From an uncultured Prevotella sp. (GTDB lineage: Bacteria; Bacteroidota; Bacteroidia; Bacteroidales; Bacteroidaceae), in NCBI RefSeq assembly GCF_937863835.1, contig NZ_CALMHT010000072.1:26028-90027 (forward strand): 64,000 bases of DNA, written 5' to 3'. The notes under the pieces are model-generated. The model did not search any database. It worked only from the letters and a program-made list of their open reading frames with translations, and had not been told where the DNA came from. Shown here in pieces: positions 1 to 64,000 of the stretch. Every line of letters starts with the position of its first letter. The first letter of the stretch is position 1. Made by a program: the position numbers and the translations under genes.

Positions 1-429
1 AAGTATAATGGTGATTTGGAAGAACGGATGAGAAGTATTCTAAATGCTATTGATATAGATAGTAATACGTTATTGCCCAGTATTGAAGTTTTATGTAATG
101 ATGACGAACAATATAGTAAACTGGAAGAACACTTGAACCATAAATACAGACTCATAAGAGGAAAAACAATTGAAGATGATATTCTGATATTCCTCAATAC
201 AGATATTTCAGCTATTATTATAACCCCGGATATTGATTTTCAAGAAGCGAGTCGCTTTGTTGATGCAATAAGAAATACGACACAGGACGTACCCGTAATT
301 CGTTTGTTAAATATTGGAGATAGTATAGCTGGTAATTATACTAAGTTACTATATAACCCGGTAAAGGCAAAGGATTGGGATGATTTATTAAAGAACTTGC
401 AGATAGAAAAAGAAATGAACATAAAATAA
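1..429 (+). CDS. Hypothetical protein, C-terminal part (cut by window edge)
   Basis: The reading frame is open from base 1, so the TTG start at base 16 in the ORF track is probably not the true start and this is the tail of a longer gene. The visible ~142 residues are acidic and soluble, with no membrane segment. Alternating hydrophobic strands (for example 'AIIITPDID' and 'VPVIRLLNI') give an alpha/beta pattern loosely like a degenerate receiver domain, but I see no clear phospho-acceptor site. I do not recognise the family. It runs toward tRNA-Phe on the opposite strand, with a plus-direction hairpin and T-run at 551-600 as its possible transcription end. Confidence 0.6.
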   Translation, partial: KYNGDLEERMRSILNAIDIDSNTLLPSIEVLCNDDEQYSKLEEHLNHKYRLIRGKTIEDDILIFLNTDISAIIITPDIDFQEASRFVDAIRNTTQDVPVIRLLNIGDSIAGNYTKLLYNPVKAKDWDDLLKNLQIEKEMNIK

Positions 430-455
430 AACCCTGCCTCTTGCGAGAACAGGGC
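425..455 (-). terminator. Intrinsic terminator of tRNA-Phe
   Basis: Read on the minus strand, CCCTG pairs with CAGGG around an inner CTC-GCAA-GAG hairpin, so the loop is a GNRA tetraloop. It is followed by TTTTATTTTA. It lies just downstream of the tRNA 3' end and overlaps the end of the convergent hypothetical gene. Confidence 0.7.
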
Positions 456-470
456 TAATGAAAGGAGGAG

Positions 471-543
471 TGGTACCACCAGGAATCGAACCGGGGACAC
501 AAGGATTTTCAGTCCTTTGCTCTACCAACTGAGCTATGGCACC
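471..543 (-). tRNA. tRNA-Phe (GAA anticodon)
   Basis: The reverse complement folds as a 73-nt cloverleaf. The acceptor stem is GGTGCCA/TGGTACC with discriminator A. The D-arm has AGCTCAGTTGGTAGAGC, the anticodon loop is CTGAAAA with anticodon GAA, and the T-arm has GGTTCGATTCC. The CCA end is not encoded; the sequence continues CTC. It has its own upstream promoter (563-593) and downstream terminator (425-455), so it is probably transcribed alone and not as part of the sppA-thiL operon that ends 78 bp before it. Confidence 0.96.
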
Positions 544-550
544 ATTTTTT

Positions 551-600
551 GTTTTGCGGGTGCAAAGGTACAAATAATCTTTGAGCCCGCAAAACTTTTT
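551..600 (+). terminator. Interrupted dyad followed by T5; plus-direction terminator overlapping the tRNA-Phe promoter
   Basis: GTTTTGCGGG (551-560) is the exact inverted repeat of CCCGCAAAAC (586-595). An inner CAAAG/CTTTG pair sits inside and TTTTT follows at 596-600. As RNA in the plus direction this is a terminator shape, suited to the gene ending at 429. In the minus direction no U-run follows. The same bases carry both promoter boxes of tRNA-Phe. Confidence 0.5.
563..593 (-). promoter_or_regulatory. Promoter of tRNA-Phe (TTTG-N19-TACCTTTG)
   Basis: On the minus strand a TTTG box (590-593) and a TAccTTTG box (563-570) are 19 bp apart, matching the Bacteroidetes primary sigma consensus (-33 TTTG, -7 TAnnTTTG). 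The -7 box ends 19 bp before the tRNA 5' end. Confidence 0.75.
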
Positions 601-621
601 ATTAAAATTATTATATAATCT

Positions 622-1692
622 TTACTTTTCAAGTGGATTCCAGCCTTGCGCTTTCAATTCGAATTCATTACCGTCGCGAGTGGTAAGCATACAACCGAAC
701 TTTTCTTCAGTGATATGACCTATCAATTTTACATCTTCCATATCCTTGATTTTATCAAGGTCTCCTATGGGGACAGTAAACAACAGTTCATAATCTTCTC
801 CGCCATTGAGTGCGCAGGTCGTAACATTCATATTCATTTCTTCGGCCATCACTGCTGTCTGATAATCGATAGGGATATTCTTTTCATATAGGCGGCATCC
901 GCAATGACTTTGTTTGCAAATGTGCAGAATTTCGCTGCTCAGACCGTCACTGATATCCATCATTGATGTGGGATGAATGTCAGCCCCCCTCAGTTTTTCA
1001 AGAATATCACCACGGGCTTCCGGTTTTAATTGACGTTGCAGCAGGTATTCCTTACCGGCGAAATCCGGTTGGAAATGTGACAGTTCATCCAGTTCTTTCT
1101 GATTGCCCTTCTTTTTGGCTTCTTCTACCTGTTGATAATAGACGCTCTTTTCCCGTTCAAGAAGTTGCAGTCCCATGTATGCGGCTCCGAGGTCTCCGCT
1201 TACGCATATCAGGTCGGTATCTTTGGCACCGTGCCTGTATATTATCTTGTCCTTTTCACATTCACCTATACATGTGATGCTGATGGCCAGTCCTGTGAAT
1301 GAAGAGGTGGTGTCTCCACCTACGATATCCACATTCCATTTTTCGCAAGCCATTTTCAGACCATCGTAGAATGCATCCATGTCTTCTATCGTAAACCGTT
1401 TGCTCAAGGCAATGCTGACGACCATTTGCCGGGGGGTGCCGTTCATGGCAAAGATATCACTGATATTAACCATGGCGGCCTTATAACCAAGATGTTGCAT
1501 ATCGATATAAGTAAGGTCGAAATGCACACCCTCCATAAGCAGGTCGTTCGTAACCAGTACTTCCTTGTCAGGATAATGCATGACGGCACAGTCGTCGCCT
1601 ACGCCATAAACACTTGAATCATTCTTTAATTTTATGTCTTCTGTCAGGCGGTCGATCAAGCCAAACTCGCCAAGTTTTGATATTGCTGTCAT
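622..1692 (-). CDS. thiL: Thiamine-monophosphate kinase
   Basis: This is a 356-aa cytosolic enzyme that phosphorylates thiamine monophosphate to thiamine diphosphate with ATP, the last step of thiamine cofactor synthesis. It carries the ThiL/PurM-type signatures: 'GEFGLIDRL' at the N-terminus, the metal and nucleotide site 'VGDDCAV', 'TNDLLMEGVHF', 'VNISDIFAMNG' and 'GGDTTSS', then 'MDISDGL' and 'GGEDYELLFT' in the C-terminal half. Length is normal for the family. The ATG directly abuts the punA stop codon, so it is the last gene of the sppA-lpxK-punA-thiL operon and is probably translationally coupled. Nothing in the sequence suggests damage. Confidence 0.96.
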   Translation of the reverse strand: MTAISKLGEFGLIDRLTEDIKLKNDSSVYGVGDDCAVMHYPDKEVLVTNDLLMEGVHFDLTYIDMQHLGYKAAMVNISDIFAMNGTPRQMVVSIALSKRFTIEDMDAFYDGLKMACEKWNVDIVGGDTTSSFTGLAISITCIGECEKDKIIYRHGAKDTDLICVSGDLGAAYMGLQLLEREKSVYYQQVEEAKKKGNQKELDELSHFQPDFAGKEYLLQRQLKPEARGDILEKLRGADIHPTSMMDISDGLSSEILHICKQSHCGCRLYEKNIPIDYQTAVMAEEMNMNVTTCALNGGEDYELLFTVPIGDLDKIKDMEDVKLIGHITEEKFGCMLTTRDGNEFELKAQGWNPLEK

Positions 1693-2502
1693 TTATGCTC
1701 TTTTTATCATTTCTCTCATTATTTCTGTCATAAGCGGTTGCGCCTTATTGGCAGCGATCTGAACCTCTTCATGACTTACCTCTACGGGACTGCCTTCTAT
1801 GCCCAGGTCGGTAATGATACTGATACCGAATGTCTTAATACCGCAATGATGAGCGACAATGACTTCGGGTACGGTACTCATTCCTACGGCATCTGCACCC
1901 AGACGGTGGTACATCCTATATTCTGCAGGTGTCTCGAATGTCGGTCCTTGTACACCTATATATATGCCATGTACCACACGTATGTCTTTCTCTTTGGCTA
2001 TTTCATCAGCTTCTGCTATAAGAGCTTTGTCGTAGGCTTCGTGCATATCCGGGAAACGTGGTCCGGTGGGAAAATTCTTACCTCTCAAAGGATGTTCAGG
2101 GAAGAAATTGATATGATCTGTTATGATCATCAGATCGCCGATTCTGAATTCAGGGTTCATTCCACCTGATGCGTTGGATACAAACAGAGTCTTGATGCCC
2201 AATTCGTACATGACGCGAATAGGGAATGTAACCTCTTTCATGGAATAACCTTCATAAAAATGGAATCGGCCTTCCATAGCCATAATATCCTTACCGCCCA
2301 GTTTACCGAAAATCAGTTTGCCGGCATGGCCTTCCACCGTAGATACAGGGAAATTAGGTATATCCTTGTATGCGAATTCGTATGTATCAGTTATTTCTGA
2401 AGCTAATTGTCCCAATCCTGTTCCCAGTATGATTGCTGTTTGGGGACTTGTGCTCATCCGTTTTTTTAGCCAGGATGCTGTTTCTTGAATTTTTTCGTAC
2501 AT
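1693..2502 (-). CDS. punA: Purine nucleoside phosphorylase (trimeric PNP-I type)
   Basis: This 269-aa enzyme splits inosine and guanosine with phosphate into base and ribose-1-phosphate for purine salvage. Family marks are the phosphate loop 'ILGTGLG', 'GRFHFYEGYSM', 'VSNASGGMN' with the base-binding region, 'DHINFFPEHPL', and 'VGMSTVPEVIVAHHCG' near the C-terminus, which is typical of the trimeric PNP/MTAP family. The first ~39 codons (2387-2502) overlap the 3' end of lpxK in another frame. The start at 2502 fits the family's N-terminus (a helix, then the strand leading to the GTGLG loop), so the overlap seems real. Its stop touches the thiL start. Confidence 0.95.
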   Translation of the reverse strand: MYEKIQETASWLKKRMSTSPQTAIILGTGLGQLASEITDTYEFAYKDIPNFPVSTVEGHAGKLIFGKLGGKDIMAMEGRFHFYEGYSMKEVTFPIRVMYELGIKTLFVSNASGGMNPEFRIGDLMIITDHINFFPEHPLRGKNFPTGPRFPDMHEAYDKALIAEADEIAKEKDIRVVHGIYIGVQGPTFETPAEYRMYHRLGADAVGMSTVPEVIVAHHCGIKTFGISIITDLGIEGSPVEVSHEEVQIAANKAQPLMTEIMREMIKRA

Positions 2503-3556
2503 ATCCTATAATATTTTCGTTAAACGTATCTTCTTGTCCTAACATAAACTCTACTTCAACAGGTAGTGTATAGATGTTATGCCTTACTTCTTCACTGAGA
2601 CCTTCGTGTCCAAATATGCGTGTGGCATCTTTTTCAGTTGTGATGATTAATTTGGGTGATGGCAAGGCGGCGTACCGGTTGTTGATGTCCTCTATATCAT
2701 CATCGGTAAATTGATGATGATCGCGGTAACGCATCTGTATAATTCGTTGAGTATGAGGTTTGAGATCTTCTATTATTTGTTCGGGAGATGCAATTCCTGT
2801 AAGTAACAGGATGTTGTCTTCTTGTCCGATAGAGTCGAGCGTCTTTTCTTCGCCACAGTAAATAGGTTGAAGATTTCCATAAACCAGTGTCGTAAAATAC
2901 AATTGCTGATATGGATACAAGTCCATAGCTTTTATCATGACCCTGAATTCCATGGGCTTGATGTCTTTCGGACATTTTGTTACTATTACTATATCAGCCC
3001 GTGATTTACCTTCTTTGGGTTCCCTTAGTCTTCCGGCTGGTAATAATTTATCGGCATTAATCATTCTGTGATAGTCGACCAGTAAAATATTTATTCCGGG
3101 TTTTACGTAGCGATGCTGGTAGGCATCGTCTAGTAATATAACATCTGTATATTTCGTCTTTTTGTTATTGCAGATTTGTTCAATTCCGTTACATCTGTTT
3201 TTATCTACCGCTACGGCGATGTTGGGAAACTTTTGTTTCATCTGATACGGTTCATCACCAATGGTTCTCATTCGCGTGTCTTCGTCAGCCAGAACAAATC
3301 CTTTGCTTTTGCGTTTGTATCCTCGGCTAAGTACCGCAATGTTGAATTTGTCTTGAAGCAATCTGATAAGATACTCAACATGTGGGGTTTTGCCTGTTCC
3401 GCCTACTGTGATGTTGCCGACAGATATTACCGGAATATCGAAACTTCGACTTTTCAGTATTCCTATATTAAATAGAAAATTGCGTATTTCCACCCCTAAG
3501 CCGTATAACCAACTGAATGGAAGCAGACTATTGTTTATCTTGATAAAATCATCCAT
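2387..3556 (-). CDS. lpxK: Tetraacyldisaccharide 4'-kinase (lipid A synthesis)
   Basis: LpxK phosphorylates the 4' position of the lipid A disaccharide at the inner face of the cytoplasmic membrane. The 389-aa protein starts with the hydrophobic, membrane-associating N-terminal segment usual for LpxK ('LLPFSWLYGLGVEIRNFLF'), then the P-loop 'GNITVGGTGKTPHVEYL', 'VLSRGYKRKSKGF' and 'ILLDDAYQHRYV'. The C-terminal ~39 residues are basic, low in hydrophobics and read over the punA start; they may be a non-essential extension. sppA ends 26 bp upstream on the same strand. The pairing with punA and thiL looks like a simple operon without an obvious pathway link. Confidence 0.95.
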   Translation of the reverse strand: MDDFIKINNSLLPFSWLYGLGVEIRNFLFNIGILKSRSFDIPVISVGNITVGGTGKTPHVEYLIRLLQDKFNIAVLSRGYKRKSKGFVLADEDTRMRTIGDEPYQMKQKFPNIAVAVDKNRCNGIEQICNNKKTKYTDVILLDDAYQHRYVKPGINILLVDYHRMINADKLLPAGRLREPKEGKSRADIVIVTKCPKDIKPMEFRVMIKAMDLYPYQQLYFTTLVYGNLQPIYCGEEKTLDSIGQEDNILLLTGIASPEQIIEDLKPHTQRIIQMRYRDHHQFTDDDIEDINNRYAALPSPKLIITTEKDATRIFGHEGLSEEVRHNIYTLPVEVEFMLGQEDTFNENIIGYVRKNSRNSILAKKTDEHKSPNSNHTGNRIGTISFRNN

Positions 3557-3582
3557 ATCTTCAGGTTAATCTATCCGGTCGC

Positions 3583-5358
3583 TTATTTGATGTTGACGGA
3601 ATATGGAATTCTAGCTTGTACTCTGTCTTGTCTGCCCATACTCTTGAGAAGGATGAGTGGCTCATAATAGTCACCTAAAGTCTCTTTAAGTTGATCGTCT
3701 AAGTAATTATTGCCAGAACTGAGCGATTTATCCAATATTTGGTCTATCCAACTGACTTTTGCAGGGTAACTTTCCGTATAATAATGATCTTTTTTGATTT
3801 TAGCCAACTGTGCTGCTTTTTCTATAGCAACATTCAGTCCGCCCAATTGATCGACAAGGTGCAACTTGATTGCTGTTTCGCCCAACCATACGTGGCCTTG
3901 CGCAACCTTTTCAACATCTTCAACTTTCATCTTGCGTCCAGCGGCTACACGTGAGCGGAAAAGGACATAGCCTCTGTTAACACTAGCTTGGAACGCATTG
4001 GTTTCGTCTACATTGAAAGGACGGCCTAATGAACCGAAATCACTTGACTTGTTGGTCTTTTCCACATCAAACTTTATACCTAATTTTTGAGTCAGCAGTC
4101 CACTGACATCAGGAACCATGCCAAATATACCGATGCTTCCTGTCAATGTAGTCGGTTCGGCAACTATCCAGTTGGCGACACAACTGAGATAATATGCTCC
4201 GGATGCAGCCAGACCGCCCATTGAGACAACGACAGGTTTCTTTGATTTAAGCATCTCTACCGCATGCCATAACTGTTCTGAGGCAAAAGAACTTCCTCCG
4301 CCTGAGTTAACTCTGATGACAACGGCTTTTACGTCATCGTCGTTCATAAGACTCTCTAAATCTTTGTCAACAACAACTGAATTGATCGTATGACCGCTGA
4401 CATCTTCAATGTTTGAACTTACAATATTACCGTAAGCATAATATACAGCTATTTTATCTCCGTCTTTTTTGTCTTCTTCCACATTATTCATTTGGGAAAG
4501 GGACAACTGATTGATACTCTCATCTTTGTCAATCTTAAGAAGTTTCTTGATTTCAGTTTTGATCTGATCATTATATAGCAGTCCATCCACCATCTTATCT
4601 TTTAAAAGATCTTTCGCATCAGCCAAAAAGGTATAATTGTCTGCGTATCTATTGAGTTGACTGATACTGAGTCCTCTGCTGGCAGATACATCTTTACATA
4701 TCGTATTCCAAATACCGCCTATATAAGCCTTCACCTGTAAACGGTTTGCATCGCTCATCTTATCAGCGGTATATGTATCAGGCATACTTTTGTATGTTCC
4801 TACTTTAAACAGTTGGACTTTTACGCCAAATTTGGCTAACATGTCTTTGAGATAATACGGTTGGGCGGCAAGTCCATGCCAGTCGATAATGCCAACAGGG
4901 TTAAGATAAACCTTGTCGGCCACAGAACAAACATAATAAGCACCCTGTGTGTAGATGTCCCCATAAGCGACAATCCATTTACCACTTTTTTTGAAGTCCT
5001 TTAAGGCATCGCGTATAGCTTGTAATGAAGCATGAGAATCAGGATTAAATGTTCCAGCTTCTATGTATATACCTTTTATATTATCATTGTTTTTTGCTTT
5101 TTCTATTGCGTTTAGAATATCATCCAGTCCGATAGTGCTTATATCATCCGATATCTGAGACATCAGATTATTGTCAGCTCTTTCTTCCAAGACGCCGGAT
5201 AACTTAAGGACAAATACCGAGTTGTCTTTTACTGTTTGGGTGGCTTCACTGGTGGAAATCATTCCCACAATACTGATAACTCCGAATATCCCGGTAATTA
5301 CGAGGAATAGCACGATTCCTGTGATAGTGGCAAGGGTGTACTTAAAGAATTCTTTCAT
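3583..5358 (-). CDS. sppA: Signal peptide peptidase SppA, long (67K) form
   Basis: This 591-aa inner-membrane serine protease degrades released signal peptides. One N-terminal membrane segment is visible (about residues 10-33, 'ITGIVLFLVITGIFGVISI'). Two tandem ClpP-like S49 domains follow. The N-terminal one contains 'KWIVAYGDIYTQGAYYVCSVADKVYLNP', where the catalytic lysine is expected. The C-terminal one has 'VNSGGGSSFASEQ' and 'SMGGLAASGAYYLS', where the serine nucleophile is expected. The length matches the two-domain E. coli-type enzyme. It is the first gene of the operon with lpxK, punA and thiL. The promoter at 5402-5433 and a short 5' leader with a small hairpin precede it. Confidence 0.95.
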   Translation of the reverse strand: MKEFFKYTLATITGIVLFLVITGIFGVISIVGMISTSEATQTVKDNSVFVLKLSGVLEERADNNLMSQISDDISTIGLDDILNAIEKAKNNDNIKGIYIEAGTFNPDSHASLQAIRDALKDFKKSGKWIVAYGDIYTQGAYYVCSVADKVYLNPVGIIDWHGLAAQPYYLKDMLAKFGVKVQLFKVGTYKSMPDTYTADKMSDANRLQVKAYIGGIWNTICKDVSASRGLSISQLNRYADNYTFLADAKDLLKDKMVDGLLYNDQIKTEIKKLLKIDKDESINQLSLSQMNNVEEDKKDGDKIAVYYAYGNIVSSNIEDVSGHTINSVVVDKDLESLMNDDDVKAVVIRVNSGGGSSFASEQLWHAVEMLKSKKPVVVSMGGLAASGAYYLSCVANWIVAEPTTLTGSIGIFGMVPDVSGLLTQKLGIKFDVEKTNKSSDFGSLGRPFNVDETNAFQASVNRGYVLFRSRVAAGRKMKVEDVEKVAQGHVWLGETAIKLHLVDQLGGLNVAIEKAAQLAKIKKDHYYTESYPAKVSWIDQILDKSLSSGNNYLDDQLKETLGDYYEPLILLKSMGRQDRVQARIPYSVNIK

Positions 5359-5381
5359 TTTAGCTTATACATTTATGTTAT

Positions 5382-5400
5382 ATCTTGTCGTTAACAAGAT
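5382..5400 (-). promoter_or_regulatory. 5' leader hairpin of sppA mRNA
   Basis: ATCTTGT and ACAAGAT form a 7-bp stem around a 5-nt loop. It lies just downstream of the -7 box, so the transcript would begin close to this hairpin. A 5' hairpin of this kind can protect mRNA from decay; that role is inferred. Confidence 0.35.
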
Positions 5401-5401
5401 G

Positions 5402-5433
5402 CAAATATAATATTTTTAATCATAAATGCCAAA
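5402..5433 (-). promoter_or_regulatory. Promoter of the sppA-lpxK-punA-thiL operon
   Basis: On the minus strand TTTG (5430-5433), a 20-bp spacer and TATATTTG (5402-5409) give a textbook Bacteroidetes promoter. The predicted leader to the sppA ATG at 5358 is about 35-40 nt. Confidence 0.75.
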
Positions 5434-5449
5434 TATTCGAGTCTTTTGA

Positions 5450-5491
5450 ACAATTATTTAATTTATAATTGTCTAAAATACCCTAATTTTG
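5450..5491 (+). promoter_or_regulatory. Promoter region of PUL transcription unit 1 with inverted repeat
   Basis: A -7 box TAATTTTG lies at 5484-5491, 31 bp before the ATG. No clear -33 TTTG is seen at the usual distance. Instead ACAATTAT (5450-5457) and ATAATTGT (5465-5472) form an inverted repeat with a 7-bp spacer, which could be an activator or repressor site. The absence of a -33 box fits an activator-dependent promoter. Confidence 0.5.
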
Positions 5492-5522
5492 CCCTCGAAT
5501 CAAACTGCTATTAATCTTATAT

Positions 5523-8500
5523 ATGAAGTACAAATATCTATTAATGATAATGTGTGTTGTGACAACCAAAACCTTATGTATGTCTGCCGAAAAGAAATCA
5601 TGGCAAGGTATACATATTCCTTCTGTATATGAGATTAAGGAACATTTTGCGAATCCACCTTCCGAGTATGCCAGTCATGTGATTTGGGGATTGGAGGGCA
5701 ATATAACAAAACAAGTCATCCAACATGATCTGGATTCTATAAAGGCCAGGGGATTCAGGGCCGTGATTCTTGAAGCAGGGTATAATCTTCCTTGTAAGTA
5801 TTTGTCGGACGAATGGTTTAAGTTGATAAGACAAATAGTAAATGAGGCAAAGAAACGTTCATTAAAGGTTTGGATCATAGATGAAGGCAAATATCCAAGT
5901 GGTTTTGCAGGAGGAAAATTTTCTGAAGAACGTCCGGAGCTTCGAATGAAGGCACTTGTTAATGTTGATAACATAAATGTGAAGCCAGGAGATGTGTTGA
6001 AAGATTATCCGGTTGACAATGAAGTGATTAGTGCTGTTGCGGTCAATACGGCACGCAACAAGAATACCTATATTAAGATTGTCGATCACAAAATATCTTT
6101 TGTGGCAGGTCTGGACAATTGGACAATCCTGCTGGTAAAACCGGATTTCCGCACAGGACAGACAAGAAGTGTAAATAATCCGACAAGAGCAAAGGATACT
6201 AAGAATTCACAGATGGATTATCTTAATCCTATGGCTGTAAGACAATATATAGAATGGACCCATGAACAATACAAAAAATATATCGGCAACGAATTCGGAA
6301 AGACTGTATTAGGTTTCAGAGGTGATGAACCGGATTATTCGCATCTGCCGTTTACTCAAGCTTTACTTGATTCCTTTAAGGTAATGAAAGGTTATGAACC
6401 GACATTGATGCTTTCATCAATGTTTTCACCGATACAGACAATTGCCGAAAAACGATTTAAGGCTGATTATTGGGATGTTTGGTCGCGTCTGTTTGCCAAT
6501 AACTATTTTAAACAGGTGGCAGACTGGTGTGAAGCTAACAAATTGGCACATATTACGCATTTAAACAATGATCATAACATGCCTGTATGTGTCAAGGCGG
6601 AAGGCAATTTGTTCAGAGACTTGAGTAAGGTACAGATACCTGGTGTAGATGCGATATGGAATCAGATATGGCCTGATACTGTCAATGATTTTCCTAAATT
6701 TGCTTCATCTGTTGCCCATGTGTATGGCAAGCCACGTTCTTTCAGTGAGAGTTTTGCCGCTTATTATAGTACGCCGACGATTGCAGAAGCTAAATATGTA
6801 GTTGATTATCAGATGATACGGGGTATAAATTTCTTCGAGTTTATGTTCTGGATGGCTGGTAGTAAAGACCAGGGTTGGATGTCACAACCGGGAATGAAAC
6901 AATTGAATGATTATACGAACCGTACTGCCTATCTTCTTACCCAAGGTTCGCCGGGTGCTCGTATAGCCATGTATTATCCCACTAGCTCATTATGGATGGA
7001 TGATAATAATGTTGCGGAAAGAATAAAGAAAATATCACATCTGTTATTACAGCATCAGCGTGATTTCGATTATGTAGATGACGATGCCTTTTCTGAAGCA
7101 CTTTCAGTGAAATATAGTCGTCTTGAAAATAAAAGTGGGCAACGTTATTCCACATTGATAATACCTTCTTCAGATGCCATTTCAGTTAAAGCCTGGAGTA
7201 TGATCAGCCAATTTGAAAAACAAGGGGGTAAAGTGCTCTTTTGGGGGAATGTTCCGAGATATTTGGTAGATAAGACTTATACCAGTCTCACACCATTCGT
7301 ATTGGAAGATCATTCTTTGATCGAACCAACAGATGAGTATACATCGAATGTACAGGCTGCGATGCCGAATGCGGAAATTGTTGTAAATAATTTGCAACAA
7401 TTTGAACCGAACAACGCTCCAAGGCGTAGCGGTGATCCCAAACGTTTGCCTTTTGATCAGACTCTAGATATAAGATATACCCGAAGAATATTGCCGGAAG
7501 GTGAATTCTACTTCATTTTCAATGAAGGTCACCATAATCAGAAAATAACCATAGGAATGGATGCCATAGGCAATGTGTCAAAATGGAATACGCTGACAGG
7601 GGAGATTATGCCTATCCAATCTTTCGTAAAAGATAATCGCACATGGGTGAATCTTGAAATGAAGGAATATGAGACGGTCATGCTGAGCGTATCCTGTAAT
7701 GATAGGAAATATCTTGTGACCGATTACGGTGCTGTGGGGGATGGCGTGACCGTAAATACGAAATGTTTGCAAGCGACTATTGACAGTATATATTATCATG
7801 GTGGTGGAACAATGGTCGTACCAAGAGGTAACTTTGTAACAGGGGCTTTGTTTTTTCGGCAAGGAGTCAACCTATACTTGGAAAAAGATTCAAGACTGAC
7901 ATCCACTATCGTTGAAACAGATTTCCCCCTGATACCGACACGTTTTGAAGGTATAGAACAAGTTTGGAAGAGTGCACTCCTTAATTTTACAGATTGTAAA
8001 GGAGTGAGAGTCGAAGGTCAGGGTATGATAGATGGAAAAGGAGTGGAATGGAAATCACATCCTTTTGGAACAAGTGGTAGACCACGATTGATTTGCTTTA
8101 CACGCTGTGATGGAGGACAATTAAGAGGACTGAATCTTAAAGATCAGGCTTCATGGTGTATACATATACTCTATACCGATAGTTTTACAGTTGACGGAAC
8201 CGTTATACGTGCCGAACATACGATTCCGAGCTCAGATGGAATAGATATTGATTCATCGAAAGGTGTTGTAGTTAGAAATGCTGATATAGAAGATAATGAC
8301 GACTGTATATCAATCAAGTCGGGTAAGGATGATGATGGTCGCAGGGTAGGACGTCCATCCGAAAATATTCTCATAGAGAATTGCCGTTTTGGTTACGGTC
8401 ACAGTGGTGTAGATATAGGAAGTGAAGTGTCTGGCGACATCCGCAATGTTCTGGTACAGAATTGTCTGATGGACAAAGACAATGCAGGGAGTATCAGAAT

Positions 8501-8834
8501 CAAATCGCAACCAAGCAGGGGAGGGGTTATTGAAAACATCACATTCAGGGATATAACGCTCAATAATCCACGGCTAGTGTTTGATATAAATATGCGTTGG
8601 CGAATGGTCCCACCGATAGCACCGACTGCTGATAAATTGACCGAATTGAAGAACCTCCAGATTATCAATGTAAAAGGAACTTGTCGTTCGATGGGAGAAA
8701 TAAAAGGTTATGAACAATCCCCTATCACAGGAATCCTATTTAAGAATTGTGACATCAAAACGGAGAAAAATCTGATATTGACTAATACAGAAAATATAAA
8801 TCTGGAAGGATTGAAAGTTGATGTGAAATACTGA
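5523..8834 (+). CDS. Two-module pectinase: GH106-like N-terminal half fused to GH28 polygalacturonase
   Basis: The 1103-aa protein has a hydrophobic export signal (about residues 1-22). Residues ~30-720 look like a GH106-type alpha-L-rhamnosidase scaffold: 'FANPPSEYASHVIWGLEGN' followed by an (alpha/beta)8-like barrel with acidic candidates in 'RGDEPDYSHLP' (~266) and 'SFSESFAAYY' (~406), then a Rossmann-like region and a beta domain ('FYFIFNEGHHNQKITIGM'). Residues ~730-1100 are a GH28 right-handed beta-helix: 'DYGAVGDG', 'SSDGIDID' (~903), 'NDDCISIKSG' (~925), 'GYGHSGVDIGSE' (~957) and 'RIKS' (~991), covering the usual GH28 acidic and H/R-K sites. It leads PUL unit 1, 38 bp before susC. GH28 is certain. 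The N-terminal family assignment is from pattern only. Confidence 0.8.
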   Translation: MKYKYLLMIMCVVTTKTLCMSAEKKSWQGIHIPSVYEIKEHFANPPSEYASHVIWGLEGNITKQVIQHDLDSIKARGFRAVILEAGYNLPCKYLSDEWFKLIRQIVNEAKKRSLKVWIIDEGKYPSGFAGGKFSEERPELRMKALVNVDNINVKPGDVLKDYPVDNEVISAVAVNTARNKNTYIKIVDHKISFVAGLDNWTILLVKPDFRTGQTRSVNNPTRAKDTKNSQMDYLNPMAVRQYIEWTHEQYKKYIGNEFGKTVLGFRGDEPDYSHLPFTQALLDSFKVMKGYEPTLMLSSMFSPIQTIAEKRFKADYWDVWSRLFANNYFKQVADWCEANKLAHITHLNNDHNMPVCVKAEGNLFRDLSKVQIPGVDAIWNQIWPDTVNDFPKFASSVAHVYGKPRSFSESFAAYYSTPTIAEAKYVVDYQMIRGINFFEFMFWMAGSKDQGWMSQPGMKQLNDYTNRTAYLLTQGSPGARIAMYYPTSSLWMDDNNVAERIKKISHLLLQHQRDFDYVDDDAFSEALSVKYSRLENKSGQRYSTLIIPSSDAISVKAWSMISQFEKQGGKVLFWGNVPRYLVDKTYTSLTPFVLEDHSLIEPTDEYTSNVQAAMPNAEIVVNNLQQFEPNNAPRRSGDPKRLPFDQTLDIRYTRRILPEGEFYFIFNEGHHNQKITIGMDAIGNVSKWNTLTGEIMPIQSFVKDNRTWVNLEMKEYETVMLSVSCNDRKYLVTDYGAVGDGVTVNTKCLQATIDSIYYHGGGTMVVPRGNFVTGALFFRQGVNLYLEKDSRLTSTIVETDFPLIPTRFEGIEQVWKSALLNFTDCKGVRVEGQGMIDGKGVEWKSHPFGTSGRPRLICFTRCDGGQLRGLNLKDQASWCIHILYTDSFTVDGTVIRAEHTIPSSDGIDIDSSKGVVVRNADIEDNDDCISIKSGKDDDGRRVGRPSENILIENCRFGYGHSGVDIGSEVSGDIRNVLVQNCLMDKDNAGSIRIKSQPSRGGVIENITFRDITLNNPRLVFDINMRWRMVPPIAPTADKLTELKNLQIINVKGTCRSMGEIKGYEQSPITGILFKNCDIKTEKNLILTNTENINLEGLKVDVKY

Positions 8835-8872
8835 TAACGAATAACATAATTACTAACTAAAAGAAAAAAGAC

Positions 8873-11800
8873 ATGGAAGACAATGTTAAAACAAGTCTAT
8901 CTAATCAAAGGAGTATTATCCAGCGATTAATGTTTTTTGTTCTGTTCGCATTTTGTACAATAAGTACGTTTGCGCAGGGCAAAGTTACTGGAACCGTAGT
9001 AGATGCAACAGGTGAACCTGTCATCGGAGCTAGTGTCCTGGTAAGAGGAACGTCAAATGGTACAGTGACCGATCTGAATGGTAACTTTACTATTTCCAAT
9101 GCACAGAAGAATTCGACAATTGTCGTTTCTTATGTAGGTTACAAATCAGAAATTGTAGCTCTTTCCGGTCGCCAGGATGTTAAGATTACACTACAAGAGG
9201 ACAAAAAAGTACTTGACGAAATTGTAGTAGTAGGTTACGGTACAATGAAAAAATCGGATGTAACCGGTGCTATGGCGCGCGTGGGTGAGAAGGAACTGAA
9301 TGCTATGCCTGTTAAAGATGCTTTACAGGCTATGCAGGGAAAAACAGCCGGTGTCGACATTACATCAAGTCAACGTCCTGGTGAAACTGGAGGAATAAAC
9401 ATTCGTGGTGTGCGTTCATTGAATGCAAATCAAGGACCTTTGTATGTAGTAGATGGTATGGTATTGCAAAATTCTGACGGTATAAGTAATCTGAACCCTC
9501 AAGATATTGAGTCTATTGATGTGTTGAAAGATGCTTCAGCTACTGCTATATATGGTTCGCGTGGTGCCAATGGCGTAATCTTGGTTACGACGAAACATGG
9601 TAAAGATGGCAGAATGTCTTTGAACTATTCAGGTTCTGTTACTTTCGAAAAAATGTATTCTGTAGAAGATCAGATGAGTGCAGCGGAGTGGTTACAGTAT
9701 GCGCGTCTGGCTAAATATAATATGGGTACATACAAGTCAACAATCGGTAGTGACGGTTATGTGGTCCCGTCATTGACAGCTGACCAGTCTGTTTGGGGAT
9801 CTGTAACAGCTTCTTTTGCTAATATAGCACAAGCTTATGATTCGGATGGCAACTATGATGCCAGCAAAGTGGGTAGTTACGACTGGACATCTCTTGGTAA
9901 ACAAACAGGTATCACTCAAGAACATACGATTAGTGCAGCAGGTGGCACGGATAAATTCCAAGGTTATGGTTCTTTCGGATATCTGAAACAAAGAGGAACA
10001 CAACCTGGTCAGAATTATACACGATATACGGCCAAGGTAACATTCGACGGCTCTCCAAAACCATATTTTAAGATGGGAACGTCTATCAATGCTACTTATG
10101 GTGACCAGGATTATGGTTATAGTTTCCAGAAGTCTACGACAGGTTCCGGTGACTATTATAGTGCATTGCAGGCTATGTTACCATGGACTGTTCCTTATGA
10201 TGAAAATGGCGCATATATACGTAACCCGGCAGCAGGCGACGTCAATATCATCAACCCGATTAGTGAATTAAGTTATACAACTAATAACCGCAAGAATTTC
10301 AATGTAAGTGGAAGTTTCTATGGTCAATTGGATTTTGGTAAGATATGGGAGCCATTAGACGGTTTGAAGTATCGTATACAATTCGGTCCAGAGTTTAAAT
10401 TCTATCAGACAGGAACATTCTGGGATGGTGATGGTATAAATGGTGATGGCAATAATACTGCTAAATGGAATCATTATACGACACGTGCATGGACATTGGA
10501 TAACCTTGTATATTATGATAAGACAATAGCAAAAGATCATAAAATCGGTCTTACATTAATGCAATCTGCTTCCGGATATCATTATGATTATAGTACATCT
10601 TCAAGTGTTGGTGTGGCAATGGATACAGAATTATGGTATAACATGTCTTCTGGTACATATACATTAGGCACAGGATATTCTGAAAACCAGATGAGTTCAT
10701 ATATGATTCGTGCCAATTACGGTTATAAAGACAAATATATGTTGACAGCTTCTGTTCGTTGGGATGGTAGTTCCGTCTTAGCTGAAGGTCATAAATGGGC
10801 AAGTTTCCCATCAATGGCTTTAGCATGGCGTGCAGATCAGGAGAGCTTCTTAAGAAATGTTTCATGGCTCAGTCAGTTAAAGCTCCGTTTAGGTGTCGGT
10901 GTAACAGGTAACTCTGCAATCAGTGCATTTGGTACGAAAGGTGCAATCCAAGGTTTGTACTACAATTGGGGTACGACATCGTCATCCCTTGGTTATGTTG
11001 GATCTGATGCTTCATCTGCATCGCCTAATAAGATGCAGAACAATTCATTGGGTTGGGAACGTACAACGCAGTATAACCTCGGTCTAGATTATGGATTCCT
11101 GAATAGTAGAATTAATGGTAGTATTGATATCTATAAAACAAAGACGAAAGACTTGCTTATGTCAATGGTTATTCCAAGTATGACAGGTTATACAAGTACT
11201 TATGCCAATGTTGGTAAAACAAAAGGTTGGGGTATCGATTTCCAACTGAATGCGATTCCTGTTCAGACAAAAGATTTAACATGGACATTAGGGCTGACTT
11301 GGTCAAAGGATAAGAGTGAAATCGTTGAACTGTCAAATGGAAATACGCAAGACCTCACTAACAGATGGTTCGTAGGAGAAGAAATAGGTGTTTACTATGA
11401 TTATGTATATGATGGTATATGGAAAACATCTGAATCTGAAGAAGCTGCTACATACAATCGTAAACCAGGACAGATCAAAGTGAAGGATATTGATGGTGAC
11501 GGTAAAATAACGACTAGCGATAAAGCTATTGTAGGAACAGTTCGCCCAACATGGTCTGGTGGTATCACAAGTACTTTGAATTATAAGAATTGGGAATTCT
11601 CATTCTTCGTATATTCTCGTTGGGGATTCACCGTACCTAATGGTTCTTTGACTCTTGACGGTCGCTATATGCAACGTAAGATAGATTATTGGGTTGCAAA
11701 TGTTAATGAGAATGCGTATTATTATTCTCCAGGTATCAATGGTGAGTCAGCAGATGCATATCAGTCTTCTATGAATTATCAGGATGGTTCGTTCATTAAG

Positions 11801-12022
11801 TTGCGTAATGTATCATTAGGATATACGTTTACAAGTAAGCAATTGAAAGGAACTGGTATAAATAACCTGAAGGTATATGTTCAGGCAATGAATCCATGGA
11901 GAATATATTCTAAGTGTGATTATTTGGATACTGACTTGTTGAATTATTCCAATAATACAACAAACTATGGTTCAGAGACATCTTCACGTTCATTTGTTAT
12001 AGGACTTAATGTTGGATTTTAA
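8873..12022 (+). CDS. SusC-like TonB-dependent outer-membrane transporter (pair 1)
   Basis: This 1049-aa outer-membrane beta-barrel pumps glycans into the periplasm using TonB energy. It has a long-n-region signal peptide ending 'STFAQ' (~35), a carboxypeptidase-regulatory-like Ig domain (~37-110, 'VTGTVVDATGEPVIGASV'), a TonB-box-like stretch ('DEIVVVGYGTMKKSD'), a plug domain ('INIRGVRSLNANQGPLYVVDGM', 'VLKDASATAIYGSRGANG') and a ~800-residue barrel. An extracellular-loop calcium-type motif 'DIDGDGKITTSDK' is present, as in many SusC proteins. It sits between the GH106-like/GH28 enzyme and its SusD partner, 16 bp downstream. The translated C-terminus 'FVIGLNVGF' is a normal barrel end. Confidence 0.96.
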   Translation: MEDNVKTSLSNQRSIIQRLMFFVLFAFCTISTFAQGKVTGTVVDATGEPVIGASVLVRGTSNGTVTDLNGNFTISNAQKNSTIVVSYVGYKSEIVALSGRQDVKITLQEDKKVLDEIVVVGYGTMKKSDVTGAMARVGEKELNAMPVKDALQAMQGKTAGVDITSSQRPGETGGINIRGVRSLNANQGPLYVVDGMVLQNSDGISNLNPQDIESIDVLKDASATAIYGSRGANGVILVTTKHGKDGRMSLNYSGSVTFEKMYSVEDQMSAAEWLQYARLAKYNMGTYKSTIGSDGYVVPSLTADQSVWGSVTASFANIAQAYDSDGNYDASKVGSYDWTSLGKQTGITQEHTISAAGGTDKFQGYGSFGYLKQRGTQPGQNYTRYTAKVTFDGSPKPYFKMGTSINATYGDQDYGYSFQKSTTGSGDYYSALQAMLPWTVPYDENGAYIRNPAAGDVNIINPISELSYTTNNRKNFNVSGSFYGQLDFGKIWEPLDGLKYRIQFGPEFKFYQTGTFWDGDGINGDGNNTAKWNHYTTRAWTLDNLVYYDKTIAKDHKIGLTLMQSASGYHYDYSTSSSVGVAMDTELWYNMSSGTYTLGTGYSENQMSSYMIRANYGYKDKYMLTASVRWDGSSVLAEGHKWASFPSMALAWRADQESFLRNVSWLSQLKLRLGVGVTGNSAISAFGTKGAIQGLYYNWGTTSSSLGYVGSDASSASPNKMQNNSLGWERTTQYNLGLDYGFLNSRINGSIDIYKTKTKDLLMSMVIPSMTGYTSTYANVGKTKGWGIDFQLNAIPVQTKDLTWTLGLTWSKDKSEIVELSNGNTQDLTNRWFVGEEIGVYYDYVYDGIWKTSESEEAATYNRKPGQIKVKDIDGDGKITTSDKAIVGTVRPTWSGGITSTLNYKNWEFSFFVYSRWGFTVPNGSLTLDGRYMQRKIDYWVANVNENAYYYSPGINGESADAYQSSMNYQDGSFIKLRNVSLGYTFTSKQLKGTGINNLKVYVQAMNPWRIYSKCDYLDTDLLNYSNNTTNYGSETSSRSFVIGLNVGF

Positions 12023-12038
12023 TTAAATAAGAATTATT

Positions 12039-14132
12039 ATGAATATTAATAAATATATAATCGGCACATTGTTGCTCGGTTCTACAGGAATAGGCTTGAC
12101 ATCCTGTAGTGACAGTTTTCTGGATGAAACGCAGGTTAACGCGTACAACACAGAATATTTTAAGACTCAGGCAGGTCTTGACGATTTAATAACGGGAACC
12201 TATTCAGGACTGAAGTTCCAGTTTAATTATATTTGGGCATGTGAGTTGTATACAATGGGTGTAGATGAATTTACAGATGCAAATAATCAGATTCCTGCAT
12301 ATAATGGTTACAGTTCTGTATTGAATTCTGATGAAACAGGTGCCAATAAACCATTGTGGGATAATATGTATAATCGTATAGAGAGTGCAAATACTGCTAT
12401 TCAGAATATTCCATTATACTATAGTTCTACAGCATCAACATATAACACCCGTTTGGGAGAAGCTTATTTTTTGAGAGCTTACTTCTATTTCCAATTGGTT
12501 AAACAATACGGAGGGGTACCATTGAAACTGACTCCTTCCAATGGCGTGTTGACTACTTATTATACTAGGAATTCACAAGAAGAATGTTTCGCACAAATCA
12601 TTTCTGACTTAGAAGAAGCATATACTTTATTGCCAACTACGGCTGCGGAAACAGGACGAATTACAAAGTATGCTGCTGCCCATTATTTGGCTAAGGCACA
12701 TCTGTTCCGTGCAAGTGAATTGTATTCCAGCTGGAATTCTAGTTACAAAGATGCAGATTTGGCTGCTGTGATCAAATACGGTAGTGAAGTGGTAACAGCT
12801 TGTCCTTTATGCACAGATTATAGTGCACTGTGGGATTATCAGAAAGCTAATGGCGATAATGAAAAAGTATCAGAGGTCGTTCTTGCTGCGCAGTTCTCTG
12901 ACGATCAGACTACATGGGGACGTTACGGAAACCAAATGCATTTGTATTATCCTTCGGTATATCAAGACTTAGCCGGTACTGTTCGTGATATATCAGGAGG
13001 ACGTGAATTCAGTTATGATCGCGCCACCAATTATACAATGGATGTATTTGATAGAGTTAACGATTCCCGTTTCTGGAAATCATTTATAACTTGTTATGGA
13101 TGTAACTCTACAGCAAAGGCTCCTACATGGACAGCTGCACAGTCAACTGCTGGTATATTGCCAAGTGGAGCGACTGTAGGCGGAAAACGTTTCTCAGGTA
13201 GTGAACTGGCCATAAAATATATTGTAAATGATGCCGGTGATACCCGTTATGCTGCTGTCTCAGGAGATGCAACAGGAGTAACGAAAAATGGAACGATGGA
13301 AAATACTCATACTTTTGTCCGCTATTTTAAAGGTGAAAATGACGCTTTCGTAGGACAGCATGGAAATGAAGGTTATTATGGAGTCCAAAAACGTTCTGTC
13401 GCATTGTCAAAATATCGCGATGGTTATCGTATAGCTATTGCCAGTCAGTTTGGTACCCGCGATGCTATATGTGCACGTTCAGCTGAGGATGTCCTGATGG
13501 TAGCCGAGGCTTATGCCCGTCAGAAAGATTATACGAACGCTATTACATATCTTAATAAGATACGAGATAGGGCCGCATTTACAGAAGGTGAAGATCGTAG
13601 CATAAGTATTGATGGTGGTCAGGCGTATAAGAATAATACTTATTGTACGGGTAAAGGTGGCGGATATTCTGCAGACGGAGCAATCTATTGGGGAAAGAAT
13701 ACATATTATGAATCCAATAATATGGAAGGAAGTGTGACAACAGCATCAACCAAGACTTCTATGCATTTGAATTCAATAAATGATATCCTGAATTCTGCAG
13801 TCGATAATAAGATATATAATGCATTAACGACAGCTACAGGTTACACTTCGAGTGGTGACGTTACTTATGATAAAGTAATGAACTTTATTCTAGATGAGCG
13901 TACCCGTGAATTATGTGGCGAATTATATCGTTGGGAAGATTTAGCACGAACAAAGACTTTACAGGCTCGTTTTAATGCTTTCAATGATGGAAATGGTCGT
14001 GAAGGAACATTTGATCCCGCAACACATTATTTCCGTCCTATACCACAGTCGTTCTTGGACGGTATAACAAATGAATCTGGCGCTAATCTGACAGATGAAG
14101 AAAAGGCTGCAATGCAGAACCCAGGATACTAA
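12039..14132 (+). CDS. SusD-like glycan-binding lipoprotein (pair 1)
   Basis: This 697-aa surface lipoprotein would form the lid of the preceding SusC barrel and bind oligosaccharide. It has a lipoprotein signal with Cys ~23 ('GLTSCSDSFLDE') and the RagB/SusD TPR-type helices, including 'EAYFLRAYFYFQLVKQYGGVPL', 'AHYLAKAHLFRASE', 'LMVAEAYARQKDYTNAITYLNKIRDRA' and the C-terminal 'ILDERTRELCGELYRWEDLARTK'. It is longer than a typical SusD (~550 aa). The extra residues fall in the C-terminal half (glycine/serine/threonine-rich stretch ~500-620), likely loops around the binding site. Unit 1 ends here at a strong terminator (14164-14202). Confidence 0.95.
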   Translation: MNINKYIIGTLLLGSTGIGLTSCSDSFLDETQVNAYNTEYFKTQAGLDDLITGTYSGLKFQFNYIWACELYTMGVDEFTDANNQIPAYNGYSSVLNSDETGANKPLWDNMYNRIESANTAIQNIPLYYSSTASTYNTRLGEAYFLRAYFYFQLVKQYGGVPLKLTPSNGVLTTYYTRNSQEECFAQIISDLEEAYTLLPTTAAETGRITKYAAAHYLAKAHLFRASELYSSWNSSYKDADLAAVIKYGSEVVTACPLCTDYSALWDYQKANGDNEKVSEVVLAAQFSDDQTTWGRYGNQMHLYYPSVYQDLAGTVRDISGGREFSYDRATNYTMDVFDRVNDSRFWKSFITCYGCNSTAKAPTWTAAQSTAGILPSGATVGGKRFSGSELAIKYIVNDAGDTRYAAVSGDATGVTKNGTMENTHTFVRYFKGENDAFVGQHGNEGYYGVQKRSVALSKYRDGYRIAIASQFGTRDAICARSAEDVLMVAEAYARQKDYTNAITYLNKIRDRAAFTEGEDRSISIDGGQAYKNNTYCTGKGGGYSADGAIYWGKNTYYESNNMEGSVTTASTKTSMHLNSINDILNSAVDNKIYNALTTATGYTSSGDVTYDKVMNFILDERTRELCGELYRWEDLARTKTLQARFNAFNDGNGREGTFDPATHYFRPIPQSFLDGITNESGANLTDEEKAAMQNPGY

Positions 14133-14163
14133 TTGTATTAAATTAGGTTATTATTAATGTTAA

Positions 14164-14202
14164 AATCAGACTCGCAGTTATGCGGGTCTGATTTGTTTTT
14201 TT
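14164..14202 (+). terminator. Strong intrinsic terminator of PUL transcription unit 1
   Basis: AATCAGACTCGCA and TGCGGGTCTGATT form a 13-bp stem (one G-T pair) with a GTTA loop, followed by TGTTTTTTT. It cleanly separates SusC/D pair 1 from the following GH28 unit. Confidence 0.9.
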
Positions 14203-14300
14203 ATCATTTTACATCCATTGATAATATTGTAACATATACATTCTGTAGGCTAGTGGATGAATAATTTATATGAATGATATGTTAAACAGGAAAATTAACT

Positions 14301-14371
14301 TATAATTGTACAATTTTCGCATAAAATGAACGAAATTACCACAATTTATATATTAAAAGACGATAAATTTG
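14301..14371 (+). promoter_or_regulatory. Promoter region of PUL transcription unit 2
   Basis: A TAAATTTG -7 box sits at 14364-14371, 28 bp before the ATG at 14400, without a recognisable -33 box. A 12-bp palindrome AATTGTACAATT (14304-14315) lies upstream. It shares TATAATTGT with the inverted repeat in front of unit 1, suggesting a common regulator; this is an inference from one shared word. Confidence 0.45.
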
Positions 14372-14399
14372 CAGCATAAATTAACGAATTCAAACATCT

Positions 14400-15728
14400 A
14401 TGAAACTAAAACTGATACTGTTAACTGTATTGTTAATTTCATGTACAGCTAATGCTAAGAAGAAACAACAATTGTTTCCTGATGGCTCTGTAGTACCTGA
14501 ATGGTTTAATGATACAGCCAAGGTAGATATAACAAATCTAGGGAAAAAATACGTTATTACCGATTACGGAGTCAAGGACGATTCTACTATTGTACAAACA
14601 GAAGCAATACAGAAAGTTATTGATACAGCTGCTGCTGATGGCGGAGGTGTAATCGTAATACCTAAAGGAACATTCCTTAGTGGTTCTATATTCTTCAAAC
14701 AGGGCACACATCTCTATCTTTCAGAAGAAGCTACATTGAAAGGAATAGATGCCATCAAATATTATAAAATACTTCGAACGAGACTGGAAGGTAATACAAT
14801 CGATTATTTTGCAGCTTTGGTTAATGCTGACGGACTTGATGGTTTTACAATTTCAGGTAAAGGAACAATCAATGGTAACGGCACCCGTTTTTGGGAGGAA
14901 TTCTGGATACGTCGCAGAATAAATAAGGATTGTACCAATTTGGAAGCGATGCGTCCACGTCTGACTTATATATCCAACTGTAAAAATGTACAGGTACAGG
15001 ATGTTCACCTTATTAACAGCTCATTTTGGACGAATCATATTTATCGCAGTAATCATGTGAAATTCATAGATTGTTATATCTATGCACCTACATCAGGTAT
15101 TAAGGCACCAAGCAGTGATGCGATTGATATAGACTATTGTCACGATGTATTGGTACATGGATGTTATATGAGTGTGAACGATGATGCTGTTGTACTAAAA
15201 GGAGGAAAGGGAACTTGGGCAGATAAAGATACGACAAACGGTCCCAATTACAATGTCATAGTAGAGGATTGTAAATATGGTGTCGTTCATGGATGTCTGA
15301 CATTCGGTAGTGAATCTCTTAATGATCGTAATATCATATTTCGTCGTTGCGATGTTCACAATGCCAATCGTGTGATTTGGTTGAAAATGCGTCCAGATAC
15401 GCCTCAGCATTATGAATATCTTTCTGTTGAAGATGTAACAGGCGACTGTAGCAGTTTCTTGGTAGTACGTCCATGGACTCAATTCTATAATCTGGAAAAA
15501 AGAGATGATATGCCTATGTCAATGTGTAATAACATCAACTTTAAGAATATTAAGGTGAAAAGTGAAAATTTCATGGATGTAGGCAAATCCGATAAGTATA
15601 TTCTGCGAGACTTTCATTTTGAAAACTGCAATATCCAGAACGAAGCAGATTTATTAGAAGAAGGTACGATCCAGAATATGACATTGAAGAATGTCAAGAT
15701 GAATGGTAAGAAAGTCGAGAAATTTTAA
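14400..15728 (+). CDS. GH28 polygalacturonase-family glycosidase, probable lipoprotein
   Basis: This 442-aa enzyme would hydrolyse galacturonosyl linkages of pectin or rhamnogalacturonan. The N-terminus 'LLTVLLISC' ends in a possible lipobox (Cys15), so it may be membrane-anchored; cleavage after 'ANA' as a plain signal peptide is the alternative. The beta-helix carries 'DYGVKDDS', 'SSDAIDIDYC' (~239), 'NDDAVVLKGG' (~261) and 'VVHGCLTFGSE' (~300). The last replaces the classical GHG with VHG. 'RVIWLKM' replaces the usual R-I-K. The acidic triad is kept, so activity is expected, but linkage specificity may differ from plain polygalacturonase. It leads unit 2, 30 bp before the next susC. Confidence 0.9.
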   Translation: MKLKLILLTVLLISCTANAKKKQQLFPDGSVVPEWFNDTAKVDITNLGKKYVITDYGVKDDSTIVQTEAIQKVIDTAAADGGGVIVIPKGTFLSGSIFFKQGTHLYLSEEATLKGIDAIKYYKILRTRLEGNTIDYFAALVNADGLDGFTISGKGTINGNGTRFWEEFWIRRRINKDCTNLEAMRPRLTYISNCKNVQVQDVHLINSSFWTNHIYRSNHVKFIDCYIYAPTSGIKAPSSDAIDIDYCHDVLVHGCYMSVNDDAVVLKGGKGTWADKDTTNGPNYNVIVEDCKYGVVHGCLTFGSESLNDRNIIFRRCDVHNANRVIWLKMRPDTPQHYEYLSVEDVTGDCSSFLVVRPWTQFYNLEKRDDMPMSMCNNINFKNIKVKSENFMDVGKSDKYILRDFHFENCNIQNEADLLEEGTIQNMTLKNVKMNGKKVEKF

Positions 15729-15758
15729 AATATTAATATTATCTATTAACTTTAAATT

Positions 15759-18700
15759 ATGAATAAACAATTAACTAAGAAAACGATCCTGTCGATTGCC
15801 ATATTATTTATGGTAGTGGCGTTCCTGTCTTTCTTTAGTATCCAGTCTGCAAAGGCTGAAACTAATGAACTGCAACAGCAAAGCGTTTTAACAGGAACAG
15901 TTGTTGACGGCCATGGCGATCCTGTCATTGGCGCAACCGTAACGGTTGTTGGTGGTAGTGCCTCTCAAGGAACTATTACAGATTTTGATGGAGTTTTTAA
16001 GATTAAGGCCAAAGTTGGTGCCAAATTAAAAATTACGTATGTAGGTTATGATACACAGACAGTATCTGCACGCAACGGAATGAAAGTAACGTTGGCTGAA
16101 AACAGTACGATGTTACAGGGCGTAGAAGTCGTAGCTTATGGTGTACAAAAGAAAGTGACTGTCACCGGAGCTCTTTCGAGCGTTAAGGGTGAAGAACTGA
16201 CACGTACCCCGGTAAGTTCAGTCAATAACATCTTGGCTGGTCAGTTGAGTGGTATCACTTCCGTACAGTATTCTGGTGAACCTGGAAATGATGCAGCCAG
16301 CATATTTGTCCGTGGTCAAGCTACTTTTAATAATTCAGAGCCTCTCGTACAGGTTGATGGTGTAGAACGTTCTATGAGCGACATCAATCCAAACGAAATC
16401 GAAAGTATTACAGTATTGAAAGATGCTTCAGCTACTGCTGTATTCGGTGTCCGTGGTGCGAATGGCGTTATCCTGATAACGACCAAACGTGGTCAGGAAG
16501 GAAAAGCCAAGATATCGGCATCGACCAATTTTAGTATATTGACTCCTACAAAGATGGTGGAACAGGCAAATTCTTATGAATATGCTACATTCTACAATCA
16601 GATGCTTGCCAATGATGGTCAAAACCCGGCATTCTCGGATGTTGTACTTCAGAAATTTAAAGATCATTCAGATCCAATCCGTTATCCGGATACTAAATGG
16701 GATGATTATATCATGAAGAAATCAACACTGCAGACACAAAATGATATTAGTATATCAGGAGGAACAAAAAGTACACGCTATTTTATTAGTTTAGGTTATT
16801 TTACCCAAGGCGGTCTGTTTAAGGAATTTGGATTGCCATTTGATTACGGTTATCAATATAACAGGTTCAATTATCGTAGTAACTTGGATATAGACATCAC
16901 CAAAACTACAACGATTTCATTCAATGTCGCAGGTAATGTAAGCACTGGTAATCGTCCATTGACAAGTGGAGGAGCTTCCGGTCTTATTAAAGCGATGTAT
17001 CAGGCTACACCTTTCTCTAGTCCGGGACTGGTAGATGGAAGACTGGTTACCACAGCCACCGATTATACTGATATGGGTACAGACCAGTTGCCTTTTGTTG
17101 GAGGATCGGGTATGACATATTATGCGTATTCTGGAAGTCGTGCCGGCTTTACCCAGACTAATACCAATAAGAGTCAGATGGACTTGCAGTTGACACAAAA
17201 GTTAGATTTCCTTACTAAGGGCTTGAGCTTTAAAATAAAAGGTTCATACAACAGTACATATTATGTGTATAAGAGTGGAACGCTTGAAAGAGCGACATAT
17301 ACTCCTGTCTTACTTTCAAACGGAACGCTCGGTTATAAGAAGTCTGGTACAGACGGAACTCAGATCAATTATAGTGATGAGGATACAGGTAAAGCGCGTG
17401 ACTGGTATTTCGAGACATCTCTTAATTATGCCCGCTCTTTCGGAGCTCATAATGTTTCCGCTTTATTATTGTACAACCAGAGTAAAACGTATTATCCTTC
17501 AGCATATTCAGATATACCTCATGGATATGTCGGATTGGTTGGACGTGTCACTTATGACTGGAAAAGCCGTTATTTAGCTGAATTTAATATAGGACATAAT
17601 GGTTCGGAAAACTTTGCTGAAGGCAAACGCTTCGGAACATTCCCAGCTGGTTCTGTTGGATGGATTGCCAGTGAGGAACCTTTCTGGAAGCCGATTAAGA
17701 AATATGTCAGTTTCTTGAAATTGCGTGCTAGCTGGGGTCTTGTCGGTAATGACCAATATGGTAGTGACAACTCAACACGTTTCATGTATTTGGCAGATCC
17801 TTATTATGTTAACAGCGGTAGTTATATATCTCGTGGCGGATACGCTTATAACTTCGGTGTGAATAACAGTACTGCTACGAAAGGTGCTTACGAGGGAACA
17901 AAAAACAACCCGAATGTAACATGGGAAAAAGCCTTCAAACAAGATTATGGTATTGATATCAATTTCTTAGATGATCGTCTGCGTGGCACATTTGATTATT
18001 ATCATGAACATCGTACGGATATCCTTCTTAATGACTATACAGCACCAAGCATCATCGGATTTACTGTACCATTGGCTAATCTTGGTTCTGTGAATAGTTG
18101 GGGATGGGAACTGTCTTTGAAGTGGCAGGATAAGATAGGAAAAGATTTCCGTTATTGGATAGGTGCAAATATTTCATACAACCAGAACAAAGTGTTGGAA
18201 GAGAAAGAAAGACCGTATGCCAATGAATATCAATATAATAAGGGACATCGTATAGGTGCCCGTAGCCAATATTTGTTCTTTGAATATTACGAAGAAGCCT
18301 CAGGTAACAACATCGGAACGGCAGGTCGCTACAAAGCAAAATATGGAACCGATATGCCGACACAGCTTGTGTCAGACCTTAAACCAGGTGATTGTGTTTA
18401 TGTGGATCTTGACAAGGACGGTAAAATATCACCAGATGATATGAGTAAGGATTATGGACGTACTGATGATCCTGAATATATGGCTGGTTTTAATCTGGGA
18501 TTCTCATGGAACCATTGGTCATTTAATACACAGTGGACAGCTGCTTGGAATGTCAGCCGCATGCTTTCAGACGTATTTATGCAACCGTTCTTCAGTGCGT
18601 CAAATACGACACAGGGTGGACTCCTGAAATATCAAGTGGAACATACATGGACTACAGCGAATCCGTCTCAAGATGCAGAATATCCACGTGCTACATGGAC

Positions 18701-18965
18701 GAATGCCTCTCAGAACTATGTCGCTTCTACATTATATGAAAAAGATTCCAAATACTTACGACTTAAAACTTTGCAGATTGCTTATGATTTCCAACTTCCG
18801 ATTATGAAAACACTTGGACTGAGTCAATTGCAAGTTGCTCTCAGCGGTTATAACCTCTTGACATTCACTCCTTATTTGTGGGGTGATCCAGAGACAAGAT
18901 CTAGTAGTTCTCCTTCATATCCATTACAGAGAACATACACAATAAGTCTAAAGGTCGGTTTCTAA
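15759..18965 (+). CDS. SusC-like TonB-dependent outer-membrane transporter (pair 2)
   Basis: This 1068-aa glycan importer has a signal peptide ending 'SAKA' (~33), a carboxypeptidase-regulatory-like domain (~45-115, 'LTGTVVDGHGDPVIGATV'), a link 'GVEVVAYGVQKKVTVTGAL', a plug with 'IFVRGQATFNNSEPLVQVDGV' and 'VLKDASATAVFGVRGANG', and a barrel ending 'YTISLKVGF'. A calcium-type loop 'DLDKDGKISPDD' occurs near ~895. It is complete and of normal length. Its SusD partner begins 37 bp downstream at the preferred start. It lies in the same transcription unit as the upstream GH28 and the downstream third pair. Confidence 0.96.
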   Translation: MNKQLTKKTILSIAILFMVVAFLSFFSIQSAKAETNELQQQSVLTGTVVDGHGDPVIGATVTVVGGSASQGTITDFDGVFKIKAKVGAKLKITYVGYDTQTVSARNGMKVTLAENSTMLQGVEVVAYGVQKKVTVTGALSSVKGEELTRTPVSSVNNILAGQLSGITSVQYSGEPGNDAASIFVRGQATFNNSEPLVQVDGVERSMSDINPNEIESITVLKDASATAVFGVRGANGVILITTKRGQEGKAKISASTNFSILTPTKMVEQANSYEYATFYNQMLANDGQNPAFSDVVLQKFKDHSDPIRYPDTKWDDYIMKKSTLQTQNDISISGGTKSTRYFISLGYFTQGGLFKEFGLPFDYGYQYNRFNYRSNLDIDITKTTTISFNVAGNVSTGNRPLTSGGASGLIKAMYQATPFSSPGLVDGRLVTTATDYTDMGTDQLPFVGGSGMTYYAYSGSRAGFTQTNTNKSQMDLQLTQKLDFLTKGLSFKIKGSYNSTYYVYKSGTLERATYTPVLLSNGTLGYKKSGTDGTQINYSDEDTGKARDWYFETSLNYARSFGAHNVSALLLYNQSKTYYPSAYSDIPHGYVGLVGRVTYDWKSRYLAEFNIGHNGSENFAEGKRFGTFPAGSVGWIASEEPFWKPIKKYVSFLKLRASWGLVGNDQYGSDNSTRFMYLADPYYVNSGSYISRGGYAYNFGVNNSTATKGAYEGTKNNPNVTWEKAFKQDYGIDINFLDDRLRGTFDYYHEHRTDILLNDYTAPSIIGFTVPLANLGSVNSWGWELSLKWQDKIGKDFRYWIGANISYNQNKVLEEKERPYANEYQYNKGHRIGARSQYLFFEYYEEASGNNIGTAGRYKAKYGTDMPTQLVSDLKPGDCVYVDLDKDGKISPDDMSKDYGRTDDPEYMAGFNLGFSWNHWSFNTQWTAAWNVSRMLSDVFMQPFFSASNTTQGGLLKYQVEHTWTTANPSQDAEYPRATWTNASQNYVASTLYEKDSKYLRLKTLQIAYDFQLPIMKTLGLSQLQVALSGYNLLTFTPYLWGDPETRSSSSPSYPLQRTYTISLKVGF

Positions 18966-19002
18966 GATGTTTTTCATTTGGAATATTAAAATAAAATATG
19001 AT

Positions 19003-21015
19003 ATGAAACTAAATAAATTTTTTATCGGAGCTGTCATGGCTACAGCAACATGTATTGGACTCGGTTCCTGTACAGATACTATAGCTTTTGGAAATTCTTT
19101 CTTGGAAAAAGCTCCTGGTGGAACAGTAACAGAAGATACTGTTTTCAATAATCCAGAATATACTCGCCAATTCCTAGCAGGTGTATATTCTTTACAATAT
19201 TATGGTTTACCTTGGCGTAGTTCTTCTTCCTCTCCTCTTACAGCCAGTTATTGGAATGGTGAAGTGGAAGCCCTTTCAGATTGTTTCCAATTATATTTCC
19301 AGAGTTCTGTCTTGTATAAGCAGTATTATACAGGTGCGTTTACTGCGTCTACTGGCGGCGGTGTATATGGATTCCTGACAGAAAACACATGGGAGTTGGT
19401 ACGTAGAGCATACAAACTAATAGAGAATGTAAGTAAGGTCCCTAATATGGAACAGACAGAGAAAGACCGCTTGGTAGCAGAGGCAAAATGTCTTATAGCT
19501 TCTACCTATTTCAATATGTTCCGCCATTATGGAGGTCTGCCTATTATCACAGGTTCTTTCTCTGGCTTGGATGGGTCTTATAATTTGCCACGTGCTTCAG
19601 TAGAGAATACAGTTAAGTTTATGGTTGGTTTATTAGATGATGCTTCTAAGACGAGCTCTTTACCTTGGTCCTTTACAAGTGATGAAGCTACTTCGGAAGT
19701 AGGTCATTGGACAAAGGCAGGCGCAATGGCATTAAAGTGTAAAATACTTCAATTTGCCGCTTCACCATTGTTTAATGCCGACCAAGGATATTATGGAGGT
19801 ACCACAGATGCTGAAAAAGACAGTCTTGTATGGTATGGAGGTTATGATAAGAGTCGTTGGACAGCATGTAAGACAGCATGTAAAGCCTTTTTTGACGCCC
19901 TTGCTGCAAACGGTGGTTACAGTCTTGTACAACCCACAGCAAATACACAAGAGGCATATCGTTATGCATACCGTTCTGCATATTGGAATGAGAACAGTTC
20001 TGAAATACTGCATTCAGTACGTGTAACCAATTCTACCCGTGATTCAAAATATCAGTGGTTGTATTTGAGAGGTAATGACCGTCTGTCATATTGTCTGACT
20101 GAGGAGTATGCAGAGATGTTCCCTTGGGCAGATGGTACACCATTTGATTGGGATGAGGCTGAAAAAGCTGGTAAATTAGACCAGATGTTTGTCAAGGGAG
20201 ATACAGTTGCCAAACAGCAACTTTTGCAAAATCGTGTATACACCCGTGATCCCCGTCTATATGAAACAGCTGATGTCAATGGTGCATTGCAGGTTATTAA
20301 TGATGCGGATGGTTCCACATCTGGTGCCAATTATGAAATATGGGTAGGAGGTACTCAGGGTGGTACAAGTCAGAAGAATGAATCCGGCGCGTATGCGACA
20401 AGTTATCGTCTCAACAAATATGTTGTTGGCGACCTCATGTATACATCAATGCATTATCCACAATGGGATGTACTACGCCTGTCAGACCTCTATCTGGTCT
20501 ATGCCGAAGCTTTATTACAATCTGATGATAATAACACAGAAGCTCTTAAATATGTAGATGCAGTTCGTGCCCGTGTAGGACTTAAAGGTCTTGCAGCCAG
20601 CAACCCATCTAAGAATTTAACATCCAATAAAGCAAATCTTTTAGAGGAGATCTTGCGTGAACGTGCCTGTGAATTAGGTTTTGAAGATACACGCTATTTT
20701 GATATGATCCGTTATAAACGTACAGACCTGTTCAAAAAAGAACTACATGGATTGCGTATTTACCGTTTGGTCAAAAATACGACGACAGGTGTTTGGGAAA
20801 GATCGGCGACACAATGGTATAATGGTGACAGAAAAACTGCAAAACAGGGACAACCCTCATATTATGAACCGTCTCATTTTGATTATGAGAAATTTGTAAT
20901 CGCAAATGGTACCCGTGCGTGGTGGACGGATTATGATAATAAATGGTTGTTACAACCATTCCCTACGACTGAACTGAATAAGGGATATGGACTCATACAG
21001 AATCCTGGTTGGTGA
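19003..21015 (+). CDS. SusD-like glycan-binding lipoprotein (pair 2)
   Basis: This is a 670-aa surface lipoprotein partner of the SusC just upstream. The ORF track starts at 18967, but the second ATG at 19003 gives a clean lipoprotein signal 'MKLNKFFIGAVMATATCIGL' with Cys23, so I use that. SusD helices are seen in 'LIASTYFNMFRHYGGLPII', 'ALKCKILQFAASPLFNAD', 'VLRLSDLYLVYAEALLQSDDNNTEALKYVDAVRARVGL' and 'ILRERACELGFEDTRYFDMIRYKRTDLF', ending with the usual 'LQPFPTTELNKGYGLIQNPGW'. It is somewhat longer than average. The third SusC follows after 45 bp. Confidence 0.95.
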   Translation: MKLNKFFIGAVMATATCIGLGSCTDTIAFGNSFLEKAPGGTVTEDTVFNNPEYTRQFLAGVYSLQYYGLPWRSSSSSPLTASYWNGEVEALSDCFQLYFQSSVLYKQYYTGAFTASTGGGVYGFLTENTWELVRRAYKLIENVSKVPNMEQTEKDRLVAEAKCLIASTYFNMFRHYGGLPIITGSFSGLDGSYNLPRASVENTVKFMVGLLDDASKTSSLPWSFTSDEATSEVGHWTKAGAMALKCKILQFAASPLFNADQGYYGGTTDAEKDSLVWYGGYDKSRWTACKTACKAFFDALAANGGYSLVQPTANTQEAYRYAYRSAYWNENSSEILHSVRVTNSTRDSKYQWLYLRGNDRLSYCLTEEYAEMFPWADGTPFDWDEAEKAGKLDQMFVKGDTVAKQQLLQNRVYTRDPRLYETADVNGALQVINDADGSTSGANYEIWVGGTQGGTSQKNESGAYATSYRLNKYVVGDLMYTSMHYPQWDVLRLSDLYLVYAEALLQSDDNNTEALKYVDAVRARVGLKGLAASNPSKNLTSNKANLLEEILRERACELGFEDTRYFDMIRYKRTDLFKKELHGLRIYRLVKNTTTGVWERSATQWYNGDRKTAKQGQPSYYEPSHFDYEKFVIANGTRAWWTDYDNKWLLQPFPTTELNKGYGLIQNPGW

Positions 21016-21060
21016 TAATATGTTTGAAGTCGAAATACATTCAATAAAACGATAAAATAT

Positions 21061-23883
21061 ATGAAAAGAAATAATATCATAGTGTTTGCAGTATTAGCAG
21101 GTTTCTGTCTGCCTGCTGCAGCACAGCAATATAAAGATTCACTTAAAAATGATCGATTTGAAGATCAACTGATCGATGTTGGTGCAAACAGGACATTCAA
21201 GCTTAGTGAATCTACCGCATCTGTTTCTCTGATAACCAACAAGGAAACAGATAAGCGCAGTGCAAAAAATATAGGCAATTCCATTCTGGGACAAGGTCTG
21301 GGACTTATATCCTTGCAGAATTCAGGTAATTATGCAGCTGCTAATCCCACTTTCTATGTACGTGGATTACAGAGTCTCTCTGGTAGTACACCTTTAATAT
21401 TAGTAGACGGAATAGAACGTAGTATAGACAACATTACACCTGAAGAAGTTGAAAATGTTCAGATACTGAAAGATGCCGCAGCTGTATCTCTGTATGGATA
21501 TAAAGGTGCCAACGGTGCTGTTCTTATTACGACAAAACGAGGAAAATACAATTCTAAGTCGATAACAGTAACATTAGACCATGTCTTTAATTTTATGGCC
21601 AACAAACCAAAGTTTGTTGATGCTTCAACTTATGCGAAAGCGATGAATGAAGCTTATGCGAACGATGGTTACGGGAATAATTATCGTTATTCGGATAATG
21701 AGATATCTGCTTTCCAAAGTGGTCAATACCCATATTATTATCCAAATGTTGATTGGGTAAATGAAACATTCAAGGATAATGCCGCCACGAACAAAATTAA
21801 CGCCCAGTTTACTGGTGGTGGTCAGAAGTTCCGTTATTATGCAATGATAGACCTTTTGTCAGATAAAGGTTTTATCAAGAACCCTAATGAGAATGATGGT
21901 TATTCGACACAGAATAAGTATGTCAAAGGCAACATGCGTGCAAACATTGATGTAGATTTGACACCTACAACCAAAATTACAGCCAATATCCTTGGCGTAC
22001 TTCTTGAAACAAGTCGTCCAGGTTCTAATGTAGATCTTTGGGATATGATATATTCTACGCCTTCTGCTGCATATCCGATCAAGTCGGAAAGTGGAAACTG
22101 GGGTGGTAGTAATACATGGGCTGGAACTTCAAACCCTGTCGCACAATCGGTTGGAGCCGCTTATTATAAGAATCATACCCGTAGCTTGTTCTCTGATTTG
22201 ACTCTCCGTCAGGATCTTTCCGGATGGGTAAAAGGTTTGGCTGCCCAAGCTCGCGCCAGTTATGATAATACATCTAACATATATGAAAACCATAGTAAGA
22301 CATATATATACAACGTGACCGTTCCGACATGGGCTGCCGATGCTACTGAACCTACAGCTACTGTAAGCACTTATGGAACTGACTCTGAAATGGGTACAGG
22401 AGCAGATGTAAATACATTCTCACGCCGTTTCCATTTTGATTTCGGTTTCGATTATCAGAACAAATTCGGAGACCATTCTATATATAGTCAGTTAAAATGG
22501 GATTATGAATACGAAGAAGCCAATGGTTATAATACAACAATTTATCGCCAGAATTTCTCATGGTTCAATCATTATGGATATAAAGAGCGCTATTTTGCAG
22601 ACCTTTCACTTGTATACTCAGGTTCTAGTAGATTAGCTCCTAGTACGAAGTGGAGTTTTTCTCCAACAGTTTCAGCTGCATGGGTGATCTCAAAAGAAAA
22701 TTTCATGAAAAATATTTCATGGGTCGATTTCTTGAAACTTCGTGCATCTTTTGGTATCATCAATCAAGACTTACTTCCTAACAGCACATGGACATACTAC
22801 GTTCAGCAGTATCAGGTATCCGGTGGTACATATCCATTCAATTCAGGATGGGGATCAGATTTCGGACGTACCTATCTTGACCGTCTTGCTACGACAAATC
22901 CATCTCATGAAAAAGCTTACAAATATAATGTCGGTGTAGATGCTACCTTGTTCCATGGTCTTAATGTTACGATCGATGGATATTATCAGCGCCGTTCTGA
23001 TATTTGGGTTGAAGCATCAGGTAAATATACAGCACTCGTCGGTGTAGATGCACCTTATGAGAACGCAGGTATAGTAGACAGTTGGGGCGCAGAATTAGGA
23101 TTGGACTATTCTAAACAGATAGGACAGGTTACATTCAATGTAGGAGGAAATCTTAATTATAATAGAAATAAGATTAAGGAACAGTTGGAAGAGCCCCGTC
23201 TATACAGCAATTTAGTACAGACAGGAAACTCATTGAATCAGATATATGGTCTGAAAGCAATCGGTTTCTTCAAGGACGATGCCGATATAGCCAATAGTCC
23301 TACTCAGACATTCTCTACAGTAAAGCCGGGTGATATCAAGTATGAAGATGTCAATGGTGATAATACAATTGATGCCAATGACAAAGTAGCAATCGGATAT
23401 TCTACAGTAGCACCTCAGTTGTATTATTCTATTCATCTGGGTGCTGAATGGAAGGGCTTCGGTATTGATATGATGTTCCAGGGAACAGGACGTTATTCAG
23501 CAATCCTGAATACAAAGAGTATGTATTGGCCACTTATTAATAATACGACCATTTCCCAGTATTATTATGACAATCGTTGGACATCAGACAACCAGAATGC
23601 AAAATTTCCACGTTTAAGTTCTGTAAGCAATGCGAACAACTATCAGACTAATACAATCTGGTTGGCCGACCGTTCTTTCTTAAAACTGCGCAATGTGGAA
23701 GTTTACTATAATTTTGCAAAGTGTTTGTTGCAGAAAACGAAAGTCGTAAATGCTGCGAAGATTTATGTTCGTGGAACAGATTTGTTCTGTATAGATCATC
23801 TGGATGTTTCTGATCCTGAATCTTATGGAGCTACGAACCCGCTTACACGTAGTGTTGTAGTAGGACTCTCTGTTACTTTCTAA
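21061..23883 (+). CDS. SusC-like TonB-dependent transporter lacking the N-terminal Ig-like domain (pair 3)
   Basis: This 940-aa importer is about 110-130 residues shorter than the other two SusC proteins here. After the signal peptide ('CLPAAAQ', ~22) it goes directly to 'RFEDQLIDVGANRTFKLSESTASVSLI' and then the plug ('FYVRGLQSLSGSTPLILVDGI', 'ILKDAAAVSLYGYKGANG'). The carboxypeptidase-regulatory-like domain is absent and no normal 'VVVGYG' TonB box is visible. The barrel is complete and ends 'SVVVGLSVTF'; a calcium-type loop 'DVNGDNTIDANDK' is present. The frame is intact, so it is a variant architecture and not a broken gene. Its SusD begins 39 bp downstream. Confidence 0.94.
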   Translation: MKRNNIIVFAVLAGFCLPAAAQQYKDSLKNDRFEDQLIDVGANRTFKLSESTASVSLITNKETDKRSAKNIGNSILGQGLGLISLQNSGNYAAANPTFYVRGLQSLSGSTPLILVDGIERSIDNITPEEVENVQILKDAAAVSLYGYKGANGAVLITTKRGKYNSKSITVTLDHVFNFMANKPKFVDASTYAKAMNEAYANDGYGNNYRYSDNEISAFQSGQYPYYYPNVDWVNETFKDNAATNKINAQFTGGGQKFRYYAMIDLLSDKGFIKNPNENDGYSTQNKYVKGNMRANIDVDLTPTTKITANILGVLLETSRPGSNVDLWDMIYSTPSAAYPIKSESGNWGGSNTWAGTSNPVAQSVGAAYYKNHTRSLFSDLTLRQDLSGWVKGLAAQARASYDNTSNIYENHSKTYIYNVTVPTWAADATEPTATVSTYGTDSEMGTGADVNTFSRRFHFDFGFDYQNKFGDHSIYSQLKWDYEYEEANGYNTTIYRQNFSWFNHYGYKERYFADLSLVYSGSSRLAPSTKWSFSPTVSAAWVISKENFMKNISWVDFLKLRASFGIINQDLLPNSTWTYYVQQYQVSGGTYPFNSGWGSDFGRTYLDRLATTNPSHEKAYKYNVGVDATLFHGLNVTIDGYYQRRSDIWVEASGKYTALVGVDAPYENAGIVDSWGAELGLDYSKQIGQVTFNVGGNLNYNRNKIKEQLEEPRLYSNLVQTGNSLNQIYGLKAIGFFKDDADIANSPTQTFSTVKPGDIKYEDVNGDNTIDANDKVAIGYSTVAPQLYYSIHLGAEWKGFGIDMMFQGTGRYSAILNTKSMYWPLINNTTISQYYYDNRWTSDNQNAKFPRLSSVSNANNYQTNTIWLADRSFLKLRNVEVYYNFAKCLLQKTKVVNAAKIYVRGTDLFCIDHLDVSDPESYGATNPLTRSVVVGLSVTF

Positions 23884-23922
23884 TGAGGAAAGATTATATA
23901 AAGAAAGAAAAAATTCAAAATA

Positions 23923-25680
23923 ATGAATATTATGAAACTAAATAAAATAATAGGCGTTGGTCTTGGAGTTTTAGCTCTTGCTTCATGTAATGACAAGATG
24001 GACTACAAAGAATATAACGCATACGATAAGGATTATGTCAGTTCAAGTATGACTTATGTAGGCAACTTGATGACTGATATATATAATTATGCAGATTATG
24101 ATTTCGGACAGAATTTCGGTGGAGCTATTTTAGGTTCTGCTACGGATGAGAGCGAGTTTGCTACATCAGGTAACTCTATACAGGATCTTTATGATGGTGC
24201 ATGGAGTCCAACCAATGCCCATAGTACAATGTGGACTAACATGTATTCGGGTATTGCCGACTGTAATCTCGTGCTGCACGAGTTCCAAGGCTTGACATTC
24301 TCTGCAGACTCGCTTAACAGTGATTATGAACAGCAGATATATCGCTATCAGAACTACAAATGGGAATCACGTTTCTGGAGAGCATATTTCTATTTTAATC
24401 TTGTTCGCCAGTATGGGGCTGTACCTTTGATAACAAAGAGTGTCGTTGGAGGGAATGCTGATGAGATCAATAGTATGTCAAGAACATCGTCCGATTCCAT
24501 ATACAAATTTATCATGGACGAATGTGACATCGTAAAGGATTCTATCATAGCGGATTATAGTAATCTTGGAAATATGGCTTTACCAAGTAGTGCCGCAGAA
24601 ACAGGTAGAGCGGATAAGTTGGCTGTACTAGCCTTACGTGCGCGTGCCGCTTTATATTGGGCGAGTCCTCTGTTTAATACTTCAAATGATAAACAACGCT
24701 ATCATACAGCTGCCCTGTATACAAAGGAATTGTTGGATGCATGTGATGCACGTGGTAAGAAGTTGGCAGCAGATTATTCATCATTATGGGCTACTGATAA
24801 CTGGAGTAACGCCTCTGTTACATGTGAAATCATATTTGGTCGCCGTATTTACGGAACCGGTACCGGTGGTACATCTGCAGTTTTCGAAAAATACAATTAT
24901 CCAATAGGCATTGAAGGCGGAGCAGGTGGAAACTGTCCGACCCAGAATCTTGTTGATGCTTATGAAATGCAGAAGACAGGTTTGGGTATCAATGAGTCTG
25001 GTAGTGGATATAAAGAAAGTGATCCATATACTGGCCGTGATCCAAGATTTACAGCCACTGTAGCAAAGAACGGTGATACATGGCCTACTGTATATAAGAC
25101 TGCGTTGCAGACTTATTATGGAGGAACTAATGGAGAACCTGTTGCCAGTGCCACTCCTACAGGATATTATGTTAAGAAACTCTGTCATGGAGCCATCAAT
25201 TTAGCTGCAAATTCTAAGTATGCTGCCGATAACCATACATGGATAACTTTCCGTCTAGGTGAGTTCTATCTGAATATGGCAGAGGCATTGTATAAATATC
25301 TTGGTTCTCCTACGGCTACAAGTTCTGAGTTCCCTACATCCGCGATTGAATATATCAACAAGGTGCGTGCACGTGTTAGTATGCCAAACTTCCCGACAAC
25401 GCTGAGTAATGATGCTTTTTGGGCAAAATATACAAATGAGCGAATGGTCGAATTAGCTTTTGAAGGACATCGTTTTTGGGATGTTCGTCGCTGGAAGGAA
25501 GCTGACAAGTATTTCAAGAGCATACAGGAAATGAAACTTACGAAGAATGATGACGGAACAATCACATACACCCGTAAAACTGTCAGTCGTCAGTGGGCAG
25601 ATAAAATGTATCTGTTCCCTATACCACAGACTGAGATAATGAAAAACAAGAATCTGACCCAGAATACCGGTTGGGAATAA
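23923..25680 (+). CDS. SusD-like glycan-binding lipoprotein (pair 3)
   Basis: This 585-aa surface lipoprotein pairs with the short SusC upstream. The signal ends 'GVLALASC' (Cys22, or Cys19 if translation starts at the second ATG, 23932). SusD features include 'ESRFWRAYFYFNLVRQYGAVPLI', 'VLALRARAALYWASPLFNTSND', 'TFRLGEFYLNMAEALYKYLG', 'AIEYINKVRARVSMPNF' and 'NERMVELAFEGHRFWDVRRWKEADKYF', ending 'KMYLFPIPQTEIMKNKNLTQNTGW'. Length is typical. A 12-bp hairpin without a T-run lies between this gene and the GH28 that follows. Confidence 0.95.
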   Translation: MNIMKLNKIIGVGLGVLALASCNDKMDYKEYNAYDKDYVSSSMTYVGNLMTDIYNYADYDFGQNFGGAILGSATDESEFATSGNSIQDLYDGAWSPTNAHSTMWTNMYSGIADCNLVLHEFQGLTFSADSLNSDYEQQIYRYQNYKWESRFWRAYFYFNLVRQYGAVPLITKSVVGGNADEINSMSRTSSDSIYKFIMDECDIVKDSIIADYSNLGNMALPSSAAETGRADKLAVLALRARAALYWASPLFNTSNDKQRYHTAALYTKELLDACDARGKKLAADYSSLWATDNWSNASVTCEIIFGRRIYGTGTGGTSAVFEKYNYPIGIEGGAGGNCPTQNLVDAYEMQKTGLGINESGSGYKESDPYTGRDPRFTATVAKNGDTWPTVYKTALQTYYGGTNGEPVASATPTGYYVKKLCHGAINLAANSKYAADNHTWITFRLGEFYLNMAEALYKYLGSPTATSSEFPTSAIEYINKVRARVSMPNFPTTLSNDAFWAKYTNERMVELAFEGHRFWDVRRWKEADKYFKSIQEMKLTKNDDGTITYTRKTVSRQWADKMYLFPIPQTEIMKNKNLTQNTGWE

Positions 25681-25732
25681 ATAACATACTTTAGTTGTTA
25701 ATAGTTAATTGTTATTCAGTATGATTATTGCG

Positions 25733-25761
25733 CCCGTAACACTCTCCATGAGTGTTACGGG
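25733..25761 (+). promoter_or_regulatory. Perfect 12-bp hairpin without U-tract between susD3 and GH28
   Basis: CCCGTAACACTC pairs exactly with GAGTGTTACGGG around the 5-nt loop TCCAT. The next bases are TATGCTATATAAG, so it lacks the T-run of an intrinsic terminator. It may protect the 3' end of the upstream message, act as a processing site, or lower expression of the downstream GH28. No TAnnTTTG box is seen between it and the GH28 start. Confidence 0.6.
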
Positions 25762-25821
25762 TATGCTATATAAGATGTAGTGAAGAACGGCTCAAAATCT
25801 AATAAACAATCATTAATAAAA

Positions 25822-27237
25822 ATGGAATCTGCACATAAAATTATTGTTGCTGTCTGCATCATGATTATACAAAGTATAAGCATGACAGCTCGTGAATATA
25901 ATGTTCGTGACTTCGGTGCTGTAGGTGACGGTCGTGCGCTCGACAGTAAAGCTATCAACAAAGCTATTGACGCATGTGTAGCTGATGGCGGTGGCAAAGT
26001 GGAAATACCTGCCGGCACCTTTCTTTGTGGTAGCATCAGACTGAAGAGCAATATAGAATTGCATCTGGAGGCAGGTGCTAAAATTCTTGCTGCCCCTGCC
26101 GGTATGAATGTTTATGATGAAAGCGAGAAGTTTGAAGGCAAGCAATATCAGGATGGAGGACATACGTTTTTTCATAACAGTCTGATATGGGCCGACGGTC
26201 AGCGCAATATCTCTATTACAGGTCATGGTATGATTGATGGCGAGGGCTTGACAAAGAAGGATAACGAACATGCAGGTATCGTGGATGGTGGCAGTATCGG
26301 AACAGGTGACAAGACTATCGCTATGAAACTTTGTCAGAATGTCACGATCAGAGATATTACTATTTTTCGCGGAGGACACTTTGGAATCATTATAACAGGT
26401 TGCGATATCGTCAATATAGATAATGTCATTGTTGACACCAATCGTGATGGCATAGATATTGATTGTTGTAAGTATGTGACAGTTAGCAATACAAAAGTGA
26501 ATACACCTCATGATGATGCCATCGTGATAAAAAGTTCTTATGCACTCAACCGTCCTGTGCCTTCTGAACATATCCTTGTAACCAACTGTATCGTGACAGG
26601 GTACCAGCTTGGCACTTTTCTTGATGGGACTTATAAACCGGAACCGGTCAATTGGGTGTGTGGAAGGATTAAACTAGGTACTGAGAGTAACGGCGGATAT
26701 AGGGACATTGCCATCAGTAATTGTACCTGCATTTGGAGCAGTGGCCTTGCTTTTGAAACAGTAGACGGAGGTTTGATGGAGAATATCGTAGTATCCAATA
26801 TTACTATGAATCACGTTCATCATTATCCGATATACATTACGACCGGTTGCCGAAACCGCGGTCCTGTTGCTGATGTCGTTTCCCGTGCAGAGAATATATC
26901 TATCAATAATGTGATGGCCACGGATGTCGATTCTCTAGCTGGAATCATTGTGACAGGTATGCCGAATCAGCCATTAAGGAATATTTCGTTGAGTAATATT
27001 ACTGTCGAATACCGTGGCGGGGGGACAAAAGATCTGTCAACACGTAAATACAGAGAACAGGGTACGAATTACCCTGAACCCCGTTGGGCTGGACCGACAC
27101 CAGCTTATGGCATTTATGCCCGCCATGTGAATGGCCTGCGTCTCCGTGATATACATCTAACAACAATCAAGCCCGAGGCCCGACCGATGATAATTACCGA
27201 TGATGTCCATAATCTGGATTCGACCTATGTACAATAA
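25822..27237 (+). CDS. Divergent GH28-family glycosidase
   Basis: This 471-aa exported enzyme probably acts on pectin galacturonosyl or rhamnogalacturonan linkages. I prefer the ATG at 25822 over the track start at 25780 because it gives a signal peptide ('VAVCIMIIQSISMTA'). The beta-helix starts with 'VRDFGAVGDGRALDSKAIN' and keeps two acidic sites, 'NRDGIDIDCC' (~212) and 'HDDAIVIKSS' (~234). The segment expected to hold GHG reads 'GRIKLGTESNGGYRDI' instead. The region after it ('GLAFETVDGGLMENI', 'YITTGCRNRGP') is unlike common polygalacturonases. It resembles an uncharacterised GH28 branch found in PULs. Family placement is firm; the reaction is not. Confidence 0.85.
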   Translation: MESAHKIIVAVCIMIIQSISMTAREYNVRDFGAVGDGRALDSKAINKAIDACVADGGGKVEIPAGTFLCGSIRLKSNIELHLEAGAKILAAPAGMNVYDESEKFEGKQYQDGGHTFFHNSLIWADGQRNISITGHGMIDGEGLTKKDNEHAGIVDGGSIGTGDKTIAMKLCQNVTIRDITIFRGGHFGIIITGCDIVNIDNVIVDTNRDGIDIDCCKYVTVSNTKVNTPHDDAIVIKSSYALNRPVPSEHILVTNCIVTGYQLGTFLDGTYKPEPVNWVCGRIKLGTESNGGYRDIAISNCTCIWSSGLAFETVDGGLMENIVVSNITMNHVHHYPIYITTGCRNRGPVADVVSRAENISINNVMATDVDSLAGIIVTGMPNQPLRNISLSNITVEYRGGGTKDLSTRKYREQGTNYPEPRWAGPTPAYGIYARHVNGLRLRDIHLTTIKPEARPMIITDDVHNLDSTYVQ

Positions 27238-27390
27238 GATGTTTTTTTAAAAAATAACGTCACAATATCGCGGTCGGTCTGTTTATCGATGGTTCAAGGT
27301 GTTGACAACCCCACATATTATCATCGGAACATCACAAGAGTTGTATGCTTTTACTAGAGATGAAAAGTATCTGCCCATTGGTTTTGAACA

Positions 27391-27408
27391 AAATTTAGGC
27401 CTAAATTT
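27391..27408. repeat. 18-bp perfect palindrome, copy 1
   Basis: AAATTTAGGCCTAAATTT reads the same on both strands. Copy 2 lies 65 bp downstream. Confidence 0.85.
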
Positions 27409-27455
27409 GTATCAATCTCAGTGCTTTCGCAGTGCATTTCCATTGGTTTGGCATC

Positions 27456-27471
27456 AAATTTAGGCCTAAAT
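27456..27471. repeat. Palindrome copy 2
   Basis: AAATTTAGGCCTAAAT repeats 16 bases of copy 1, with a 14-bp palindromic core. Together with its right flank it is the inverted-repeat partner of copy 1 and its left flank. Confidence 0.85.
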
Positions 27472-27481
27472 CTTGTTCGAA

Positions 27482-27512
27482 AACAGTGGATTTGTTATTC
27501 AAAACCACTGCT
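27482..27512 (+). repeat. Hairpin inside the element
   Basis: CAGTGG-A-TTTG and CAAA-A-CCACTG form a stem of 6 + 4 bp with one A-A mismatch and a 5-nt loop. Confidence 0.5.
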
Positions 27513-27568
27513 TTTGAAATAGAGGCGGACGATTGTGGAGATATAAATGTTAAAATAAGAATGAACTG

Positions 27569-27589
27569 GTGGCGTTTCTGCCATTTTTT
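27569..27589 (+). terminator. Possible weak terminator inside the element
   Basis: GTGGC and GCCAT pair over a 6-nt loop and are followed by TTTTTT. It could end a transcript running out of the GH28 gene or one starting inside the repeat element. Confidence 0.4.
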
Positions 27590-27768
27590 GTGGTGATATA
27601 AACAGTCAGAACCCCAGTAAAGATGAGGGCTGCGATATTGTGACGTTGTTTTTCAAAAAAAATCTAAGTAGATGTAATATTCCTTCTACTTTTTCCTAAT
27701 AAAAGGGAGCAGTCGGATGTAATGCAAAAAAAATACATCATAATTTTTTTTCTTCTAACAAAACCTAT

Positions 27769-27776
27769 TATCTTTG
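27769..27776 (+). promoter_or_regulatory. -7 box upstream of GH2
   Basis: TATCTTTG matches TAnnTTTG and is followed by CA, as is common. It lies 62 bp before the GH2 ATG. No -33 TTTG is seen at 19-20 bp, which fits an activated PUL promoter. Two GATGTAAT words (27671, 27716) lie upstream. Confidence 0.5.
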
Positions 27777-27838
27777 CATTTTCAAATGCCTTTTTACTAA
27801 AATAATATACTAAAACAAATTACTAAAACAAACAAGTT

Positions 27839-30712
27839 ATGAAGAAATATTTGATCACGATTTTGTTCGCGCTGATGATAGCGGGAACTCATGCGCAAAT
27901 AATGGATGCATTCAAAGGTGTCTTACCTGTAACGGATAAGTCGGATGTCGTCAGTCTGAACGGAACATGGAAATTCATGCTCATACGCGGGCTTGACTAT
28001 AGCCGTTGTGGGGATTTTTATCAAAACAGTTATGATGATAGTTCATGGAATACAATTCATGTCCCTGCCAATTGGGATGCCATAGGACTGACGGAACCTA
28101 AATATGGAAGTCCTGACAGTCTGACGGGATTACATCGCACTACATTTATTGTACCTCGTCAATGGAAAGGACAACATACGTTTCTTAGGTTTGACGGCGT
28201 ATTGTATGGTTATGATGTTTGGGTAAACGGAAAATATGCCGGTAAATGGGAATCCGCTTTCAATACATGCCTGTTTGATGTTACTCGTTTTGTTGACTAT
28301 GATACGGTTAACACTCTTGCCGTCAGGGTATATACGAAATGTAAAGGTTCTGATTTTGATTGTAATGATGACTGGGCACCAGTTGGAATCTTCAGGGATG
28401 TTACGATGTTTCCGATACCTGATCTGCATTTTAGTGATATCACTATACGCACAGACCAACTCGGTCGGAACAGTGCCACGGTATCTTACGATTTGAAAAT
28501 ATCTTCGTTTGATAAACAGAAAATTCGCAATGCAAATGTAGAAGCTTCCATTTTTGATAAAGAAGGTCGAAAGGTGGGGACCTTTAATATTCCTATAAAA
28601 GATACTGTTACAATGCATAAGGAACTGGTATTTACAGATCCGCATTTATGGACAGCCGAAACACCATATCTGTACAATCTGGAACTTACACTGTATAGTG
28701 GCAACAAATCCATACAGAGGGTAACAAAGAAATTCGGTATAAGGAAGACGACCATTGAGGGGAGAGTATTCAAGCTCAATGGCATCGCTTTTAAAATACA
28801 TGGCGTAACATTCCATTCCACAGATCCTATGACAGGTAAAGTAATCAGCGAGGCTTCACTAAAAAAAGACTTAAAAATGATGAAAGCAGCGAACGTAAAC
28901 TATATTCGCACATCTCATTATCCACAGCCTCCAATATTTTATGACTTGTGCGATTCTCTTGGAATGTATGTGATAGATGAAGTTCCTTTCGGATATGGGG
29001 ACAAGAATCTTTCTGATTCTACCTATCAGGATATACTGCTCACACGTGCCAAGGCTACGGTAGAGAGAGACAAGAATCATCCCTGCGTTATCGTCTGGAG
29101 CATAGGTAATGAAAACCCTCTTACTCCGATTTCGGAAGTCACAGGACAATATGTGAAAAAAATAGATCCTTCTCGTCCTATCTGTTATCCGATGGTAGGT
29201 AGCTATTTCGCCAAACGGAATTTTGATATGCCTTCTTTTATCGATATATATTCACCACATTATCCATCTGCTGATAAGATAACACAATATGATAAAAAGA
29301 CGACGAAACCAATAATCTTTACAGAATACAGTCATTCTTTGGGACAATCTTTTGAAGATCACAAACCTCGTTGGGAGGCTATGTATGCAGCTACGGCGGT
29401 AACCGGTGGCAGTGTCTGGGAATGGGTTGACCAAGGAATGCCATTCAAGGCGAAGAGAACGGATTTTTACCAATGGACCGATAGCGTCTGGACTAGTACG
29501 GAAGGCGGATTTATGATGTGTGGAAATAAGGGTACTGATGGCATATTATATGCAGACAGAACACCGTTACCTAATTATTATGAATTGCAGCGTAATTATG
29601 CACAAGCTCAGGTAGTAGATTCTGTTTTCACGATAGCATCTGATAATCGCTCCATACCTATTACGATAAGGAACAGATATGATTTTATCAATTTGAAAAA
29701 TAATATCAGATTCAATTGGTTCTTGACAGCAGATAATGATACAATACAGAATGGCACTTTTACGACCGATTGTATGCCTCACGACCTGGTTACATACAAT
29801 ATAAAATTGAATGCTGACAGAATACCTTCGCAAAAATTGATGATGTTACATGTTGATGTTATAAATCATGATGGACTAAAACTCAATAATCAAGTATTGA
29901 TGATGTCAGGTAACTCTTCTGTGACAGAGCGACTTCTGTCTTCCGGTGTTGGCAGTGCCTCGCCATTTGACTATATACAAAGAGGACCGTTAATGAGAGT
30001 CGGCCGTAAAAGTACCATAGCTGAGGATATAACGACGAAAGGCAAGCGATTGACCAAATATCTGATGGATATAAAATCCAAAGATAAATCTCATTATGTG
30101 TATGAGAATGATTCTATTAAAATAAGTGGTATCGTGAATTGTACTAAGTACAAAAAGACTGTCAAAGTGGACTATAAATTAATACCTGAAAAATCAAAGA
30201 ATCTGTTATTGGAAACGGGTTTGGCATTCCTTTTAGATAAAAATCTGTCGAAAGTACAGTGGATTGGTTATGGTCCTTATGCTTCATATCCTGGTAAGAT
30301 GTGCTCGAACAGTTATGGATTCCATTCTATGCAGGAGGGAGACTTATACTTTGAAGGTAACAGAATGGGGGTAGATGCTGCAATTATTACAGATGACAAT
30401 GGTAACGGTATCATGATAATATGTAAGGATGGAAAAATTAACTTTGAACAGACAGACAAAGGTATTGTATTGACTTATAATTCTTATGTTTCAGGTCTGG
30501 GACCTAAATCGGGTCTTACTCATTATGCTGTTTATGCAGATAAGTTAAAGGAGATATCTGGTTCTTTTTATCTTTGTAAAATAAATAGTATGGATATACT
30601 GAAGTTAAAGGGATTGTTTGTTAACCCACAACAAGTGAAAAAGGTTTTCAATCCGTTCCGTTCTCAGTATGACACATACTTATTGAAATTCAATAATATT
30701 TTGAGTGAATAA
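27839..30712 (+). CDS. GH2 glycosidase, LacZ-like architecture (probable beta-galactosidase)
   Basis: This 957-aa exported enzyme has a signal peptide ending 'AGTHAQ' (~20). Domains in order are a GH2 jelly-roll ('SLNGTWKFMLIRG', 'FLRFDGVLYGYDVWVNGKYAGKWESAF'), an Ig-like domain, a TIM barrel with acid/base Glu in 'VWSIGNENPL' (~422) and nucleophile Glu in 'IIFTEYSHSLG' (~494), and a C-terminal beta-galactosidase small-chain-type region with 'WIGYGPYASYPGK'. The five-domain LacZ layout suggests exo-beta-galactosidase activity on galactan or arabinogalactan side chains. GH2 also includes glucuronidases and others, so substrate remains open. It is a single-gene unit facing the convergent GH27. 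Confidence 0.9.
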   Translation: MKKYLITILFALMIAGTHAQIMDAFKGVLPVTDKSDVVSLNGTWKFMLIRGLDYSRCGDFYQNSYDDSSWNTIHVPANWDAIGLTEPKYGSPDSLTGLHRTTFIVPRQWKGQHTFLRFDGVLYGYDVWVNGKYAGKWESAFNTCLFDVTRFVDYDTVNTLAVRVYTKCKGSDFDCNDDWAPVGIFRDVTMFPIPDLHFSDITIRTDQLGRNSATVSYDLKISSFDKQKIRNANVEASIFDKEGRKVGTFNIPIKDTVTMHKELVFTDPHLWTAETPYLYNLELTLYSGNKSIQRVTKKFGIRKTTIEGRVFKLNGIAFKIHGVTFHSTDPMTGKVISEASLKKDLKMMKAANVNYIRTSHYPQPPIFYDLCDSLGMYVIDEVPFGYGDKNLSDSTYQDILLTRAKATVERDKNHPCVIVWSIGNENPLTPISEVTGQYVKKIDPSRPICYPMVGSYFAKRNFDMPSFIDIYSPHYPSADKITQYDKKTTKPIIFTEYSHSLGQSFEDHKPRWEAMYAATAVTGGSVWEWVDQGMPFKAKRTDFYQWTDSVWTSTEGGFMMCGNKGTDGILYADRTPLPNYYELQRNYAQAQVVDSVFTIASDNRSIPITIRNRYDFINLKNNIRFNWFLTADNDTIQNGTFTTDCMPHDLVTYNIKLNADRIPSQKLMMLHVDVINHDGLKLNNQVLMMSGNSSVTERLLSSGVGSASPFDYIQRGPLMRVGRKSTIAEDITTKGKRLTKYLMDIKSKDKSHYVYENDSIKISGIVNCTKYKKTVKVDYKLIPEKSKNLLLETGLAFLLDKNLSKVQWIGYGPYASYPGKMCSNSYGFHSMQEGDLYFEGNRMGVDAAIITDDNGNGIMIICKDGKINFEQTDKGIVLTYNSYVSGLGPKSGLTHYAVYADKLKEISGSFYLCKINSMDILKLKGLFVNPQQVKKVFNPFRSQYDTYLLKFNNILSE

Positions 30713-30721
30713 GACATATTG

Positions 30722-30823
30722 ACTTCACCGTCGCGCGGGGGAATTTTCCTTGAAGGGAAATTTTTTATTCTTCAAGGGAATTTTATTTCCCTTGAGCGCA
30801 ATTTTTCTCGCACGACGGTGGAA
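30722..30823. terminator. Large compound hairpin between convergent GH2 and GH27 (bidirectional terminator or repeat)
   Basis: The outer arms TTCACCGTCGCGCG and CGCACGACGGTGGAA pair nearly fully. Inside are TTCCTTGAAGGGAA (self-complementary) and CAAGGGAA-TTTTA-TTTCCCTTG. The plus strand then runs into TTTTTTT at 30824-30830. It separates two genes that point at each other and fills almost the whole gap. Confidence 0.65.
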
Positions 30824-30829
30824 TTTTTT

Positions 30830-32419
30830 TTATTGTTTTATCAGTGTAAAACAGTCTATATCAGGCGCGAAGCAATAAGGACTGCCCATTTCTATCGTAT
30901 TATCACCTTTGACCAATTTTACATTCAGCGTAACAGATGCAATGCCTTTGTTATAGGGAAGAGTATCGAACTTGAAAATACGACCGTTTACAGAAACGGT
31001 CAGTTTTCGACCTTCTTTAGGTACATAATGGATGGTCATCATATAGTTACCGCCATCTATGCTGTACACATTGTCCCATTTGGCGATATTGTCTTTCTCA
31101 CCACCCAGGTTTATTACCCCCATACCACCGGATGCACCTTCGATAGGTGCGTATAGAACAGGTCTTTTTTTCTTACTGATATCATTATAGCAAGGCAGAT
31201 AAGCATTCTCTGCTTCGTATATAACCGGTTCTATGAGATATTCACCTTCTGCCTTCAATATCATTACACTTCTTGCCGGTAAGTCGGTAACGAGATTTTT
31301 CTTTATCGTTTTCAGATTCTTATGATGTATAAGGTCGCGCAATTTGATTTTGCCTCCTAAGCCGATTCTGTCAGTAGGGACAGAAAAATGACAGATTGTG
31401 TCAGAAGGATTGTAAAGGGCTATAGCGCGGATGGATCCGTGCCGATGAATGATATCTTTAGCCAATACATATCCATTTCCTACATGTTGTACGACATTGG
31501 CTTGCAATCCCAACGTGTCCTGATCGATGGCTATGAGTTCATTGTTCTTTAGCAGGGTAAGCGACGATGGTGAAATGCTTGTCAGGTCGCAACCGATGAG
31601 TAGGGGAGAACTCATGATGCACCACATTCCGAAATGCACTTCTTCTTCGTTCTGACTCAGACCGCGACCAATCTCAAGCATATCCATATCATTATAATGC
31701 CCGTCTTTGGCATAAGCGGAAAGATATAGGTTCTTATCAATGATATATTTTACAGAACTCCATTTGTTGCTTATATCTGAACTGATTCTCCATGAACTGG
31801 CGATGTCTTTAGCCCATGTTCCGGGGAAAGCCCAACGACAGATGTTAATCTGCACACCATTGCATCCTACCTTATTGATAACATTCCTTATTTCGGTATA
31901 TCTGCGCTGCTCATCCAGTTCTAGTTCTTGACCGGCTCCGCAATAGTCTATCTTGATAAAGTCGAACCCCCAGTCTTTGAAATACAATATGGCATCCTGC
32001 TCCTCATGACCATATAGTCCGGAACCTACACCGTTTTTATCCTTATCCCAAATAGAGCCGCACGTATTGCTTCCCGCATCTGAATAGATGCCAGCTTTGA
32101 GTCCGAGACGATGTATGTAATCAGCTACCGGTTTCATTCCGTCAGGAAAACGTTGCGGATGTGAATGCATGATACCAAGACTGTCGCGCCAACCGAAAAA
32201 ACCGTCATCAATATTGATGTATTTATATCCAAAATCCTTCAGTCCTGTATTGATGATGACATCAGCCTGCTTTCTGATTAAAGAGTCACTGATGTTTACC
32301 CTATAGGTGTTCCATGAACTCCATCCCATGATGGGGTGATTGGTTACGGAATACATAACAGTGGAAACGTATAATCCAGGTGTAAACAGCATCAGCAAAA
32401 AAAATCGTTTTACATTCAT
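30830..32419 (-). CDS. GH27 alpha-galactosidase with C-terminal carbohydrate-binding-like domain
   Basis: This 529-aa exported enzyme removes terminal alpha-galactosyl (or related) units. The track start at 32452 adds 11 residues; the ATG at 32419 opens directly on a hydrophobic export signal ('MNVKRFFLLMLFTPGLYVS'). The barrel shows 'PIMGWSSWNTYR', 'YINIDDGFFG', nucleophile Asp in 'FIKIDYCGAG' (~155) and acid/base Asp in 'WRISSDIS' (~214), then 'MDMLEIG' and 'MSSPLLIGCDL'. After the C-terminal beta domain, ~395-529 ('VIYEAENAYLPC', 'GGNYMMTIHYV') resembles a CBM6/35-type domain. It is a single-gene unit with its own promoter at 32485-32492. Confidence 0.93.
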   Translation of the reverse strand: MNVKRFFLLMLFTPGLYVSTVMYSVTNHPIMGWSSWNTYRVNISDSLIRKQADVIINTGLKDFGYKYINIDDGFFGWRDSLGIMHSHPQRFPDGMKPVADYIHRLGLKAGIYSDAGSNTCGSIWDKDKNGVGSGLYGHEEQDAILYFKDWGFDFIKIDYCGAGQELELDEQRRYTEIRNVINKVGCNGVQINICRWAFPGTWAKDIASSWRISSDISNKWSSVKYIIDKNLYLSAYAKDGHYNDMDMLEIGRGLSQNEEEVHFGMWCIMSSPLLIGCDLTSISPSSLTLLKNNELIAIDQDTLGLQANVVQHVGNGYVLAKDIIHRHGSIRAIALYNPSDTICHFSVPTDRIGLGGKIKLRDLIHHKNLKTIKKNLVTDLPARSVMILKAEGEYLIEPVIYEAENAYLPCYNDISKKKRPVLYAPIEGASGGMGVINLGGEKDNIAKWDNVYSIDGGNYMMTIHYVPKEGRKLTVSVNGRIFKFDTLPYNKGIASVTLNVKLVKGDNTIEMGSPYCFAPDIDCFTLIKQ

Positions 32420-32484
32420 GTCAGTAGTATTTATGTGTAGTAAGTATGTCAATCAATAGATTTTATAGATATTCTTTTCAGTGA

Positions 32485-32542
32485 CAAATATAATCATAAA
32501 AAGTATAGCGTTTTCATGAAAGTAGGAAAATATCGTTTTCAT
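32485..32542 (-). promoter_or_regulatory. Promoter of GH27 with two upstream direct repeats
   Basis: On the minus strand the -7 box TATATTTG is at 32485-32492, about 65 bp before the ATG. Two near-identical 12-mers, ATGAAAACGCTA and ATGAAAACGATA (plus-strand spans 32506-32517 and 32531-32542), sit upstream, 25 bp apart start to start. No canonical -33 box is present. The arrangement suits an AraC-type HTCS activator site. Confidence 0.45.
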
Positions 32543-32644
32543 AGTGCAAATTTAGCTCCTTATATATATTCAGATTAGCATTTTTATACAAGGATTTGTA
32601 TTTTCGTTCGAAAAAAGGTTGTGCATTCATCTAATACAAAAGTT

Positions 32645-32700
32645 GACCTTGCCAATAGACTATCAGTTTTGTAAAGTGATGTAAGTCCACTAGCAAGGTC
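32645..32700 (-). terminator. Long hairpin downstream of GH2, probable terminator
   Basis: GACCTTGC (32645-32652) is the exact inverted repeat of GCAAGGTC (32693-32700). A symmetric 3-nt internal loop is followed by a second stem, TAGACT with AGTCCA. On the minus strand AACTTTTG follows, a poor T-run. The rest of the 300-bp gap between the GH27 and GH2 genes holds the GH27 promoter and nothing else I can name. Confidence 0.45.
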
Positions 32701-32722
32701 TGTAATTCGTATGCTATGTTAT

Positions 32723-35602
32723 TTATTTGTTCGTTTTGCAGATAAACTGTGTCTCTGTTATTCTCAGATTATAGTTTCCTTTGTGAATCTTGTCATTGTT
32801 ATGCGAATCAACTTCTGTGATTGTCCCGAATGCATCGCCTGTTGTCGATGACCCCGACATCTTGATGGTGAATTTCCTAGCCTTTATTCCTTTGACAGGA
32901 ATATGGATGTAACCTAATGATTTAGGTGTAAATCCTTCCCAAATTTTTCTCCCTTCAGCCAAAACCGTTATGGGATAACTACGATAACGGAAGTCTACCA
33001 TTTTCAGACATATATTATCAATACAATTTTCTTCTGCCAATGTGTATGTTACCCATGCGTTCTCTATTTCCCCGTCACTGTTCCAACTGGAGAGCTCGTT
33101 TCCGTCATAAACATTGCTTGCAGTTTCTTGATTACTTCCAGCTTCTACCGACGCGATGGGAACATCCCTTCCACTTTGTATGAATGAAGGTGTATTAGGA
33201 GTTTCACCTTTATCAAGAATGCATTTTAATCCGTCGGCAGGGAAAGAACGACTAAGTCCGTCAATTGTTTTTACCGCAATTGTGTGTAAGGAGATAGACT
33301 CTTTTTGAAGTCCTTCGGCTGTTGCCGATAGCATGATATTACCGGCTTTTTTTGTGGAGCGCAACATCACTCTGTTGATACCGGATTCCACTGGTAGGGT
33401 GTCGCATAAGACATGATTCCATTTCCCTTGCGCTATACCACCGCGCCATTCTGCGTTACCCTTCAACGAAAACTTGATAAGACGATTGTCTAACGGACAG
33501 CGATATCCATTTTTATCGACTACCTCTACTTGTATAAGAGCAACATCGGCACCATCAGCTTTCCATCCAGTGGGGTTCTCTATCTTTGTTAGTTTCAGAT
33601 GATCAGGCTCACCTGCTGTGTGTAATGTGTATTGAGATACTTCGTCTCCGTTCGCATTATAACTGATAGCTGTCAATTCTCCACTCTCATAATTGACATT
33701 ATCAAATTCGTATAAGAATTTATATTGATGGATAGGTTTCTTGTATACTTGTATGCCGTTAAGAAACAGTTGGACGCTGTCGCTATTGGATACAACATAC
33801 ACTTTAGGTATAGTTTCACCTCTTTTGTAATTCCAATGTCCACAAATGTAAGTATGGGGTTTCAAATCATCAACCCATCCATCCCACATCACTTGATGAG
33901 CGAAAAATGCGTCTTTCTCTATTCTCATAGGGTCTACAACTCCACTTACCCTGTAGTTTTCAGCACTGCGGCCGTAAGTTTGCGTATCGCTGAATACAAT
34001 TTTCACACCGCCAGAGTTAACCTTAGTACCTGTACCAGGACGTTCCATCCAATAGTCGTACCAACGACGGATCAGTTCTACAGAGAATTCATCAGAATTA
34101 TGGTTGTAACTATCTGCTGGCTGACCTTTGTGAAGAGGACCGTCACCTTCTTTGTGATAAGGATAACTCCATGAATTCCAGTATTTCCTCAGTCCTTCGT
34201 CGCGGCAGTATTCCATCATCCACATCGGCTTCGTTTCGCTCTTGTTAATATATAACATTTCTCCACCATATTCGCTTTCCGGTATATCCAGCATCTCACG
34301 GCATCCTATGGCGCGTCCACCGTTAGGATCATACATATCCCTAATAGTTTTCATCTCTACCATGTGCTCCTTGGTAATGCTTTCGTTACCGCTTTCAATA
34401 AATATCACACTGGGATTATTCCTGTTATATATAATAGCGTCACGCATGAGGGCTACACGCTGATTCCATCGCTCCCCCTTGACGTCGCCTTCTCCGTCAC
34501 CGGCAGGCATCGCTTCTATCAGTCCTACGCGGTCGCAACTTTCGACATCTTGTTTCCATGGGGTGACATGCATCCATCTTACCACATTGCCACCACTTTT
34601 AACTTCCAAATTGTTTGAATAGTCACTCAGCCATGCTGGTGCAGACATCCCTATTCCCGGCCATTCGTTACTGGTGCGCTGAGCATAACCGTGAACCATC
34701 ATTACTCGGTCGTTCAGATAAAACATTCCATCAGAGAAGGCTGTTTTACGAAATCCTGTTACGGTCGTAACTGTGTCGTTGTTTATTATCGTTTTCACTC
34801 GATATAGATAACCATATCCCCAACTCCAAAAGTGTAGTCCGCCCATTGGCTTTTGGGTCTTCAATGTTACAGTCGAACCAGCTTTAATCATATAGTTGTT
34901 GTCTCCAAACCTCGCAATCTGTCTACCGTCATATTCTTCTATAATAACCGTATATTTAACATTCAGGTCTTTGCCGGATGTGTTTTTTATCTGACTTTCG
35001 GCATGCACTGTGGCTTTGTGTCCTTTGATGTCGTAATCGGTACCATACACATACACTCCTGTTGTTCCTAGATTGCTAAATAGAGGAAGTGTCTGATGAA
35101 TTGGCGGACATACATGCAACCATACGTTTTTAGGTAAACCACCGTAATTGGCATTGAATGCATTATTGTTCCATTGGTATGCCGAACCTGTTTCAATTGA
35201 TTTGTATTTCCAGTTGTTGTCTGTGCGGACTTCCAATAGGTTATCCCCCTTTTTTATATAAGGAGTAAGTTCAAATCCGAAAGCCATTACACCATTTTCA
35301 CTGATTCCCAGACGATGTCCGTTCAGCCATACTTCTGCAGCTTGTCTTGCGCCTTCGAATTCTATATATACCACTTGGCCATAGGCTGCTTTCGGCAACT
35401 TGAATTTTTTACGATACCAGACAATGGAGTCTGACATCTCATTTATTCTTACTTTGAACGATTCATCTTCGTTCCATGCATGTGGTAAGGTTACTTCCTT
35501 CTTGTTGTCAATAACCCATCCGCTGTTGAAATTGAAAGTAGTTCGCGCTTTTATTCCTATAACAGCAAAAAGGAATAGTGCAGCTAAAAGTGTTCTTTTC
35601 AT
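32723..35602 (-). CDS. GH2 glycosidase with C-terminal Ig-like and F5/8-type domains
   Basis: This 959-aa exported enzyme has a signal peptide ~1-19 ('LLAALFLFAVIGIKA'). It has an N-terminal sugar-binding domain ('VTLPHAWNEDES', 'YIEFEGARQAAEVWLNGHRLG'), an Ig-like domain, a catalytic barrel with acid/base Glu in 'FIESGNESIT' (~405) and a nucleophile Glu candidate in 'MWMMEYCRDEG' (~462), a GH2 C-terminal Ig region ('VYVVSNSDSVQLFLNG'), a bacterial Ig-like domain (~660-760) and a discoidin-like end ('SNVYDGNELSSWNSDG'). This layout is common in PUL GH2 enzymes acting on galactosides of plant polymers; specificity cannot be read from sequence. It is divergent from the HTCS gene, sharing the 188-bp control region. 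Confidence 0.88.
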   Translation of the reverse strand: MKRTLLAALFLFAVIGIKARTTFNFNSGWVIDNKKEVTLPHAWNEDESFKVRINEMSDSIVWYRKKFKLPKAAYGQVVYIEFEGARQAAEVWLNGHRLGISENGVMAFGFELTPYIKKGDNLLEVRTDNNWKYKSIETGSAYQWNNNAFNANYGGLPKNVWLHVCPPIHQTLPLFSNLGTTGVYVYGTDYDIKGHKATVHAESQIKNTSGKDLNVKYTVIIEEYDGRQIARFGDNNYMIKAGSTVTLKTQKPMGGLHFWSWGYGYLYRVKTIINNDTVTTVTGFRKTAFSDGMFYLNDRVMMVHGYAQRTSNEWPGIGMSAPAWLSDYSNNLEVKSGGNVVRWMHVTPWKQDVESCDRVGLIEAMPAGDGEGDVKGERWNQRVALMRDAIIYNRNNPSVIFIESGNESITKEHMVEMKTIRDMYDPNGGRAIGCREMLDIPESEYGGEMLYINKSETKPMWMMEYCRDEGLRKYWNSWSYPYHKEGDGPLHKGQPADSYNHNSDEFSVELIRRWYDYWMERPGTGTKVNSGGVKIVFSDTQTYGRSAENYRVSGVVDPMRIEKDAFFAHQVMWDGWVDDLKPHTYICGHWNYKRGETIPKVYVVSNSDSVQLFLNGIQVYKKPIHQYKFLYEFDNVNYESGELTAISYNANGDEVSQYTLHTAGEPDHLKLTKIENPTGWKADGADVALIQVEVVDKNGYRCPLDNRLIKFSLKGNAEWRGGIAQGKWNHVLCDTLPVESGINRVMLRSTKKAGNIMLSATAEGLQKESISLHTIAVKTIDGLSRSFPADGLKCILDKGETPNTPSFIQSGRDVPIASVEAGSNQETASNVYDGNELSSWNSDGEIENAWVTYTLAEENCIDNICLKMVDFRYRSYPITVLAEGRKIWEGFTPKSLGYIHIPVKGIKARKFTIKMSGSSTTGDAFGTITEVDSHNNDKIHKGNYNLRITETQFICKTNK

Positions 35603-35624
35603 ATTGTACGTTTATTAAACTGTG

Positions 35625-35632
35625 CAAAATTA
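35625..35632 (-). promoter_or_regulatory. -7 box of the GH2 gene (32723-35602)
   Basis: TAATTTTG on the minus strand, 22 bp before the ATG. It is preceded upstream by two ATGGGT-containing repeats at 35652-35667 and 35677-35690 and by no clear -33 box. Confidence 0.5.
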
Positions 35633-35762
35633 CATCTTTTGATTTATTATAATGGGTGGAAAATCGGTCTGCGGGGATGGGTAAATTCGGCTTTTTTATG
35701 AAAAAGACAGGTTAGGATAGACATTTTGGGCGTTTTTGTTTCCTACGAAAAGATTTTATACC

Positions 35763-35770
35763 TATCTTTG
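35763..35770 (+). promoter_or_regulatory. -7 box of HTCS gene 1
   Basis: TATCTTTG matches TAnnTTTG, 20 bp before the ATG at 35791. A TTTG lies 24 bp upstream, longer than the usual 19-20 bp spacing, so the promoter may be weak. Confidence 0.5.
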
Positions 35771-35790
35771 TTTTCAAACTTTTATACGAA

Positions 35791-38700
35791 ATGAGAAGAC
35801 TTGTAGCGCAATCATATTTAGTATTATTTTTATTGATGATATTTGTCGTCCCTGTCAATGCTTATCAGTTCGAACATCTGGGAATGGAAGATGGACTCTC
35901 TAATGGTTATGTCACCTCCATCGCCCAGGATGACAGAGGACAGATTTGGGTGGCAACAGTCATGGGATTGAATAGATTTGATGGACATACTTTTACCAGT
36001 TTTAATACTGATAATTCCAATATACCTGAAAATTATATATTAAATATCTGTCCAGACAAGACGGGACGCCTATGGATGTGTACGGAGAAGGGACTATTGT
36101 GTTATTATGATAATAAGACCATGAAGATTGTTATACCCAAGTGGCAGTTTGGACTAGGCGGGAAACCGTCTTTCATTAAGATATCCCCTGCATCTGATGG
36201 TGGATTGTGGTTTTTACGAACATCAGATTCTCCTGTCCATTATGATTTGCGAACGGGGGCGTTTAAATCTCTGTCTATTGAAAATAAGAAGGTATTCAAA
36301 GGATTTAAACAAAGTATTTTGGATGATGGAAAGGGACATTTGTGGATTGGATATGGAAAGTTGGGAGGACTTTGTGTCGTAAATATTAAATCAGGCCGTG
36401 TCCTGAGATATCGTCATAACAAGTTGGAAGCGGGTAGTCTGCCTGGTGACAATGTCTATACAATATTCAAAGATAAATCGGGTAATATATGGTTGGGAAC
36501 AAATCACGGTCTTGCGCTTTTTTTAAGCGGATCCCAACGCTTTATGACATACATACATCATGAAACAATGCCATTCTCGATTATGTCCGATCATATTTTC
36601 AGTATATCACAGTCTGCTGACGGCAAACTCTGGATAGGCTCTGATATAGGTGGCGTAAGTGTACTGGATATGCGCAACGGGGTGTGGCGAAATCCGCAAA
36701 AGGCCATTTTTAATAATATAACAGCGGGCATAGGTAACAAATGTTTATCTTCCCGTAATATCCATAGATTGTTTATAGATAACTTTGGTAATACATGGGT
36801 CGGCAATTTTGGCACAGGTCTTGATGTCATCAGACATCAGATGAGTCCTTTTGATTATCTTGGTACACAAGGAAATAGGTCTGGCGCACAAATGAAAGGT
36901 GATATTTGGAGTTTGTGCAGAGATGCAAATAATAATGTATGGGTGGGCGGTGAGAATGTCATATCCATGTTTTCTTTTGACCGTTTAAAACAGACTATAG
37001 ATTTGTCGAATTATCTTTCTCGTAGTTTTGCACAGGTGAGGACTTTATTGGATGATGGGGAAGGAAATTTATGGATAGGACTATATGACGACGGACTGCT
37101 GAAGATGAATCTGCCGACACATAAAATATCTCGTATGGGAATGCCGAAGTCCAATCTTGATGTCAATTGTATTAGTAAAGACAGGCGAGGCGTGATATGG
37201 ATAGGACATGAATATGGCATCATATCGTATCGTCAAGGTAGACAGAATAAAGAGGTTTATATAAATAAAATATTAGGTAATACAGCCGTATTTGGAATTC
37301 AATGCGACAAGACCGACAGACTATGGGTCGCAACATTGCAGAATGGTATATATATATTCGATAAGAATGGTACAATTCTGGAACACAAAACTGCCGGTAG
37401 AGGTCTCTCGGACAATAAAATATTCAATTTAAGTCAAGACAGATATGGTAGGATGTGGGCTTGTACCGACAAGGGACTCGATTGTTTTAGAAATTTGCAT
37501 CGGATACATGTCTATAATCTCAGGAATTCGCTAAGTAGCAACCATGTCTATGGGATTCAGGAAGACATGAACGGCGTGATGTGGGTGAGCACAGCAGATG
37601 GTATTTCGTCAGTTGATATACGTAAAGGTAAAGTCGTGAATTATGATCGGCGTTATGGCATACCGCAGAGCAGTTATGTAGATGGTAACGTAAAGTCGTG
37701 TATCACATCGGATGGAAAAATATATTTCGGATTGCGTGACGCCGTTGTTAGTTTCAACCCTGATATTGTGTTAGGTGTGAAGAATAATATTTCACCTTTC
37801 TTTATTACAGATTGTCGTATAATGAATCTGAAAGATGGAGAATATAGTATCATACCAAATATGGAAATAGGTGACAGTCCAGTTATAAAATTGGATTACA
37901 ATGAAAATACTATTAAGATTTCATTTAATATGTCAGACTTTTCGCAGAAGAATGGAGTTGAATATGCATATAAGATGGAAGGGTTGGGCGACTTATGGAC
38001 AAATATACATAATGAGAACAGTGTCGTTTTCCGCAACCTTCGATTTGGTGAATATACATTATATGTGAGGGCTCGGTTGAATGGTCAGTCTTGGAATAAT
38101 GTCAGAACGACATCTGTTCGCATAATTGTTTCTCCTCCATGGTGGTATGCCTGGTATTCTTGGCTGTTGTATGTAGTCGTTGTTATATTTGTTGTTTATT
38201 TTGTTTTTAAATTTTATCTTAAGAAAGTTCGATTGGAGGATTCTCTGCAGAAGGAAATAGATGAAAATCGTATACGACAGCAGCTTCATGAGGAAAAAAT
38301 GAACTTTTACACAAATATCGCCCATGAACTACGTACACCGCTTACGCTTATTCTAGGTCCTCTGGAAGACATCAAAGATGATTCGGAAATTGGTGGTAAG
38401 TTACAACGCAAAATAAAGTTGATTTACAACAGTGCCCTACGCTTGTCGACTCTTATTAATCAATTGATGGAATTCAGAAAATCAGAAACACATAACAGGC
38501 AGATAACCGTGCGTCGGGGAAATCTTTCTAGACTGGTAACAGATGTCGTTTCACATTATTCGGACATGAATAATAATGAAAATGTGAACGTAATTCTGAA
38601 GATAGAAGATGATTATGCCGTTTGTCTTTTTGATCCGGAGGTCGTTACTATTATTTTAGATAATCTGATATCTAATGCGTTAAAATATACCCCATACGGG

Positions 38701-39861
38701 ACCATATCCATCAAACTTACAGATGTATATGATGCCGATCATCAGGAAATGTATGAAATCACAGTAGAAGACACAGGGTATGGTATTCAAAAAGATGCAT
38801 TGCCGTTAATCTTCGACAGGTATTATCAGGTAGGCGGTAAGCATCAGGTATCAGGCTCCGGTATCGGTCTTTCTCTCGTCAAGTCGCTCGTTACTCTTCA
38901 CGAAGGCGTTATAACCGTCGACAGTGAACCAGGCAAGGGAACAATATTCCATTTTTCCTTATATAAAGAAAACCAATATATCAATGCACTGCATGACGAT
39001 GCTATAGTAAAAGAGGATGTTGTTATGTGTCAGGATCATATTCCGGATAAGGATACCAATACTAAACCTATATTGGCTATAGTAGAGGATAATACGGATA
39101 TACGTAATTATATTAAGGAGTCGCTTCAAGATGATTTTATCATCATTGAGGCACCGGATGGAGAAAAAGGATGGGATATTATTGAAAATAATGTCCCCGA
39201 TATTATTATCAGTGATATTATGATGCCACTGATGAATGGTGTGGAATTATGCAGAAAGATAAAAAGAAATGTATACACATCGCATATACCAGTGATTCTT
39301 CTTACGGCTAAGGATACGATAGCAGATAAAGAAGAGGGTTATGAAAGTGGCGCGGATTCATATCTTACGAAACCCTTTAGTGCGAAATTGTTAAAGGTCC
39401 GAGTTAGAAATATTATGGAGCAGAGACTTCTTATAATGCGTAAATATATAGAGTCTGCTGTGAATGACAGGCATGACGCGGATAATGGAGAGTCATTCTC
39501 TGCTTCCATTCAACAAACAAATCTTGGGATAAATAAACTTGATAGTGAGTTCATAACCAAGTTGACATCAGTTATAAAAGAGAATTTGGCAAGTGATAAA
39601 CTCAAAGTGGATTTCCTAGCAGACAAGATGTGTATGAGTCATTCTGCCTTCTATCGCAAAGTAAAATCCATGACAGGTAAATCTGCAAATGAATATATAC
39701 GAAAGGTTCGTCTACACAGGGCTATGGAATTGTTGGAACGAACGTCCAATAACGTGACCGAGGCCGCTTATATGACGGGCTTTGGTGATTTGGCATATTT
39801 CCGTGCTTGTTTTAAGTCTGAATTCGGGATTAATCCATCTGAAGTGGTGAAGCAAAAATAA
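35791..39861 (+). CDS. Hybrid two-component system sensor/regulator (HTCS 1)
   Basis: This 1356-aa one-protein sensor would detect a pectic oligosaccharide in the periplasm and activate PUL genes. After a signal/anchor (~1-24), two seven-bladed propellers of Reg_prop repeats ('MEDGLSNGYVTSIAQDDRGQIWVATVMG'-type) run to ~690, then a Y_Y_Y domain and one membrane helix (~782-808). The kinase has phospho-acceptor His in 'NIAHELRTPL' (~845), 'NLISNALKYTP' (~956), 'DTGYGI' and 'GSGIGLSLV'. The receiver has Asp in 'IISDIMMPLMNG' (~1140) and Lys in 'SYLTKPF'. An AraC helix-turn-helix ends the protein ('FRACFKSEFGINPSEV'). It lies between the enzyme genes, divergent from GH2. Confidence 0.97.
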   Translation: MRRLVAQSYLVLFLLMIFVVPVNAYQFEHLGMEDGLSNGYVTSIAQDDRGQIWVATVMGLNRFDGHTFTSFNTDNSNIPENYILNICPDKTGRLWMCTEKGLLCYYDNKTMKIVIPKWQFGLGGKPSFIKISPASDGGLWFLRTSDSPVHYDLRTGAFKSLSIENKKVFKGFKQSILDDGKGHLWIGYGKLGGLCVVNIKSGRVLRYRHNKLEAGSLPGDNVYTIFKDKSGNIWLGTNHGLALFLSGSQRFMTYIHHETMPFSIMSDHIFSISQSADGKLWIGSDIGGVSVLDMRNGVWRNPQKAIFNNITAGIGNKCLSSRNIHRLFIDNFGNTWVGNFGTGLDVIRHQMSPFDYLGTQGNRSGAQMKGDIWSLCRDANNNVWVGGENVISMFSFDRLKQTIDLSNYLSRSFAQVRTLLDDGEGNLWIGLYDDGLLKMNLPTHKISRMGMPKSNLDVNCISKDRRGVIWIGHEYGIISYRQGRQNKEVYINKILGNTAVFGIQCDKTDRLWVATLQNGIYIFDKNGTILEHKTAGRGLSDNKIFNLSQDRYGRMWACTDKGLDCFRNLHRIHVYNLRNSLSSNHVYGIQEDMNGVMWVSTADGISSVDIRKGKVVNYDRRYGIPQSSYVDGNVKSCITSDGKIYFGLRDAVVSFNPDIVLGVKNNISPFFITDCRIMNLKDGEYSIIPNMEIGDSPVIKLDYNENTIKISFNMSDFSQKNGVEYAYKMEGLGDLWTNIHNENSVVFRNLRFGEYTLYVRARLNGQSWNNVRTTSVRIIVSPPWWYAWYSWLLYVVVVIFVVYFVFKFYLKKVRLEDSLQKEIDENRIRQQLHEEKMNFYTNIAHELRTPLTLILGPLEDIKDDSEIGGKLQRKIKLIYNSALRLSTLINQLMEFRKSETHNRQITVRRGNLSRLVTDVVSHYSDMNNNENVNVILKIEDDYAVCLFDPEVVTIILDNLISNALKYTPYGTISIKLTDVYDADHQEMYEITVEDTGYGIQKDALPLIFDRYYQVGGKHQVSGSGIGLSLVKSLVTLHEGVITVDSEPGKGTIFHFSLYKENQYINALHDDAIVKEDVVMCQDHIPDKDTNTKPILAIVEDNTDIRNYIKESLQDDFIIIEAPDGEKGWDIIENNVPDIIISDIMMPLMNGVELCRKIKRNVYTSHIPVILLTAKDTIADKEEGYESGADSYLTKPFSAKLLKVRVRNIMEQRLLIMRKYIESAVNDRHDADNGESFSASIQQTNLGINKLDSEFITKLTSVIKENLASDKLKVDFLADKMCMSHSAFYRKVKSMTGKSANEYIRKVRLHRAMELLERTSNNVTEAAYMTGFGDLAYFRACFKSEFGINPSEVVKQK

Positions 39862-39921
39862 GATATATCTTTCAATCCTTCTGAGGCGATGACCTAAAGT
39901 AGAGTAAAACAATAACTTTTC

Positions 39922-39985
39922 GAACAAATGTTTTATTAATAGGACAAATTTACCAAGTATTATAGGGGTAATCATCATACTTTTG
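39922..39985 (+). promoter_or_regulatory. Promoter region of the PL11-GH115 unit
   Basis: TACTTTTG (39978-39985) is a TAnnTTTG box, 61 bp before the ATG at 40047. Upstream, GAACAAAT (39922) and GGACAAAT (39942) form a direct repeat 20 bp apart, a spacing that would put two activator monomers on one DNA face. No -33 TTTG is at the normal spacing. Confidence 0.4.
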
Positions 39986-40046
39986 TAGCAGATTAATAAT
40001 CTGAATACAGAAATCGATAAAACTATTTTTAATACTATATGCTATC

Positions 40047-43000
40047 ATGAAAAGAATTCTACTAATCCTTCTTGCCGTAATACCTTTGCATAATGCAGCT
40101 CAGCGACTCCAACAAGCAATGGACCGCAGTGTAGTGGCTGTACACAGAGGAACAAATGTGACGGTTACATGGCGGAAACTGATACAAGACCCTGACAGTT
40201 GTACGTACAATCTGTTTATAAGGAATGTGGGAGGTTCTGATTATACGAAAGTAAACGCATCTCCACTGAAAGGTACCAATCTTGTATCCAACTTGTCCGT
40301 TATTCCATATAATTCTGAATTGTCGGTATCTACTGTCAATAAGGACGGAACCGAAAATGTGAAAAGTGCCCCGTTCCTGTTCAAACAGCAAACATATAAC
40401 AATGCTTTTGTGGATATCAACTTTGAGACCAAAGTGTTGACTCCGGATAAGTACAGGGCATCATACGTGTGGCCCGCCGATCTGAACGGAGATGGTCTGA
40501 TGAATGAATATGTAGTAGACCGTAAGTATCGAGATTCGATAGCGACGGATAATAAAAATTCGATGCTACAGGCATATTCCGCAGACGGCACTTGTCTGTG
40601 GACGGTGGATATGGGACCGAATGTAAATATAGATACCGGTCAGAATGACATGGTCGAGGTTTATGATATCAATTGTGACGGTAAGGCGGAAGTGATGGTA
40701 AAGAGCAGTGATGGTACCAGATTCTGGAACTCGTCTACAAAGGATTGGGGCACTTATGTTTTTGGCAAGACGATCCCTGATATAGATAATGATGGAATAA
40801 CCGATTATACGGTCAGTGGTCTGAAACGAAATCCTCCGTTTTATATTTCAGTGATTAATGGTATGACAGGAGAAGAGATGGTCTCATCGGAACTGGACTA
40901 TTCTCAGGTGCATGACGGTGCAGACCAATATACACGTGACAACCGCGCAGACTATATGGACGATGATTATTATACCATGGGCGGACATTTCGCCATTTGT
41001 TATTTTGATGGCATACATCCTTCTCTGGTCATGGAATGTTTGGATCGTACCAAATCAGACCAAGTACACCATAATTATGTATTTGCTTTCGGATATGACT
41101 GGGATGGTAATACGCCTTCAAATTTCCACCATTATTATACGTGGAGCCGTAATGACAAGACACCGTGGCCGGCAGAATTTCATCAGTTGAGAGTGTGTGA
41201 TGTCGACGGCAACGGTATAGATGAGATGCTGCAGGGTGGGTATGGCGTCAATGCGAAAGAGGGTATGGTGTTCAGTGCGGGCATAGGTCATGGAGACCGT
41301 TTCCGTGTGAGCGACATAGATCCGAACCGTCCTGGACTTGAAACCTATGCCATACAGCAGAGCGATCTGTTAGGACAGTTGTTGTACGAATCCGCCACAG
41401 GTAAACATATTAAAGAGTGGTATCTGCCCAGTGTTACCGATGTAGGGCGTGGAGAATGTATGGATGTGGATCCGTCCCATAAGGGATATGAGATATACAG
41501 TACGATGGCTAATTTGTACGACTGCGAGGGCAATGTAGTTAAATCTTACGATGCAGGTGCCGGTGCATTCCCTTATGAAGGAATATGGTGGGACGGCGAC
41601 CTGGGTAGGGAGACTCTTGCTTCTAACGGTGGCAGCGGTTATGCCACGAATATGCTTGTATCCAATTATGATGAGGTGAAAAGTTATAATCGCATGATCG
41701 AATTTTCTAAAGAAAGCAGTTGGGATATTCATGGTACAAACGGAGCCAGACCTGGATTTATAGGCGATATGACGGGAGACTGGAGAGAAGAGGTAATCCT
41801 GTTTAAGCAAGATGCTTCTTCAAGTACCGGATTTGTGGGGTATTCCACCGACATAGCTACCGATTACAATTTGTATTGTCTGCAACAAGATGCTCATTAT
41901 CGTCTTGACTGTACGACAAGAGGTTATTATCAGAGTCCTAATACGGATTTCTATCTGGGATATGATATGCCTGCACCGCCATTGCCTCCTTCTGTGGTTA
42001 CAGACCTGAGATGGAAAAAAGGTGCGAACATATCGAAATCTTCGTCAGGTTTTACCTCTTTTGATATGGGTAGCGATGAAAACTTTGCAGACGGGAAGAG
42101 TCTGATGTTCGATATATCCGGTGATAATTCACAGACTATAAATATATCCGACGAACTTAAACCGTCATCAGTCTATCTGATGACACCTAAAAACCATGAT
42201 TATGCATTCACCATATCAGGGAAATTGTCAGGTACGATGAATCTTTATAAGTCTATGCAGGGTACGGCTACGATTAACGGGAATCTGGATTATACGGGCA
42301 GTACCGTAATAAGTGAGGGTACTCTTGATGTGAACGGTTCCATTGCCGGTCGTGTACGACTGATGGCGAAAGGTTCGCTAAGTGGCAATGCAGTAGTAAA
42401 TGATATTGCATTCGAAGGTGGACTTAATTATGAAGGGTGTAGACTGATGCCGGGCGACGATACCAATTATGGCAAGATTACAATATCCAGATCAGTAACG
42501 ATGCCAGGTAATGTATATACGCAGTTGAAAGTCAATGCCACTACGGGGCAACAAGACTTTCTGACTGTGCAAGGCGACCTCGTATATAAGGGTAATAACA
42601 CTTTCACGATTGTCAATAAGGGTAGTGCCATGACACAAGGATCGTATATTCTGGCTCAATGCACAGGTAGTATGACTGTTAATACAGACAGTATCACGAT
42701 ACGTGGACTTGTCGGAATTCCGTATACCGTAAAAGCAGATGGTAATAAACTGCTGTTGGTCGTTAATGAGACTCGTAAGGCTTCCGATTATGTACGTTGG
42801 ATAGGAAACGTAAGTACATTATGGGACTTCCATACAAACAATTTCGTACTGGGTACGACTGCTACTCCTTTCGTTTCGGGCGATATAATCACTTTCGGCG
42901 ATGAGGCCAAGCAACGCAATATCCTATTGAATGAACAGATTATAGCCAAATCGGTGATATTTGATTTCGACCAAGGGAATTACAATCTTTCAGGCACTGG

Positions 43001-44426
43001 CTTGATCAGTGATTCGACAGTCTTATATAAGAGAGGTAAGGGTGAGCTGACTCTGGACCTTGCTAAAAATAATTATTTTGGGAAAACAGTCATAGAAGAT
43101 GGTATATTGACTGTAAACACATTGTCCAATGCGGGTTCTGCCAGTGACATAGGTGCTGCAACTGATGCGGCTTCGAACTTTACAATAGCCAAAGGAACCT
43201 TGAAAACATTGGCGTTGAACATGGCAACGGATCATGAAATCTTATTGACCGACTCGGCTACAATCAATGTTGGTAATGAGAAGGGAGCTTTGTCGCTTAC
43301 CGGACAACTTACCGGGCAGGGCTATCTGATCAAGGACGGACCAGGTCAACTGAACCTGACATACGCAGGTGAAAATACCTATTCGGGTACGATATTACGC
43401 GCAGGTACCATAGCCCAAGGCAACTGGCAGACAACTTTCGGGAAATCCGGGTCAGTCATGCGTATGCAGGGAGGAAAGTTGTTGCTTGTAGCCAATAAAG
43501 GAATGACAACTATACCTGTTTATGATTATGTCACGGTGGTCGATTCTGCAACCGAAAGCACAATTATAGGTAGTTTCCGTTCTAAAATTGGCGGTAGTTT
43601 TTCAGGTCAAGGCTCACTCGTTATCCAGTCGGGCGGAGACAGATGTGATGTCCAGTCTGATTTTACAGGATTTAGGGGTACACTGCATGCCACCGGTGAA
43701 AACTTCAGACTGGTGCCTGCTACAAGTGATATGCCGAATACCACTCTCGTGATAGCATCGGGAACAAAGGTAGGTCATTATAAAGCTCAGTCGGCTACAG
43801 CACTTACTACGCAGATCAGAAAAATAGGAGCGTTGGCATCAAGTGCGTCTGATGCCGAATTGACTAACGGTTATTATGAAATCGGTTATAATAATACGGA
43901 TACACTCTTTGCCGGTAAACTTACTGCTCAGAAGGTCAGTAAGTATGGTACAGGTTCATGGACTATTACAGGCACTGAAAGCACGAGTCCTCTATATGTG
44001 GAAGAAGGTACGCTGTATTCTAAGAATGCGAAGACGACAGGTACTGTTACTGTTGATAAATCAGCGGTGTTCGCAGGTACTATCAGTTGTGGAAATGTAA
44101 CTCTCGACCATGCTGTCCTTCGTCCTGAACTGTCGGGCAGTGTCAGTACAGATTACGAATATAAGATGTTCAATACGTCCGGTACGATCACTGGTACATA
44201 TACTGTCGATGGAAATGGGTATGTATGGAATGATGACGAACTGCTTTCACGGGGAGTCTTGAAAATGATTTCTACAGATATTCATAATATCAGTGCTGAT
44301 ATAAACGTTAATGTGTATACGGTAAGTGGTATTCTTCTCCGTTCAAATGTGGCAAAAGACAAGGCTTTGGATAATCTTCCTGCCGGAATTTATATAGTCA
44401 ATGGTAAAAATGTAATTAAGAAATAA
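40047..44426 (+). CDS. PL11 rhamnogalacturonan lyase fused to autotransporter-type repeats and a T9SS sorting tag
   Basis: The protein has 1459 aa; PL11 lyases are usually ~600-650. Signal peptide ~1-19. Residues ~20-640 are PL11: 'MDRSVVAVHRGTNVTVTWRKL', 'WPADLNGDGLMNEYVVDRK', 'DINCDGKAEVMVKSSDGT', 'WPAEFHQLRVCDVDGNGIDEM', 'GARPGFIGDMTGDWREEVI', with many calcium-type loops as in YesW-like endo-lyases. These cleave RG-I between rhamnose and galacturonate by beta-elimination. Residues ~660-1390 hold autotransporter-associated beta-strand-like repeats ('GKGELTLDLAKNNYFGKTVI', 'GPGQLNLTYAGENTYSGTIL'). The last ~50 residues ('VYTVSGILLRS...LPAGIYIVNG') look like a type-A sorting domain, predicting surface attachment. 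GH115 starts 1 bp after the stop. Confidence 0.9.
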   Translation: MKRILLILLAVIPLHNAAQRLQQAMDRSVVAVHRGTNVTVTWRKLIQDPDSCTYNLFIRNVGGSDYTKVNASPLKGTNLVSNLSVIPYNSELSVSTVNKDGTENVKSAPFLFKQQTYNNAFVDINFETKVLTPDKYRASYVWPADLNGDGLMNEYVVDRKYRDSIATDNKNSMLQAYSADGTCLWTVDMGPNVNIDTGQNDMVEVYDINCDGKAEVMVKSSDGTRFWNSSTKDWGTYVFGKTIPDIDNDGITDYTVSGLKRNPPFYISVINGMTGEEMVSSELDYSQVHDGADQYTRDNRADYMDDDYYTMGGHFAICYFDGIHPSLVMECLDRTKSDQVHHNYVFAFGYDWDGNTPSNFHHYYTWSRNDKTPWPAEFHQLRVCDVDGNGIDEMLQGGYGVNAKEGMVFSAGIGHGDRFRVSDIDPNRPGLETYAIQQSDLLGQLLYESATGKHIKEWYLPSVTDVGRGECMDVDPSHKGYEIYSTMANLYDCEGNVVKSYDAGAGAFPYEGIWWDGDLGRETLASNGGSGYATNMLVSNYDEVKSYNRMIEFSKESSWDIHGTNGARPGFIGDMTGDWREEVILFKQDASSSTGFVGYSTDIATDYNLYCLQQDAHYRLDCTTRGYYQSPNTDFYLGYDMPAPPLPPSVVTDLRWKKGANISKSSSGFTSFDMGSDENFADGKSLMFDISGDNSQTINISDELKPSSVYLMTPKNHDYAFTISGKLSGTMNLYKSMQGTATINGNLDYTGSTVISEGTLDVNGSIAGRVRLMAKGSLSGNAVVNDIAFEGGLNYEGCRLMPGDDTNYGKITISRSVTMPGNVYTQLKVNATTGQQDFLTVQGDLVYKGNNTFTIVNKGSAMTQGSYILAQCTGSMTVNTDSITIRGLVGIPYTVKADGNKLLLVVNETRKASDYVRWIGNVSTLWDFHTNNFVLGTTATPFVSGDIITFGDEAKQRNILLNEQIIAKSVIFDFDQGNYNLSGTGLISDSTVLYKRGKGELTLDLAKNNYFGKTVIEDGILTVNTLSNAGSASDIGAATDAASNFTIAKGTLKTLALNMATDHEILLTDSATINVGNEKGALSLTGQLTGQGYLIKDGPGQLNLTYAGENTYSGTILRAGTIAQGNWQTTFGKSGSVMRMQGGKLLLVANKGMTTIPVYDYVTVVDSATESTIIGSFRSKIGGSFSGQGSLVIQSGGDRCDVQSDFTGFRGTLHATGENFRLVPATSDMPNTTLVIASGTKVGHYKAQSATALTTQIRKIGALASSASDAELTNGYYEIGYNNTDTLFAGKLTAQKVSKYGTGSWTITGTESTSPLYVEEGTLYSKNAKTTGTVTVDKSAVFAGTISCGNVTLDHAVLRPELSGSVSTDYEYKMFNTSGTITGTYTVDGNGYVWNDDELLSRGVLKMISTDIHNISADINVNVYTVSGILLRSNVAKDKALDNLPAGIYIVNGKNVIKK

Positions 44427-44427
44427 T

Positions 44428-46779
44428 ATGAATAAGAATCAAATCATCTTTCTGCTTGTTCTTTTATCATCAGTTGCCATGAGTGCATCGGATGTAGTAT
44501 GGTACGATGGCGCTACCCCTGTAACCTACTCGTTATGCAGTGGGCGTTCGTTGGTGGTGAATACGGCCTTGGATATGTTTAAGGGCGATATTTATGCAGT
44601 AACCGGCAACAGTCCTAAGGAAATTGAAAATGGTAAAGCTGACATTCTAATCTATGAGATGGATAAAATGTCGCCAAGAACCAAGAGTAAACTGCTCAAG
44701 TGTCATGTGCCGCTAGACAAACTGCAAGGGAAATCTGATGCTTTTTATATTTGTGTGTTCAATCATCAAATCATGATAACCGGAAGTAACGGCAGAGGTA
44801 CAGCTTATGGCTTGTTGGAGTTGTCGCGTATGGCAGGGGTATCACCTTGGATATGGTGGGGAGATGTAAAACCGGAGCGTAAACGACGTCTGACTATTGA
44901 TTCCGACTTCACTACGCTGCAGTGCCCATCGGTTGAATATAGAGGCATTTTCCTTAATGATGAGGATTGGAGCGTACGTCCATGGAGTTACAAAACATTC
45001 GAAAAAGGGAATAGAGAAGGTATGATTGGTGCAAAAACCTACAAGGAGATATTCAAATTGTTGTTACGCCTTCGTGCCAATGCTATATGGCCGGGTATGC
45101 ATACGGGCACCATTCCGTTTTTTATGACTCCTGGTGCAAAGGAGATGGCTGACAGTTGTGGCATTATCGTAGGTTCTTCCCATTGCGAACCTCTGTTGCG
45201 CAACAATGTGGGTGAATGGGATGTAAAACAGCGTGGGGCTTATAACTTTATCACCAACCGTGATTCTGTATTGGCTTATTGGACAGAACGGTTGCGAGAG
45301 ACCAGTCATGGCGACTACCTCTATACGATAGGTATGCGTGGCATACACGACGGTTCGATGGAGGGCGTGAAAACGATGAAAGAGAAGACCGACGGTTTGC
45401 AGGCGGCCATAGATGCGCAACGTATATTATTAGCCAAATACCTGAAAAAAGATATAACCCAAGTACCGCAAGTTTTCGTGCCATATAAGGAAGTATTGGA
45501 GATTATGGAAAACGGGCTTCGTGTACCTGACGATGTGACACTGATGTGGTGTGATGACAATTACGGATATCTGACACGTCTCAGCGACAGTCTGCAACAG
45601 AAACGTAGTGGTGGCGCGGGTGTGTATTATCATCTGAGTTACTGGGGACGCCCCCACGATTATTTATGGTTGACCACTACCCAACCGGGACTGATATACA
45701 GTGAGATGAAACAGGCTTACGACAACAACGCCCGTAAATTGTGGATTGTGAATGTGCACGACCCCAAGGTGGCTGCTTATGATCTGCAACTGTTTCTGGA
45801 TATGGCATGGAATATAAACAGTGTATCGCCAACAACGATAGACAGGCATCTCGACAATTGGTTGTGTTCGCAGTTTGGTAAAGAAGCCGGAACACGTCTG
45901 TTGCCGGTTATGACTGAATATTATCGTCTGTGCGGTATAAGGAAACCCGAATTTATGGGATGGTCGCAAACCGAACTCGACAAGAAAAAGTATCCACGTG
46001 GGTTGTCACCTGTACAGAAGTCGGACTTTACTCCGTCAGAGATCAATGACTATTTGTCTTCTTATCGTAAACTGAAGGATGCAGTTGCTGATATAGAGAG
46101 ATGCATCAGTCCGCAATTGCGTGATGCTTATTTCGCAGCAATCAAGTATCCGGTATTTGCGGCAGCCGATATGAGTATCAAACTGCTTGACAGCAAAAAT
46201 GCGATGACTGCATACAATGAGATTATGAGTATGACGGATTATTATAATCATCAGTTGGCCGGCGGTAAATGGGAAAACATCTTATGTGCTTCACCAAGAG
46301 ATTTGCCAGTATTTGATTCCCCGGCTGATATGCCAGCATTAAAGGATACGGTACAGACAGTAAAAGAACATTCCCCTTATTATAAGATTATAAACGCATC
46401 CAACTATGCATCGGCTAGCACAGGCGTTCAACCCATACAGATGCTGGGATACAGTATGAATGCCGTATCCTTACCTAAAAATGGAGAATTGTCATATCTC
46501 ATAGATTACCCTGCTAATCAAGATGCATCCCTGAAGATAGCCCTGATACCTACCCAACCGAATGATAAAGGTGATATCAGATTCAGTGTTAGTATCGATG
46601 GGGGCGAATCAACAATATTCTCTATCAAGGAACCATTCCGCTCGGAGCAATGGAAACGGAATGTACTTAGTGGACAGGCTGTGAAAGAAATAAAGGTGAG
46701 ATGGACAAAAGGTCTTCATCATGTTGTAATCAAGGCATTGGATAACCATATTGTCGTGGATCAACTGACAATAGAATGA
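44428..46779 (+). CDS. GH115 alpha-glucuronidase
   Basis: This 783-aa enzyme likely removes (4-O-methyl-)glucuronic acid from arabinogalactan or related side chains. Signal peptide ~1-20 ('FLLVLLSSVAMSA'). The N-terminal domain has 'IMITGSNGRGTAYGLLELSRMAGVSPWIWWGDV'. The barrel shows 'PSVEYRGIFLNDEDWSVRPW', 'LLLRLRANAIWPGMH', 'TIGMRGIHDGSM', 'VTLMWCDDNYGYLTRL' and 'GVYYHLSYWGRPHDYLWL', all strong GH115 signatures, then a helical bundle and C-terminal beta region. It begins one base after the PL11 stop, so it is translationally coupled to it. The stop codon is embedded in a short hairpin shared with the convergent gene. Confidence 0.92.
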   Translation: MNKNQIIFLLVLLSSVAMSASDVVWYDGATPVTYSLCSGRSLVVNTALDMFKGDIYAVTGNSPKEIENGKADILIYEMDKMSPRTKSKLLKCHVPLDKLQGKSDAFYICVFNHQIMITGSNGRGTAYGLLELSRMAGVSPWIWWGDVKPERKRRLTIDSDFTTLQCPSVEYRGIFLNDEDWSVRPWSYKTFEKGNREGMIGAKTYKEIFKLLLRLRANAIWPGMHTGTIPFFMTPGAKEMADSCGIIVGSSHCEPLLRNNVGEWDVKQRGAYNFITNRDSVLAYWTERLRETSHGDYLYTIGMRGIHDGSMEGVKTMKEKTDGLQAAIDAQRILLAKYLKKDITQVPQVFVPYKEVLEIMENGLRVPDDVTLMWCDDNYGYLTRLSDSLQQKRSGGAGVYYHLSYWGRPHDYLWLTTTQPGLIYSEMKQAYDNNARKLWIVNVHDPKVAAYDLQLFLDMAWNINSVSPTTIDRHLDNWLCSQFGKEAGTRLLPVMTEYYRLCGIRKPEFMGWSQTELDKKKYPRGLSPVQKSDFTPSEINDYLSSYRKLKDAVADIERCISPQLRDAYFAAIKYPVFAAADMSIKLLDSKNAMTAYNEIMSMTDYYNHQLAGGKWENILCASPRDLPVFDSPADMPALKDTVQTVKEHSPYYKIINASNYASASTGVQPIQMLGYSMNAVSLPKNGELSYLIDYPANQDASLKIALIPTQPNDKGDIRFSVSIDGGESTIFSIKEPFRSEQWKRNVLSGQAVKEIKVRWTKGLHHVVIKALDNHIVVDQLTIE

Positions 46780-46787
46780 TTCGGAAA

Positions 46788-49763
46788 TCATTGTAGTGTG
46801 ACAGCCATCAATCCGATTACCACATCATTAGACAGGGTACGAAGACACATATTCCGTAGTTTCTTATCAGGATTTAGATTCATCTTGATAACCTCCGCGG
46901 CACCTCCGGGTATGATGCGGTTGGCACCTTTGATACCCAAACTATCACTGAGGTCACGACTTATGATACCTGTGCTGAGTCCTATGCGGTAAGGACGAGG
47001 CACGGATGTGTAGAAAGCCTTGCCGTCAACAAAATAATCCTGTTCGATGGGACACCAGTTGTCAGGATTAACCAGTTGCAGACTATCTGTGGTACCATCC
47101 GTATATGTTACCGTTATCACCCCGTTGGCAATACGGCTCTGCATGGGGTTCGTGCTGCCAGCCATAAGCAGATATGCGGCAGATGCCTTGCCTTTCAACG
47201 GTACGACTATGCTGTCGGGATAATTGTCCCAAAGAGAAGTATATAAAATGTTTCTCCCCTCGGCAGGTGTGCGGAAGGGAATGTTGCCTGCATAGAATAT
47301 TTCGTTCTTTATCATTGAACGGAATACAGAATCGTTGATAACCGGTTTGACGTTCGGGCTGCACCATTGGCCTACGCCATTCACAGGAATGCTCAGTGTG
47401 GTATAAGGAGAACGGGGCGTGAGATATTTATTCTTGAAAATATCCGTTACGTCCGCATTATATTTCTTGATATTGACAGTAGTAAACTTGTTTCCTTTTT
47501 CGAAAATATCAAATGAATGAGCGCAAATAGTTTCCTGTCTTTGATTGAATGCCGGGATCTGATGTACAATGGTATCGCCCTGCCATTCTATCATCACATC
47601 CAGATGTCTTTCGACAGGCGTATCAAAATCCACATAAGCGTCTGTATCGGACAATCTTATTATTCTCCAAGATATATACTGACCATTGACACATACATCC
47701 TTAACCTGTGAATAAGGCAAGTGAATGCGCAAGTTCATACTGAGCAACTGCTTGAAGTTCTGATCAATCACGTAAAGGTCTTTTTTGTCTTTTCTGTGAA
47801 AAGAGTAATTGATATAGGGCGTGGACAGAGAAGCCTCTCTCCAGTGGCTAGGAAATCCCGGTTGCAGAATACATTTCCCGTAGAGCGCATCTGGTCTTAC
47901 CCCAAACAGTCCGCAGAGCAATGTGCGCGAGGAAATGCCTACCATATCCCCGAAATCCCTATAACATTCACCAAGAGCAGCATCATATTCAGAAATTTGT
48001 CCGAAGTTGGCAGGACTCTGTCCGAGATACATCCCGTCCATGATCATTCCTTTCATCAGTCTGAATCCCTCATCGTTGCGTCCTGCCTCATAATAAGCCA
48101 GTGCCGTATGCATCACCTCAGCCTGAGCCACATTATTGATACTCCAGTCGTAAGGCATCCAGTTGGAAGTGGCTATCGTATATAAATGTTCGTCGGGAAT
48201 GGTATCATTGTTGATGGCAACAGGGATGTGAGGTATATGGTTGTCTACATATTGTGTAGCCTGATATGCTTGTTCGGGTGTGCATGCACTACAGTCGATA
48301 GGCGTGTAGATACTCCAAAGGGCAGCACTTTCGTGTCTGCGTTTCAGTCCCATGAAATCCTTGTATTCAGCCCAATGACCTTTGTCTTTCAGCCACAGTT
48401 GACTATCCATGGCTTTTAATATCTTATCAGCTTCTTTGCGATATGGTCTTGGGTCTTCACCAATCAGTTCTGCAATACGTGCAGCCAGCAGATTACCACG
48501 ATAATTATACGCCGATGAATGGGTGCCGCCACCGCTGTTATAATATAGTGCATCGCTTGCCCAGATACAGCAATAGGCATCATATAGTCCGTCATCATCA
48601 GGGTCCCAATTGCGCTTTTCCCATTCCAGATGCAGTTTGATGGTTGGCCACATCTTTCGCATATATGTAATATCGGCATCATAACAGAAATGCCAAAGCA
48701 GTTCATCAATATAATTGAGATTCATATCATAGTGATTGAACTGATGATTGTTGTAAGGATTGCGGCATATATATCCGTTGCTGTACATCTGAGTGCCCCA
48801 TTTGTAGACACCTCTTGAAAGAGCATTGGCAGAATCCTGTGAAGGGTGGGGTATAATCGGTTCCACGTTTGTTACCTGACTGGCAGCATAAGCGTCGAAG
48901 TGGGTTACCGCTCTGTCGTTCTTCCCTATCACATCACCCAGAAAACCGGCTCTCCAACCTGGTAGTGGCATTCGCCATCCGATGGCACCGTGCAACCATG
49001 TCTGTCCGTCCCATACGCCATCGGCAGCTGCACATAGGGCACCACCTAGCGTATTGATATAGGGATCGGGCGTATGGAAAACGATACTTCCAACAATTGA
49101 TTTTCTCTCTTCTTCCGTTTTATCGAATGACCGTTCCCCATTGGCTTCCACATTGATGTCCTGATTTTCCAGTGATATATAAGAAACATTGTTAGTAGCA
49201 TCCCATACGATTGATTTCAGTCGTTTGGGATTGGCAGGTGCCTCAAAACTGCCAGGATTCTCTACCCCCATATCCCCCATCCGTCTCAGTTTGGAGTTGG
49301 TAATCTCACAGATCAGTCCTTCCAGTTTCACATTACCTACAAAACCTTCTGTGTGGAATTTCCATATCGCGCCATCCTTATTATAATAAGCGAGAACAGA
49401 AATATGTAGTTTGCCACCTTTCCATCTGCTGTCGCTCAATGTATAATCGCGCCTTCCGCCGATATATTCCGCCTTGCAATAAGCTGTTGAGTCAAGAACG
49501 GTTCTGTTCCCATTGTATGTAAGGCAAAAACGTATATTTTTGTTATCTGTTTTGTTATAAGCGGCGAAAACAGGACGGTCGCTTGTCTCTATTCTGAAAA
49601 GAGTGTGACCGCCATACAACGCACGGGTGAATCTGTTATTGCCGTTTACACTTACGAACGAATCTCCTTCAGGAAAATACTGAAGTGGACGACTGTCGTT
49701 TTGAGCCATGACGTTGACAGACACCAAAAAGCTTATGCATGCAAATACAATTGTTTTCATCAA
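46788..49763 (-). CDS. DUF4450-type protein, probable six-hairpin (alpha/alpha)6 glycosidase
   Basis: This 991-aa exported protein has a signal peptide ending 'VNVMAQ' (~21). The N-terminal beta domain has 'YFPEGDSFVSVNGNNRFTRALYGG', the signature I associate with DUF4450. Residues ~280-650 form repeated helical hairpins with conserved acidic and aromatic patches ('YIDELLWHFCYDADITYMRKMWPTIKLHLEWEKRNWDPDDDGLYDAYCCIWASD' region), like glycosidases with an (alpha/alpha)6 barrel. The C-terminal ~300 residues are beta-rich. I cannot assign a reaction; its PUL context suggests a pectin side-chain hydrolase. It is convergent with GH115 and has its own promoter (49812-49842). Confidence 0.75.
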   Translation of the reverse strand: MMKTIVFACISFLVSVNVMAQNDSRPLQYFPEGDSFVSVNGNNRFTRALYGGHTLFRIETSDRPVFAAYNKTDNKNIRFCLTYNGNRTVLDSTAYCKAEYIGGRRDYTLSDSRWKGGKLHISVLAYYNKDGAIWKFHTEGFVGNVKLEGLICEITNSKLRRMGDMGVENPGSFEAPANPKRLKSIVWDATNNVSYISLENQDINVEANGERSFDKTEEERKSIVGSIVFHTPDPYINTLGGALCAAADGVWDGQTWLHGAIGWRMPLPGWRAGFLGDVIGKNDRAVTHFDAYAASQVTNVEPIIPHPSQDSANALSRGVYKWGTQMYSNGYICRNPYNNHQFNHYDMNLNYIDELLWHFCYDADITYMRKMWPTIKLHLEWEKRNWDPDDDGLYDAYCCIWASDALYYNSGGGTHSSAYNYRGNLLAARIAELIGEDPRPYRKEADKILKAMDSQLWLKDKGHWAEYKDFMGLKRRHESAALWSIYTPIDCSACTPEQAYQATQYVDNHIPHIPVAINNDTIPDEHLYTIATSNWMPYDWSINNVAQAEVMHTALAYYEAGRNDEGFRLMKGMIMDGMYLGQSPANFGQISEYDAALGECYRDFGDMVGISSRTLLCGLFGVRPDALYGKCILQPGFPSHWREASLSTPYINYSFHRKDKKDLYVIDQNFKQLLSMNLRIHLPYSQVKDVCVNGQYISWRIIRLSDTDAYVDFDTPVERHLDVMIEWQGDTIVHQIPAFNQRQETICAHSFDIFEKGNKFTTVNIKKYNADVTDIFKNKYLTPRSPYTTLSIPVNGVGQWCSPNVKPVINDSVFRSMIKNEIFYAGNIPFRTPAEGRNILYTSLWDNYPDSIVVPLKGKASAAYLLMAGSTNPMQSRIANGVITVTYTDGTTDSLQLVNPDNWCPIEQDYFVDGKAFYTSVPRPYRIGLSTGIISRDLSDSLGIKGANRIIPGGAAEVIKMNLNPDKKLRNMCLRTLSNDVVIGLMAVTLQ

Positions 49764-49811
49764 TTTATTCTTTGATTATAACATTAGTTTAGTAGATCTT
49801 TGTTATGGTCG

Positions 49812-49842
49812 CAAATGTACAAAAATATATCAATATAAGCAA
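49812..49842 (-). promoter_or_regulatory. Promoter of the DUF4450 gene
   Basis: On the minus strand TTG (49840-49842), a 20-bp spacer and TACATTTG (49812-49819) match the consensus. The leader to the ATG at 49763 is about 40-45 nt. Confidence 0.6.
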
Positions 49843-49887
49843 TTCCATTGCTAACATATTATCTTTTTAGTTATTAAAAAAATGCTA

Positions 49888-49933
49888 TTCGTTGATTTTT
49901 TAGATCAAGTAAAAACTAAGTTCGTTAATTTCG
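49888..49933 (+). promoter_or_regulatory. Possible promoter of the esterase gene with direct repeats
   Basis: TTCGTTGATTT (49888-49898) and TTCGTTAATTT (49921-49931) are direct repeats 33 bp apart. The second runs into TAATTTCG (49926-49933), a one-mismatch version of the -7 box, 40 bp before the ATG. Confidence 0.35.
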
Positions 49934-49973
49934 CAACGTAAAACAAAAAAGAAAATTTAAAATCTATAGAATT

Positions 49974-51683
49974 ATGAAGTATTTATTATTTACACTTTTG
50001 TTTGTTTGGGGAGTGATGAATTTGTCTGCTCAACCAAGTGGTGGTCCTTCGGGAGGAAGTTCAACTAGTGGAGTATCTTCACCTTACACCTTCAAAAAGG
50101 CAATTAATGGTTTGTGGCAGTATAATTCCAGTGCAGATGTCTATTATATTGTTGGTATTCAATACTGTTCTAGTCCAGCCAGTTCGTCTTATGAACAGAT
50201 GGGCATATTTGTTCCAGCTAAATATATGGATGCAACAAGCAATTCCGATGGTACATATACATGTACATTAAACATAGGTAACACAGTCAATGGTTATTCA
50301 GCCAGTACAGCTCCAATAGTTGTTCCTGTCAACACGCCTGGTTATTCAGCCCAATCCGCTCCCAGCGGATATTCAAGCGATGCGGCAACATATACAGCAA
50401 AAGGATTTATCTATTTGTGGGCAGGTTGCCGTGGTAGAGATGCTGGTGCACCTTTAGGTGTTACCGACTTGAAAGCAGCCATAAGATATTATCGATATTT
50501 ACAGGCAGAACAGAATGCTGTGCCTGGGAATGTAAATTGTATATTCTCTTTCGGACATAGCGGTGGTGGAGCGCAAAGTTCTTTGTTAGGCGCTTCCGGC
50601 AACAGCTCCCTGTATAACGATTATTTGAATGCCATTGGTGCCTTGACAGGTTATAAAGATAATGTATTGGGTAGTCAATGTTGGTGTCCTATAACGAATC
50701 TTGATCAGGCTGATGCTGCTTATGAATGGAATATGGGACTAACACGTAGCGGACTAAGTTCTGCCGATCAAAGTATCAGTAAAGGTCTAACTTCTGAATA
50801 TGCAGATTATATCAATGCGATTGGTCTGAAAGATCCTTCTACTGGTAATAAACTTACACTGGAATCAACATCTGACGGTTATTATCAAGGTGGTTCTTAT
50901 TACCAATATATAATGGCTGTTATCAATGATGCGGTAACTAGATATAATAAGTATAACAGTGCGAGTGTTTCCACTTATTCTACGACGGATGCTTCAGCTC
51001 TTAATTCATTTAGTTCGACATACAAAAATGCAAGTAAAGGACTTGGTGCCTTTGATGATTATGATACGAAAGGACAGGCGGAAAATACATTGATGGGTGT
51101 AGCTGGGACTGCAGGCCATTTCGATAAATATTTGGCACTTTTAATTAATACATACGCATCCAGTTATTATTCATCGTTCATTTCTGATTTGTCATCAAAC
51201 AATGTAGATGCTGTGGGTAAAACAGTAGATTACCGACTTATGATGTATACTCCGCTCTACTATTTGATTGATAACTCTACATACTATTCCGGTGGTGGTA
51301 GTGGCTCCAGCGATGTGGCCTCTTATTGGCGTATTCGAACAGGTATAGATCAAGGTGATACCTCTTTGGGCACAGAGACTAATCTGGCTTTGGCTTTACA
51401 GAATTATAATGGTGTGAAAAGTGTTGATTTCGAAACAATATGGGGACTAGGACATACAGAGGCTGAAGATACCGGCACGGCTTCCGATAATTTCATATCA
51501 TGGGTTGAGAATTGCATGAATACATATACGACAGGTATAGAAACGGTGAACAGTTCTTCAGACACGAATGCCACTATATCTTCTATATATTCAATTAATG
51601 GTACACAATTGCAAACAATGCAGCAAGGTATTAATATTGTGAAATACGGCAATGGTACTGTGAAGAAAACCATATTAAAATGA
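49974..51683 (+). CDS. Secreted tannase/feruloyl-esterase-like alpha/beta hydrolase with C-terminal sorting tag
   Basis: This 569-aa protein has a signal peptide ending 'NLSAQ' (~20) and a Gly/Ser-rich linker. The core shows 'YYIVGIQYCSSPASSSYEQMGIFVPAKYM', 'FIYLWAGCRGRDAG' and the nucleophile elbow 'SFGHSGGGAQSS' (Ser ~196). 'GLGHTEAEDT' (~492) is a likely site of the catalytic His. This matches a group annotated as subtype-B tannase or feruloyl-esterase-like. In a pectin locus it may remove ferulate or other acyl esters. The last ~40 residues ('ISSIYSINGTQLQTM...NIVKYGNG') resemble a short T9SS type-A tag. Codon use and the high Ser/Tyr/Ala content differ somewhat from its neighbours. It ends 3 bp from the convergent HTCS. 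Confidence 0.75.
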   Translation: MKYLLFTLLFVWGVMNLSAQPSGGPSGGSSTSGVSSPYTFKKAINGLWQYNSSADVYYIVGIQYCSSPASSSYEQMGIFVPAKYMDATSNSDGTYTCTLNIGNTVNGYSASTAPIVVPVNTPGYSAQSAPSGYSSDAATYTAKGFIYLWAGCRGRDAGAPLGVTDLKAAIRYYRYLQAEQNAVPGNVNCIFSFGHSGGGAQSSLLGASGNSSLYNDYLNAIGALTGYKDNVLGSQCWCPITNLDQADAAYEWNMGLTRSGLSSADQSISKGLTSEYADYINAIGLKDPSTGNKLTLESTSDGYYQGGSYYQYIMAVINDAVTRYNKYNSASVSTYSTTDASALNSFSSTYKNASKGLGAFDDYDTKGQAENTLMGVAGTAGHFDKYLALLINTYASSYYSSFISDLSSNNVDAVGKTVDYRLMMYTPLYYLIDNSTYYSGGGSGSSDVASYWRIRTGIDQGDTSLGTETNLALALQNYNGVKSVDFETIWGLGHTEAEDTGTASDNFISWVENCMNTYTTGIETVNSSSDTNATISSIYSINGTQLQTMQQGINIVKYGNGTVKKTILK

Positions 51684-51686
51684 TAT

Positions 51687-54600
51687 TTATTCTTTACCGT
51701 ATTTACTGGGCACCACACCATATTTTGTTTTGAAGCATTTGTTGAAATACGAGGCATCCTGTATTCCTACTTTGTAACTGATTTCGGACACTGACAATTC
51801 ACTTTCCAATAATAGTTCCGCAGCAATGCGCATACGTTCGTTGGATAAATACTTATTAGGAGAAACTCCAGTCAGTTCACGCATCTTACCGTAAAATTTG
51901 GTGCGTCCCATATTCATCATTGATGCCAATGTATCAACATTAAACTCGGTATCGCTGATATGTTGGGAAATGATATGTTGCACTTTGTCTTTAAAGACCT
52001 TGTCAGCCTTACTCGTGATGATGATATCAGTAGCGGGTTGTTGCCGTACGATATCTTTAGGCTTATCAGCAGTCAGATTGTTGTCAGTTTGTAACTTAAT
52101 AGACCATTTTATTAGTTGAATGGCCCTTACGATTAAGACACGGAAATTGCATGGTTTAACCATGTAGTCGTCTGCACCTGCTTCATATCCCTTGATTTGA
52201 TGGTTCTCATCATCGAGGGCCGTAAGCATGATGACAGGTATATGACGTGTCAGGTCATCTTGTCTGATTTTCTTGACAATATCATAACCGCTCATATCTG
52301 GTAACATGACGTCGCATATAAGCAATACCGGATGTTTACTTAGTATACCTTCATATCCGTCCTTGCCGTTCATGTAAGTGTCAACATTGAAGTATATGCT
52401 CAGTTCGTTTTTGATCTGTTCCATCATATCAGGGTCGTCTTCTATGACAGCGACCGTGTAATCATTGATGGACAGAGGCATCATTTCACGTATCTGTATA
52501 TCTGTTTTATCATCCATGACCTCACTCGATTCTACTGCCATATTACTCTTGTAATCTTCCTGTTCGTAGACGCTTTCATCATCAGGCAAAACAAAAGAGA
52601 AAATAGAACCTCCACGGGTGTTGACACGTTGATAAGATAAAGAACCTTTGTGTGTTTTAGCCATATTGTAGGCGGTATATAGCCCAATGCCCATGCCACC
52701 ACTTGACACATAACCATGCATGAACGGTTCAAATAAGTTTTTCATCTGATTTTCACCAATACCTGGACCATTGTCTTCACAGAGGAAACAGATTTTACGG
52801 TACTGCTCGTCTTTGATAATCTTAACACTCACGCAACCTTTTTCAGGGGCGTATTTTACAGCATTGCTTATAATATTGTATACAATCGTTTCGACCAGAT
52901 GTTTGTCAAACAGCATCTCGTATTTCTTGTCGAATGGGACAAATGTGATGGATATGTCTTTTTGTTTTGTAATAGCCCAGAAATCCTGATATATATCACG
53001 TACGAATGATATAATATCTGCACGTTCCACATTCAGTTTGACATTCTTTGTACTTACCTTTCTGAATTCCATCAGCTGGTTGACCAGACGCAACAGACGT
53101 TTGGTGCCTCTGTTGGCTGTCTGTATGGCACTCCTTGATACATTTTGGGCATCGCTGTTGCTCAGTTTATCCACAGCACCTTGAATAATGGCAAGAGGAG
53201 TACGGAACTCATGGGCGATATGGGTGAAGAAATTAAGGCGGAAATCAGTGAGCTGTCTGTCTACTTCAAGTTGTTGGTGCAGTCTGAATCGTTCTTTCCA
53301 TCCTTTGTAGAAATAATAACCTATCGCATAAGCGATGATCATATAAATAGTCCAAGCCCACCAAGTGTTATACCATGGTTCATCTATAATAATATCAAGT
53401 GTCGTCTCATCGCTCCATTTGTTATTCCCTTTTAATGTCCGTAGATGAAAAACATAATGACCGGGTGATAAACTGTTGTAGTTGACTTTGTTGGCAGTCG
53501 TAGCAGGACGCCATTCTGACGACAGACCTTCCAGATAGTATTGATATAAAGATGTCCTTATACTATTGTAATTGAAATTGGAGAAATTTATTTCTATCGT
53601 ATTCTCTTTGTGATTGAGTGTGATACTGCTCATATAATTTAGAGCTTCATCTATGCGCTCATCGCCATCTTCTTTGTCATAAAGTGATTTCCCGTTAATC
53701 TTTACGTCTGTGACACAAGCTTTCGACTCGTTTTGCTTATGTGGCTGAATTTCCTTCTCTGGTGTGATTTCGGTAAGTCCGTAATTAGTTCCGAAAAGCA
53801 GATTCCCGTTTTTCAGTTTGACGGCACAGTCTTCACTGTATACATTACCCTGTAATACATTGCTGAACTGATATGTCTTGATGCTATAGTCACGACCGTT
53901 GATTCTTGAGATACCTTCCTCTGTACCTGCCCAGATATCTCCGTTGTTGTCCTCAATGATTGAATTGACATTGTTGTTCACCAGTCCCTCGTTGGTTGTT
54001 ATGGCTCTATATCTTAATGATTTATAATCTTTACTGAATGTGCATTCTACAGCTCCTGATCCCAACGCACCAATCCATAATACACCTTTGCTAGTATGTT
54101 CAAGACATATAATCTCGTCATTAGGGAGTTGTCGATTCGCCCTGTTGTAACAGATAAAAGACCGATCGCTGATGTTACGTTTGTTGACATCAACATAATA
54201 CAGACCGTTATTTGTTGCAGCCAATAGTTCGCCGTTATCACTCAGTTCAATATCATGTATACGCCGTTCTTTAAAACTGCGGTTAAGATAATGGTTGAAA
54301 TGAAGCGGTTTGCCAGATTTATATTTTGTCATTAGCAGACCGCCGTCCCAAGTGGCTATCCATATACGACCATATTTGTCTTCTGCAAAATCATAAAAAT
54401 CATTTACAGGAACGTTGTATGTCTTATCCTTCTTTGAATATTTGACACCATCAACATACAGACCGCCTCCGCGTGTGCCAATCCATGTATGACCTTTGCT
54501 GTCTTTCATATATGCATATACGCAGGCATCCATCTCCTTTCTGAATGTGATCGATATACTTGAAGGCCTGTATTCGTACAACTTGTTTTCCTTGGTGCTA

Positions 54601-55955
54601 ATAATAAAACTATTGTCATCGTTTTTATAAATGTGACGTACGTAGTTGGCCCAGTCATCTTTGTGCTGAGATTCAGGATAAATGAAGTTGGCTGATGCAC
54701 TGCCTACAGAAGAAATACAAGATACACCGGCTGTTTCAGTACTTACCCATATACATCCGCTCCTGTCTATCATAATATCCAATAGAAAGTTAGAATAAAT
54801 GATAGGTCGGGCATCGCTCGGAGTATGATGAGTCATAGTCCCGTCTTTCGGATTATAGACGAAAAGGCCATTGCCATAAGTGGCTATATACAGAAGACCA
54901 TATTGGTCTTTTACAATATTGAACATACCATCTCTGGCCTTGGTGTATTTGTTGTTTGGAATGAGATTAAATTTCTTAAACGTTCCGTTATCAGAAAAAA
55001 TCCATAGATTTCCATTGTCATCGGAAATAAAACGATATCCGATGGCAGACCAGCGTTCTCTACCGTTCTTGATCTGGATATCCGACGGTTTTGAAAAAAC
55101 ACCGGTTTTGATATCCATTGTATAAGTTTCCCCATCAGTGAAAATATACCATTTCCCCTTTAGTATTAAACTGCTGGTTATGTTGTTTATATATCCCATC
55201 ATGGAAGGTAATGTACCTTTCGTGACAAGTTGATAATTGTTATCTAAAACAAAGGCTTCATTCTTTGCAGTGATAAAAGTAATATATTTGTCTTGAATTC
55301 TACTGCCTATAATATCTTCACCTTTCGAAAACATTCTCTGTCGTCCATGTCTGTCAATCATCATTGCTCCTTTGGTGGTGAACATCCAAATGTTCTTATT
55401 GCCGTCTTCCCTGATGGAGTGTATTTCATCGGTGGGCAGGGATCGGTTTTCCTTTGTATAATCCCTTTTTATATAATTCCCGTTTTCGTATTTCACATGT
55501 CGGGCGCCGAAACTGCTGTCGTATAACCACATACCATCGGATGACAGAAAACGGTTCTTGAATTCCCTGGATTCATCTTTACATCCTGTGTAGTCTACAA
55601 ACTTGGCTTTTTTCAAGTCATAACAGGCAAGGGAATGTTGAGATGTGTATATCCACAGCAACTTGTTCTTGTCATCATTGAATAATAACGCCACGTGTGA
55701 ATCTGCATTCTCGGAAGTCTGACTGCCTATTTTATGGAAATTCATAAATGAATAACCGTCATAGCGGCACAATCCATTAGATGTTCCCATCCAGATATAT
55801 CCATAATCGTCCTGAGCAATATCATTGATGGTATTGCAAGTGAGTCCGTCTGTTGTCGATATTCTTTTGCTCTCGTATGAAACGGATGCGAATAGCGGCA
55901 CGGAGAAAACGCAAAGTATGGATATCAGTGACGTTTTAATGATTTTCGTAGGCAT
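51687..55955 (-). CDS. Hybrid two-component system sensor/regulator (HTCS 2)
   Basis: A second complete HTCS, 1422 aa from the ATG at 55955. The track start at 55976 overlaps a -7 box (55974-55981), so it would be upstream of the transcript. Signal ~1-24; Reg_prop propellers ('TTDGLTCNTINDIAQDDYGYIWMGTSNG') to ~740; Y_Y_Y domain; membrane helix ~855-877; kinase His in 'HIAHEFRTPLAI' (~913), 'NIISNAVKYAP', 'EDNGPGIG', 'GGMGIGLYTAYN'; receiver Asp in 'LICDVMLPDMSG' (~1215) and Lys in 'DYMVKPC'; AraC HTH at the end ('FNKCFKTKYGVVPSKYG'). It probably senses a ligand different from HTCS 1, since the sensor regions share only the general repeat pattern. Confidence 0.96.
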   Translation of the reverse strand: MPTKIIKTSLISILCVFSVPLFASVSYESKRISTTDGLTCNTINDIAQDDYGYIWMGTSNGLCRYDGYSFMNFHKIGSQTSENADSHVALLFNDDKNKLLWIYTSQHSLACYDLKKAKFVDYTGCKDESREFKNRFLSSDGMWLYDSSFGARHVKYENGNYIKRDYTKENRSLPTDEIHSIREDGNKNIWMFTTKGAMMIDRHGRQRMFSKGEDIIGSRIQDKYITFITAKNEAFVLDNNYQLVTKGTLPSMMGYINNITSSLILKGKWYIFTDGETYTMDIKTGVFSKPSDIQIKNGRERWSAIGYRFISDDNGNLWIFSDNGTFKKFNLIPNNKYTKARDGMFNIVKDQYGLLYIATYGNGLFVYNPKDGTMTHHTPSDARPIIYSNFLLDIMIDRSGCIWVSTETAGVSCISSVGSASANFIYPESQHKDDWANYVRHIYKNDDNSFIISTKENKLYEYRPSSISITFRKEMDACVYAYMKDSKGHTWIGTRGGGLYVDGVKYSKKDKTYNVPVNDFYDFAEDKYGRIWIATWDGGLLMTKYKSGKPLHFNHYLNRSFKERRIHDIELSDNGELLAATNNGLYYVDVNKRNISDRSFICYNRANRQLPNDEIICLEHTSKGVLWIGALGSGAVECTFSKDYKSLRYRAITTNEGLVNNNVNSIIEDNNGDIWAGTEEGISRINGRDYSIKTYQFSNVLQGNVYSEDCAVKLKNGNLLFGTNYGLTEITPEKEIQPHKQNESKACVTDVKINGKSLYDKEDGDERIDEALNYMSSITLNHKENTIEINFSNFNYNSIRTSLYQYYLEGLSSEWRPATTANKVNYNSLSPGHYVFHLRTLKGNNKWSDETTLDIIIDEPWYNTWWAWTIYMIIAYAIGYYFYKGWKERFRLHQQLEVDRQLTDFRLNFFTHIAHEFRTPLAIIQGAVDKLSNSDAQNVSRSAIQTANRGTKRLLRLVNQLMEFRKVSTKNVKLNVERADIISFVRDIYQDFWAITKQKDISITFVPFDKKYEMLFDKHLVETIVYNIISNAVKYAPEKGCVSVKIIKDEQYRKICFLCEDNGPGIGENQMKNLFEPFMHGYVSSGGMGIGLYTAYNMAKTHKGSLSYQRVNTRGGSIFSFVLPDDESVYEQEDYKSNMAVESSEVMDDKTDIQIREMMPLSINDYTVAVIEDDPDMMEQIKNELSIYFNVDTYMNGKDGYEGILSKHPVLLICDVMLPDMSGYDIVKKIRQDDLTRHIPVIMLTALDDENHQIKGYEAGADDYMVKPCNFRVLIVRAIQLIKWSIKLQTDNNLTADKPKDIVRQQPATDIIITSKADKVFKDKVQHIISQHISDTEFNVDTLASMMNMGRTKFYGKMRELTGVSPNKYLSNERMRIAAELLLESELSVSEISYKVGIQDASYFNKCFKTKYGVVPSKYGKE

Positions 55956-55973
55956 TTTATGTAAAGTTTGGCG

Positions 55974-55981
55974 CAAAAATA
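55974..55981 (-). promoter_or_regulatory. -7 box of HTCS 2
   Basis: TATTTTTG on the minus strand, 18 bp upstream of the chosen ATG at 55955. It sets the start of HTCS 2 because the longer ORF would begin inside the box. No -33 box at 19-20 bp. Confidence 0.5.
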
Positions 55982-56085
55982 GTAAAAAATATCTGAATAT
56001 CTGCGATTTTATCGTTTTTCAGACAAAAATCACAGCGTATTTATCAGATAATTGGTATCATCCTGTCACATAGTAGAATGTATAT

Positions 56086-57402
56086 CTATCGAAGTATGTG
56101 GGTAGATTTCATTCTGGTAACCGAGAACGACTGTCTGTGAAATATGAATATTGGTATGACACATCCTACTACCATCCCGAACATGACCAAGACAGTCAAC
56201 ATGCCGAAATGGAAAAACTGATTGACATATTCTGCTGTATAATTTTCAGATGTCCTTACCATATTGATCAGGGCAATAACAGATTTATAAGCAAACATAC
56301 CAGGTACCATAGGCAGTAATGATGGGAATGCAAAACATTCCGATGGACAATGAATATGAGTGCCAAACTGGACAGCAAGGAGGCCGATGGCAAATGCAGC
56401 TATTGTTGAAGCCATTGCCTGATCCATCATAATGTTACTGTTGTGCATCAGAAAATATCGAATCGCATGGCCAACACAAGCCAGTAGGGCTGATATAAAT
56501 AAAGCTTTACGAGGAGGATTGCTTATAATGGCGAATCCAGTACCGGCGATGGCTGCAAACAGTCCGTCTGCAACGCTTGCCAAAAGCAGATTAGGTCGTA
56601 CCACCTTCGTAAAGGTTGTAGCATCAATACCAGTGATAAGTAATGTGATGGAGAGTCCCAACGCTATACATATAATAAGTAAACAAGCGTTGGTAAGACG
56701 TGCAATGCCATTTAGTACATGATGGTCAATGATATCCATTACTCCGTTTATCAACGGCACACCGGGTATAAGATATAACATACTAGTACCCAAAGACATG
56801 TCTTCTGTTCCACCGTGAACAAACAGATAATCAGTGGCACCTATCATCGTTGAGACAAAAGCGCATATAATGAATACTGCAAGAGCGCTCCACTTCATCT
56901 TTGTGAGTTGCTGGCGAATATAGAATCCGACAAATGTAGCAATCCATACAATAATCATAGAGGTGAGATTTCCATCAAAAAGACGACAAAAACATGCATT
57001 GGCAAAGGAAACCAGAAATAAGACTGTCCACGGACTCTCTCTCTTCTCACTGATAATCTTTTTATATTCATTCCATAAAGCGTCAAGTGAAAGGTGCTCA
57101 TCGAAAGCGCGCCACGACAATTTGGAAAGTTCCATGTTAGTGCGGAAACTCAATGGCATATTAGCTGTCTGTTTGACATACGTGTATGAATGATTATGGC
57201 TTTTGTCGTGGAGGGTGATGCTCAGAGTCCTTGGGAATATAAGAATATTGGCATGATATTCGAAAGATACCGCTATACGTTCTGTGTTACGGCATACACG
57301 AGATGTCTGAACACCTACTGCCATCAACGTAGCAGCATATTCGGCTAAAAAAATAGTAGTTTCCTTTAAACTCTGATGGATATCGTTCTGTTGTATTTGC
57401 AT
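56086..57402 (-). CDS. ThrE-like threonine/serine exporter family membrane protein
   Basis: This 438-aa inner-membrane protein has both halves of the ThrE family in one chain. Residues ~1-250 are the DUF1212 part with an N-terminal soluble segment ('FLAEYAATLMAVGVQTSRVCRNTERIA') and membrane helices. Residues ~270-438 are the DUF3815-type part with more helices ('FPSLLPMVPGMFAYKSVIALI'). The track start at 57483 is a TTG that coincides with the -33 box of the promoter at 57453-57483, so I choose the ATG at 57402, preceded by AGGTAAAAGG. The exported substrate is likely an amino acid, by family. It has no obvious link to the PUL. Confidence 0.85.
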   Translation of the reverse strand: MQIQQNDIHQSLKETTIFLAEYAATLMAVGVQTSRVCRNTERIAVSFEYHANILIFPRTLSITLHDKSHNHSYTYVKQTANMPLSFRTNMELSKLSWRAFDEHLSLDALWNEYKKIISEKRESPWTVLFLVSFANACFCRLFDGNLTSMIIVWIATFVGFYIRQQLTKMKWSALAVFIICAFVSTMIGATDYLFVHGGTEDMSLGTSMLYLIPGVPLINGVMDIIDHHVLNGIARLTNACLLIICIALGLSITLLITGIDATTFTKVVRPNLLLASVADGLFAAIAGTGFAIISNPPRKALFISALLACVGHAIRYFLMHNSNIMMDQAMASTIAAFAIGLLAVQFGTHIHCPSECFAFPSLLPMVPGMFAYKSVIALINMVRTSENYTAEYVNQFFHFGMLTVLVMFGMVVGCVIPIFIFHRQSFSVTRMKSTHILR

Positions 57403-57452
57403 CCTTTTACCTCTCTTATATAATGTTCTTGTTAGTTTATTCTTAGCGGGTG

Positions 57453-57483
57453 CAAAATTAATAATTATTCTTTGAACTTGCAA
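57453..57483 (-). promoter_or_regulatory. Promoter of the ThrE-like gene
   Basis: On the minus strand TTG (57481-57483), a 20-bp spacer and TAATTTTG (57453-57460) match the consensus; leader to the ATG about 45 nt. The TTG box is what the ORF track used as a start codon. Confidence 0.65.
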
Positions 57484-57492
57484 TTAAATATA

Positions 57493-57556
57493 TGACAAAT
57501 TTGTCAGTATGACACTGACATAATTGGCAAACGATATGTTTTGGCACAGTTTTGGT
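57493..57556 (+). promoter_or_regulatory. Control region of groESL: TGACA/TGTCA array and sigma-54-like promoter
   Basis: TGACA (57493), TGTCA (57502), TGACA (57510) and TGACA (57516) lie within 28 bp and form overlapping dyads, TGACAAATTTGTCA and TGTCAGT-N5-ACTGACA. Just downstream TTGGCACAGTTTTGGT (57541-57556) matches the -24/-12 pattern TGGCAC-N5-TTGC except that the -12 GC reads GG. No CIRCE (HrcA) element and no TAnnTTTG box are seen before groES. The sigma-54 reading is tentative. Confidence 0.4.
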
Positions 57557-57627
57557 ATATTAATTGGCGTAGGCGTCACTGAATGCTTACGTCATAATAT
57601 TAATATAAACATTAAAAATAATAGATT

Positions 57628-57900
57628 ATGAAAATTAGACCATTAGCAGACAGAGTACTTGTACTTCCTGCACCAGCTGAAGAGAAAGTTGGCGGTATCA
57701 TCATTCCTGATACTGCAAAGGAAAAACCATTACACGGACAGATTGTTGCCACAGGTAATGGAACAAAAGATGAAGAGATGATTCTAAAAGAAGGCGATGA
57801 AGTGCTTTATGGTAAATATTCCGGTACAGAACTGGAATACGAAGGCACAAAGTATATCATGATGCGTCAGAGCGATGTTCTCGCTAAGATTGACAAATAA
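57628..57900 (+). CDS. groES: Co-chaperonin GroES
   Basis: This 90-aa protein caps the GroEL ring. It has the full GroES fold: '[15 protein letters not shown]' at the start, the mobile loop around '[18 protein letters not shown]', then 'GQIVATGNG', '[19 protein letters not shown]' and '[13 protein letters not shown]'. It is the first gene of the groES-groEL operon, with a ~70-nt leader after the control region at 57493-57556. The spacing to groEL is 40 bp with no promoter visible in between. Confidence 0.98.
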
Positions 57901-57931
57901 TCAGTTTAATGAAGTATTCAATTATAAATAG

Positions 57932-59569
<1,638 letters not shown>

Positions 59570-59588
59570 GTTGTAACCTAGAGATAAC

Positions 59589-59625
59589 AAAAAAAGTGGA
59601 TGAATGATAAATTCATCCACTTTTT
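59589..59625 (+). terminator. Intrinsic terminator of groESL
   Basis: GTGGATGAAT and ATTCATCCAC form a perfect 10-bp stem extended by A5/T5, with a GATA-type loop, then TTTTT. It starts about 20 bp after the groEL stop. Confidence 0.92.
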
Positions 59626-59665
59626 ATATTTTTTATAGAAAAAAACAGAAAAAATGAAAGAAAAA

Positions 59666-59697
59666 TTTGGAACTTACTTTAAAACTTCATATCTTTG
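59666..59697 (+). promoter_or_regulatory. Strong consensus promoter for a short transcript
   Basis: TTTG (59666-59669), a 20-bp spacer and TATCTTTG (59690-59697) are a full consensus match. No gene starts after it; a terminator follows ~100 bp later. Confidence 0.75.
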
Positions 59698-59702
59698 CAT
59701 TC

Positions 59703-59826
59703 GTAAAAAGATAAGAAAGTATTGGAGTAAATCCAAAAAAGATATTTTTTTGATTTGTTTTAGTAGATTAGTTTTTAAGTAGTTTGTTTTTGAAAATCGG
59801 TTATCGTGAGATAATCGATTTTTTTT
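59703..59826 (+). ncRNA. Candidate small RNA (~125 nt) between groEL and a small membrane protein gene
   Basis: The span is bounded by a consensus promoter (59666-59697) and a strong terminator (59795-59826). It contains a small hairpin TTGGA-GTAAA-TCCAA (59722-59736), an adjacent A/T-only hairpin, and no ORF of meaningful length. The start is estimated from the -7 box. I do not recognise a known RNA family. It could act as a free small RNA or as an attenuated leader for the 59-aa gene downstream. Confidence 0.55.
59795..59826 (+). terminator. Intrinsic terminator of the candidate small RNA
   Basis: AATCGGTTATC and GATAATCGATT form an 11-bp stem (one G-T pair) around GTGA, followed by TTTTTT. 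Confidence 0.88.
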
Positions 59827-59828
59827 AT

Positions 59829-59836
59829 TAACTTTG
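59829..59836 (+). promoter_or_regulatory. -7 box of the small membrane protein gene
   Basis: TAACTTTG followed by CA, only 8 bp before the ATG at 59845, so the transcript would have almost no leader. No -33 TTTG at 19-20 bp. Confidence 0.45.
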
Positions 59837-59844
59837 CACTCATT

Positions 59845-60024
59845 ATGATAGAAAAAATTAAAATTTCACATGTTATAGTACTAGTTATTGTAGCAGTTGG
59901 GTTGTTGTTTATCACCGACTCATGGTTTATGTCTATGGGTATAATGATTATACTTGTAATAGTGGACGTACTTTTGAGAGAATACTCAAAAAAGAAAGAA
60001 AACGAGAATGAACCAAAAGAATGA
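59845..60024 (+). CDS. Small membrane protein, 59 aa (absent from the ORF track)
   Basis: ATG at 59845 to TGA at 60022-60024 encodes 59 residues, just under the track's 60-aa limit. It begins 'MIEKIKISHVIVLVIVAVGL', then a short break 'ITDSWFMS', a second hydrophobic helix 'MGIMIILVIVDVLL', and a charged tail rich in Lys and Glu. The two membrane helices and a cytosolic charged end look like a genuine small inner-membrane protein. It has its own -7 box and lies between the candidate small RNA and the AmgK-like gene on the same strand. No function is known to me. Confidence 0.7.
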   Translation: MIEKIKISHVIVLVIVAVGLLFITDSWFMSMGIMIILVIVDVLLREYSKKKENENEPKE

Positions 60025-60070
60025 AACAAAAATATTTTGTCTTTTACTCTCTATTGTTCGATTTTTGCAG

Positions 60071-60078
60071 TAACTTTG
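60071..60078 (+). promoter_or_regulatory. -7 box of the AmgK-like/murU/guaA unit
   Basis: TAACTTTG followed by CA ends 7 bp before the ATG at 60086, implying a nearly leaderless message. No -33 TTTG at the usual distance. Confidence 0.5.
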
Positions 60079-60085
60079 CAGCGAA

Positions 60086-61624
60086 ATGCAGAAGCTTATA
60101 GAATTATATAAGAAATGGAGTGGCGAAGAGCCGGCAAATGTGCAGAAACTTCCTGGCGCAGGAAGTAATCGTGAGTATTACAGAATTACCGGTCAAGATG
60201 GTGGTACCACCGTTGGGGCAATTGGCACCAGTCGTGATGAAGACCATGCTTTCATTTATTTGGCAGAGCATTTTACCAAACGTAAGCTTCCTGTTCCGAG
60301 AATCCTTGCCGTAAGTGATGATGAACTGTGTTATCTGCAGTCGGACTTGGGAAATGTTTCTCTGTTCGATGCTCTCAGCGGCGGTCGTGAGGCAGGTGGT
60401 CGATATAATGTGAAGGAAAAGGAACTGCTTGTCAAGACAATACGTGAATTGCCTAATATTCAGATAAGGGGGGCTAGAGGACTTGATTTCTCTAATTGTT
60501 ATCCACAACCGGAATTTGATACGGATAATGTGTTGTTCGATCTTAATTATTTCAAATATTGTTTCTTGAAAGCTACTGAATTGGATTTTCATGAATTGAA
60601 GTTGGAAGCTAACTTTCGCCTATTTGCAAAAGACCTCACATCTGAGAAAATAGACAGTTTTATGTATCGTGATTTTCAAGCGCGCAACATAATGTTAGAT
60701 AATGTCGGCAATCCATATTTTATTGATTTTCAGGGTGGACGTAAAGGACCGTTTTATTACGATCTGGCCTCTTTTTTATGGCAGGCTTCCGCGCAATATT
60801 CAAATAAGTTGCGCCGCGATTTGGTTTACGAATATTACAACTCTCTGAAAAATTATACTGAAGTTCCATCCGTACGCCATTTTGTAGAGAGACTTAGTCT
60901 TTTCGTTTTGTTCCGTACCTTACAGGTACTTGGCGCTTATGGTTTCAGAGGATATTTTGAACACAAGAAGCATTTCATAAACAGTATACCACCGGCAATT
61001 GATAATCTTAGGGAATTGCTGAAACTGAATTGTTTCCCATATCCTTATATGATTAATATGCTGAAAAGGCTGACTGAATTACCACAGTTTGCCCATATAG
61101 AAACACCAGCATTGAATCGTACCGACGGATTCCGTACGACCGACGACCCTTTGTATAAGTCACACCCACAGGACGGACCGGCAACATTTTCACAATTTGA
61201 TAATAAAGGTCCTTTGATTATAAGGGTATTCAGTTTCTCTTTCCGTAAGGGTATACCCGAAGATGAATCAGGTAACGGCGGCGGATATGTGTTCGATTGC
61301 AGAAGTACACACAATCCCGGACGATATGAACCGTACAAGAAACTGACTGGTCTTGATGAACCGGTCATCCGTTTTTTAGAGGACGACGGAGAAATACTTG
61401 TGTTTCTTGACAGTGTATATAAATTGGCTGATGCCCATGTGCGCAGATATATCCAAAGAGGATTCACAGATTTGATGTTTTGTTTCGGTTGTACAGGAGG
61501 TCAGCATCGTAGTGTTTATTCTGCACAGCATCTGGCGGAACATCTCAATGAAAAATTCGGTGTAGAGGTACGTGTTGTGCATAGGGAGCAGAATATATCA
61601 TCAGTATTAAAAGCTAAGAAGTAA
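60086..61624 (+). CDS. AmgK-like sugar kinase fused to a RapZ C-terminal domain
   Basis: The protein has 512 aa. Residues ~1-335 are an aminoglycoside-phosphotransferase-type kinase: nucleotide loop 'LPGAGSNREYYRI', catalytic 'MYRDFQARNIMLDN' (~192-205) and metal site 'YFIDFQGGRKGPFYYDLASFL', closest in style to AmgK, the anomeric N-acetylmuramate/N-acetylglucosamine kinase of cell-wall recycling. Residues ~380-512 match the RapZ C-terminal (GlcN6P-sensing) domain: 'FSFSFRKGIPEDE', 'VFDCRSTHNPGRYEPYKKLTGLD' and 'CFGCTGGQHRSVYSAQHLAEHL'. The RapZ P-loop domain is absent. It overlaps the murU-like start by one base (TAATG). Kinase substrate is inferred from the neighbour. Confidence 0.85.
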   Translation: MQKLIELYKKWSGEEPANVQKLPGAGSNREYYRITGQDGGTTVGAIGTSRDEDHAFIYLAEHFTKRKLPVPRILAVSDDELCYLQSDLGNVSLFDALSGGREAGGRYNVKEKELLVKTIRELPNIQIRGARGLDFSNCYPQPEFDTDNVLFDLNYFKYCFLKATELDFHELKLEANFRLFAKDLTSEKIDSFMYRDFQARNIMLDNVGNPYFIDFQGGRKGPFYYDLASFLWQASAQYSNKLRRDLVYEYYNSLKNYTEVPSVRHFVERLSLFVLFRTLQVLGAYGFRGYFEHKKHFINSIPPAIDNLRELLKLNCFPYPYMINMLKRLTELPQFAHIETPALNRTDGFRTTDDPLYKSHPQDGPATFSQFDNKGPLIIRVFSFSFRKGIPEDESGNGGGYVFDCRSTHNPGRYEPYKKLTGLDEPVIRFLEDDGEILVFLDSVYKLADAHVRRYIQRGFTDLMFCFGCTGGQHRSVYSAQHLAEHLNEKFGVEVRVVHREQNISSVLKAKK

Positions 61625-62355
61625 TGCAGACAATGATTTTCGCAGCAGGACTGGGTACGCGATTGAAACCGCTTACCGATATGATGCCAAAAGCCCTTGT
61701 TAGGGTAGGGGGTAAACCGCTGCTGGAACATGTTATTACAAAACTGAAAGATGCTGGTGCCGACAGAATTGTCGTAAACGTGCATCATTTTGCATATCAG
61801 ATAATAGATTATCTTAAAGATCATGATAATTTCGGGCTAGACATCCGTATAAGTGACGAGTCGGATATGTTGCTTGATACCGGTGGAGGAATAAAGAACG
61901 CTGCATCGCTATTTGATGACGGTGCTCCTATATTGATACATAATGTGGATATATTGAGTAATGTTAATATCCGGGAATTTTATGATTCCAATATAGACAA
62001 TGATGCAACATTACTGGTAAGTGACAGAAAAACCAAGCGTTATCTGTTATTCGATGATAACATGCGACTGGTAGGATGGACAAATATAGAAACAGGAGAA
62101 GTCAAAAGTCCGTATCCTGATATAAAACCGTCAGCATGCAGAATGTACGCCTTTTCCGGTATACACATATTTTCTCCCCGCTTATTTCCATATATGCATG
62201 AGTTTCCTGAAAAATTTGGTATCATGGATTTTTATCTGAGAATCTGCGATAAAGTCAATATCCGGGGCTATGTGAAAGATGATCTACATCTGATGGATGT
62301 AGGAAAACTCGACACTTTGTCGATTGCTGAGGAATTTATAAACAAACAAATATAA
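61624..62355 (+). CDS. MurU-like sugar-1-phosphate nucleotidyltransferase
   Basis: This 243-aa cytosolic enzyme has the nucleotidyltransferase signature 'MIFAAGLGTRLKPLTDMMPKALVRVGGKPLLEHVI', then 'DTGGGIKNAASLF', metal Asp in 'ILIHNVDIL', and 'GIHIFSPRLF...MDFYLRICDK'. Such short enzymes, next to AmgK, make UDP-MurNAc from MurNAc-1-phosphate (MurU); glucose or mannose-1-phosphate transferases are alternatives. The ATG shares its A with the stop of the kinase gene, so the two products are coupled. guaA follows after 6 bp. Confidence 0.85.
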   Translation: MQTMIFAAGLGTRLKPLTDMMPKALVRVGGKPLLEHVITKLKDAGADRIVVNVHHFAYQIIDYLKDHDNFGLDIRISDESDMLLDTGGGIKNAASLFDDGAPILIHNVDILSNVNIREFYDSNIDNDATLLVSDRKTKRYLLFDDNMRLVGWTNIETGEVKSPYPDIKPSACRMYAFSGIHIFSPRLFPYMHEFPEKFGIMDFYLRICDKVNIRGYVKDDLHLMDVGKLDTLSIAEEFINKQI

Positions 62356-62361
62356 GTATTT

Positions 62362-63906
62362 ATGCAACAGAAGATTATTATTCTCGATTTCGGTTCTCAG
62401 ACCACCCAACTTATTGGTCGCAGAGTACGTGAACTGGATACCTTCTGCGAGATTTTACCTTACAACAAGTTTCCACAGAACGACCCTGACATTATAGGTG
62501 TTATTCTTAGTGGTTCACCTTATTCTGTACATGATAAGGAAGCGTTCAAGACTGATTTGAGTCAGTTTGTAGGTAAATATCCTGTATTAGGAATCTGCTA
62601 TGGTGCCCAGTTTATCTCCAATACGTGTGGCGGTAAGGTGGAAAAGACAAATACACGTGAATATGGACGTGCCAATCTACAGAGCTTTGATTCAAAGAAT
62701 CCACTGTTTAAGGGATTCTCAGATAATTCACAAGTTTGGATGAGTCATGGTGATACGATTACAGCTATCCCTGAAGATTGTCATGTGATAGCCTCTACAC
62801 AGGATGTAAAGTTTGCTGCTTATGCAAGTGATACAAATCCTCTATGGGCTGTGCAGTTTCATCCAGAGGTCTTTCATACGTCGCAAGGAACACAATTGCT
62901 GAAAAATTTTGTTGTTGATATTTGCGGTAGTAAACAGGGCTGGAGCGCTGCTTCGTTCGTTGATACTACCGTTGCAGAATTGAAACAACAACTTGGTAAC
63001 GATCGTGTCATATTAGGACTTAGCGGTGGTGTCGATTCTTCTGTTTGCGCAACATTGCTCAATCGTGCCATCGGCAAGAATCTGACATGTATATTCGTTG
63101 ATCACGGAATGCTTCGCAAAAACGAATTCAGTAAGGTGATGGAAGCTTATTCAGGATTAGGACTCAATGTTATTGGGGTAGATGCAAGCGAGAAGTTCTT
63201 CAAAGATCTCGAAGGTGTTACTGATCCGGAAAAGAAACGTAAGATTATCGGTCGTGATTTTGTAGAAGTATTCAATGCTGAGGCTAAGAAAATAACTGAT
63301 GCAAGATGGCTGGCACAGGGTACCATCTATCCTGACCGTATAGAGAGTCTGAGTATTACAGGTATGACCATCAAGAGTCATCATAATGTAGGCGGACTCC
63401 CAAAAGAGATGAAACTACAATTGTGCGAACCTCTGAAATGGTTATTCAAAGATGAAGTCCGCAGGGTTGGGCACCAGTTGCAAATGCCAGAACGTCTTAT
63501 CAACCGTCATCCTTTCCCGGGTCCAGGTCTTGCTGTTCGTATTCTCGGTGATATCACACGTGAAAAAGTCCGTATCCTGCAAGATGCCGACGACATCTAT
63601 ATAGAAGAAATGCACAATTATATATGTGAAGACGGTGTGGCTCTTTACGATAAAATCTGGCAAGCCGGAACGGTGCTACTTTCTACTATCCGCAGTGTAG
63701 GTGTTATGGGTGATGAACGTACTTATGAACATCCTGTAGCATTGCGTGCCGTTACGAGTATGGATGCTATGACAGCCGACTGGGCACATCTTCCTTACGA
63801 CTTTATGGCCAAAGTATCTAATGAGATAATTAATAAAGTGAAAGGCGTAAACAGAGTATGTTACGATATATCTTCAAAACCACCTTCGACTATCGAATGG
63901 GAATAA
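62362..63906 (+). CDS. guaA: GMP synthase (glutamine-hydrolysing)
   Basis: This 514-aa enzyme converts XMP to GMP with ATP and glutamine. The N-terminal glutamine amidotransferase has Cys in '[11 protein letters not shown]' (~80) and His-x-Glu in '[10 protein letters not shown]'. The ATP-pyrophosphatase has the PP-loop '[16 protein letters not shown]' (~217-232) and '[28 protein letters not shown]'. The C-terminal dimerisation part has '[13 protein letters not shown]' and ends '[14 protein letters not shown]'. Complete and normal. It lies 6 bp after the murU-like gene and ends at a bidirectional terminator. Confidence 0.98.
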
Positions 63907-63908
63907 AA

Positions 63909-63943
63909 AAGAAAGGCAACCGATTGGTTGCCTTTCTTTTTTT
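63909..63943. terminator. Bidirectional intrinsic terminator between guaA and mscL
   Basis: GAAAGGCAACC and GGTTGCCTTTC form an 11-bp stem with GATT loop, extended by A/T pairs, with a T-run on either strand (TTTTTTT on plus, TTTTTT on minus). It serves both converging genes. Confidence 0.92.
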
Positions 63944-63947
63944 AATT

Positions 63948-64000
63948 CTATTTGTCTTTCAGTAAATCGCGAATTTCTGCCAACAGAATTTCTTCCTTGC
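63948..64000 (-). CDS. mscL: Large-conductance mechanosensitive channel MscL, last 16-17 codons (cut by window edge)
   Basis: The minus-strand frame ending at TAG (63948-63950) reads 'KEEILLAEIRDLLKDK', the typical MscL C-terminal helix (family consensus around 'EEVLLTEIRDLLK'). Only the end of the gene is in the window. It is too short for the ORF track. It converges with guaA across the terminator at 63909-63943. Confidence 0.75.
   Translation of the reverse strand, partial: KEEILLAEIRDLLKDK

Follow-up and report, generated by a model that had tools for sequence, protein, structure and literature searches.

Bacterial MITEs are accounted for as remnants of insertion sequences that a transposase moves. 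Among the described repeats that come closest to the one reported here, BrickBuilt, a MITE of Porphyromonas gingivalis, contains an internal tandem repeat (PMC4596501), and PINSR, known from the Prevotella intermedia/nigrescens group, is an intergenic repeat of 188 bp that reaches up to 184 copies and is reported to be without terminal inverted repeats (PMC4755523). The element that we describe is like BrickBuilt in being non-coding and intergenic, with inverted ends and an internal repeat, and like PINSR in being a lineage-restricted, intergenic repeat that occurs in many copies within the genus Prevotella. By their descriptions both are nevertheless set apart from it, as the TIRs of BrickBuilt have been compared with IS elements, whereas the coding kin of our element carry a primase-helicase and a DUF6078 protein, and PINSR has neither TIRs nor a described coding partner; a primase-helicase partner has been described for neither repeat. 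A VapE-type helicase and a presumed origin made of repeats also recall the replication module of SaPIs and phage satellites (VapE-type Rep, PDB 7pds), but the present family differs in its inverted ends, its many non-coding derivatives and its lack of integrase, repressor or packaging genes, only two ORFs being found between the ends of the coding members in two genomes (G040 and G396). REP/BIME sequences are likewise palindromic modules at gene 3' ends that build mosaic composites; those are, however, 20-40-bp hairpins tied to a RAYT transposase, while here there are defined ends of 80-100 bp and a coding relative.

The window, by which we mean the whole stretch of 64,000 nucleotides analysed here from an uncultured Prevotella sp. 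(RefSeq assembly GCF_937863835.1, contig NZ_CALMHT010000072.1, positions 26,028 to 90,027), contains an intergenic gap of 601 bp between a stop codon (27237) and the ATG that follows it at 27839. A preliminary description had pointed to a nested inverted-repeat element in this gap, and its structural observations are confirmed: no ORF of at least 80 aa lies within the 601 bp, the exact 16-bp core AACGTCACAATATCGC at 27256-27271 (plus strand) recurs as its reverse complement at 27632-27647 (minus strand), 376 bp away from start to start, and the match does continue outward through A/T-rich bases, giving an outer inverted repeat of 30 nt at 93% (27242-27271 / 27632-27661). The nested repeat is also present and is slightly longer than the 29 bp first claimed for it, its arms at 27375-27409 (plus strand) and 27455-27489 (minus strand) matching over 35 nt at 89%. 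Each arm holds the palindrome TTAGGCCTAA, at 27395-27404 and 27460-27469 respectively, and the two form a double-palindrome module (27395-27469) that measures exactly 75 bp from outer edge to outer edge. Positions 27256-27647 are a bounded element in which two inverted ends of about 80 bp flank the TTAGGCCTAA palindrome pair. The left end, or A-end (80 bp, 27256-27335, plus strand), matches the end models R1 and R2 that are introduced below, and a site scan reads it as head-to-tail AACGTCAC/AATATCGC sites, then a stretch that opens with CTGTTTAT, then more AACRTCAC-like sites at 27307 and 27328; the right end (27569-27647, minus strand) is an inverted copy of the end sequence. The left end was itself in the model that it matches (E=1.1e-13 genome-wide, 2.3e-13 in the window), and the right end, which was excluded from model building, is matched with E-values of 1.8e-6 (window) and 5.9e-5 (whole genome); against a profile from which the window copy had been left out, the element centre scores E=4.8e-17 in the window. 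Folding of both strands, a check that the preliminary description had proposed, gave structures far better than those of shuffled sequences (z-scores of -7.9 for the plus and -8.8 for the minus strand), and these scores, together with the independent right-end and centre matches, place the element beyond chance. As limits of the functional unit we favour 27256-27647 with about 14 bp of A/T-rich flank on either side, namely TTTTTTTAAAAAAT at 27242-27255, which belongs to the outer inverted repeat, and GTTTTTCAAAAAAA at 27648-27661; A/T-rich outer flanks are present in other copies as well.

The same kinds of sequence are dispersed through the 3.34-Mb genome, where a DNA search returned 45 matching places and about 30 related copies can be assigned to four layouts, mostly at gene 3' ends. 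The outer end sequence recurs across the genome, as does the inner module, of which both TTAGGCCTAA palindromes are present in every copy, spanning 75 bp in 21 of the 22 distinct copies and 74 bp in one. Class I copies consist of the ends only and are about 200 bp long (contigs C133, C179 and C49). Class II copies (351-424 bp), which include the window copy, those on C118, C155, C122 and C47 and two on C20, have the ends and the double palindrome; the class III layout (about 17 copies) leads from one end through the double palindrome into other modules, and that of class IV (C91, C17, C149 and C48, the C149 copy being cut by its contig end) from one end into arrays such as TTACGGCGGTGCCGTAA and mostly then into GGTGGAGG repeats. 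Class III and IV copies pair unlike ends, and many intergenic repeats of this kind sit at contig ends in this assembly. The GGTGGAGG repeats (L074 555-651, L081 5007-5104, L070 3934-4032 and L069 5297-5395) occur, in several class III and IV copies, three times at an 11-bp periodicity and a fourth time 74-76 bp beyond, and by comparison with locus L249 they look like the end of another subfamily. For five class II copies the distance from a 3' gene end is 8-61 bp, four of these being between convergent genes, and the copies on C122 and C179 adjoin a hairpin-plus-T-tract terminator; such siting just past genes may have to do with the choice of target or with which copies survive. A coding element with ACGTCAC-type ends like those of the window copy did not turn up in this genome, and a search of the local copies for helicase remnants, a weak test that also missed two positive controls, detected none.

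Elsewhere in the genus, the TTAGGCCTAA double-palindrome module did not turn up in any other of the 398 genomes sampled. The end model R1 recognised related ends in two other species, and the model R2, built from both sets of ends (those of the window genome and those of the species found by R1), identifies confident multi-copy end families in 6 of the 398 genomes, the window's species included, and weak one- or two-copy matches in eight further species. The one-contig genome G040 has thirteen inverted end pairs, twelve of them 723-1065 bp apart and one 3114 bp apart, and one pair in G396 is likewise separated by 3114 bp. The search for other copies that the preliminary description had called for has therefore found them both dispersed in the window's own genome and, as kin elements, in other members of the genus, and the sequence is not peculiar to this locus. 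When the exact double-palindrome pattern was run against 84,980 species genomes and IMG/VR, seven records contained matches. In one of these (L059, JAKPAB010000285.1) the match is a true class III copy, on a contig that is filed under Bacillota MAG USSF_maxbin.063 and was probably misbinned from a Bacteroidales genome; the other six do not share the element. Plasmid and phage collections yielded no window element, and the plasmid collection no G040 element. A non-coding segment of 0.7-1.1 kb is repeated beside single R2-type ends in G040 and G396 (L183, L184, L206 and L356), as a further element layout of which the second end is not recognised. At the boundary of 36 ends in the related species, no target-site duplication is evident by eye. 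Empty sites, which the preliminary description had suggested seeking in relatives, did not turn up, a 400-kb sample of G396 having no clean empty allele; the sample does include one insertion common to G174 and G396 (L195 / L349), and L210 and L356 mark a same site that is occupied by different elements.

The coding members of the family are units of about 3.1 kb bounded by long inverted ends. Between bracketing inverted repeats of 156-158 bp, the 3114-bp units of G040 and G396 contain exactly two genes in the same order, for DUF6078 (PF19555; 150 aa) and then for a primase-helicase of 710 aa with BT4734-like_N, VapE-like and DUF3874 domains, and a tandem palindrome array sits between the two; in G141 and G265 the same primase-helicase gene lies 16 bp and 31 bp, respectively, from such an end. 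No transposase was recognised inside the end pairs of G040 and G396 or found beside their single ends. BT4734-like proteins are one of the archaeo-eukaryotic primase families, and for ATPases with a VirE domain (PF05272) a helicase role in the replication of mobile elements is predicted (PMC5862659). In the PDB the primase-helicase matches a single entry, 7pds ('Similar to D. nodosus vapE'), and DUF6078 none. Four cysteines are invariant in DUF6078; its name led to no paper in the literature searched, and a single-protein search of viral contigs did not find it. Close VapE relatives are rare in IMG/VR, and short 'phage' scaffolds with VapE were set aside as candidate circular intermediates, being linear and unverified records. 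When the short elements of G040, G141, G174 and G396 are aligned to the G040 coding unit, they match its ends and its array, colinearly in blocks 1-165, 704-852 and 2907-3154, and in L182, L186, L189, L190 and L196 the last of these blocks holds the final ~135 nt of the helicase ORF (910-3042). Because both ends, the array and, in several, the 3' part of the helicase gene are kept, these 0.72-1.07-kb elements are internal-deletion derivatives, and the non-coding elements of the four genomes accordingly descend from the two-gene unit.

Homologues of the helicase are found far more widely than the end family, in 228 of the 398 genus genomes, and DUF6078 is encoded immediately upstream in 26 of 30 homologous loci. 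A bracketing inverted repeat scores above every shuffle at 21 of the 30 loci and above the 95% cross-locus control at 19, with no inverted repeat above controls at the remaining 9-11. These repeats differ between loci, and many contain a reiterated short motif, such as TTGCCTACATTGCCTACACT or CCACTTCCACCACTT, as read by eye on the loci inspected; in Parabacteroides distasonis the same gene pair is surrounded by repeated ATCTACC / GGTAGATG. We read this as suggesting that each helicase homologue has its own end motif. The window's own genome has such a gene pair on C137 (L249, G000:C137:1-3070), where a VapE-like gene is followed by an CCTCCACC-type end, DUF6078, a palindrome array and another end, of CCTCCACC or GGTGGAGG type. 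Unlike in G040, the helicase gene of C137 is located outside the end ahead of DUF6078, and the pair carries CCTCCACC ends, not ACGTCAC. Further instances of the CCTCCACC end occur in local copies of classes III and IV, and of the C137 array in class IV copies.

The way in which the copies have diverged bears on how the repeats might act. Across 16 class III copies, L059 from another public record among them, 283 aligned columns have accumulated at least 247 substitutions and no indel, at a mean pairwise difference of 21% (up to 35%), and the adjacent 95 bp of class III copies has at least 4 indels; a coding reading of the conserved stretch was ruled out by stops in every frame. In the two class II copies on C20 the central ~111 bp are identical and the sequence outside is about 85% alike. 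The lack of indels and the conserved centre indicate that spacing has been preserved, as it would be for a DNA-protein complex. The same two loci (L042 and L043, G000:C20:16588-16958 and 40690-41060) also have about 150 bp of outer flank in common. An alternative that the preliminary description had allowed for, a large structured RNA produced from the gap, would agree with the folding scores of the element, but nested inverted repeats fold well on both strands in any case, an Rfam scan gave no family that reaches its gathering score, covariation in the inner hairpin of 23 copies is close to that of shuffles (0.093 versus 0.081), and RNAalifold on 23 copies kept no both-side change in the predicted hairpin core. 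We regard such an RNA as very improbable, and conclude from these comparisons that the repeats are in all likelihood DNA sites, fixed spacing without compensatory changes being what is expected of a protein that binds double-stranded DNA and not of a folded RNA. Strict spacing and a palindrome module that is better conserved than its surroundings could also belong to a domesticated structural or regulatory repeat of the REP/BIME kind, serving as nucleoid-protein sites or as a terminator or insulator at gene 3' ends, and the siting of copies 8-61 bp after gene ends, often between convergent pairs, and the one copy locus common to two species would suit such a role. We think it rather improbable, however, as an account of elements that have defined ends and a patchy distribution among species, and that in sister species include deletion derivatives of a coding element.

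The MITE-type reading of the preliminary description stands in part. The window element is short and without coding capacity, has terminal inverted repeats and shares its ends with copies dispersed through the genome, and it has relatives in other species; a target-site duplication was not seen at the ends examined in related species, and a cognate autonomous element with a transposase, the ordinary helper, was not found. Some transposons produce no target-site duplication. Were the element an ordinary MITE, a classical transposase, located elsewhere or lost, would recognise the ends, and DUF6078 and the primase-helicase would be mere cargo. Like bacterial MITEs, the copies are TIR-bounded, non-coding, dispersed and intergenic (PMC10969869). 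We nevertheless find this explanation unlikely, given that no transposase lies between the end pairs examined or beside the single ends of G040 and G396, that target duplication is not seen, and that the two genes keep company at 26 of 30 loci with locus-specific end motifs, which is unlike the behaviour of cargo.

The explanation that we prefer is that the window element is probably a non-autonomous, MITE-like member of an undescribed transposon-like family that would be mobilised by way of a replication protein, a judgement that covers end-family membership and mechanism jointly. That the window copy belongs to the end family is likely in its own right, and for the replication-protein mechanism the chances appear to be roughly even. 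The copy is linked to the coding unit by end homology and by an equivalent layout, in that it has homologous ends and a central palindromic module. The sequence of that module differs from the arrays of the other species, and its equivalence to them rests on position and palindromic nature. Mechanistically, the primase-helicase would open and prime the element at the palindromic module, the palindromes being its binding site or replication origin, and the reiterated motifs in the ends would be recognition sites of the primase-helicase or of DUF6078 that mark the segment to copy. Short copies with ends and central palindromes might then be copied or moved in trans, and the window copy would act likewise, with its species-specific TTAGGCCTAA palindrome pair as the central module; candidates for joining the copy to a new site are DUF6078, a host recombinase or an unseen transposase. 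In its fullest form, which we put forward tentatively and at somewhat less than even odds, the proposal is of transposable elements without a transposase, in which a two-gene unit (cysteine-rich DUF6078 and an archaeo-eukaryotic-type primase fused to a VapE helicase) replicates from the palindrome array, uses end sites specific to itself and mobilises MITE-like derivatives in trans, the window copy included. One end family here offers both coding and non-coding members that can be aligned with each other, and what the coding members encode is a replication protein together with a cysteine-rich protein that is uncharacterised. If DUF6078 and the primase-helicase do move the elements, a different transposition chemistry would be in wide use within a major genus of the gut, and the homologues, many in number and unlike in their end motifs, are a ready set for tests of co-specificity between protein and end; at the least, a large class of intergenic repeats is explained.

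At the locus itself, the element begins 18 bp past the stop of a putative GH28-like gene and ends about 190 bp before a putative GH2-like gene, both names being read off the protein sequences. Its effect there is likely to be passive, in that it would put distance between the end of the GH28-like gene and the promoter of the gene that follows, and a polar or insulating effect on the neighbouring genes is possible. A promoter-like TAnnTTTG motif, which we take to be the Bacteroidota promoter consensus, lies upstream of the GH2-like gene at 27769-27776, just outside the element.
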